NCBI RefSeq assembly: GCF_027492755.1
Contig: NZ_JAPUED010000233.1
Span: forward strand, 1-36,577
Length of the DNA stretch: 36,577 nt
Direction of reading: 5' to 3'
From: Micropruina sp.
GTDB taxonomy: Bacteria; Actinomycetota; Actinomycetes; Propionibacteriales; Propionibacteriaceae
Translations under genes and position numbers: made by a program
The notes under the pieces: generated by a model
Seen by the model: the letters and a program-made list of their open reading frames with translations, nothing else
Told to the model about the DNA's origin: nothing
The model's database searches: none
Shown: positions 1 through 36,577 of the stretch, one piece after another
Layout of the letters: each line of letters starts with the position of its first letter
Numbering within the stretch: the first letter of the stretch is position 1

Positions 1-316
1 GTCGAGCTTGTCGAGACCCCTTCCGGGCGCCGTTGGTCGAGCTTGTCGAGACCTCTTTCGGACATCGTTGGTCGAGCTTGTCGAGACCTCGGCATATGAC
101 GGATCCGACCAGCTCAGTCCCTGGTGATCGAGACTCCGTCGTCCGGGCTCCGACCCGGGATCTCGGCACACTGCAACGGTTTCGCGTTCAGAACCTCACG
201 CCCACCAGCAACGCACTGTGGGGATCCCAACACGGGCCAGATGCCCATCGAGGGTCTCGACAGGCTCGACCAGCGGTGGCTCAGCCCTGGGTTGAGAAGG
301 AACTCGGCCGGTGTGC
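1..316. repeat. Tandem and dispersed GGTCGAGCTTGTCGAGACC repeats downstream of lysS
   Basis: No gene is seen here. The 19-base imperfect palindrome GGTCGAGCTTGTCGAGACC occurs at 1-17 (first bases cut off), 35-53 and 70-88 with a 35-bp period, so the flanks (ttcgg..catcgtt) are duplicated too. An inverted variant lies at 253-271. Positions 280-297 also resemble the last codons and stop of lysS (315-334), suggesting a local duplication of the lysS 3' end. The stretch lies downstream of lysS, which reads leftward, so it may be transcribed as its 3' UTR. Confidence 0.8.
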
Positions 317-1822
317 TCAGCCCTGGGGCTTGAGTAGCGGGAACAGGATCGTTTCGCGGATGCCGGCGCCGGTGAACAGCATGATGGTGCGGTCGATGCC
401 GAGGCCCATGCCACCCATCGGGGGGGCGCCGAACTCCAGGGCGCGCAGGAAGTCCTCGTCCAGCTGCATGGCCTCGGGATCGCCGGCGGCGGCCTTCAAC
501 GACTGCTTGACCAGGACGTCCCGCTGGATCACCGGGTCGATCAGCTCGGAGAAGCCGGTGCCGCGCTCCACACCGCCGATGATCAGGTCCCAGGCCTCGA
601 CCAGGCGCGGGTCGTCGGGGTTGTTGCGGGCCAGCGGCTGGGCGATCGCCGGGTAGCCGTTGACGAAAGTGGGCTGCACCAGGGTCGGCTCGACGATCTC
701 GCCGAACAACTCCATCACCAGCTTCTGGTCGGCCCAGGCCGGGTCGTATTCGATGCCCCGGGCGTCCGCGATGGCGCGCAACCGCTCCAGGGTGGTGTCC
801 GGCGTGATCTCCTCACCCAACGCCTCCGACAAGGCCGGATAGACGCTCACCCAGGCCCACTCGCCGGTCAGCTGCACCTCGCCGGCCGGAGTGTGCACCG
901 ATTCGACGCCGAGTTCAGCGGCGGCGTTCACGATCAGGTCGCGGGTCATCGCCGCGATGGTGAACTGGTCGCCCCAGGACTGGTACGCCTCGAGCATGGT
1001 GAACTCGGGCGAATGCGACGAGTCGACGCCCTCGTTGCGGAAGATCCGGCCCATCTCGTAGACCCGGTCGACGCCGCCGACGATCGCCCGCTTCAGGTAG
1101 AGCTCGATCGCGATCCGCAGCGTCATCGGAATGTCGAAGGCGTTCAGGTGGGTGTGGAACGGCCGTGCCGACGCGCCGCCGTGCACCAGCTGCAGGATCG
1201 GGGTCTCGACCTCGAGGTAGCCCTGGTCGCGCAACGTCTGCCGGATCGAACTGACGATCGCGGCGCGGGTGCGCACCATGTCGCGGGCCTCCTCGCGGGC
1301 GACCAGGTCGACGTAGCGCTGCCGCACCCGGGTCTCCTCGCCGAGGTCCTTGTGCAGCGTGGGCAGCGGACGCAGCGCCTTGGACGCCAACCGCCATTCC
1401 GACGCCAGCACGGACAGCTCGCCGCGCCGCGACGAGATCACCCGGCCCTTGACGAAGACGAAATCGCCGAGATCGACGTCCGCCTTCCAGTCGGCCAGGC
1501 GCTCCTCCCCCACCTCGGCGAGCGAGATCATCACCTGCAGCCGGGTGCCCGAATCGGACGCCGTGAAGCCGTCCTGCAGGGTGGCGAAACACAGCTTGCC
1601 GGTGTTGCGGATGAACACCACCCGGCCGCCGACGCCGACCACGTCCTGGGTCTCCTCGCCGGTCGCGAGATGGCCCCACTGGGCATGCACCTCGGCCGCG
1701 GAATGCGTCCGGTCCACGCTGATCGCGTACGGGTCGTTGCCGGCCTCGATCAGCCGGGCGCGCTTCTCGCGGCGCAGGCGAAGCTGTTCGGGCAGGGCAG
1801 CGTCATCGTCGGGCGTGGTCAC
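317..1822 (-). CDS. lysS: Lysine--tRNA ligase, class II
   Basis: Charges tRNA-Lys with lysine in the cytoplasm. The 501-residue protein has the usual length and layout. An OB-fold anticodon-binding domain (about residues 55-160, including VVFIRNTGKLCFATLQD) is followed by the class II catalytic domain with motif 2 (F261-RNEG, then HSPEFTMLEAY) and motif 3 near the C-terminus (MGLGIDRT, arginine near 478). Start: GTG at 1822. It lies 6 bases after a TACAAT box (1834-1829 on the minus strand) and has no Shine-Dalgarno sequence, so the mRNA is probably leaderless; a CTGACC -35 candidate overlaps the stop of the upstream exporter gene. The family identity is secure; the promoter is inferred. Confidence 0.96.
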   Translation of the reverse strand: MTTPDDDAALPEQLRLRREKRARLIEAGNDPYAISVDRTHSAAEVHAQWGHLATGEETQDVVGVGGRVVFIRNTGKLCFATLQDGFTASDSGTRLQVMISLAEVGEERLADWKADVDLGDFVFVKGRVISSRRGELSVLASEWRLASKALRPLPTLHKDLGEETRVRQRYVDLVAREEARDMVRTRAAIVSSIRQTLRDQGYLEVETPILQLVHGGASARPFHTHLNAFDIPMTLRIAIELYLKRAIVGGVDRVYEMGRIFRNEGVDSSHSPEFTMLEAYQSWGDQFTIAAMTRDLIVNAAAELGVESVHTPAGEVQLTGEWAWVSVYPALSEALGEEITPDTTLERLRAIADARGIEYDPAWADQKLVMELFGEIVEPTLVQPTFVNGYPAIAQPLARNNPDDPRLVEAWDLIIGGVERGTGFSELIDPVIQRDVLVKQSLKAAAGDPEAMQLDEDFLRALEFGAPPMGGMGLGIDRTIMLFTGAGIRETILFPLLKPQG

Positions 1823-1828
1823 CGCAGG

Positions 1829-1856
1829 ATTGTAGCGAGGATGGGCGACCGGTCAG
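1829..1856 (-). promoter_or_regulatory. Probable lysS promoter (leaderless)
   Basis: On the minus strand, CTGACC (1856-1851) and TACAAT (1834-1829) are 16 bases apart. The GTG start follows 6 bases after the -10 box. The -35 overlaps the thrE-like stop codon. Confidence 0.5.
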
Positions 1857-3115
1857 CGCAGCAGATCACCGAGCACGGAGCCCAGCTTGGTGCCGATGCA
1901 CAGGCTGGCGAAGGTGGCCATCGCCACCGAGAGGGCACCGACGTTGGCGGCGGCCAGCGCGACGAGGGCGACCGAGCCGGGGACCAGCAGCAGGAAGGCG
2001 GGCAGGAACGACACCGTGGTCGGGACGGCGACCGTGCGCTTCTCCAGGATTCGGGCCAGCAGCAGCACCACACAGGACGTCGCGCCGGTGGCCACGATGC
2101 CGCCGAGCGGCGGGGTGAGCAGCACCAGCAGTGTGTAGGTGAGCGCCATCACCACGACGATCAGCCCGGTGAGCGCCGAGCCGGCGGCGAAGGCGAGTCC
2201 GACGCCGATGCCCAGCACCACGATGCCCACCCAGGACACCCACAGCGGCGGCAGCGCACCCCAGCCGGTGGCGTCCGTCGCCAGCCGCGGCACATCGCCG
2301 ACCAGCGCGGCCGAGCCGGCGTCCAGGTGCAGCCCGGTCAGGACGGCGCCGGCAGCGATCCCGGCCGCCATGAATGCCAGCACGACAAGGCCGTACACCA
2401 GTCGCGCCGAGCCGGTGAGAATGTCGGTGGCGGTCAGCTCCAGCAGTCCGTTGGTGATCAGCGCCCCCGGCACCAGCACGGCGATCGGCGCACAGACCGC
2501 GAGCAGCGGTACTGAGCCGAGTTCGAGTCGGGTGGCCGCCAACCCCAACAGTGCGGTGGAGAGCAGGCTGGCGAGAAAAGGTGCCAGCGCGGTGGCGCCG
2601 CGCACCCGCTGCAGCAGCACGATCAACAACCCCACCAGGCCACCGATCGCCAGGCTGATCAGGATCGCCCACCACGGGCAGCGGAACAGCACCGCCAGCC
2701 CGCCGGCGGACAGCACGCTGCCGAACGCCCACCGAGCCACCGGATGACCGGCGATCTCGGAGCGGATCTCCTCCATCCGGGCGTCGGCCTGGGACAGCGG
2801 TGTGATCCCGGTCCGCAGCTCGCGGACCAGCCGGCCCACCCGTCCGGACTGGCGGAACGACAACTCGCTCTCGGCTCGCGGCATGAGCATCGCGGCGCCG
2901 GTGGTGCGCCGGGTGACAATCACCAGGTCGGGCAGCACACCGATGCTGATGTCCTGCGGCAGTTCGGCTGCGCGGATGTCGTCCAACGTGTCCCGCACGT
3001 CGGTCACCGAGGTGCCGGCGTCCAGCAGCAGGGCGCCGAGCCGTCCGAGCACCAACGCCTCGTCCCCACCCGCGGACTCAGTTGCGCCCGGCATCGGAGA
3101 CGAGAGTGCTGCCAT
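1853..3115 (-). CDS. Threonine/serine exporter family protein (ThrE type)
   Basis: Integral membrane protein of 420 residues resembling ThrE-type amino-acid exporters, which in Corynebacterium export threonine and serine by proton antiport. The N-terminal half (about 20-260) matches the DUF1212 part: a soluble region with the DVRDTL and RRTTGAAMLMPRAESEL stretches, then hydrophobic spans such as WAILISLAIGGLVGLLIVLL. The C-terminal half (about 275-415) has further helices of the ThrE_2 type. About ten membrane segments are visible. It lies just upstream of lysS (30 bases), but lysS has its own promoter. The ATG start at 3115 has only a weak distant GAGAGGG upstream. Substrate is inferred from family. 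Confidence 0.85.
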   Translation of the reverse strand: MAALSSPMPGATESAGGDEALVLGRLGALLLDAGTSVTDVRDTLDDIRAAELPQDISIGVLPDLVIVTRRTTGAAMLMPRAESELSFRQSGRVGRLVRELRTGITPLSQADARMEEIRSEIAGHPVARWAFGSVLSAGGLAVLFRCPWWAILISLAIGGLVGLLIVLLQRVRGATALAPFLASLLSTALLGLAATRLELGSVPLLAVCAPIAVLVPGALITNGLLELTATDILTGSARLVYGLVVLAFMAAGIAAGAVLTGLHLDAGSAALVGDVPRLATDATGWGALPPLWVSWVGIVVLGIGVGLAFAAGSALTGLIVVVMALTYTLLVLLTPPLGGIVATGATSCVVLLLARILEKRTVAVPTTVSFLPAFLLLVPGSVALVALAAANVGALSVAMATFASLCIGTKLGSVLGDLLR

Positions 3116-3212
3116 GGAGTCAGTGAACCCTCTCGATGCTTACCGAAGCACGCGGACGCGCGGGACCTCGGTCGAACGCGGTCCGGGATGACGATGGAGG
3201 CGACGTGGTGAT

Positions 3213-3276
3213 CAAGAGAACCGTCCCCACGGTCACCGGGGACGGTTCATTCGGTCACCGGGGACGGTTCCTACGG
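3213..3276. repeat. Inverted GGGGACGGTTC repeat cluster, possible terminator
   Basis: GAACCGTCCCC (3218-3228) faces GGGGACGGTTC at 3238-3248 and again at 3260-3270, giving alternative hairpins. The cluster begins right after the ABC-F stop codon (3277-3279 on the minus strand), so it could end that transcript. No T-tract is present. The same core occurs at 11123-11350. Confidence 0.6.
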
Positions 3277-5007
3277 TCATTTGGGGTCTCGGCGGGCTCG
3301 ACCAACGGCTGTTGAGCGGCTGTCGGACGCGGCTTCCACATGGACCTCGGCGCGATGGTCGGACGTCCGGGTGAACTGCCAGTGGACGGTCGGGTCGAGC
3401 GCGTCCAGCAGAGTCCGGTCGTGGGTGACGATCAGCAGGGTGCCGGTGTATTCGTCCAGGGCTTCCTGCAGCTGGTCGATGGCGGCGGCATCCAGGTGGT
3501 TGGTGGGTTCGTCGAGGACGACGACATTGACCGCCCGGCCCTGCAACAGCGCCAACGAAGCCCGGGTGCGTTCCCCCAGCGACAGGCTGGCGCAGGGCCG
3601 CGCGACATGTTCGGCACCAAGGCCGAACTTCGCCAGCAGGGTGCGGACGGCGCCGGCGTCGGTCTCGCCGAGGGCCGCGGCGACGGCGTCCAGCAGGGCA
3701 CGCTCGCCGGAGATCTCGTCGCGGGCCTGGCCGAGCGTGCCCAGCACCACCCGGGTGCCCCAGCTCACCCGGCCGGCCACGACCGCACGGTGACCGAGGA
3801 CCGCCTCGAGCAGCGTGGTCTTGCCCGAGCCGTTGTCACCGAGCAGCGCGATCCGCTCGCCGCGGACCACCTGGGCGCTGACCGGTCCGACGGTGAACTC
3901 ACCGGTGCGGGCCACCACCCGGTCGAGGGTGAGCACCACCTCCGACGACGGCGCAGCCTCGGTGATCGAGTAGCGCAGCTGCCATTCCTTGCGTGGCTGC
4001 TCCACCTCGTCCAGGCGTTCGACGGCGTCCCGGACGCGAGCCGCGCGCTGATCCATCCGACGCGCCCGGTCCTCCCGGTACTTCTTCTCCAGCTTCATGC
4101 CGGGCCCCAGCTTGGCCGCCTTGGCACGTCCGGCCCGGGCCCATTCGGTCTTGCGGCGGGCCTGTTCGACGAGCGCGTCGCGGGTGTCGGTGTAGCTGTC
4201 ATAGGCGGCTTCGGCCTGCTCACGCGCCCGTTGCTTGGCCGCGCGGTAGTCGCTCCAGCCGCCGGTGTAGTGGTTGACCTGCTGCTGGGTCTCGTCCAGC
4301 TCCAGCACCGAGGTGGCCACGGCGTCCAGGAACCCCCGATCGTGGGACGCGATCAGCACCGGTGCCCGCAGCGTCCGGACGAACTCGGTCAACGCCTCCA
4401 GGCCACGGGCGTCCAGGTTGTTCGTCGGCTCATCGAGCAGCAGCAGGTCGTAGCGGCTGACCAGGATGGACGCCAGTCCGGCCCGAGCAGCCTGGCCGCC
4501 GGACAGGCTGCCGAGTGGACGATCGAGGTCGGCGTCCAGGTCAAGACCGGCGAGCACCTCGGCCAAACGGGTATCCAGGTCGGCACCGCCCAATGCCAGC
4601 CAGGTGGCCAGGGCATGGTCGTAGCGTTCGGCGGGGTCCGGAGATTCCGGCGTGCGCCGGGATGACGCAGGGTGAGGGTCGGCCAACGCGGCCGCCGCGG
4701 ACTCGAAGGCGTCCTGGGCCGGCCCCACCCCGGTACGTCGCCGGGCGTAGTCGAGGATCGTCTCGTCCGGCGCGGGCGGCTCCTGGGGCAGGTAGCCCAG
4801 GGTGGCGTCCGGCGGAGCGAACCGGATCGTGCCGGCGTCCGGGGCATGCAGGCCGGCGACGATCCGCAGCAGCGTGGTCTTGCCGGCACCGTTGGGGCCG
4901 ACCAGCGCGGTGACGTCGCCGGGCGTCAGCCGCAGTTGCAGTCCGGAGAACAACGGACGCGCCCCGAACGATGCGGAGACGCCGGAAAGGAAGAGTGAAG
5001 CGGACAT
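3277..5007 (-). CDS. ABC-F family ATP-binding protein
   Basis: Soluble protein with two ATPase cassettes and no membrane domain, as in ABC-F factors that act on the ribosome as translation or antibiotic-protection factors. Cassette 1 has a Walker A (GPNGAGKTT), signature LSGGQ and Walker B LLLLDEPTNNLD. Cassette 2 has GDNGSGKTT, a divergent LSLGE signature and VVVLDEPTNHLD. A charged linker rich in Arg/Lys (about 270-340) separates them. MSASLFLSG at 5007 is preferred as start because GAGG lies upstream and the 23 residues before it look non-family; 576 residues. Two oddities: SSRRTPESPD in cassette 1 is encoded by a palindromic repeat (4640-4676), and the last residues RARRDPK come from another repeat (3285-3303). 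Whether it confers resistance cannot be told. Confidence 0.92.
   Translation of the reverse strand: MSASLFLSGVSASFGARPLFSGLQLRLTPGDVTALVGPNGAGKTTLLRIVAGLHAPDAGTIRFAPPDATLGYLPQEPPAPDETILDYARRRTGVGPAQDAFESAAAALADPHPASSRRTPESPDPAERYDHALATWLALGGADLDTRLAEVLAGLDLDADLDRPLGSLSGGQAARAGLASILVSRYDLLLLDEPTNNLDARGLEALTEFVRTLRAPVLIASHDRGFLDAVATSVLELDETQQQVNHYTGGWSDYRAAKQRAREQAEAAYDSYTDTRDALVEQARRKTEWARAGRAKAAKLGPGMKLEKKYREDRARRMDQRAARVRDAVERLDEVEQPRKEWQLRYSITEAAPSSEVVLTLDRVVARTGEFTVGPVSAQVVRGERIALLGDNGSGKTTLLEAVLGHRAVVAGRVSWGTRVVLGTLGQARDEISGERALLDAVAAALGETDAGAVRTLLAKFGLGAEHVARPCASLSLGERTRASLALLQGRAVNVVVLDEPTNHLDAAAIDQLQEALDEYTGTLLIVTHDRTLLDALDPTVHWQFTRTSDHRAEVHVEAASDSRSTAVGRARRDPK
3285..3303 (-). repeat. 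GGTCGAGC-family repeat at the 3' end of the ABC-F gene
   Basis: A degenerate copy of the 19-base dispersed palindrome (ggtctcggcgggctcgacc) supplies the final codons of the ABC-F gene just before its TGA stop. The original stop may have been displaced by the insertion. Confidence 0.6.
4640..4676. repeat. Intragenic palindromic repeat (second family)
   Basis: Read on the minus strand it contains GTCATCCCGGCGCACGCCGG followed by AATCTCC. Its core CCGGCG-CA-CGCCGG is palindromic. It resembles extragenic GTCATCCCGGCG-type palindromes found in many genomes, yet here it is in frame within cassette 1 of the ABC-F protein and encodes SSRRTPES. Confidence 0.65.
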
Positions 5008-5207
5008 GAAGAACCTCGATCGCTGGGAGTAGAGCAGGGCGAGAGGTTCAGTTCCACATGCGTCCCAGGGTGCCAAAGACAGCTCCGCTGGGCAACCGGA
5101 CGGGTCGGCGCCCGACCGGCATGGCCAGAAGGCTCTGACTTTTAACCCAAGAATTGCTTGTATTGTGGGTCATATGATCAATGATCTCTTAGGTTAGGAG
5201 AGCAGTC
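5008..5207. promoter_or_regulatory. Divergent promoter region between the ABC-F gene and hipB-like gene, with candidate operator
   Basis: An AT-rich stretch (5138-5195) stands out from the GC-rich surroundings upstream of the hipB-like gene. It holds an inverted repeat ACCCA (5145-5149) / TGGGT (5166-5170) and a TGATCA palindrome (5175-5180), both plausible sites for autoregulation by the HTH antitoxin. CTGACT (5135-5140) and TTGTAT (5158-5163) are 17 bases apart and could be promoter hexamers. On the minus strand, a three-codon ORF (ATG TGG AAC TGA, 5059-5048) precedes the ABC-F start. Confidence 0.45.
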
Positions 5208-5501
5208 ATGATCGGTTCCCGCCGGACCGAACGCGATGCCGTGGAACTCGGGCGCCATCTGGCGACCTGGCGCAAGCTGCTCGGCTACACGGCGGCCCAG
5301 GTGGCCGAACGGGCCGGCATCTCGGCGCCGACGCTCACCAAGATCGAGCACGGCGACCCCGGCGTCCGGCTCGGTTCGCTGCTGTCGGTGGCCCGCGTGC
5401 TCGGGCAGACCGAGAAGCTGCTCACCTCCCTCGACCCCTACGAGTCAGATCTCGGACGCGCCAGCGCCGATCGGATCCTGCCCAAGCGGGTACGGCGATG
5501 A
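5208..5501 (+). CDS. HipB-type helix-turn-helix antitoxin
   Basis: Small DNA-binding protein of 97 residues. Residues about 12-65 form a Cro/C1-type helix-turn-helix (TAAQVAERAGISAPTLTKIEHGDPGVRLGSLLSVARVLG). HipB-like proteins bind operators upstream of their own operon and hold a HipA kinase inactive. The start is ATG at 5208 with AGGAG at 5196-5200. The stop overlaps the ATG of the following HipA-type gene (ATGA, 5498-5501), so the two are translationally coupled, the normal toxin-antitoxin order. The C-terminus is a short basic tail (RILPKRVRR). Confidence 0.88.
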   Translation: MIGSRRTERDAVELGRHLATWRKLLGYTAAQVAERAGISAPTLTKIEHGDPGVRLGSLLSVARVLGQTEKLLTSLDPYESDLGRASADRILPKRVRR

Positions 5502-6718
5502 GCCTCCATCGTTTCGAGGTACACATCGAACTGGGCGGCACCACCGTGCCGCTGGGCTCGGCCGAGGTCGAGGACCGTCGCGGCCGCACGGTCCGGTCGG
5601 AGTTCCGCTATGCCCCCGAGTATCTGGCGCTGCCGCGCCGGCCCGCACTCGACCTCGCGACCGGCCTGGGCGCGGCACGGTACGTCACGTCCGAGGTCCC
5701 CCGCGGGCTGGACGACGCCGGCCCTGACGGCTGGGGCAAGCGGCTGGTCCTGCGTGCGAATCGCGGACGCACCCCCACCAGCACCGACTACCTGTTGGCT
5801 GTCGACGACCTGACTCGGATGGGCGCGCTGCGGCTACGCACCGACGCGTCCGGACCGTTCCTCTCCCCGAGCCATCAGGTGCCGAACCTGGTGCAACTCG
5901 ACGATCTCGCCCGGGCCGCCCGCGCGGTGGAGACCGACACCGACGATCTGGACGCCGTGCGCAGGCTGGTCGACGCAGGCAGCGCCAGCCTCGGTGGGGC
6001 GCGCCCCAAGGCATCGGTGAGCGACGGGACGCGCCTGATGATCGCCAAATTCGCCAGCACCGACGACGAGATCGAGGTGATCGCCTGGGAGAAGCTGTGC
6101 CTCGACCTGGCTGCCAGGGCCGGGATCCAGGTTCCGCCGAGCCGGCTGATGCCGGTCGGCCGAACTCGCTGCCTGCTGCTGGATCGGTTCGACCGCACCC
6201 GGTCCGGACGCGTTCCCTACCTGTCGGGCTTCGCCCTCACCGACGCCCCCTACCCCGATTCCGGCGACTACCTCGACCTGGCCGAAGCCCTCGCCGAGAT
6301 CGACGTCGACGACCTGTCGGGCACCCTCCGGCAGCTCTGGCGGCGAATAGCGTTCAGCATCGCCATGCGGAACACCGACGACCACCTCAAGAACCACGGC
6401 GTGCTGTGGAGCAACACCGGCTGGCGGCTGTCCCCCGCCTTCGACATCACACCCAACCCGATCGGCGGCGTCGACCGGGCCACTGCGATCGACGGCGAAC
6501 GCATGCCGGCCCGCGAGGCGCGTGCCCTGATCGGGCTCGCCGACGAGTTCGGCATCCCGGAAGCACAGTGGCGTCCGATCGTCGCCGACGTGCTCGGCGC
6601 CACCTCCGGCTGGCCGGCACATGCGGCGGAGCTCGGCCTGCCAGAAGCCGACGTCCGCCGGTTGGAGCGAGTACTCACTGAGGCCCAGGGACGCCTGGCA
6701 GACGCCTCAGGCCTGTGA
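5498..6718 (+). CDS. HipA-type serine/threonine kinase toxin
   Basis: Protein kinase-like toxin of 406 residues. Known HipA proteins phosphorylate an aminoacyl-tRNA synthetase (GltX in E. coli) and cause growth arrest; the target here is unknown. An N-terminal HipA_N-like region (about 1-110) precedes the catalytic domain. Visible motifs are a SLGGARPK loop (164-171) for nucleotide binding, the catalytic segment N292-TDDHLKN (D294 or D295) and F315-DIT as the metal-binding DFG equivalent. All key residues are present, so the kinase is probably active. It overlaps the antitoxin gene by four bases. Assignment to HipA family is firm, biological target is not. Confidence 0.9.
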   Translation: MSLHRFEVHIELGGTTVPLGSAEVEDRRGRTVRSEFRYAPEYLALPRRPALDLATGLGAARYVTSEVPRGLDDAGPDGWGKRLVLRANRGRTPTSTDYLLAVDDLTRMGALRLRTDASGPFLSPSHQVPNLVQLDDLARAARAVETDTDDLDAVRRLVDAGSASLGGARPKASVSDGTRLMIAKFASTDDEIEVIAWEKLCLDLAARAGIQVPPSRLMPVGRTRCLLLDRFDRTRSGRVPYLSGFALTDAPYPDSGDYLDLAEALAEIDVDDLSGTLRQLWRRIAFSIAMRNTDDHLKNHGVLWSNTGWRLSPAFDITPNPIGGVDRATAIDGERMPAREARALIGLADEFGIPEAQWRPIVADVLGATSGWPAHAAELGLPEADVRRLERVLTEAQGRLADASGL

Positions 6719-6754
6719 CGCGACGCTTCCCACCTGCAAAGCCACCACGACATC

Positions 6755-6807
6755 GCCCTGGCTCGGCGTCCTTTCCATGGTTGAAACCCGGTGAATGAAG
6801 CCAGGGC
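6755..6807. other. Inverted repeat downstream of the hipA-like gene
   Basis: GCCCTGGCT (6755-6763) pairs with AGCCAGGGC (6799-6807) across a 35-base loop, 37 bases after the hipA-like stop. It could help end the toxin-antitoxin transcript, but there is no T-tract. Confidence 0.3.
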
Positions 6808-6850
6808 AGGGCGAAGTCGCGCGTCGGCCACATCGAGCGGCGCGACCGAC

Positions 6851-6879
6851 TTGAATGAGTGAGCACTCACTCATACACT
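6851..6879 (+). promoter_or_regulatory. TetR-regulated promoter with palindromic operator
   Basis: TTGAAT (6851-6856) and TACACT (6874-6879) are separated by 17 bases. The 20-base palindrome ATGAGTGAGCACTCACTCAT (6855-6874) fills the spacer; only the two central bases break symmetry. A repressor bound there would block RNA polymerase. The expected transcription start coincides with the GTG codon at 6888, so the message would be leaderless. Confidence 0.75.
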
Positions 6880-6887
6880 CGTCCTTC

Positions 6888-7484
6888 GTGAGCAGAGCAA
6901 ATCCGATGAGCCCCGATGAGCGCCGCCGGGCGCTCATCGAGGCGACCCGTCCGTTGCTGCTCGAGCACGGGCTGAACATCACCACCCGGCAGATCGCCGA
7001 ATGCGCCGATGTCGCCGAAGGGACCATCTTCCGCGCCTTCGGCACCAAGCAGAGCCTGATCGAGGCCGTGGTCGAGGACTGCCTGGCGCCCGGGCCGGTG
7101 GTCGCCGCCATCGACGCGATTCCCGCCGATCTGGGGCTGGAGGACACCGTGGCCTGGATCGTCCAGATCCTGCATGCCCGCATCCAGCAGGTGCGGTCCC
7201 TGATGTCGGCGATCAGCCACACCTCACCACCACACGGCAAGCATCCCAGGCCTCCGCACCGCGACTACCACCTGGCTGTCGACGAGGCGATGACCCGAGT
7301 ACTATCCCGCTTCGACGACCAGCTCACCGTCGGCACACCGACCGCCTGCTGGGCGATCTCGGCGATGGCTTTCGCAGCCGTCATGCCGTTCAATGACCAT
7401 CCGGACGCCACGGAGCCACGCCAGCTCGCCCGCCTCGTCCTGCATGGCATCGCCACCGAATCCACCGAGGACACCACATGCTGA
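6888..7484 (+). CDS. TetR family transcriptional repressor
   Basis: DNA-binding repressor of 198 residues. The N-terminal helix-turn-helix (ITTRQIAECADVAEGTIFRAFGTKQSLIEAVV, about 25-58) is typical of TetR; the helical C-terminal half is the variable ligand/dimer domain. The GTG at 6888 is chosen because an upstream in-frame ATG at 6855 lies inside the operator and promoter; an ATG at 6906 is an alternative. It overlaps the first exporter gene (ATGCTGA), so it is co-transcribed with the efflux pump. The simplest model is autorepression and repression of the exporter, relieved by a pump substrate. The inducer is unknown. Confidence 0.92.
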   Translation: MSRANPMSPDERRRALIEATRPLLLEHGLNITTRQIAECADVAEGTIFRAFGTKQSLIEAVVEDCLAPGPVVAAIDAIPADLGLEDTVAWIVQILHARIQQVRSLMSAISHTSPPHGKHPRPPHRDYHLAVDEAMTRVLSRFDDQLTVGTPTACWAISAMAFAAVMPFNDHPDATEPRQLARLVLHGIATESTEDTTC

Positions 7485-9214
7485 TCCGCATTCTGCGCGA
7501 CTACCTGCGGCCCTACTACGGGCAGCTCGCGTTCGTCGTGCTCCTCCAGTTGGCGGCCAACGCGGCCGCGCTCTATCTGCCCACGCTGAACGCCCGGATC
7601 GTCGACGACGGCATCGCCCACGGCGACATCAACCTGATCCTGAGCGTCGGCGCCGTGATGCTGGGCGTCACCGTCGTCCAGATGGCGGCCCAGATCGCCG
7701 CGGTCTGGTTCGGGGCCCGCTCGGCGATGGCGTTCGGACGCGACCTGCGGGCCGCGATCTTCGATCGCACGCTCAGCTTCTCCGCCCGTGAGGTGGCCAA
7801 GTTCGGCGCACCGAGCCTGATCACCCGCACCACCAACGACGTCCAGCAGATTCAGCAGCTGGTGATGATGACGGCGTTCATGATCGTCGCCGCGCCCATC
7901 ATGATGGTCGGCGGCATCATCATGGCGCTGCGCGAAGACCCGGGGCTGAGCTGGACGATCGCCGTCGCGGTGGTGATCATGGGCGTCCTGATCGGCTCGA
8001 TCGTCAGCCAGATGATGCCGCTGTTCAGCACCCAGCAGACCCGCATCGACACCATCAACCGGGTGCTGCGCGAGCAGATCTCGGGTCTGCGGGTGATCCG
8101 GGCCTTCACCGCCGAACCGCGTGAGACCGAGCGGTTCGCGGTCGCCAACGCCGAGCTCACCGACACCGCCACCCGGGTCGGACGCCGGATGATGACGCTG
8201 TTCCCGATCGTGTTCTTCGTGATGAACGTGTCCACCATCGGGGTCACCTGGTTCGGCGCTTTCCGGGTCGCCGAGGGCTACATGGAGACCGGCCAGCTAC
8301 TGGCCTTCATCCAGTACCTGATGACCATCCTGATGAGCGTGATGATGGCGACGATGATGCTGATGATCGCGCCGCGTGCCGTGGTCAGCGCCCGCCGCAT
8401 CGCCGAGGTGCTCGACACCGACTCCTCGGTGGTCGCGCCGGTCGAACCGATCCGGACGGTGCAGGCGCACGGCCGCGTCGAACTGCGGGACGTCGAATTC
8501 AAATACCCGGGCGCCGAGCAGCCTGTGCTGGCCGGCATCAACCTGTGGGTCAAGCCCGGCGAGACGACGGCGATCATCGGCTCGACGGGTGCCGGCAAGA
8601 CCACCCTGGTCAGCCTGATCCCCCGGCTGTTCGACGTGACCGGCGGCCGGGTCGAGGTGGACGGCGTCGACGTCCGCGACCTCGATCCGGATCTGCTCTG
8701 GTCACGGATCGGTCTGGTGCCGCAGAAGCCGTACCTGTTCACCGGCACCGTCGCGTCCAACCTGCGCTACGGCAAGCCGGACGCCACCGACGACGAGCTG
8801 TGGGCGGCGCTGGAGACCGCACAGGCGGCCGACTTCGTCCGGGCCATGCCGGAACAGCTGGACGCCCCGATCGCCCAGGGCGGCACCAACGTCTCGGGTG
8901 GCCAGCGGCAACGATTGTCGATCGCCCGGGCATTGGTGAAGAAACCCGACATCTACGTCTTCGACGACTCGTTCTCGGCACTCGACGTCGTCACCGACGC
9001 CCGGCTGCGAGCCGCGCTGGACCGCGAGACCGCCGAGGCCGGCGTCCTGATCGTGGCGCAGCGGGTGTCCACCATCCGTGACGCCGAAACCATCGTGGTG
9101 CTCGAGAACGGGCGGATCGTGGGTGAGGGCAGCCACGACGAACTGCTCGCCGACTGCCCCACCTACGCCGAGATCGTCGAATCCCAGTTCAAGGCCGAGG
9201 AGGCAGCAGCATGA
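7478..9214 (+). CDS. Heterodimeric ABC exporter, subunit with degenerate ATPase site
   Basis: Half-transporter of 578 residues: six membrane helices (about 15-310) followed by an ATPase domain. Walker A is GSTGAGKT (368-375) and the signature is a canonical SGGQRQRLSIARAL. Walker B reads IYVFDDS with D497 where the catalytic glutamate should be, and the switch histidine is replaced by Q528. This is the pattern of the non-catalytic partner in asymmetric exporters such as TM287/288, LmrCD or BmrCD. It overlaps both tetR and the next gene (ATGA at 9211), so the pair is coupled. Drug or lipid export is likely; substrate cannot be predicted. Confidence 0.93.
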   Translation: MLIRILRDYLRPYYGQLAFVVLLQLAANAAALYLPTLNARIVDDGIAHGDINLILSVGAVMLGVTVVQMAAQIAAVWFGARSAMAFGRDLRAAIFDRTLSFSAREVAKFGAPSLITRTTNDVQQIQQLVMMTAFMIVAAPIMMVGGIIMALREDPGLSWTIAVAVVIMGVLIGSIVSQMMPLFSTQQTRIDTINRVLREQISGLRVIRAFTAEPRETERFAVANAELTDTATRVGRRMMTLFPIVFFVMNVSTIGVTWFGAFRVAEGYMETGQLLAFIQYLMTILMSVMMATMMLMIAPRAVVSARRIAEVLDTDSSVVAPVEPIRTVQAHGRVELRDVEFKYPGAEQPVLAGINLWVKPGETTAIIGSTGAGKTTLVSLIPRLFDVTGGRVEVDGVDVRDLDPDLLWSRIGLVPQKPYLFTGTVASNLRYGKPDATDDELWAALETAQAADFVRAMPEQLDAPIAQGGTNVSGGQRQRLSIARALVKKPDIYVFDDSFSALDVVTDARLRAALDRETAEAGVLIVAQRVSTIRDAETIVVLENGRIVGEGSHDELLADCPTYAEIVESQFKAEEAAA

Positions 9215-11103
9215 GCCAACAGGCAACCAACGACGCCCCCCGCAAGGCGAACGCCCGGCCCGAGCATGCCGCCCAGGCCCGCCGGGGCATGGGACACGGT
9301 CCGATGGGTGGCATGGGTGCGACCGAGAAGGCGGTGACCTTCGGCGCATCGTCCAAGCGGCTGCTCGGCATGATGCGGCCCGAACGCAACCTGATCACCT
9401 TCGTCGTGGTCATCTCGGCGCTGGCCACCCTGGGCAACGCGCTCGGGCCGGTCATCCTGGCTCGCGGCACCGACCTGATCTTCAACGGCGCACTGGGTGG
9501 CGGGATCGACTTCTCCGCCCTGGGCACGGTGATCCTCGAAGCCCTCGCGGTATACGTGGTGTCCGGGCTGGTGTTGTGGTGGGCCAGCTTCTTGATCAAC
9601 GACATCGTGCAGCGCACCGTGTACCGGATGCGGGAGCAGGTGGCGACCAAACTGCACCGGCTGCCGATCACCTACTTCGACCGGCAGCCCCGCGGCGAGC
9701 TGCTCAGCCGGGTGACCAACGACATCGACAACATCGCCCAGTCGTTGCAGCAGACCCTGGCGCAGATGCTGACCAACATCTTCACCGTGCTCGGTGTGCT
9801 GGCGATCATGCTGTGGCTGTCGCCGCCGCTGGCGCTGGTGGTGCTGATCTCGGTGCCGTTGACCGCCCTGGTCACCGCGCAGGTGATGAAGCGGTCGCAG
9901 CGCCGGTTCGTCGATATGTGGCGCTCCACCGGTGAATTGAACGGGCACGTCGAAGAGGCGTTCACCGGGCATTCGCTGGTCAAGGTGTTCGGCCGGCAGC
10001 GTGAGGTGGCCGCCGTTTTCGCCGCGAAGAACGACGAGATGTACGAGTCGTCGTTCAAGGCCCAGTTCATCAGCGGCATCATCATGCCCTGCGTGTTCTT
10101 CATCGGGAACCTCAGCTATGTCGCGATCGCGGTGATCGGCGGCATCTGGGTGGCGGCCGGCACCATGACGCTGGGCGCCGTCCAGGCGTTCATCCAGTAC
10201 TCCCGGATGTTCACCCAGCCGATCACCCAGCTGGCCTCGATGACCAACCTGCTGCAGTCGGGGGTGGCTTCGGCCGAGCGGGTGTTCGAGGTGCTGGACG
10301 CCACCGAGCAGACCGTGGACGCCCCCGCGCACCTGCCCGAACCGCTGCAGGGCCGGGTGGAGTTCGAGCACGTCGCGTTCTCCTACGATCCGGAGAAACC
10401 CCTGATCAGCGACCTGTCGCTGGTCGCCGAGCCCGGCTCGACGGTGGCGATCGTCGGCCCGACCGGGGCGGGCAAGACCACCCTGGTGAACCTGCTGATG
10501 CGGTTCTACGACGTGGACGCCGGCCGGATCACCATCGACGGCGTCGACATCGCCGCGGTGCCACGACGGGAGCTGCGATCGAACATCGGCATGGTGTTGC
10601 AGGATGCCTGGCTGTTCGGCGGCACCATCCGGGACAACATCGCCTACGGGCGTCCGGATGCCACCGAGGAAGAGATCCTGGCCGCCGCCGAGGCGACCTA
10701 CGTGGACCGGTTCGTACACTCGCTGCCGGACGGCTACGACACGGTGATCGACGACGAGGGCTCGAACGTGTCGGCCGGCGAGAAGCAGCTGATCACCATC
10801 GCCCGGGCGTTCCTGTCCGATCCGGCGATCCTGATCCTGGACGAGGCAACCTCGTCGGTGGACACCCGCACCGAGCTGTTGGTGCAGCACGCCATGCAGG
10901 CGCTGCGCGGCGGCCGGACGTCGTTCGTGATCGCGCACCGGCTCTCCACGATCCGCGACGCGGACACCATCCTGGTGATGGAGGACGGCGCCATCGTCGA
11001 GCAGGGTTCGCATGACGCGCTGTTGGAGCACCACGGCGCCTACCAGCGCCTGTACCGCTCCCAGTTCACCGGCGGCCTGGAGGACGAGGAAGAGGCGGCG
11101 TAG
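9211..11103 (+). CDS. Heterodimeric ABC exporter, catalytic subunit
   Basis: Partner half-transporter of 630 residues with a longer cytoplasmic N-terminus (about 45 residues, HGPMGGMG) before six membrane helices. The ATPase domain has Walker A GPTGAGKT (416-423), intact Walker B ILILDEATSS (D544, E545) and switch H576. Its signature is altered to SAGEKQ instead of SGGQ. Complementing the degenerate Walker B of the upstream subunit, this leaves one complete ATP site (its own Walker A/B plus the SGGQ of the partner). Typical of efflux heterodimers controlled by TetR repressors. Confidence 0.93.
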   Translation: MSQQATNDAPRKANARPEHAAQARRGMGHGPMGGMGATEKAVTFGASSKRLLGMMRPERNLITFVVVISALATLGNALGPVILARGTDLIFNGALGGGIDFSALGTVILEALAVYVVSGLVLWWASFLINDIVQRTVYRMREQVATKLHRLPITYFDRQPRGELLSRVTNDIDNIAQSLQQTLAQMLTNIFTVLGVLAIMLWLSPPLALVVLISVPLTALVTAQVMKRSQRRFVDMWRSTGELNGHVEEAFTGHSLVKVFGRQREVAAVFAAKNDEMYESSFKAQFISGIIMPCVFFIGNLSYVAIAVIGGIWVAAGTMTLGAVQAFIQYSRMFTQPITQLASMTNLLQSGVASAERVFEVLDATEQTVDAPAHLPEPLQGRVEFEHVAFSYDPEKPLISDLSLVAEPGSTVAIVGPTGAGKTTLVNLLMRFYDVDAGRITIDGVDIAAVPRRELRSNIGMVLQDAWLFGGTIRDNIAYGRPDATEEEILAAAEATYVDRFVHSLPDGYDTVIDDEGSNVSAGEKQLITIARAFLSDPAILILDEATSSVDTRTELLVQHAMQALRGGRTSFVIAHRLSTIRDADTILVMEDGAIVEQGSHDALLEHHGAYQRLYRSQFTGGLEDEEEAA

Positions 11104-11453
11104 CGGGTCTGTCCCGGTACGCGGGGACGGTTCTTTTCGTTCCACTTCCGGTACGCGGGGACGGTTCTTTTCGTTCCATTTCTCAGCCTGCCGCGGTCCG
11201 CCGGGGACGGTTCTTTTCGGTCCACCGTGGCGGGTTGTACGGCGGAGACGGCTCGAGACCGCTCTTCTTGCCGTCCGCATCCGACCCGTACGGGTGGAAC
11301 GAAAAGAACCGTCCCCTCGTTCCACCCGCGGTACGAAAAGAACCGTCCCCTCGTTCCATCGGCGGCCCGCGATGCCCCGGCGACTTGGCCAGCGATCTCG
11401 ACATCGCTCGCATCGGCCTGAGTAGCGCGCGCCCGGCTGGATAAGGTCGGCGG
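11104..11453. repeat. Five-copy GGGGACGGTTCTTTTCGT repeat cluster
   Basis: No gene is seen. The motif GGGGACGGTTCTTTTCGT plus TCCA occurs in direct orientation at 11123-11144, 11157-11178 and 11203-11224 (one base changed), and inverted at 11295-11316 and 11332-11350. The inverted halves could fold into large stem-loops beyond the exporter operon. The shorter core GGGGACGGTTC recurs at 3218-3270. The last bases (11442-11447, TAAGGT) look like the -10 box for the next gene. Confidence 0.8.
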
Positions 11454-12572
11454 GTGATCAGGGTGGTGGGTGCGGCGATCGTCCGGCATGGGTGCGTGCT
11501 GGCCGCCCGGCGCAGTTACCCTGCTACCGAAGCCGGACGGTGGGAGTTTCCTGGCGGCAAGGTCGATCCCGGCGAGACTCCGGAGGATGCTCTGGCTAGG
11601 GAGATTGGCGAGGAACTGGTTTGCGTCGTCCGGGTGGAGTCGTGGCTGACCGGTGCGGTCCGGGGCAGCGACCGCGGTCGCGAGCTGGAGCTGCGGGTGG
11701 CGCTCTGCACGCTGACCGAGGGTGAGCCGTCCGGCACCGAACATGACGCGCTGCGCTGGCTGGCCCCCGAGGAACTGGACGACGTCGACTGGCTGGAACC
11801 CGACCGTCCGTTCCTGACCGAGCTGCGCGACGTGCTGCTGGACGGCGAAAGACTGCCGGGCGGCAACGTCGGCGGTGCCGTCCGGATCGGGGCGACGGTG
11901 CGGCGTCCGGCCGGGCCGTGGACGCCCGCCGTCCATGCCCTGCTCGGCCACCTCGCCGCGACCGGGCTGCCGGCCGTCCCGCGGGTGCACGGCATCGACG
12001 CGCGCGGCCGGGAGGCGCTCGACTATCTGCCCGGTGAGGTGATCGACGTGAACGCCGACGTGCTCACCGACGCCCGGCTGGCAGCTCTCGGCCGGTGGCT
12101 ACGCGCGCTGCACACGGCGGCGTCCGACTTCAACCACCCCGGTCCGTGGCGGTTCTTCGGGGTGGACGCGCCGACGCTGATCACCCACAACGACGTCGCC
12201 CCGTACAACGTCGCCTTCGACGGCGATGAGGTGGCCGGGGTGTTCGACTGGGACCTGGCCGGGCCGTCCGAGCCGGTCTGCGACCTGGGTCACACCGCCT
12301 GGACGGCTGTCCCGCTCTTCCGCCCGATCCCCGACGACGAGGCCGCTCGCCGGCTGCGGATCTTCGCCGACGGCTACGGCACCGAGCCGCTCACCGTGCT
12401 GGACGCCGTCCGCCCCCGCGTGCAGCTGGCCATCGACGGCATCCGCGAGGCCGTCCGGCGTGGTGACGAGGGGATGCGGAACCTGGCCGCGCAGGGTGAG
12501 CCGGGGCGCACCGAGCGGGCGCTGTCCGGCTTTCTGGCTCGCCGGGACGGCATCGCCGGCTGCCTGCGGTGA
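11454..12572 (+). CDS. NUDIX hydrolase fused to an aminoglycoside-phosphotransferase-like kinase domain
   Basis: Two-domain protein of 372 residues. Residues 1-130 are a MutT-like NUDIX domain with the box GGKVDPGETPEDALAREIGEE; the glycine normally found near the end of the box is replaced by valine. This part would hydrolyse a nucleoside diphosphate-X bond, perhaps 8-oxo-dGTP. Residues about 150-360 are an APH/choline-kinase-like domain lacking much of the usual N-lobe, with the catalytic loop HNDVAPYNV and metal site VFDWDLAGPSEPVCDLGH. Start: GTG at 11454, 6 bases after TAAGGT, suggesting a leaderless message. Joint function is unknown; nucleotide or antibiotic modification are possibilities. 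Confidence 0.85.
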   Translation: MIRVVGAAIVRHGCVLAARRSYPATEAGRWEFPGGKVDPGETPEDALAREIGEELVCVVRVESWLTGAVRGSDRGRELELRVALCTLTEGEPSGTEHDALRWLAPEELDDVDWLEPDRPFLTELRDVLLDGERLPGGNVGGAVRIGATVRRPAGPWTPAVHALLGHLAATGLPAVPRVHGIDARGREALDYLPGEVIDVNADVLTDARLAALGRWLRALHTAASDFNHPGPWRFFGVDAPTLITHNDVAPYNVAFDGDEVAGVFDWDLAGPSEPVCDLGHTAWTAVPLFRPIPDDEAARRLRIFADGYGTEPLTVLDAVRPRVQLAIDGIREAVRRGDEGMRNLAAQGEPGRTERALSGFLARRDGIAGCLR

Positions 12573-12584
12573 CCGTGGCGCATA

Positions 12585-12820
12585 GGGGCCGGCGAGGATG
12601 CGCGCCGAGGTGACAATGACGACCAGGTCGGGGAGGTCGTCGAGCGGCACCTTCTCGACATGCTCGTCGAGCAGGCGACCCGTCCTCGGAGTGGAGGTAG
12701 CCGGACGGCGTGGCCAAGCCCAATGGGCGGGAACAGGCTGTGCTTCACCGCCTGGAAGAACGGACTGGTCGCCTCGGTGAGGGTCGGCGAGCGGGCCGGC
12801 AGGATCATCGTGACGCGCAT
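12585..12820 (-). pseudogene. Remnant of a B12-binding radical SAM protein N-terminus
   Basis: Three minus-strand frames, read in order, rebuild one protein-like stretch. The first is MRVTMILPA..LTEATSPFF, then QAVKHSLFPPIGLG (from ATG 12820). The second is GLATPSGYLHSEDG. The third is LLDEHVEKVPLDDLPDLVVI followed by TSARILAGPYA. This is how the cobalamin-binding N-terminus of many actinobacterial radical SAM enzymes begins, as I recall the family. At least two frameshifts separate the pieces. The gene ends abruptly next to the NUDIX-kinase stop; the radical SAM CxxxCxxC part is absent. It is therefore a truncated, decayed fragment, not a functional gene. Confidence 0.6.
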
Positions 12821-12943
12821 GCCCCCCGATCACACCGGGACGGTGTCGGGTGCGGCGTCCGTGCGGCGAACCTTTGCCGTCCGCCCGCACGCCTCGGATT
12901 CCGCATCCGACCGGCCGCGGTCGAGTTCGCCAACCACCCTCAG

Positions 12944-13003
12944 CGCTCGCCTGACTATTTAGGGCTCGCCGAGTTCGGCGAGCCCCAAATGGTCAGGCGA
13001 GCG
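12944..13003. terminator. Large palindrome (29-base arms) 3' of the monooxygenase gene
   Basis: Arms 12944-12972 and 12975-13003 are complementary except at two positions, with a two-base loop. Each arm has the form GCTCGCC - TGACTATTTAGG - GCTCGCC. It begins 8 bases past the stop of the luciferase-like gene on the minus strand, so it can act as its terminator or 3' stabiliser; a T-tract is lacking. A relative with the same layout lies at 19834-19891. Confidence 0.65.
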
Positions 13004-13011
13004 ATGGAGAG

Positions 13012-14004
13012 TCAGGCCGCCGGAGCGACCAGCTCGAGGGTGCGGACGGCGGCCGGCCGATCGACCGCGGACGACACCAGGATCAGCTCGTCGGCATCGG
13101 CATGGACGGCGAACCGGCGCAGCCAGTCCCGCACCTGCGGGCCGGTACCTGCCCCGGTGTAACGCAGCATGTGGTCGACCTGCGCACCTCCGGGGCCTTC
13201 CAGCAGCAGTTCGACGTCGTCATCGGTGAGCGTCCGGCCACGCCCCAGGAAGGTCTTGATCCGGGCACGTCGGGTCAGCTCGAACAGCCGCCGCGCCTCG
13301 TCCTCGGTGTCGGCGGCGATCACGCCCGCGCCCGCGATCACGTACGGCTCGGCCAGCTGTTGCGAGGGCTGGAAGTCGCGCCGGTAGGTGGCCACCGCAG
13401 CCTCCAGGGCATCGGGGGCGAAGTGGGACGCGAATGCGTACGGCAAGCCGAGCGCGGCGGCCAACTGAGCGCCGAACATCGACGAGCCGAGGATGAACAG
13501 CGGCACCTTCGTGCCTGCGCCCGGGGTTGCGGCGACTCCGGCGATGATCGATTCGCTCAGGAAGCCCTGCAACTCCTGGACGTCGGACGGGAAGGTGTCC
13601 GCGGCACCCGGCGTGCGGCGCAGCGCGCGGACGGTGGTCTGGTCGGTGCCGGGCGCCCGGCCCAACCCGAGGTCGATGCGATCGGGATGCAGTTCGGCCA
13701 GCGTGCCGAACTGCTCGGCGATCACCAGCGGCGCATGGTTGGGCAGCATCACCCCGCCGGCACCCAGCCGGATCGTCGAGGTGTGCGCCGCGACGTGGGC
13801 GATCAGCACGGCGGTGGCCGACGACGCGATCGTCGGCATGTTGTGGTGCTCGGCGTACCAGACCCGGCGATAGCCCCAGCGCTCGGCGTTCTGCGCCAGG
13901 GACACCGTGGCGGCCAGGCCGTCCGCGACGGACTCGCCCGGCAACACCTGAGCCAGGTCGAGGATGGAGAGTGGAACATCGTTCGGTTGCGTCGCGTCGG
14001 TCAC
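13012..14004 (-). CDS. Luciferase-like (LLM class) flavin-dependent oxidoreductase
   Basis: TIM-barrel monooxygenase-like protein of about 330 residues of the bacterial luciferase superfamily, using reduced FMN or F420. Hallmarks are the N-terminal strand [10 protein letters not shown], the [56 protein letters not shown] region and [16 protein letters not shown]. These match the MsnO8-like group. GTG at 14004 is chosen as start since homologous sequence begins there; ATG at 14037 would add 11 residues of unlikely sequence next to a tandem repeat. It is a lone gene divergent from pxpA. Substrate is unknown. Confidence 0.88.
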
Positions 14005-14038
14005 GACCGGAGTAACGGTGACCGGCCCTGGGAACATT

Positions 14039-14116
14039 CCCTACCGCTCTGCAAAGCGCCAGTGCCGCGCCATCGCGCCCTACCGCTCTGCAAGGCGTCA
14101 GAGGCGCGCCATCGCG
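14039..14116. repeat. Two-copy 39-bp tandem repeat
   Basis: 14039-14077 and 14078-14116 are nearly identical, each starting CCCTACCGCTCTGCAA and ending GCGCCATCGCG. They lie upstream of the monooxygenase gene in the divergent gap to pxpA. Confidence 0.75.
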
Positions 14117-14202
14117 TCAGTCGGCGGTCTCGGCCAGCGGTGAGCAGGGGTCTCGGCCAGCTCCACCGGCGAAGAAGCGCAGCGAGGTACCGGGCAGTTG
14201 TT

Positions 14203-14290
14203 CTGAAATCGACCCCAGAGACGGCGTCGCAGCGACGTGTACTGAGCCGTGGGCAGCGCGCCGGCGCCTCCACTCCGGGGTCGATTTCAG
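14203..14290. repeat. Inverted repeat bounding a 60-bp insert upstream of pxpA
   Basis: CTGAAATCGACCCC (14203-14216) and its exact complement GGGGTCGATTTCAG (14277-14290) bracket 60 bases of GC-rich sequence. The layout resembles a small non-coding mobile or palindromic element. No ORF is inside. Confidence 0.6.
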
Positions 14291-14302
14291 ACTGATCGCC
14301 AG

Positions 14303-14308
14303 TAGGGT
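14303..14308 (+). promoter_or_regulatory. Probable -10 box of pxpA
   Basis: TAGGGT lies 7 bases before the ATG at 14316, with no Shine-Dalgarno sequence between, so the pxpABC message is probably leaderless. Confidence 0.4.
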
Positions 14309-14315
14309 TTGCGCC

Positions 14316-15074
14316 ATGGCGGCGATCGATCTCAATGCCGATCTGGGCGAATCGTTCGGCGGGTGGCGGCTCGGCGACGACGACACGATGCTCGAGATCG
14401 TGACCAGCGCCAATGTGGCGTGCGGGTTCCATGCCGGCGATCCACTCACCCTGGAACGCACCTGCGCGCTGGCAGCGAGCCGCGGCGTCCGGATCGGCGC
14501 CCAGGTCTCCTACCGCGATCTGGCCGGCTTCGGACGTCGCTTCCTGGACTGTTCCGAGGCCGAGCTGCGGGCCGATGTGCTCTATCAGCTGGGCGCATTG
14601 CAGGCCATGTGCGTCGCCGCGGGCACCTCGCTGGCCTACCTGAAGCCGCACGGCGCCCTGTACAACACGGTGGTTCGTCACGAGGTCCATGCCCGCGCCG
14701 TGGTGAGTGCCGTTATCTCCTTCGACCCCGGCCTGCCGATCCTCGGGCTGCCCGGCGGCGTGCTGCTCGAGCAGGCCCACGCAGCCGGCCTGCGCACGGT
14801 GACCGAGGCGTTTGTCGATCGTGGCTACACCCCCGAGGGCACGCTGGTGCCGCGCGGCCAGCCGGGCGATCTGATCGACGATCCGGACGTCGCCGCAGCC
14901 CGGGTGATCCGACTGGTCAGCGACAAAGTAGTCACAGCCGTGGACGGCACCGAGGTGCCGATGTCGGCCGAATCCCTGTGCACCCACGGCGATTCGCCGG
15001 GCGCCGTGGCCATGGCACGGCACGTTCGGCGGGCGCTGGAGACCGCCGGCGTCGAGGTGCGGGCCTTCACCTGA
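14316..15074 (+). CDS. pxpA: 5-oxoprolinase subunit PxpA (LamB/YcsF family)
   Basis: Subunit of the ATP-dependent 5-oxoprolinase that opens the damage product 5-oxoproline (pyroglutamate) to glutamate. The 252-residue protein has the standard length and motifs: IDLNADLGESFG at the start, SANVACGFHAGDP, the KPHGALYN segment and the late CTHGDSPGAV. Its stop overlaps the start of the PxpB-PxpC gene by one base (TGATG at 15072-15076), so the two are coupled. The ATG at 14316 is favoured by the conserved N-terminus. Confidence 0.95.
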   Translation: MAAIDLNADLGESFGGWRLGDDDTMLEIVTSANVACGFHAGDPLTLERTCALAASRGVRIGAQVSYRDLAGFGRRFLDCSEAELRADVLYQLGALQAMCVAAGTSLAYLKPHGALYNTVVRHEVHARAVVSAVISFDPGLPILGLPGGVLLEQAHAAGLRTVTEAFVDRGYTPEGTLVPRGQPGDLIDDPDVAAARVIRLVSDKVVTAVDGTEVPMSAESLCTHGDSPGAVAMARHVRRALETAGVEVRAFT

Positions 15075-16645
15075 TGGACGGCCGGCTGCTGCCCTGCGGT
15101 GAACGCGCGCTGCTGATCGAGGTTGACAGCCTGGACGCCGTCCTGGCACTGAGAACGGCGCTGGCATCGGTGGCCGGTCACGGCGCATTCACTCCAGTTC
15201 GTGATGTGGTGCCGGCCGCCACCACCGTGCTGCTCAGCGTCGACGACCCGGACGCCCTGGCTGGTGTTCGTGACGCGGCAGCAGCGCTGCTTCCCGGACT
15301 GGATATCGCCACCGGCCCGACTGACCCGGACGAGGCGGTCGAGATCAGTGTCCGCTATGACGGTGAGGATCTGGCCGAGGTCGCCCGAATCACCGGACTG
15401 ACGCCGGCGGAGGTGATAGCCGCGCACACCGGCCGTGATTGGACGGTCGCCTTCGGTGGGTTCGCGCCTGGCTTCGCCTATCTGGTCGGCGGCGATGAAC
15501 GGCTGCAGGTGCCGCGGCGTGCCGTGCCGCGCACCCGGGTGCCGCCCGGCGCCGTCGGCCTGGCGGGCCCGTTCAGCGGCATCTACCCGCGCGCCTCCCC
15601 CGGCGGCTGGCAGCTGATCGGCAGCACCGAGGTCACGCTGTGGGACGCCGAGCGCACCCCGCCCGCGCTGCTGCAACCGGGCGGCCGGGTACGGTTCCGC
15701 GCCGTCGACGAGAAGCGCCCCGAGAGGGGTCTCGACAAGCTCGACCACCAGGTGGCCGGCCCCGACCGGCGGAGTGCGTTGACTGTGCTCACCACCGGGC
15801 CGCTCGCGCTGTTCGTCGACGAGGGACGGCCGGGTTATGCGGCGGTGGGTGTGTCGCCGTCCGGGGCTGCCGACCGGACGGCGTATCGGCTCGCCAACCG
15901 GCTGGTCGGCAACCCCTCGGGCGCGGCAGCCCTGGAGATCACCCTGGGCGGGCTGGCGCTGCGCGCGGCGTCCAGTTGCCTGGTGGCAGTCACCGGCGCC
16001 GACTGCGCGGCCACCGTCGACGGACGTCCGGTCACCCACGCCGGACCCGTCTATCTCAGGCCGGGGCAGACGCTGCGATTGGGCGTCCCCTCCGCTGGGC
16101 TGCGCAGCTATCTCGCGGTCGCCGGCGGTTTCGAGGTGCCGCTGATCCTGGGTTCGGCAAGCAGCGACACGTTGTCCGGCCTCGGACCGCCGCGGCTGGA
16201 CCCGGGTGACCGGCTGGCGGTCGGCGCGGCGCTCACCCCGCTGCTGAGCGTCGACAGCGTGCCCCGCGCACAGCTCCCCGAGACCGAGCGACGGCTCGAC
16301 GTGCTTCCCGGCCCGCGATCCGACTGGCTGGCCGATGCCGCGGAACTGTTCGGACGGCGCTGGCGGCTCTCCGAGCACAGCGATCGGGTTGGCGTCCGCG
16401 TGTGGGGCGAGCCGCTGCGACGGCGTCTCGAGCTGGCCGGACGCGAACTGCCCAGCGAGCCGATGGTGCGGGGCAGCATCCAGGTGCCGCCCGACGGCCG
16501 GCCGGTGATCTTCGGAGCCGACCATCCGGTCACCGGCGGCTATCCCGTCGTCGGCGTGCTGACCGAAACCGCGAATGACGCCCTGGCCCAGGCCCGGCCG
16601 GGCGACTGGATCCGCTTCCGGCGCGTGGAGCAGCATCTCGGGTGA
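15074..16645 (+). CDS. Fused 5-oxoprolinase subunits PxpB-PxpC
   Basis: 523-residue protein combining two 5-oxoprolinase subunits that are separate in E. coli and B. subtilis (PxpB and PxpC). Residues 1-212 are PxpB (KipI-like), with FGGFAPGFAYLVG at 127 and VPRTRVPPGAVGLAG. Residues 236-523 are PxpC (KipA/biotin-dependent carboxylase-like), with VDEGRPGYAAVGVSPSGAADRTAYRLANRLVGN and a GDWIRFR end. Such fusions, often labelled oxoprolinase/urea amidolyase family, are known in actinobacteria. The linker residues 219-225 are encoded by a dispersed GGTCTCGACAAGCTCGACC repeat (15728-15746). The start ATG overlaps the pxpA stop. Together with PxpA it makes the full enzyme. Confidence 0.93.
   Translation: MDGRLLPCGERALLIEVDSLDAVLALRTALASVAGHGAFTPVRDVVPAATTVLLSVDDPDALAGVRDAAAALLPGLDIATGPTDPDEAVEISVRYDGEDLAEVARITGLTPAEVIAAHTGRDWTVAFGGFAPGFAYLVGGDERLQVPRRAVPRTRVPPGAVGLAGPFSGIYPRASPGGWQLIGSTEVTLWDAERTPPALLQPGGRVRFRAVDEKRPERGLDKLDHQVAGPDRRSALTVLTTGPLALFVDEGRPGYAAVGVSPSGAADRTAYRLANRLVGNPSGAAALEITLGGLALRAASSCLVAVTGADCAATVDGRPVTHAGPVYLRPGQTLRLGVPSAGLRSYLAVAGGFEVPLILGSASSDTLSGLGPPRLDPGDRLAVGAALTPLLSVDSVPRAQLPETERRLDVLPGPRSDWLADAAELFGRRWRLSEHSDRVGVRVWGEPLRRRLELAGRELPSEPMVRGSIQVPPDGRPVIFGADHPVTGGYPVVGVLTETANDALAQARPGDWIRFRRVEQHLG
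15728..15746. repeat. Dispersed palindrome in the PxpB-PxpC linker
   Basis: GGTCTCGACAAGCTCGACC is an exact-orientation member of the 19-base repeat family. It is read in frame as GLDKLDH between the PxpB and PxpC domains. Confidence 0.8.
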
Positions 16646-16690
16646 GTGCTGGACGACCTCGGCGGCAGCACCCGGCAGACGAAACGAGGC

Positions 16691-17005
16691 TCAGCGGACC
16701 CGTTCGCGCACCTGATCGAGGACGGCGTGCTGCTGCTCGGCCGTCCCGGTGGCCAGCAGTGCCACGATCTCGTCGCTGACCAGTTCGACCCAGGACTGCG
16801 CGGGCCGGTAGCGCCAGGCGCGACCGTTCAGTTCGCGCAGCAGCTGGCCCTTCTTGGCCAACCGGTCCATCACGGTCATCACGGTCGTGTAGGCCAGCTC
16901 ACGGTCACCGGCCAGCGCCGCTTGAACGTCGCGCACCGGCAGCGCCGTGGGACTCTCCCACAGCACCTCCATCACGGCCTGTTCCAGTTCGCCTAACACC
17001 GGCAT
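16691..17005 (-). CDS. BlaI/MecI/CopY-family winged-helix repressor
   Basis: Small repressor of 104 residues, slightly shorter than usual (about 120). The winged helix is clear: LGELEQAVMEVLWESPTALPVRDVQAAL, YTTVMTVMDRLAKKGQLLRELNGRAWRYRP. The C-terminal helical dimer part follows. In beta-lactam systems such repressors pair with a BlaR1 membrane peptidase; none is in this window. ATG at 17005 lies 6 bases after TAGGAT (17017-17012, minus strand), giving a probable leaderless message. A palindromic site at 17034-17049 overlaps its -35 region, so it likely represses itself and may affect the divergent cydA. Confidence 0.9.
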   Translation of the reverse strand: MPVLGELEQAVMEVLWESPTALPVRDVQAALAGDRELAYTTVMTVMDRLAKKGQLLRELNGRAWRYRPAQSWVELVSDEIVALLATGTAEQQHAVLDQVRERVR

Positions 17006-17033
17006 GGATGCATCCTATGCCCCAATCGGCCAT

Positions 17034-17049
17034 CTACGACGCGTTGTAG
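17034..17049. promoter_or_regulatory. Candidate BlaI-type operator
   Basis: CTACGACGCGTTGTAG is a 16-base inverted repeat with one mismatched pair. BlaI/CopY repressors bind TACA/TGTA-type dyads, which this matches on one side. It lies at the expected -35 region of the repressor gene and 125 bases ahead of cydA. Confidence 0.55.
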
Positions 17050-17173
17050 TACATCTCGTCCATAGTTCGTACCGGCGAGCCCCGCCGCTCGCTTGCGCGC
17101 AGAGTCGACCAGTTGTGGGACGAGTCACCCATCCGAGGGACCGAGCAGGGTGTTGACGAGGTACATTGCCCGC

Positions 17174-18706
17174 ATGGATCCGGTCACGATCGCTCGGTGG
17201 CAGTTCGGCATCACTACCGTCTATCACTGGTTTTTCGTCCCCATCACGCTGGCGCTGTCGTTCATCGTCGCCATCTTCCAGACGTTGTGGGTGCGCTCGG
17301 GCAACGACAAGTACCTGAGGCTGACGAAGTTCTACGGCAAGCTCTTCTTGATCAACTTCGCCATGGGCGTGGTGACCGGCATCGTCCAGGAATTCCAGTT
17401 CGGCATGAACTGGAGCGAGTACTCGCGGTTCGTCGGCGACATCTTCGGCGCGCCGCTGGCACTCGAGGCGCTGCTGGCCTTCTTCATGGAGTCGGTCTTC
17501 CTCGGCCTGTGGATCTTCGGCTGGGACCGACTGCCGCAGAAGATCCACGCCGCCTGCATCTGGATGGTCGCCATCGGCACCAACCTGAGCGCGATCTTCA
17601 TCCTGGCCGCCAACTCGTTCATGCAGAATCCGCAGGGCGGCGTCTACAACCCGGTCACCGACCGCGCCGAGATGGCCGACTTCGGTGCCGTGCTGACCAA
17701 CCCGGTGCTGTTGTGGGCACTGCCGCACACCCTGATGGCGTCCTGGCTGACCGCGTCCGCGCTGGTCGCCGCGGTCTCCGGCTGGCACCTGTCGAAGCTG
17801 AACCGCACGGCCGCGGCGGCCGAGGAAGCGGACGGCGCGGACGCCGAGCCCGCGAAGCCGAAGGACAACACCGAGGCGGCGCACCGCTTCGCGGCCACCT
17901 TCGCGGCGATCGCGATGCTTGTCTCGGGCGTCGGCCTGACGCTGACCGGCGACGAATCCGGCAAGATCATGACCCAGGTGCAGCCGATGAAGATGGCCGC
18001 CGCCGAGGCGCTCTACGAGAGTGCCGGCGGCGACGGCAGCGGCGCACCGTTCTCGATTCTGACCATCGGCACCCTGGACGGCTCACGCCCGCTGTTCGCG
18101 ATCGAGGTGCCGAACCTGCTGTCCTTCCTGGCCACCGGAACCTGGGACGGCCGGGTGCAGGGCATCAACGAGTTGAAGGAGGCCCACGCCCAGGGCCAGC
18201 TGGTCGACCCGACCAACGAACTGCAGCGGGCCTACGCCGATCACATGCGGGCCTGGGGCGTGGAGACCGCGACGCCGATCATCCCGGTCACCTACTGGAG
18301 CTTCCGGCTGATGATCGGTCTCGGCATGGCGGCGGTGGGCGTGGCGGTGCTGCTGTTGTGGTTCCTGCGCAAGGGCAAGCTGCCGCCGAACCACATCATC
18401 TGGACGTTGCTGATGATCGCGATGACGCTGGGTCCGCTGTTCGCCAACTCGTTCGGCTGGATCTTCACCGAGATGGGCCGGCAACCGTGGCTGGTGTCCG
18501 GGGTCTTACCCACCATGGCCGGCATCTCGCCGGGGGTGACGGCGACCGAGATGCTGATCAGCGTGATCGGCTACACCCTGGTCTACGGCGCCCTGGCAGT
18601 GGTCGAGGTCGGGCTGATGCTGAAGTACATCAAGCTCGGACTGCCCGAGGTGGAACCGGTGCAACAGATAACCGACGATGACGACGTCCTGTCCTTCGCC
18701 TACTGA
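17174..18706 (+). CDS. cydA: Cytochrome bd quinol oxidase subunit I
   Basis: Membrane subunit carrying haems b558, b595 and d; oxidises quinol and reduces oxygen to water with high affinity. 510 residues. Family marks are MDPVTIARWQFGITTVYHWFFVPITL with haem ligand H18, KLFLINFAMGVVTGIVQEFQFGMNWSEYSRFVGDIFGAPLA, and FGWIFTEMGRQPW (GRQPW at 435-439). About nine membrane helices are seen. An Ala/Glu-rich loop around residues 213-235 is not conserved. The ATG at 17174 matches the family N-terminus and sits 6 bases after TACATT, so translation may be leaderless; an upstream in-frame start at 17093 is rejected. Operon with cydB. Confidence 0.96.
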   Translation: MDPVTIARWQFGITTVYHWFFVPITLALSFIVAIFQTLWVRSGNDKYLRLTKFYGKLFLINFAMGVVTGIVQEFQFGMNWSEYSRFVGDIFGAPLALEALLAFFMESVFLGLWIFGWDRLPQKIHAACIWMVAIGTNLSAIFILAANSFMQNPQGGVYNPVTDRAEMADFGAVLTNPVLLWALPHTLMASWLTASALVAAVSGWHLSKLNRTAAAAEEADGADAEPAKPKDNTEAAHRFAATFAAIAMLVSGVGLTLTGDESGKIMTQVQPMKMAAAEALYESAGGDGSGAPFSILTIGTLDGSRPLFAIEVPNLLSFLATGTWDGRVQGINELKEAHAQGQLVDPTNELQRAYADHMRAWGVETATPIIPVTYWSFRLMIGLGMAAVGVAVLLLWFLRKGKLPPNHIIWTLLMIAMTLGPLFANSFGWIFTEMGRQPWLVSGVLPTMAGISPGVTATEMLISVIGYTLVYGALAVVEVGLMLKYIKLGLPEVEPVQQITDDDDVLSFAY

Positions 18707-18724
18707 GAAAGGGGTGTGTGCGTG

Positions 18725-19786
18725 ATGATTATGGAACCCTCCACCCTGCAGCTGGTCTGGTTCGGGCTGGTCGCCGTGCTTTGGATCGGCTTCCTGGTGC
18801 TCGAAGGCTTCGACTTCGGTGTCGGCATGCTGATCCCCTACCTGGGCCGCAACGACAAGGAGCGGCGCGTCCTGGTGAACACGATCGGCCCGCTCTGGGA
18901 CGGCAACGAGGTGTGGCTGATCACCGCCGGCGGTGCGATGTTCGCCGCCTTCCCCGGCTGGTACGCGACGCTGTTCTCGGCGATGTACCTGCCGTTCTTC
19001 CTGATCCTGCTCGCGCTGATCGTGCGCGGCCTGGCCTTCGAGTACCGGGCCAAGCGCCCCGAGCAGTCCTGGAAGTACCGCTGGGACCGGGGTGCCTCGA
19101 TCGGCTCGTTCGTGGTGCCGTTCGTGCTCGGCGTCGGGTTCTCGAATTTCGTCATCGGGATGCCGGTGGCGGTCGCCGAGGGGCGTGCCAGCGTGCACGT
19201 CTTCACCGGCGGGTTCTGGTCGCTGTTCAGTCCGTTCGCGCTGCTCGGCGGCGTGGTCTTCGTGGCACTGTTCCTGTTCCACGGCGCGATCTTCATCGCG
19301 CTGAAGACCCGCGGCGAGGTCCATGAGCGGGCCAAGCTGTTCGCCGAACGGCTCGGCCTGGGCACCATCGGTGGCGGCGCAATCTGGCTGCTGTGGTCGA
19401 ACTTCGCCTACGGCACCGGGGCGTCCGGGTGGATCCTCGCGCTGGTCGCCGCCGCCGGGCTGGTGATGGCCTGGTACATGGTGCGCGCGGATCGGGACGG
19501 CTGGGCGTTCGTCGGCACCGCCGTGGCGACCGTGGTGATCGGGATCAGCATCTTCCTGCGGATGTACCCCGACCTCGGCTTCGACAACTCCGCGGCCGCC
19601 GCGACCCCGCTGAACATCGTGACGGCGTCCGCCAGCCCCACAACGCTGACGATCATGACCTGGACGGCGGCATTCTTCATCCCGATCGTGCTCGCCTACC
19701 AGGGCTGGACCTACTGGGTGTTCCGCCGTCGGCTGTCCACCAAGAACATCCCGGACGACGCACACGCCCCCGAACCGGTGGCCTGA
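18725..19786 (+). CDS. cydB: Cytochrome bd quinol oxidase subunit II
   Basis: Second membrane subunit of the bd oxidase; about 353 residues with eight or nine helices. It begins with the typical PSTLQLVWFGLVAVLWIGFLVLEGFDFGVGML and has the conserved GPLWDGNEVWLITAGGAMFAAFP. It follows cydA by 18 bases. A GAAAGGGG sequence at 18707-18714 serves ATG 18725 or GTG 18722; ATG 18731 and GTG 18716 are other in-frame choices, so the exact start is uncertain by a few codons. A terminator-like hairpin follows the stop. Confidence 0.95.
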   Translation: MIMEPSTLQLVWFGLVAVLWIGFLVLEGFDFGVGMLIPYLGRNDKERRVLVNTIGPLWDGNEVWLITAGGAMFAAFPGWYATLFSAMYLPFFLILLALIVRGLAFEYRAKRPEQSWKYRWDRGASIGSFVVPFVLGVGFSNFVIGMPVAVAEGRASVHVFTGGFWSLFSPFALLGGVVFVALFLFHGAIFIALKTRGEVHERAKLFAERLGLGTIGGGAIWLLWSNFAYGTGASGWILALVAAAGLVMAWYMVRADRDGWAFVGTAVATVVIGISIFLRMYPDLGFDNSAAAATPLNIVTASASPTTLTIMTWTAAFFIPIVLAYQGWTYWVFRRRLSTKNIPDDAHAPEPVA

Positions 19787-19787
19787 C

Positions 19788-19820
19788 CCGGCGGCGTCCG
19801 CCGGCCGGGTTTGGGTTTGC
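19788..19820 (+). terminator. Probable cydAB terminator
   Basis: CCGGCGG (19788-19794) pairs with CCGCCGG (19798-19804) over a CGT loop, followed by a moderately T-rich GGGTTTGGGTTTGC tract. It starts two bases after the cydB stop. Confidence 0.6.
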
Positions 19821-19833
19821 ATACTCCGTATGC

Positions 19834-19891
19834 CCCTCCCTAACTATCTCTGCCCTCCCGCATGTGGGAGGGCAGAGATAGTTAGGGAGGG
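19834..19891. terminator. Large perfect palindrome (26-base arms) between cydB and cydD
   Basis: Arms 19834-19859 and 19866-19891 are perfectly complementary around a six-base loop (GCATGT). Each arm is CCCTCCC - TAACTATCTCTG - CCCTCCC. It lies 48 bases after cydB and 58 before cydD. It shares its 7-12-7 layout and a TRACTATYT core with the palindrome at 12944-13003. Confidence 0.65.
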
Positions 19892-19948
19892 CCTTGGCGT
19901 GCGGGGTCCGCGGAACACCGGCTACCGGGGATGCGCAAGGATGGCCGG

Positions 19949-21709
19949 GTGAGCACGACGTCCGGCAGCACCGATGCCCGCCGCCGCGGCCCGCTCGATC
20001 CACGATTGTTGCGGCGCGGACGCGACACGCTGCGATACCTGGTCGCCGGGGTCGCGGTCGGGTCGGCGACCGCGGTGCTCACCATCGTCCAGGCCTGGGC
20101 ATTGTCGTCGGCGCTGGGGGACATCTTCGAGACCCACGCGCTCGGCGTCCTGACCTGGGCGGTGCCGATGCTGGTGGGGGTGTTCGCCGGGAAGGCGATC
20201 CTGGCCTGGCTCAACCAGTGGCTCGCCCAACGCGCGTCGGCCGCGGTCAAATCCCGGTTGCGCCGCGACGTCCTCGCCGCCCGGCTGGTCGATCCGGTGC
20301 GGCCCGAGCCGTCCACCGCGTCGCTGGTGACGCTGCTCACCCAGGGCCTGGACGCCCTCGACGGCTACTACTCCAAGTACCTGCCGCAGTTGCTGCTGGC
20401 GGTCACCGTGCCGCTGATCATCGGCGTCGCGATCCTCACCTCCGACCTCACCTCGGCGATCATCGTGGCGGTCACCCTGCCGCTGATCCCGCTCTTCATG
20501 GCGCTGGTCGGCTGGACCACCGAGGCCCGGACGCGGAAGCGCTGGCGGGTGCAGACCCGGCTCGCCGGGCACTTCGCGGATCTGGTCGCCGGACTGCCCA
20601 CCCTGCAGGTGTTCGGACGCGCCCGCGCCCAGGCCGAAGGGCTGCGCCGCTCGGAGGCCGCCCACCGCCGGGAGACCATGGGGACGCTGCGGATCTCGTT
20701 CCTGTCCGCCCTGGTGCTGGAACTGCTGGCCAGCCTCTCGGTGGCGATCGTCGCCGTCGCGATCGGCTTTCGAGTGGTGTTCCACGAGGTGGATCTGACC
20801 GCCGCCTTCTTCGTGCTGATCCTGGCCCCCGAGGTCTACCTGCCGGTGCGCCAGGTCGGTGTCCACTACCACGACGCCGCGGACGGGATGGCTGCCGCCG
20901 AATCGGCGTTCGCCCTGATCGAGGGCGCCGAGCAGCCCTCGGACGCCTCCGCGGACGGTGCTTTCGACAAGCTCGAGCAACGTCCCTCCGCCACACCCTC
21001 GGCAGTCGAGCCTGTCGTGCCCACGCTGGCCACCGCCTCGTCGGTCGAACTTGTCGAGACCGCTGTGATCGACCGGCCCCAGCCACCCACCCCGCTGTTC
21101 CAGATCACCGGCCTGACCGTCCACTACCCGGGCGCTGCCGCACCCGTCCTGAACGACGTCGACCTGACCGCACGCACCGGCGAACTCACCGTGATCACCG
21201 GCACCTCGGGCACCGGCAAGACCACCCTGCTGTACGCGCTGATGGGTTTCGTCAGCCCCGCCTCAGGACGCTTCCTGCTCGACGGCCGCCCCGCCGACGC
21301 ACCCACCCGCCGGGCCCGGATCGCCTGGGTCGGGCAGAACCCGGGCATGGTCAACGGGACGATCGCCGACAACATCCGGTTGGGCGCTCCGGACGCCACG
21401 GACGACGCCGTCCGAGACTCGCTGCGGCTCGCCGGCGGCGACAGCCTCGACCCGGCTCGTGGTGTCGGCGACGACGGCGAGGGCCTGTCGGCGGGCGAAC
21501 GCCGCCGGGTGGCGGTGGCCCGCGCACTGCTGCGGGTCAGCCGCCGTCAGGCCGACGTCCTGGTGCTGGACGAACCGACCGCAGGCCTGGACGCGGCCAC
21601 CGAGACGGCCCTGCTGGACGCGGTGACCGGCCTCGGCACCACCACCATCGCCGTCTCACATCGGCCCGCCGTGATCGCCCGCGCCGACCACGTCCTGCAC
21701 CTCGGCTGA
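19949..21709 (+). CDS. cydD: CydD-type ABC exporter subunit for cytochrome bd assembly
   Basis: Half-transporter of 586 residues: six membrane helices (about 25-310) then an ATPase domain with Walker A GTSGTGKT (418-425), signature LSAGERRRVAVARALL, Walker B VLVLDEPTAGLD and switch SHRP. CydDC exports cysteine/glutathione and binds haem, and is needed to mature the bd oxidase; location after cydAB supports this assignment. GTG at 19949 is preferred because AAGGA lies 7 bases upstream; ATG 19931 would add six residues. The linker between domains (about 335-380, DKLEQ ... SVELVETAV) is expanded by copies of the dispersed palindrome. Its partner gene cydC follows after an inverted gene. Confidence 0.92.
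   Translation: MSTTSGSTDARRRGPLDPRLLRRGRDTLRYLVAGVAVGSATAVLTIVQAWALSSALGDIFETHALGVLTWAVPMLVGVFAGKAILAWLNQWLAQRASAAVKSRLRRDVLAARLVDPVRPEPSTASLVTLLTQGLDALDGYYSKYLPQLLLAVTVPLIIGVAILTSDLTSAIIVAVTLPLIPLFMALVGWTTEARTRKRWRVQTRLAGHFADLVAGLPTLQVFGRARAQAEGLRRSEAAHRRETMGTLRISFLSALVLELLASLSVAIVAVAIGFRVVFHEVDLTAAFFVLILAPEVYLPVRQVGVHYHDAADGMAAAESAFALIEGAEQPSDASADGAFDKLEQRPSATPSAVEPVVPTLATASSVELVETAVIDRPQPPTPLFQITGLTVHYPGAAAPVLNDVDLTARTGELTVITGTSGTGKTTLLYALMGFVSPASGRFLLDGRPADAPTRRARIAWVGQNPGMVNGTIADNIRLGAPDATDDAVRDSLRLAGGDSLDPARGVGDDGEGLSAGERRRVAVARALLRVSRRQADVLVLDEPTAGLDAATETALLDAVTGLGTTTIAVSHRPAVIARADHVLHLG
20963..21061. repeat. Three dispersed palindromes inside the cydD linker
   Basis: TTCGACAAGCTCGAGCAAC at 20963-20981, a degenerate GTCGAGCCTGTCG at 21005-21017 and GGTCGAACTTGTCGAGACC at 21043-21061 are all in coding sequence, in both orientations, between the membrane and ATPase domains of CydD. 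Confidence 0.7.
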
Positions 21710-21783
21710 CTCGCGATCCGCACTCGGCCCAACCGCTCGACTCCCGGGCACTGGGCGCCGCCGAGGGAAGCTCGACTCTCGTT

Positions 21784-21841
21784 GGTCGAGCTTGTCGAGA
21801 CCTGGGTTCGGGCGCTGCGAAGGGTTTCGACAAGCTCAACC
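21784..21841. repeat. Inverted pair of the 19-base dispersed palindrome
   Basis: GGTCGAGCTTGTCGAGACC (21784-21802) and GGTTTCGACAAGCTCAACC (21823-21841) face each other between the convergent cydD and the membrane-protein gene. They could form a long hairpin that ends both transcripts. Confidence 0.7.
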
Positions 21842-21887
21842 GGCGGTGGTCACGGTAGTCAGCGTTCCAGTACGAGCTGAGCAGAAC

Positions 21888-23090
21888 TCAGGTGCGGGCC
21901 CACCAGTCGATCATCGTCTTGGCGGTGTCGCCGTCCGAGACCGCCTCGATGAAGAACCGCTGCTTGCTGAAGGTCCAGGCGACGCGGCCGGTGCCGTCCT
22001 TCGCAGCCGCGGAGCCGAGCTTGCCTTCGATCTTCTTCGGGGTGTCGGTGTACCACCAGTTGGTGTGGGCCGGGGGCTTCTTCCAGTTCGATCCGATCTC
22101 GCCTTTGGGGATGCCCGCGCGGCGGAAGAAGTCGTCCATCAGTTCGGTCAGGTCCTTGGAGTCGACCGCCGAACGCAGGGCGACGGTGGCCTCGCCGTGG
22201 AGCTTGCCGCGGGCGTTGGCCGTGCAGAGGAACGCCTGCCGCGAAATGTCGCTGCTGTCCGGCCGGCAGGTGTCGATCTGGACATAACTGCGCAGGTACA
22301 CCGCCCACTCGCATTGCAGCTTGGTGAGTTCCGCGCTGCACTGTGCGGCCGCGCTCGACGAGGGCTGCAGGCTCGGGCCTGTCGAGGACGGCGGCTCGGT
22401 GGACGGCGCACTGGAGGGTCCGAGGATCGGCGGCGTCGGGTCGACCGAGGACCGGGTAGGGGCGGGGGCGCTGGGCGACGGCGTCGCGGTGCCGGTCGGA
22501 CGCAGGAAGAAGAACCAGCCGACCAGTCCGATCACCACCACCACGGCGACGATGCCGAGGATCATCGGCACCGGGTTCCGGCCGCGACCACCACCCGGGG
22601 GCGGAGCACCGAAGCCGCCGCTGGGTGGCGCGCCGAAGTTGCCGCCGGGCGGGCCGTACTGTCCCGGCGGACCGTAGCCCGGGCCGCCGGTCCCGGCGCC
22701 GGGCGCACCCGTCCCGTAGGCACCCGCCGCTCCGTACTGGCCGGACGGGCCGTACCCCCCAGGACCGTTCTGTCCGGAACCCGGCCCGTACGGCGGCTGG
22801 CCGTACGGATTCTGGCCGTAGGGCTGCTCCTGGGCGGGCAACGGCTGGGTGGGCGCCGGTTGGCCCGGCCACGGCTGGCCCTGTGGAGACTGAGCCGACC
22901 ACGATTCGCCGGGCCATTGCTCTCCGGGCTGCTGGGCCGGCATCGGCTGGGTCGGCGGGTACTGCGGCGGGGTGGGCAGGTGGTGGGTCGGGTCGCTCTG
23001 CCAGTCGCCGGTCCCACCGGGAGGCGGTGGCCACTCGCCACCTGGCTGCTGCGGCGATCCACCGGTGGGCGGGTTCGGCGGCTGGCTCAT
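21888..23090 (-). CDS. Proline/glycine-rich single-pass membrane protein of unknown function
   Basis: 400 residues. Residues 1-172 are a low-complexity Pro/Gly/Gln/Tyr cytoplasmic stretch (repeats such as YGQPPYGPG). One membrane helix follows (about 176-196, MILGIVAVVVVIGLVGWFFFL), then a Ser/Pro/Thr linker (197-250) and an exported domain of about 145 residues with paired cysteines (C in AAQCSAEL, LQCEWAV, DTCRPD, FLCTAN) and many aromatic residues (NWWYTD, WTFSKQRFF). Such architecture is common in actinobacteria; I do not recognise the exported domain. ATG at 23090 has GAGGGA upstream; an in-frame start 10 codons earlier is less likely. It splits cydD from cydC. Confidence 0.8.
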   Translation of the reverse strand: MSQPPNPPTGGSPQQPGGEWPPPPGGTGDWQSDPTHHLPTPPQYPPTQPMPAQQPGEQWPGESWSAQSPQGQPWPGQPAPTQPLPAQEQPYGQNPYGQPPYGPGSGQNGPGGYGPSGQYGAAGAYGTGAPGAGTGGPGYGPPGQYGPPGGNFGAPPSGGFGAPPPGGGRGRNPVPMILGIVAVVVVIGLVGWFFFLRPTGTATPSPSAPAPTRSSVDPTPPILGPSSAPSTEPPSSTGPSLQPSSSAAAQCSAELTKLQCEWAVYLRSYVQIDTCRPDSSDISRQAFLCTANARGKLHGEATVALRSAVDSKDLTELMDDFFRRAGIPKGEIGSNWKKPPAHTNWWYTDTPKKIEGKLGSAAAKDGTGRVAWTFSKQRFFIEAVSDGDTAKTMIDWWART

Positions 23091-23220
23091 CACGTGCTCC
23101 CTCGGGAATCGTTGCGGCACAGGCTACTCGCGGGTGGGCCCGCAACCGGTCAGCACAGAGCTGACCGGGCGCCGGAGATCCGCCGACGGCAAACCCCGGA
23201 GTACGCCGGGCCGGGTGACC

Positions 23221-23226
23221 TATCCT
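23221..23226 (+). promoter_or_regulatory. Probable -10 box of cydC
   Basis: TATCCT lies 6 bases before the ATG at 23233. No Shine-Dalgarno sequence fits between, so cydC appears to have its own leaderless promoter. Confidence 0.45.
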
Positions 23227-23232
23227 GCTGGC

Positions 23233-24843
23233 ATGGCAGCGGCGCGGGCGGCGGACGGCTCCGGCTGGCGTTGGCTGATCCAACTCGTCCCAGGAGCGAC
23301 CGCCCGAACGGCCCTGGCCACGCTGCTGGCCTTCGGCGCCGCCGCCTCGTCGGTGGCCCTGATGGCGGTCTCGGCCTGGTTGTTGTCGCGTGCCGCGGAG
23401 CACCCGCCGGTGCTCTATCTGCAGGTGGCCGCCATCGGCGTCCGGGTGTTCGGCATCTCGCGCGGCCTGTTCCGCTATCTGGAGCGTCTGGTCGGCCACG
23501 ATGTGGCGCTGCGGTTGCAGAGCGCGCTGCGGCTCAGCACCTACAGTCACCTGGCCCGCACCACCCTGCTCGGCACCCGTCGCGGCGACCTGCTCACCCG
23601 GGTGATCGCCGATGTCGAAGCCGTGCAGGATCTGGTGGTCCGGTTCGTGGTGCCGGTGGTGTCGGCGTCGCTGGTGATCGTCGCCACCTCGGCGGTCTTC
23701 GCCGCCTTCTCGCCCGCCACGGCATTGGTGCTGCTCGGTTCCGCGCTGCTGGGCGGCGTCATCGTGCCGGGCCTGGCCCAGCGGGTTTCCCGTCGCTGGG
23801 ACGCCGCGGCCGCACCGGCCCGCGGAAAGCTGGCCGCCGGCGTCCATGAACTGGCCCGGACGGCGCCCGACCTGGTCGCCTACGGTGCCGCCGACGAACA
23901 GTTGCGCCGGGTGCTGGCCGCCGACGACGAGTTGCGCCGGCTGGACGAACGCGGCGCCTGGGTGCGCGGGGTGGCGTCCGGCTGCCAGGTGCTGGCCGCG
24001 GCGACCGCGGTGATCGCCGCGCTGCTGATCGGCGGGCCGCTGGTCGCCGACGGTACGCTGCCGCCGGTGATGCTGGCGGTGCTGGTGCTCACCCCGCTGG
24101 CGCTGCACGAGGTGCTCTCCACCTTGACCCAGGCCGCGCAGAGCGCCACCCGCGCGCTGGCCTCACTGGCCCGCGTCCGGCAGTTGCTGGACGCCGTCCC
24201 CGTCGGCGTCGGCGACCGCGACCTGCCCAGCACCGATGTCGCCCCCGGTCCGCTGGTGCTGGACGACCTGGCGATCGGCTGGCCGGGCGGCCCCGTGCTG
24301 CACGAGGGCCTCACCCTGCGGGTCGAGCCGGGCGAGAGCGTGGCGGTGGTGGGGCCGTCCGGCGCCGGGAAGACCACCTTGGCGGCCACCATCCTGGGCC
24401 TGATCCCGCCGAGGTCCGGGCGGGTCGAGGTGACCGGACGGGTCGGCTACCTGGCCCAGGACGCCCACATCTTCGCCACCTCGATCTCCGAGAACGTCCG
24501 GATCGGCAACCGGGACGCCGACGCCGCAGGCGTCCGGCGCGCGCTGGACCGGGCCGGGCTGCCGCTGGACGCCGCCCGCGTCGTCGGCGAGGAGGGGGCG
24601 ACGCTGTCCGGCGGCGAGGCGCGCCGGCTGGCACTGTCCCGGCTGTTCGCCGGCGAGTATCAGGCGGTGGTGCTGGACGAGCCGTCCGAACATCTGGACG
24701 CGGTGACCGCCGAGGCCCTGCTGGACGACATCTTCGCCTCGATGGCCGGGGTGCCGCTGCTGGTCATCACCCACGATCCGGACGTCGTCGCACGCTGCCA
24801 CCGCACCGTCGAACTCGCGGTTGGCGCCGTCCCCTATCGTTGA
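23233..24843 (+). CDS. cydC: CydC-type ABC exporter subunit for cytochrome bd assembly
   Basis: 536-residue half-transporter, partner of CydD. The membrane domain carries the CydC mark SVALMAVSAWLLSRAAEHPPVLYLQVAAIGVRVFGISRGLFRYLERLVGHD near residues 35-95. The ATPase domain has Walker A GPSGAGKTT, LSGGEARRLALSRLFAGEY and Walker B VVLDEPSEHLD with a His in ITHDP. ATG 23233 fits the family N-terminus. Separated from cydD by an opposite-strand gene, so it must be transcribed separately, consistent with its own -10 box. Confidence 0.92.
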   Translation: MAAARAADGSGWRWLIQLVPGATARTALATLLAFGAAASSVALMAVSAWLLSRAAEHPPVLYLQVAAIGVRVFGISRGLFRYLERLVGHDVALRLQSALRLSTYSHLARTTLLGTRRGDLLTRVIADVEAVQDLVVRFVVPVVSASLVIVATSAVFAAFSPATALVLLGSALLGGVIVPGLAQRVSRRWDAAAAPARGKLAAGVHELARTAPDLVAYGAADEQLRRVLAADDELRRLDERGAWVRGVASGCQVLAAATAVIAALLIGGPLVADGTLPPVMLAVLVLTPLALHEVLSTLTQAAQSATRALASLARVRQLLDAVPVGVGDRDLPSTDVAPGPLVLDDLAIGWPGGPVLHEGLTLRVEPGESVAVVGPSGAGKTTLAATILGLIPPRSGRVEVTGRVGYLAQDAHIFATSISENVRIGNRDADAAGVRRALDRAGLPLDAARVVGEEGATLSGGEARRLALSRLFAGEYQAVVLDEPSEHLDAVTAEALLDDIFASMAGVPLLVITHDPDVVARCHRTVELAVGAVPYR

Positions 24844-24847
24844 CGAC

Positions 24848-25780
24848 GTGACCCACGGCCTGCCTCCGCTCAGCAATGGGCCGGACGTCGGCCACTTCTT
24901 ACCGCCCAGATTCGGCTCGCCGGGCCTGCCCGCCCAATTCGGCATTCCGGCGCCGCTCTCGCCGCCGCGTCAACCACCGAGTCCGGGCCGGTTCCTGGTG
25001 GTGGTCCTGGTCGTGATCGGCCTGGTGGCCGCGGTGCTGCAAACCCTGCCGGTGTTCGACACGGCGCTGAGCGAACCGGCCGGTTCCCGTACCGGCACCG
25101 CGGCGGGAACGGCACCCAGTTTCCGGCCGGGCGACCCGCTGACCGACAGCAAGATCTACCCGATGCAGGTCAAGGGCAGTTGCCCAGCGGCCCGTTCGGT
25201 GACCACCCGCGAGGCCTACGAGGCCCAGGTGAGCAGCCTGATCGACTGCCTGGCGGGGATCTTCAAGCCGTTGGTGAACCAAGCCGGTGGAAACTTCGAA
25301 GCGGCCAAGCACAAGTTCTATGGCCGATCCACCAGTTCGCCGTGCGGCTCCGAGCAGGACGCCTACGCCTTCTACTGCACCCGCGACGCCACCCTCTACT
25401 TCTCCGACCAGGTGTTCGAAGACTCCCAGTACGGCCGGTTGATGATCGCCGACGTCGTCATCCACGAGTACGGCCACCACGTGCAGGCGATGATGGGCAT
25501 GTTCGAGGCCGCCGACGGGCTCAGCGAGGAGAAGGCGATCACCACCCGGCGCGAGGAGCTGCAGGTCTTCTGCTGGACCTACTACGTGTTCGCGAACGTG
25601 GAGAGCTACGAGCTGAGCGCCGCCGACCACAGCTACTTCCGTGACGTGTGGAGCCACACCGACGATCCGGTCGGCCACGGCTCGGTGAAGGCGCAACAGT
25701 ACTGGGGCGCCCGCGGCCTGAACGGCGCCGATCTGGGTGCCTGCAACACCTGGAAGGAGCCTGCGTCCAGGGTGCGCTGA
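24848..25780 (+). CDS. Putative neutral zinc metallopeptidase (YpfJ-like), membrane anchored
   Basis: 310-residue protein. A proline-rich cytoplasmic start (1-45) leads into one membrane helix (about 50-68, FLVVVLVVIGLVAAVLQTL). The outer domain has the zinc motif H206-EYGHH with E207, preceded by YFSDQVFE and DVVIHEYGHHVQAMMG, typical of the neutral zinc metallopeptidase (Zn_peptidase_2, YpfJ) family. Catalytic residues look intact; substrate unknown. GTG 24848 sits 7 bases after TATCGT (24835-24840) inside the end of cydC and gives a probable leaderless start; a TTG at 24821 is a weak alternative. The stop codon lies within a 22-bp tandem repeat. Confidence 0.88.
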   Translation: MTHGLPPLSNGPDVGHFLPPRFGSPGLPAQFGIPAPLSPPRQPPSPGRFLVVVLVVIGLVAAVLQTLPVFDTALSEPAGSRTGTAAGTAPSFRPGDPLTDSKIYPMQVKGSCPAARSVTTREAYEAQVSSLIDCLAGIFKPLVNQAGGNFEAAKHKFYGRSTSSPCGSEQDAYAFYCTRDATLYFSDQVFEDSQYGRLMIADVVIHEYGHHVQAMMGMFEAADGLSEEKAITTRREELQVFCWTYYVFANVESYELSAADHSYFRDVWSHTDDPVGHGSVKAQQYWGARGLNGADLGACNTWKEPASRVR

Positions 25781-25963
25781 CCCGCCCCGTATGCGGCACG
25801 GTGCTGCTTTACGTGCGGCGTTGACCCGCCCTGTATGCCGCGCAGCCCTGCTCTGTGTGCGGCGCTGACCAGCTCCGTGCGCGGCGCGGACCAGCTCTGT
25901 GTGCGGCGCGGACCAGCTCTGTGTGCGGCGTTGACCAGCTCTGTGTGCGGCGCGGACGCCGGA
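25772..25963. repeat. 22-bp minisatellite, about eight units
   Basis: GACC-anchored units recur exactly every 22 bases (25779, 25801 degenerate, 25823, 25845 degenerate, 25867, 25889, 25911, 25933, partly 25955). The consensus is TGTGCGGCGCGGACCAGCTC plus TG. The downstream four copies are nearly identical, the upstream ones are worn. Because 22 is not a multiple of 3, the array is unlikely to be coding. It begins at the metallopeptidase stop codon and ends about 30 bases before the glycosyltransferase start. Confidence 0.85.
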
Positions 25964-25993
25964 GTGGCGGCGTACGTCCACTAGCCTGTCGGC

Positions 25994-27430
25994 ATGGCTG
26001 ACCTGGAGAGCGCGCCCGTCCAACGCGGCGAGGCCGGCACCGATCCGGTCGAGCCGTTGCCCAGCCCCGACGACCCGGCCACTTTCGAGTTTCCCCGTGT
26101 CACGGACGTCGCACCGCAGCCGTCGCGTCCGCTCACCATCGCACAGTTCACCGACAACTACGGGCCGGCTCCCAGTGGGCTGCTGTACGCGGTGCAGTTC
26201 CTGGAGCGCGAGGTGCTCAAGGCGGGCCATCGGGTGCTGCTGGTGGCTCCCGAGGCGAAGGGCCCGAATCCGCTGGCCGACAATCCGCATCGTCGCGAGA
26301 TCCGAATGCCGTCGGTGCCGATTCCGGGGGCCGGAATCCGGCTGTCGCTCGGCCGCGACCTGGAGTTCCGGCTGGCCCAACTGGTCGCCGATCCGCCCGA
26401 CATCATCCACGTGCACGGCCTGGGCGGGGTGGGGCTGCTGGGCATGTGGGTGGCGCAGCGCGCGGAGCGTCCGCTGGTGGTCACCTGGCACACCGACCTG
26501 GAGGCCTACGCCGAGCACTACTGGCACCTGGGACCGTTCCTGAACGCCGCCTACCGGTTGTTCGCGATGCGGGCCGAGTCGAAGCCCTGGGCGAAGCTGC
26601 GCAAGTTGCGGTTCAAGCGGCCGCGCCGGGGTGGTGCGCAGCTGGAGTTGTTGCAGGCGGCGTCCGACATGTTGACCACCGCCGATCTGGTGACCACGCC
26701 GTCGGACAAGACCGGCAAGCGGGTGCTCGAATTGGCGCCGGGCGCCAAGGTGAAGGTGGTGCCGAACGGTGCCGATCCGCTGCCGGAACGCAAGCCGCTG
26801 CCGCACGGGAAGGGCCCACGGCTGCTCTACGTCGGCCGGATCTCACCCGAGAAGAACCTCGACCTGCTGCTCGACGCCTTCGAACTGGTCCGCGATTTCG
26901 AGCCGAACGCCGAGCTGATGATCGTCGGCGACTTCCAGGACACCGCCCAGGCGCTGCGCCGGCGGCTGCAGCGGGCGGCCCGGTACGGCGGTGTCCGGCT
27001 GGTCGGCCGGGTGCCGCACGACGATCTGGCCACCTACTACGGCAGTGCCGACATGTTCGTCTTCCCGTCCCAGACCGACACCCAGGCCTTGGTGCTGCAC
27101 GAAGCGGCGCTGTGCGGGCTGCCGCTGGTGATCGTCGATCCCGAGCTCAACCTGGTCGTCGACCCGGGGGTGAATGCCCTGGTGGCACGGCCGAACATGG
27201 TGTCGCTGAGCCAGGCGATCATGTCGATGCTGCGGCTGCTGAAGGACGAGGAGTTCGCCACCAAGGCGGCGGCTCGCAGCCGTGAGCTCGCCGGCCAGTG
27301 GCCGATCGAACGCCAGGCCAAGGAGATGCTGGGCATCTACACCGACCTGATGGCCGGACGCCCGGTGGCGCTCAGCGACTACCTGAAGCCCGATCTGGGA
27401 CGCCCCCGGCTCAGCGGCCGGCTGCACTGA
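25994..27430 (+). CDS. GT4-family glycosyltransferase
   Basis: 478-residue retaining GT-B glycosyltransferase. After a 45-residue acidic/proline tail, the N-terminal Rossmann fold starts with LTIAQFTDNYGPAPSGLLYAVQFLEREVLKAGHRVLLVAPEA. The sugar-nucleotide domain has LLYVGRISPEKNLDLLLDAFELV and the donor segment FPSQTDTQALVLHEAALCGLPLVI. The usual E-x7-E pair is D-x7-E here. The layout resembles diacylglycerol glucosyltransferases and PimB-like mannosyltransferases, so a lipid acceptor is possible but not shown. ATG 25994 lies 6 bases after TAGCCT (25982-25987), suggesting a leaderless message. Confidence 0.9.
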   Translation: MADLESAPVQRGEAGTDPVEPLPSPDDPATFEFPRVTDVAPQPSRPLTIAQFTDNYGPAPSGLLYAVQFLEREVLKAGHRVLLVAPEAKGPNPLADNPHRREIRMPSVPIPGAGIRLSLGRDLEFRLAQLVADPPDIIHVHGLGGVGLLGMWVAQRAERPLVVTWHTDLEAYAEHYWHLGPFLNAAYRLFAMRAESKPWAKLRKLRFKRPRRGGAQLELLQAASDMLTTADLVTTPSDKTGKRVLELAPGAKVKVVPNGADPLPERKPLPHGKGPRLLYVGRISPEKNLDLLLDAFELVRDFEPNAELMIVGDFQDTAQALRRRLQRAARYGGVRLVGRVPHDDLATYYGSADMFVFPSQTDTQALVLHEAALCGLPLVIVDPELNLVVDPGVNALVARPNMVSLSQAIMSMLRLLKDEEFATKAAARSRELAGQWPIERQAKEMLGIYTDLMAGRPVALSDYLKPDLGRPRLSGRLH

Positions 27431-27443
27431 CGACGCCTGCGGG

Positions 27444-29648
<2,205 letters not shown>

Positions 29649-30064
29649 GTCCTTCTTCGTTTCGTGAGTTCTATCGATTTTCAACAGGGCGGCCCACTCG
29701 CTGCCCGGGCCTGCATACACAGACCCGGGTTGAAAGCGAGATTCCGAGCACCCGACGGGTCGACCCTCGCCCCCGGCGGGTGGATCGACGGCCCGCAAGC
29801 ATGAGCGGCGGGTCGACCCATGGCCCGCAAGCATGAGCGGCGGGTTGGCCAACGGCCCGCAAGCGTTTAAGCGGCGGAACCGGACGCCCTCGGCAGGTAG
29901 GTGGGCGTCCGGAAGATCGGCGGGGCTTGCCCCGGCGATCTGAAGGTGGGCGGCGAGGGCGTCCGGTCCCGCCGCGGCACCCCCCTGAAACCCGACGACC
30001 GGGGCCCCAGCCAGAGCCCCAAGCCCAAAGCCCAAAGCCCAAAGCCCAAAGCCCAAACCGAGGA
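29649..30064 (-). other. Structured, repeat-rich copZ-copA intercistronic region
   Basis: No gene is evident. Features, by position: three units of a 32-bp repeat led by GGCCCGCAAGC at 29790, 29822 and 29854; a hairpin GGACGCCC (29882-29889) / GGGCGTCC (29903-29910); a strong hairpin at 29915-29940 with 12-base arms and a TT loop; and the heptamer array at 30021-30055. All are transcribed if copA is read from the csoR promoter. Confidence 0.7.
30021..30055 (-). repeat. Heptamer tandem array with G-quadruplex potential
   Basis: Five perfect AAGCCCA units on the plus strand. On the minus (mRNA) strand this reads (TGGGCTT)n: runs of three G separated by four-base loops, the canonical quadruplex pattern. 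It starts 10 bases after the copZ stop. Confidence 0.8.
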
Positions 30065-30268
30065 TCAGGAGACGGTGTAGTCGCCCGCCTCTGCCACTGC
30101 TTCGACGATCCGGTCGAAGTCGACCGGCGCCTCGGAGGTCACGGTCAGCTTGCCGCCCTCGAGGACGACGACGGCGTCGGTGACGCCGTGGATCTGCTTG
30201 ACCTCTTCGGTGACGGCGGCGACGCAGTGCCCGCAGGTCATGCCTTCGACGGTGTAGGTGCTCTCCAT
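30065..30268 (-). CDS. copZ: CopZ-type copper chaperone (heavy-metal-associated domain)
   Basis: 67-residue single HMA domain that carries Cu(I) in the cytoplasm to CopA or CsoR. The metal site is GMTCGHC (C12, C15) after a first strand STYTVEGM; the rest ([25 protein letters not shown]) follows the beta-alpha-beta-beta pattern. ATG 30268 has AGGAG upstream. It starts 20 bases after the csoR stop, so the two are one operon. Confidence 0.93.
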
Positions 30269-30288
30269 GATGTTTCTCCTTCGTTCGG

Positions 30289-30633
30289 TCAGGATCGGAC
30301 GAGGCGCGCGATCGCGTCCCGGGCCTCGGCGAGTTTGATCTCGGCCTCGTCGCCACCTTCGCGAGCGGCGCGGACCACGCAGTGCCTCAGGTGGTCGTCG
30401 AGCAGGCCCAGGGCGAGCGATTCCAACGCCCGGGTGGTGGCCGAGATCTGGGTGAGGATGTCGATGCAGTAGCGCTCGTCGGCGACCATGCGCGACAGGC
30501 CGCCGACCTGGCCCTCGATGCGGCGCAGCCGCTTGAGGTAGGCGTCCTTGGTGGTCAGGTAGCCGTGACCGGTGGACGACGCCTGGTCGGGATTGTCCGG
30601 ATAACCCGGATCTACCGAGGTTTGTTGCGACAT
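30289..30633 (-). CDS. csoR: CsoR-type copper-sensing repressor
   Basis: 114-residue all-helical repressor that releases DNA on binding Cu(I). The ligand triad C-H-C is seen as C56 (ERYCIDIL), H81 and C85 (HLRHCVV), with the same spacing (25 and 29 residues) as C36/H61/C65 of M. tuberculosis CsoR; Y55 precedes the first Cys as in that protein. [14 protein letters not shown] is the family signature. ATG 30633 has AGGAGGG upstream and is preferred over ATG 30657. First gene of the copper operon, with its operator just upstream. Confidence 0.94.
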
Positions 30634-30675
30634 AGCGCCCTCCTGGTCGTGCGACATTGAGCATCAACCCTTGTC

Positions 30676-30703
30676 ACTATACCCCCTATGGGTATGTACG
30701 CAA
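30676..30703 (-). promoter_or_regulatory. CsoR operator within the csoR-copZ-copA promoter
   Basis: On the minus strand TTGCGT (30703-30698) and TATAGT (30681-30676) are 16 bases apart. The spacer holds the pseudo-palindrome ATACCCATAGGGGGTAT (30695-30679), matching known CsoR sites of the ATACCC..GGGTAT type. Cu(I) would release CsoR and open the promoter. On the plus strand TTGTCA (30671-30676) and TATGTA (30693-30698) overlap the same site as a possible divergent promoter. Confidence 0.8.
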
Positions 30704-31125
30704 GGGTCTATAGTGTGCATAACCTGCGAAGGCGGGGCGGCATACACCAGGCCCCCAGGCGACTGTCAAACCGCACCCAACCCGCGAGACTCCTAAGAAC
30801 TCACACCCCCGATCGAGTAACACACCTAGTGAAAGCCAGAATGAGCGCAATGGAAATTTCTCATCCACGGTCGCTCGGCGCGTCGTACACAGGCGACACG
30901 CCTTGGCTCCACAGGATCCACAGGCGATGAACAAAGCTGTGGATAACTACGGTTGGACGATCCCGCGAGGCCGTGGCTATGGTCGGGCGATACGCCGCGC
31001 AGATCGTCCTGCACGGCACCCGCGAGAGATCGCACATTCGAACTGACGAACGACGGGCACAGAATTGTCCGAGCGTCCGACTACCGTGCCAACGTAAGTG
31101 ATGAACGCAGATGTGAGGAGGGGTT
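30704..31125. other. Intergenic region upstream of dnaB with DnaA-box-like sites
   Basis: No convincing gene. TGTGGATAA at 30939-30947 is the complement of the consensus DnaA box TTATCCACA. Two TCCACAGG sequences lie just before it (near 30908 and 30917). A Shine-Dalgarno sequence GAGGAGGGG (31115-31123) ends the region. No clear promoter for dnaB could be fixed; TACCGT at 31082-31087 is a candidate -10. Confidence 0.5.
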
Positions 31126-32493
31126 ATGTCACTCGCCTCGCTTCCCCCGTACGAAGAGCCGCCCGGCGAGTTCAGTGGCGGCCCCGACCGGACTCCGCCG
31201 CAGGACGTGCAGGCCGAGCAGTCGGCGCTGGGCGCGATGCTGTTGAGCAAGGACGCCATCGGCGACGTCGCCGAGATCGTCCGTGGTCACGACTTCTATC
31301 TGCCCAAGCATGAGCAGATCTTCGACGCGATCATCGACCTGTTCGGCCGCGGCGAGCCGGCCGACGCGATCACCGTCGCCGACGAGCTGGCAAAGCGCGG
31401 CGAGCTGGGCAAAATCGGCGGACACATCTACCTGCACGACCTGCTGTCGATGGTGTCGATCGCGTCGAACGCCAGCTTCTACGCCGAGATCGTCAAAGAG
31501 AAGGCGGTGTTGCGGCGGCTGGTCGAGGCCTCGATCAAGATCAGCCAGATGGGTTACACCGGCGGCGGCGAGGTGTCCGACATCGTCGACCGCGCCCAGC
31601 AGGCGATCTACGAGGTGGCCGAGGGCAAGACCTCCGACGACTACGAGCCGCTGAGCGTGCTGATGGAGCGCACCCTCGACGAGATCGAGTCGCTCAGCCA
31701 GCACGGCGTGTTGTCCGGGGTGCCGACCGGCTTCATCGAGCTCGACGAGCTCACCAACGGCCTGCACGCCGGCCAGATGATCATCGTCGCCGCCCGGCCG
31801 GGTATGGGTAAGTCGACACTGGGACTGGATTTCGCGCGTGCGGCGTCCATCAAGAACAAGCTGACCAGCGTCTTCTTCTCCCTAGAAATGGGCAAGTCCG
31901 AGATCGTGCAGCGGCTGATCTCGGCCGAGGCCGGGGTGCCGCTGAACCACATCCGCAAGGGCCAGATGGGTGACGACGACTGGCAGCGGATCGCCCGCAA
32001 GACCGGCGAGGTGTCCAGCGCGCCGCTGTTCATCGACGACTCGCCGAACCTGACCATGATGGAGATCCGGGCCAAGGCGCGCCGGCTCAAGCAGCGGCAC
32101 GACCTGAAGCTGGTGATCGTCGACTACATGCAGCTGATGACCTCGGGCAAGAAGGTCGAATCCCGCCAGCTCGAGGTGTCCGAGTTCAGCCGCCAGATGA
32201 AGCTGCTCGCCAAGGAGCTGAGCGTGCCGGTGGTGGCGCTCTCCCAGCTGAACCGCGGCCCCGAGCAGCGCACCGACAAAAAGCCGATGCTGTCCGACCT
32301 GCGTGAATCCGGCTCGCTGGAGCAGGACGCCGACATGGTCATCCTGCTGCACCGCGCCGACGCCTACGACAAGGACTCCGACCGGGTCGGCGAGGCCGAC
32401 TTCATCGTCGCCAAGCACCGTAACGGTCCGACCGCGACGATCCCGACGGTCTTCCAGGGGCATTACAGCCGGTTCGTCGACATGCAGCACTGA
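31126..32493 (+). CDS. dnaB: Replicative DNA helicase DnaB
   Basis: Hexameric 5'-3' helicase of the replisome. 455 residues, intein-free. The N-terminal domain (about 25-130, PPQDVQAEQSALGAMLL ... ITVADEL) is followed by the RecA-like motor with Walker A ARPGMGKST (G226-T231), Walker B LVIVDYMQLM and the LRESGSLEQDADMV and FIVAKHRNGPTATI motifs. ATG 31126 has a strong GAGGAGGGG upstream. In many actinobacteria dnaB follows rpsF-ssb-rpsR-rplI; here the copper operon lies upstream instead. Confidence 0.96.
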   Translation: MSLASLPPYEEPPGEFSGGPDRTPPQDVQAEQSALGAMLLSKDAIGDVAEIVRGHDFYLPKHEQIFDAIIDLFGRGEPADAITVADELAKRGELGKIGGHIYLHDLLSMVSIASNASFYAEIVKEKAVLRRLVEASIKISQMGYTGGGEVSDIVDRAQQAIYEVAEGKTSDDYEPLSVLMERTLDEIESLSQHGVLSGVPTGFIELDELTNGLHAGQMIIVAARPGMGKSTLGLDFARAASIKNKLTSVFFSLEMGKSEIVQRLISAEAGVPLNHIRKGQMGDDDWQRIARKTGEVSSAPLFIDDSPNLTMMEIRAKARRLKQRHDLKLVIVDYMQLMTSGKKVESRQLEVSEFSRQMKLLAKELSVPVVALSQLNRGPEQRTDKKPMLSDLRESGSLEQDADMVILLHRADAYDKDSDRVGEADFIVAKHRNGPTATIPTVFQGHYSRFVDMQH

Positions 32494-32633
32494 GGTGGGT
32501 GCGTCGAGATGCAGCGAAGAGGTCACAAAACAGGCTCGTATGTTACATAGGAGGATCCTGAGACCTTCGAGGTCAGGCAAGGCTCGCAGAGGCACAATTG
32601 GGGGCTCTCGCCGAACTTGGGGGCGGCAACCCA

Positions 32634-34814
32634 ATGAGTGACCAGTACTCGCAGGAACTGCCGCATAGGAGATGGCGAGACGATCCGATAACGACCGTTT
32701 CCGAGGACCGACTTGAACGAGCGCCCGTCGCGCAGCGCGCGGCCCGGCTCATCGCAGAAAACCACACGCCGCATTCGAGTGTCGTCTATGGACTGGAGGG
32801 CCCCTGGGGCAGCGGGAAGACCTCCGTCATCGCCCTCCTCACCACCTACCTCACCGAGGATCGAAGCAGTGGCGATGAGTGGCGCGTTGTGTCGTTTACC
32901 CCCTGGGCAACGACCGGCACTGAAGGACTGCTCTCCGAGTTCTTCGCTGCCCTCAGTACAATTGCGCCAGAGAAGTCAGGCGACAAGGTCCGCAACTTGA
33001 TCGCCTCGTACGCAGACATCGCGCGGCCCTTCGTGTCACTGATCCCATTGGCAGGCTCGGCCGTGGTGGAGGCGTCCCGGACGCTCGAACACCGCCTCGC
33101 GAAGCCCTGGAACGTCGCGTTTGAAGACCTCGCCACCGAGTTGAGGAAGCTACACACACCGGTGCTAGTCGTGGTCGACGGCATCGACCGGTTGCAGCCC
33201 ACTGAGTTGCTCGACCTACTCAAGGTCGTGAGACTCCTCGGTCGCTTCCCTGGGGTGGACTTCCTGTTGGCCTACGACGAACAGACGCTGGTCGGGACTC
33301 TCCAAAGCCCTGGTCATGGCAGCGCATCGAAGGCACGAGCACGCTCCTTTATGGAGAAGATCGTGCAGTATCCGCTCAGCGTTCCGCCTCTGCTCACAAG
33401 CAAGATCGTGCGGGCACTGTCCACGGGACTCACGGATATCGTGACACCGGAGCGGATCGAAAAGAACTTCGACCGCCACCGCTTCAGCGACATCATCCTC
33501 TCGATCATGCCTGCTCAGTTGACCACATCCAGAGCAATCGAGCGGTTTCTGGCGCAAGTTCGCGAACAGTTCCGTACTCATGACCTTGACGAGATGAACG
33601 ATGTCGATCTCATCCTCGAAACCTTCCTAAGAATCCAATTTCCCGATGTGTTCGCCCTGCTGCAAACCTGGAAGGCCGACCTCACAAAGGGTCACGGGCC
33701 CCACAACAGCCTTGATCGATACAGGGACAAGCAGCCCGACTGGACTGGCCTCATGAGTGTCCTCGAACGAAACGCGGATCGCGACGCCGCGCTGGCCGTT
33801 CTGGGGGCGATCTTTCCAGCCGTTCGCGACACGAGTCCCACGCGCGTACAACCAGGACGATTCGCACACCCCGACTACTTCGACCGCTATCTGGCCCAAG
33901 CAATTCCAGAGGGCGATATCCCAGACGCAACCATCGACGTGGGATTGCAGTTGGCCGCGGGCGGCGAGGATGGCCCGCTTCGCATCCTCCTGACTGACGA
34001 AGATACCGAGCGTCTGGCACTCGCGCTCGGCAAAATCCGAGACCGCTTCCCCGACGTCGGCGAAGAGCAAAGCCATACGGGCCGCCGAGGAGCCGTCACT
34101 CTCGCCCTGTTGCAGGCAGCAATGACGTTGGTCCATGAGGCGGACGATGATCGCCTGACCGCCCTAGTTTCAACAGGCGACCAGCTGAGATGGTGGTCGG
34201 CGACCCTTCTACGACAACTCCTCAACACCGACCCAACATGTGCCGTCGACGAGGCACTCCTCAAGTGCGCCGATATCCAGCGACGGGCACATGTCGTCAA
34301 GACCGCTACCCGTAACCTCGAGGGATTGAGGCAGGAAACACGGGATGCCCTCAACAGTGCGCTGGAGCGCGAAGTGGGCCGGATCCTGCCGGTGCTTCTT
34401 GAAGACCTACGAGGCCGCGACGAGTCGGACGCGCAGAGCGGCATCGGCTATCTCTACGCGCTGGTAGCTGAGTCATCGAGGATGGAGGAACTGCACAACC
34501 AGGTCGCTGGTGGCTTGGCCGCCAATCAGTTCACACTCGAGGACGTGGCCGCTCGCCTCGTCGGGCTGGCATACGTCATTGGCGGGTCAGGCCGCCCAAC
34601 AAGTGCGTCCTTCGATGGGGAACTCTTTGCCAAGGTGACTGGTGTCGAGGCCCGGTCAGGTAGCGACAGGGACACGGGCGAATGGTCGGACAGCAGTTGG
34701 ACCCGCCGGGGTCAATTCGCAGCCCAGTTCATCACTCCCCCGTTGAACGGTCCGACCGATGAGGCAGACTCGGCCGGTAACAATGAGGGAAGTCAATCCG
34801 ACAACGACGTGTAG
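32634..34814 (+). CDS. KAP-family P-loop NTPase
   Basis: 726-residue protein with an N-terminal STAND/AAA-like KAP ATPase domain: Walker A G56-PWGSGKT and Walker B VLVVVDGIDRL (D182, D185). The segment around it (FTPWATTGTEGLLSEFFAAL; FLLAYDEQTLV) fits KAP NTPases. Membrane helices often inserted in this family are not clear here; a weak hydrophobic patch lies near residues 125-145. The C-terminal half (about 350-700) is helical and unrecognised. GC and third-position GC are lower than in flanking genes. ATG 32634 is chosen; a TTG 12 codons earlier is possible. KAP proteins recur near defence genes, and hsdM follows, so a phage-defence role is possible. Confidence 0.8.
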   Translation: MSDQYSQELPHRRWRDDPITTVSEDRLERAPVAQRAARLIAENHTPHSSVVYGLEGPWGSGKTSVIALLTTYLTEDRSSGDEWRVVSFTPWATTGTEGLLSEFFAALSTIAPEKSGDKVRNLIASYADIARPFVSLIPLAGSAVVEASRTLEHRLAKPWNVAFEDLATELRKLHTPVLVVVDGIDRLQPTELLDLLKVVRLLGRFPGVDFLLAYDEQTLVGTLQSPGHGSASKARARSFMEKIVQYPLSVPPLLTSKIVRALSTGLTDIVTPERIEKNFDRHRFSDIILSIMPAQLTTSRAIERFLAQVREQFRTHDLDEMNDVDLILETFLRIQFPDVFALLQTWKADLTKGHGPHNSLDRYRDKQPDWTGLMSVLERNADRDAALAVLGAIFPAVRDTSPTRVQPGRFAHPDYFDRYLAQAIPEGDIPDATIDVGLQLAAGGEDGPLRILLTDEDTERLALALGKIRDRFPDVGEEQSHTGRRGAVTLALLQAAMTLVHEADDDRLTALVSTGDQLRWWSATLLRQLLNTDPTCAVDEALLKCADIQRRAHVVKTATRNLEGLRQETRDALNSALEREVGRILPVLLEDLRGRDESDAQSGIGYLYALVAESSRMEELHNQVAGGLAANQFTLEDVAARLVGLAYVIGGSGRPTSASFDGELFAKVTGVEARSGSDRDTGEWSDSSWTRRGQFAAQFITPPLNGPTDEADSAGNNEGSQSDNDV

Positions 34815-35277
34815 GTTCTCGCCGGACTCCGCTCTTCTTCCCGAGCTAGCCACCTTCGTGATTCGCGTAGTGAGGCTGCCAGCGCACCGCGACCAACGCT
34901 AACTCGATCTTGCATCGCCCACCGAACGATCCGAGGCAGATCGAGGCAACCAACGAGTTCAGCTTGCGCGATGACCTGTTCGCACTCACGGACGTACCGC
35001 CATCGGCGCACGTCGTCGCAGAAGACCTGAGGCTGGCCGCCGCGTTCGGGCCAACGGCTGGTTGATCGGATGTGTGCCGCGGACGCGGTTGGGTATCCGG
35101 TCGTGGATAGTCAGCAAGCACAGCTACGACGTCATCGATATGTCTTGTCAGGGGATGAGCGCGGATGGCGGTTCACGCCCCAGGTCGCCCTACGCGCGTA
35201 GTGGAAGTAGGATTCACTCGGGTTGGGTGGCCGCCATCAACACCACCCGTGGCGGCCAGCGCCACTGAAAGGGATTG
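34815..35277. other. Intergenic region with an unassigned minus-strand open frame
   Basis: No gene is certain. A minus-strand frame from about 35110 to 34793 is open for roughly 100 codons (RRWRYVRECEQVIAQAELVG, LPRIVRWAMQD), but it lacks a ribosome site, overlaps the KAP gene end and matches no family I know. It may be a remnant. GAAAGGGA at 35267-35274 serves hsdM. Confidence 0.4.
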
Positions 35278-36577
35278 ATGTCACCGCAGGGTTTCCAAGA
35301 CAAGGTCGCCTTCGTGTGGAAGGTGGCTGACAAGCTCCGCGGCACCTTCAAGCAGCACGAGTACGGCTCCGTCATGCTGCCGCTACTCGTCCTTCGCCGC
35401 ATGGATGCCGTGCTCGCGCCGACGAAGCAGGCCGTCCTCGACGCCGCCAAGGGCATGGGCACAATCGGAGAAGGTCAGGCAGCACTGCTGAAGAAGAAGG
35501 CCGGGCACCGGTTCTACAACACCTCTCCCCTCACCTTCCCTACCCTGCTCAGCGACGACAAGGACCTCGCTGACAACCTACGCGCCTACATCCGCAAGCT
35601 GTCCCCTGAGGCGTACGCCGTCATGGAGGCCTACGACTTCGACCCCAAGCTCGAGCGCCTCGACCGCGCCGGGATCCTCTACGCGGTGCTCGCCGACTTC
35701 GCCGACCTCGACCTGCGCCCCTCCATGGTGAGCAACGAGGCCATGGGGTACATCTTCGAAGAGCTGCTCAGGAAGTTCTCCGAGATGAGCAACGAGACCG
35801 CCGGTGAGCACTACACACCGCGCGAGGTCATCCGCCTCATGGTCAACCTGCTGGTGTCCGGAGAAGCGGCCAAGGAGCTCACCGAAAACCCCAAGCCCGT
35901 CCGCACAGTCTATGACCCGGCGGCCGGCACCGGCGGCATGCTCATGACCGCACTGCAGCACATCAAGGAGCTCAACCCAGCCGCCATCGTCAACGTCTAC
36001 GGCCAGGAGCTCAACGACGAGACGTGGGCGATCGCCCAGTCCGACCTGATGATGCAAGACACCGCACCCGAGCGCATGCGCAACGGCAACAGCCTCACCA
36101 GCGACGCCTTCCCGACCCAGAAGTTCGACTACATCCTCGCGAACCCGCCGTACGGGGTGGACTGGAAGGCGTACGCCGGGCCGATCAAAACCGAGCACGA
36201 GAAGCAGGGCTTCCACGGACGCTTCGGCGCCGGCCTTCCGCGCATCTCGGACGGGTCGTTTCTCTTCCTGCAGCACATGCTGTCGCACATGAAGCCGGCT
36301 GGCTCCCGCGTCGGCATCGTCCTCTCCGGATCACCCCTCTTCTCGGGGCAGGCCGGATCCGGTGAGTCGCAGATTCGCCGCTGGATCCTTGAGAACGACT
36401 GGCTCGAAGGCATCGTCGCCCTGCCGGACCAGATGTTCTACAACACCGGCATCTCGACCTATGTGTGGATCCTCACCAACAGCAAGTCGGACGAGGACCG
36501 CGGCACCGTCAAGCTCATCGATGCCCGCGAGCTCGGCACCAAGATGCGCAAGTCGTTGGGCGACAAGCGCAAGGAAC
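35278..36577 (+). CDS. hsdM: Type I restriction-modification DNA methyltransferase subunit (partial)
   Basis: First 433 codons of HsdM; the gene continues beyond the window. HsdM, with HsdS, adds a methyl group to N6 of adenine in the host recognition site. An N-terminal helical domain (1-150, KVADKLRGTFKQHEYGSVMLPLLVLRRMDAVL) leads to the methyltransferase: YTPREVIRLMV, SAM-binding D213-PAAGTGGM and catalytic N289-PPYG, then DGSFLFLQHML. No frameshift is seen. ATG 35278 has GAAAGGGA upstream. HsdS and HsdR are presumably beyond the end. Confidence 0.94.
   Translation, partial: MSPQGFQDKVAFVWKVADKLRGTFKQHEYGSVMLPLLVLRRMDAVLAPTKQAVLDAAKGMGTIGEGQAALLKKKAGHRFYNTSPLTFPTLLSDDKDLADNLRAYIRKLSPEAYAVMEAYDFDPKLERLDRAGILYAVLADFADLDLRPSMVSNEAMGYIFEELLRKFSEMSNETAGEHYTPREVIRLMVNLLVSGEAAKELTENPKPVRTVYDPAAGTGGMLMTALQHIKELNPAAIVNVYGQELNDETWAIAQSDLMMQDTAPERMRNGNSLTSDAFPTQKFDYILANPPYGVDWKAYAGPIKTEHEKQGFHGRFGAGLPRISDGSFLFLQHMLSHMKPAGSRVGIVLSGSPLFSGQAGSGESQIRRWILENDWLEGIVALPDQMFYNTGISTYVWILTNSKSDEDRGTVKLIDARELGTKMRKSLGDKRKE

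Follow-up and report, generated by a model that had tools for sequence, protein, structure and literature searches.

Palindromes that recur between genes elsewhere in the window (the whole 36,577-nucleotide stretch of Micropruina DNA analyzed) are also found within cydD, in the segment that codes for the linker between the membrane and ATPase domains. This raises the question of whether a dispersed repeat has inserted in frame and been kept as protein sequence. The gene and its linker are as follows.

19931 to 21709, plus strand: cydD, encoding thiol reductant ABC exporter subunit CydD, 592 amino acids (TIGR02857, 555 bits against a cutoff of 435)
20927 to 21091, plus strand: CydD TMD-NBD linker, amino acids 333 to 387, predicted to be unstructured

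Pfam placed the ABC_membrane domain of this CydD at residues 46 to 293 and the ABC_tran domain at residues 407 to 551. In the AlphaFold2 model, pLDDT fell below 50 at residues 337 to 385, and secondary structure was absent over residues 333 to 387. Counted in alignment residues within one fixed interval, the linker spans 76 residues here and 79 in the orthologue from the sister assembly G004 (79% identity to this CydD), compared with 45 in G003, 40 in G001, and 37 in G005; elsewhere in the family it is variable and mostly 33 to 60 residues long. The long linker is thus not common to all orthologues (37 to 45 residues in three congeners versus 76), as an insertion would predict. However, the proposal that it was built wholly from repeats fails, since a variable linker is present throughout the CydD family. 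The CydD of another relative (G062, locus L051) carries an unrelated low-complexity or tandem-repeat expansion at the same linker. A minus-strand gene (21888 to 22841) stands between cydD and cydC (23233 to 24843); G003 and G005 also have an interval between cydD and cydC, of about 1.3 to 1.4 kb, and in G002 the two genes are adjacent.

The sequence-only reading had described the repeat as a 19-mer, GGTCGAGCTTGTCGAGACC, and its matches were recovered between genes at 35 to 53, 70 to 88, 253 to 271 (minus strand), 21784 to 21802, and 21823 to 21841 (minus strand), as well as within cydD, between ABC_membrane and ABC_tran, at 21043 to 21061 and 20960 to 20978 (minus strand). Across the window there were 10 matches with ≤3 mismatches, against 0.01 expected. 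A genome scan for the 19-mer, which that reading had proposed, came out far above chance, with 695 matches (≤3 mismatches), whereas its reversal gave 11; when degenerate stem letters were allowed (GGTYGAGCTTGTCGARACC, ≤2 mismatches), the counts were 647 and 1. The 19-mer is correct as the palindromic body, but the full unit is longer. In an alignment of 189 copies with ≤1 mismatch, the upstream positions were conserved (C at −4, 0.94; G at −3, 0.98; C or T at −2; T at −1, 0.78), and nothing equally conserved was found in the downstream flank. Because the conserved letters outside the 19-mer lie mainly upstream, we define a REP-like unit of 24 bp, composed of a 5-nucleotide 5′ tag, CCGYY, and the palindrome GGTYGAGCTTGTCGARACC.

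This imperfect palindrome (GGTY-GA-G-CTTGT-C-GA-RACC) comprises a 4-bp stem (GGTY/RACC), G·A and A·G oppositions, and one G-C pair closing the loop CTTGT. Among 274 sampled copies, stem positions 3/15 were C-G in 169, T-A in 78, and other combinations in 27, and positions 1/17 were G-C in 232 and A-T in 20. The folding energy of a single hairpin was weak and no different from that of shuffled sequences; the covariation is the better evidence for the predicted stem. An Rfam search of the window gave no match. Copies tend to cluster: 208 of the 274 had a neighbor within 120 bp, and pairs were oriented with tags outward (HH) in 59 cases, with tags inward (TT) in 6, and in tandem in 58. Head-to-tail arrays with 31-bp and 45-bp periods were observed at G000:C54:9607-9718 and C32:7132-7240. 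Some assembly contigs end at REP copies (G000:C10:4-22, C22:1-19, and C29:36-54), which suggests that the assembly breaks at these repeats; the assemblies of the present genome and of G004 are both MAG-like and incomplete.

Three in-frame copies had been claimed in CydD. Two of them are genuine, as indicated by their mismatch counts and by a tag that extends past the palindrome:

20960 to 20983, minus strand: REP copy A, palindrome at 20960 to 20978 and tag at 20979 to 20983 (ACGTT), 2 mismatches to the degenerate consensus, CG of the tag intact
21038 to 21061, plus strand: REP copy C, tag at 21038 to 21042 (TCGTC) and palindrome at 21043 to 21061, 1 mismatch

Copy A, read on its opposite strand, codes for AFDKLEQ (CydD residues 343 to 349), and its outer stem change (G to C with C to G) is compensated. 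Copy C codes for SVELVET (residues 370 to 376). The claimed middle copy (VEPVV; 21004 to 21022, plus strand, AGTCGAGCCTGTCGTGCCC) was rejected: it departs from the degenerate consensus at 4 positions and lacks a CG-Y-Y tag. In the sampled genome, matches at exactly 4 mismatches were as frequent for the motif as for the reversed control (76 versus 76), whereas the counts were 42 versus 5 at 3 mismatches, 49 versus 0 at 2 mismatches, and 250 versus 1 at ≤2 mismatches. Similar residues also occur without a repeat in relatives (EPVVPVEPP in G003 and VEPPS in G004). Given this chance-level frequency and the repeat-free equivalents, CydD holds two copies, not three, and by sequence comparison the VEPVV segment is old, ancestral linker sequence.

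The two genuine copies differ in their distribution. Copy A is absent from the CydD linkers of G001, G003, G004, and G005, and its polarity is not fully certain because the sister G004 lacks it. G004 does carry a REP at the linker position of copy C (PVELVET, 1 mismatch), and copy C is absent from CydD of G001, G003, and G005. In a second G004 CydD, the corresponding peptide has decayed to PVGLVEA, indicating that the copy C peptide itself is not constrained. The CydD proteins of G002 and G005, both REP-rich genomes, contain no REP at all.

Other genes provide cleaner empty sites. In ArgC, only the present genome and G004 carry an insert of exactly 8 codons, GATCTCGACAAGCTCGATCAACGG, which corresponds to the tag CCGTT plus the palindrome (24 bp); nine other genomes show a gap at this site, mostly of 8 residues (7 to 8, and 9 in one). 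The Fpg of the present genome (L098:9159-10091) contains an HH dimer within a loop, and this dimer is absent from every other genome with an alignable site; the loop is short in G005 and in more distant relatives, somewhat longer but REP-free in G003, and enlarged in G001 (L253) by a different long expansion of low-complexity or tandem-repeat character. HemC, as part of a HemCD fusion, holds an HH dimer in which both copies match the consensus exactly; at this site G004 has an insertion without a recognizable REP, and the remaining genomes have no insertion. Further intragenic copies were found in the error-prone polymerase DnaE2 (L074:12842-16285), FabH, a GH92 hydrolase, and others. The peptides derived from intact reading frames include VELVET, GLDKLDQ, GRACRDP, VSTSST, FRQAQP, and SSLSRP. 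Translation of the element's variants met a stop in only one of the six frames, and there only for the T/A stem variant; every intragenic copy read in this sixth frame (GRACRD type) is a non-T variant.

The empty sites in CydD, Fpg, HemC, and ArgC bear out the proposal that in-frame palindromes became protein segments in a Rickettsia-like manner, and they lead us to infer insertion rather than repeated loss. They also support in-frame REP insertion as a general process across this genome, for which a focus on CydD alone was too narrow. A strict preference for domain borders was rejected, as the copies in Fpg, HemC, ArgC, and GH92 fall inside Pfam domains. Nor is the process new beyond Rickettsia, having been described earlier in other phyla (PMC3733652).

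Most copies are not in genes. Beyond cydD, the window contains these elements:

21779 to 21846: inverted HH REP dimer (tags outward), palindromes at 21784 to 21802 (plus) and 21823 to 21841 (minus), between the convergent cydD and the minus-strand gene at 21888 to 22841
30 to 88, plus strand: two tandem REPs, palindromes at 35 to 53 and 70 to 88, downstream of the minus-strand gene at 317 to 1822
253 to 276, minus strand: REP, palindrome at 253 to 271, downstream of the same gene
3285 to 3308, minus strand: REP with tag CCGTT, in the last codons (GRARRDPK-stop) of the ABC-F protein gene at 3277 to 4953

We surveyed 1.23 Mb (33%) of the present genome, on contigs partly chosen for listed hits, with gene calls from a simple hexamer gene finder (87% coding over the 1.23 Mb). 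Of the 274 copies in this sample, 239 were intergenic, 6 lay at the edges of genes, and 29 (~10%) were intragenic, the last spanning all six frames. Uniform placement would put 239 copies inside genes, so the observed 29 represent a roughly eightfold depletion; the intragenic set includes copies in RuvX (L088) that the gene finder scored as intragenic, although the true start probably lies downstream of them. REP density was 5.7 per kb in convergent gaps, 1.1 in tandem gaps, and 0.4 in divergent gaps. In 0.4 Mb sampled from the complete genome of G005, 48 copies were intergenic and 5 of 54 were intragenic. Given the strong genic depletion, either the majority of insertions into genes are lost or insertion favors intergenic DNA.

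Interdomain linkers of fusion proteins were another site at which repeats recurred. One such case lies in the window:

15728 to 15751, minus strand: REP in the linker of the PxpB-PxpC fusion (gene at 15074 to 16645), an exact palindrome whose tag position reads CTGGT and does not match

This REP codes for GLDKLDH at residue 218, between the Pfam domains CT_C_D (4 to 200) and CT_A_B (258 to 516). Among the relatives compared (L236, L237, L240, and L241), the same linker carries a 2-mismatch REP in G001 (minus strand) and in G005 (plus strand); in G003 it holds two inverted copies of GGGGACGGTTCC, from a second palindrome family, and in G004 (L241) it contains a tandem repeat. In the CysH-CysD fusion of the present genome (L063:10470-12293; PRK02090 plus TIGR02039), inverted REPs lie at the junction. 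Degraded REP pairs with 1 to 4 mismatches, in which not every copy has the tag, occupy the junction in G004, G001, and G005, the 4-mismatch member in G001 being at chance level by itself; at the G002 junction a codon search gave no result, and the sequence there seems frameshifted. The cysH and cysD genes are adjacent but unfused in G016, of a related genus, and lie on different contigs in G003. It is plausible that a REP dimer seeded the CysH-CysD fusion. The broader idea, that in Micropruina unrelated REP families repeatedly land in flexible interdomain linkers and that an intergenic REP dimer helped to build the CysH-CysD linker, we advance tentatively and consider somewhat doubtful. If true, a 24-bp, nearly stop-free element would be raw material for protein linkers.

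Among congeners, copy number ranged from 21 to 743 (the latter in G002) in an order that did not follow CydD similarity, which points to recent, lineage-specific gains or losses. These congeners offer natural before/after pairs for protein tolerance of inserts. The element is also abundant in scattered genomes outside Micropruina (G114, G096, G021, and G124): counts of 142 and 118 were obtained in a second family of the same order, 103 in a further genus of the same family, and 28, counting tagged copies, in yet another family of the class. No RAYT-type Y1 transposase (Y1_Tnp) was found in the present genome or in G002, and none of these REPs lay within about 1.5 kb of the RAYTs of G004, G005, G013, and G068. 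RAYTs of congeners are flanked instead by another palindrome, with repeats of the GGGGACGGTTCC / GGGGACGGTT type. A RAYT was therefore rejected as the mobilizing enzyme, being unlinked to the REP and uncorrelated with its copy number. RAYTs of Propionibacteriaceae more generally (L124 to L127 and L130; open frames of ~260 to 330 amino acids), flanked by GGGGACGGTTCC or AAAGGGGACTGTCCCCTTT, form a separate REP system.

Taken together, the element is very probably a high-copy Micropruina REP whose in-frame copies are tolerated in open reading frames, two of them in the disordered linker of CydD, where their probable role is linker lengthening only. The 24-bp unit would spread by a mechanism acting in trans, and most persisting copies lie downstream of genes. 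As 24 nucleotides equal eight codons, a single insertion keeps the reading frame, and a nearly stop-free copy that lands where a loop or linker tolerates it would not necessarily disrupt the gene and could persist as an in-frame peptide. The disordered TMD-NBD linker of CydD would have taken up two copies in this way, with a presumably near-neutral effect.

Three other explanations were weighed against this one. A GC-rich linker with many GTC, GAG, and ACC codons could mimic an intergenic repeat by composition, without any insertion, and the middle segment VEPVV, at a mismatch level where motif and control are equally frequent, fits that description. As an account of copies A and C, chance is refuted by the tag, which runs beyond the palindrome in both, and by the control counts at their mismatch levels (250 versus 1 at ≤2 mismatches); with clean empty sites in other genes as well, we regard this explanation of the locus as extremely unlikely. 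Slippage or gene conversion from repeats already in the linker, rather than a transposition-like gain of the 24-bp unit, draws on the unrelated short tandem repeats in relatives, LGDTARPGSDA in the G004 CydD linker and PPDSSRP in PxpBC linkers, which show that such linkers expand by slippage as well. Yet the inserted unit belongs to a dispersed genomic family with a tag and is not a local duplication, and the ArgC insert is one whole element at a site that lacks any nearby repeat from which slippage could start, making this route very unlikely as the source of the REP copies.

Functional recruitment would hold that the copies were selected, either as a regulatory or length-setting linker or as a DNA or RNA site (a terminator or a nucleoid protein site, for example) that is required within the gene. 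The sharing of copy C between the present genome and G004 is what one would expect on this account, and the density of copies in convergent gaps (5.7 per kb versus 0.4 in divergent gaps) suggests an effect at transcript ends. Against these points, the second G004 CydD has an eroded form of the peptide, congeners manage with linkers of 37 to 45 residues, REP-rich G002 and G005 have REP-free CydD, and genes as a whole are depleted of copies (29 observed versus 239 expected). We therefore consider recruitment improbable and favor tolerated in-frame insertion of the REP.

The Micropruina element resembles REPs in the broad sense: it is a 24-bp, high-copy, mostly intergenic unit with one unpaired tag at one end, and its placement agrees with that of REPs generally (PMC3733652). 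Like the GTAG-REP/RAYT system (REPINs), it combines a palindrome with a 5′ tag and forms inverted dimers, but it has neither a GTAG tag nor an association with a RAYT. There are also parallels with CGTC-REPs (PMC3733652), with which it shares a short palindrome, one CG-containing unpaired tag, a 5-nucleotide loop (4 to 5 nucleotides in CGTC-REPs), an excess of HH over TT pairs (59 versus 6 here), a location in convergent and unidirectional gene gaps, and the occurrence of intragenic copies. CGTC-REPs have no dedicated transposase (PMC3733652), and the Micropruina REP agrees with them in this respect. The differences lie in sequence and arrangement. The CGTC-REP tag is CGTC, or TGTC/CCTC (PMC3733652), whereas the Micropruina consensus is CGCT/CGTT, with a minority of CGTC tags (CCGTC in 18 and TCGTC in 8 of 274 copies); the Micropruina stem consists of 4 bp, tandem G·A, and 1 bp rather than 8 to 9 bp beginning with AT; its tail is CC rather than CCA; and head-to-tail pairs number 58, compared with the negligible numbers given by Di Nocera et al. 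2013 (PMC3733652). By tag and stem, the Micropruina REP is a sequence family separate from CGTC-REPs.

The comparison with the palindromic elements (RPEs) of Rickettsia rests on behavior, not sequence. In both cases palindromes lie in frame in many unrelated protein genes and are kept as coding sequence, with their peptides in open frames; the Micropruina inserts in ArgC, Fpg, HemC, and CydD leave the genes open and are absent from orthologues. RPE sites include DnaE and repair genes, and the Micropruina REP is found in DnaE2 and Fpg; in other phyla, too, REPs have been noted inside DNA repair genes, among them DnaE2 (PMC3733652). Intragenic CGTC and GTAG REPs behave in this way as well. RPE-4 and RPE-6 carry CGTC tags (PMC3733652, PMC10969869). 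Unlike RPEs, which were first reported at ~150 bp, the Micropruina element is 24 bp long, occurs in a different phylum, and is mostly intergenic. The main text of Di Nocera et al. 2013 makes no mention of Actinobacteria (PMC3733652), and our search of the open-access literature returned no description of this REP sequence and no relevant report on REPs in Actinobacteria or on Micropruina. What we describe is thus a known phenomenon with a sound example in another phylum, in a separate element family. The conversion of palindromes into protein is not limited to Rickettsia or Proteobacteria and extends to housekeeping enzymes of one actinobacterial genus, namely ArgC, HemC, Fpg, DnaE2, CydD, PxpBC, and CysHD.
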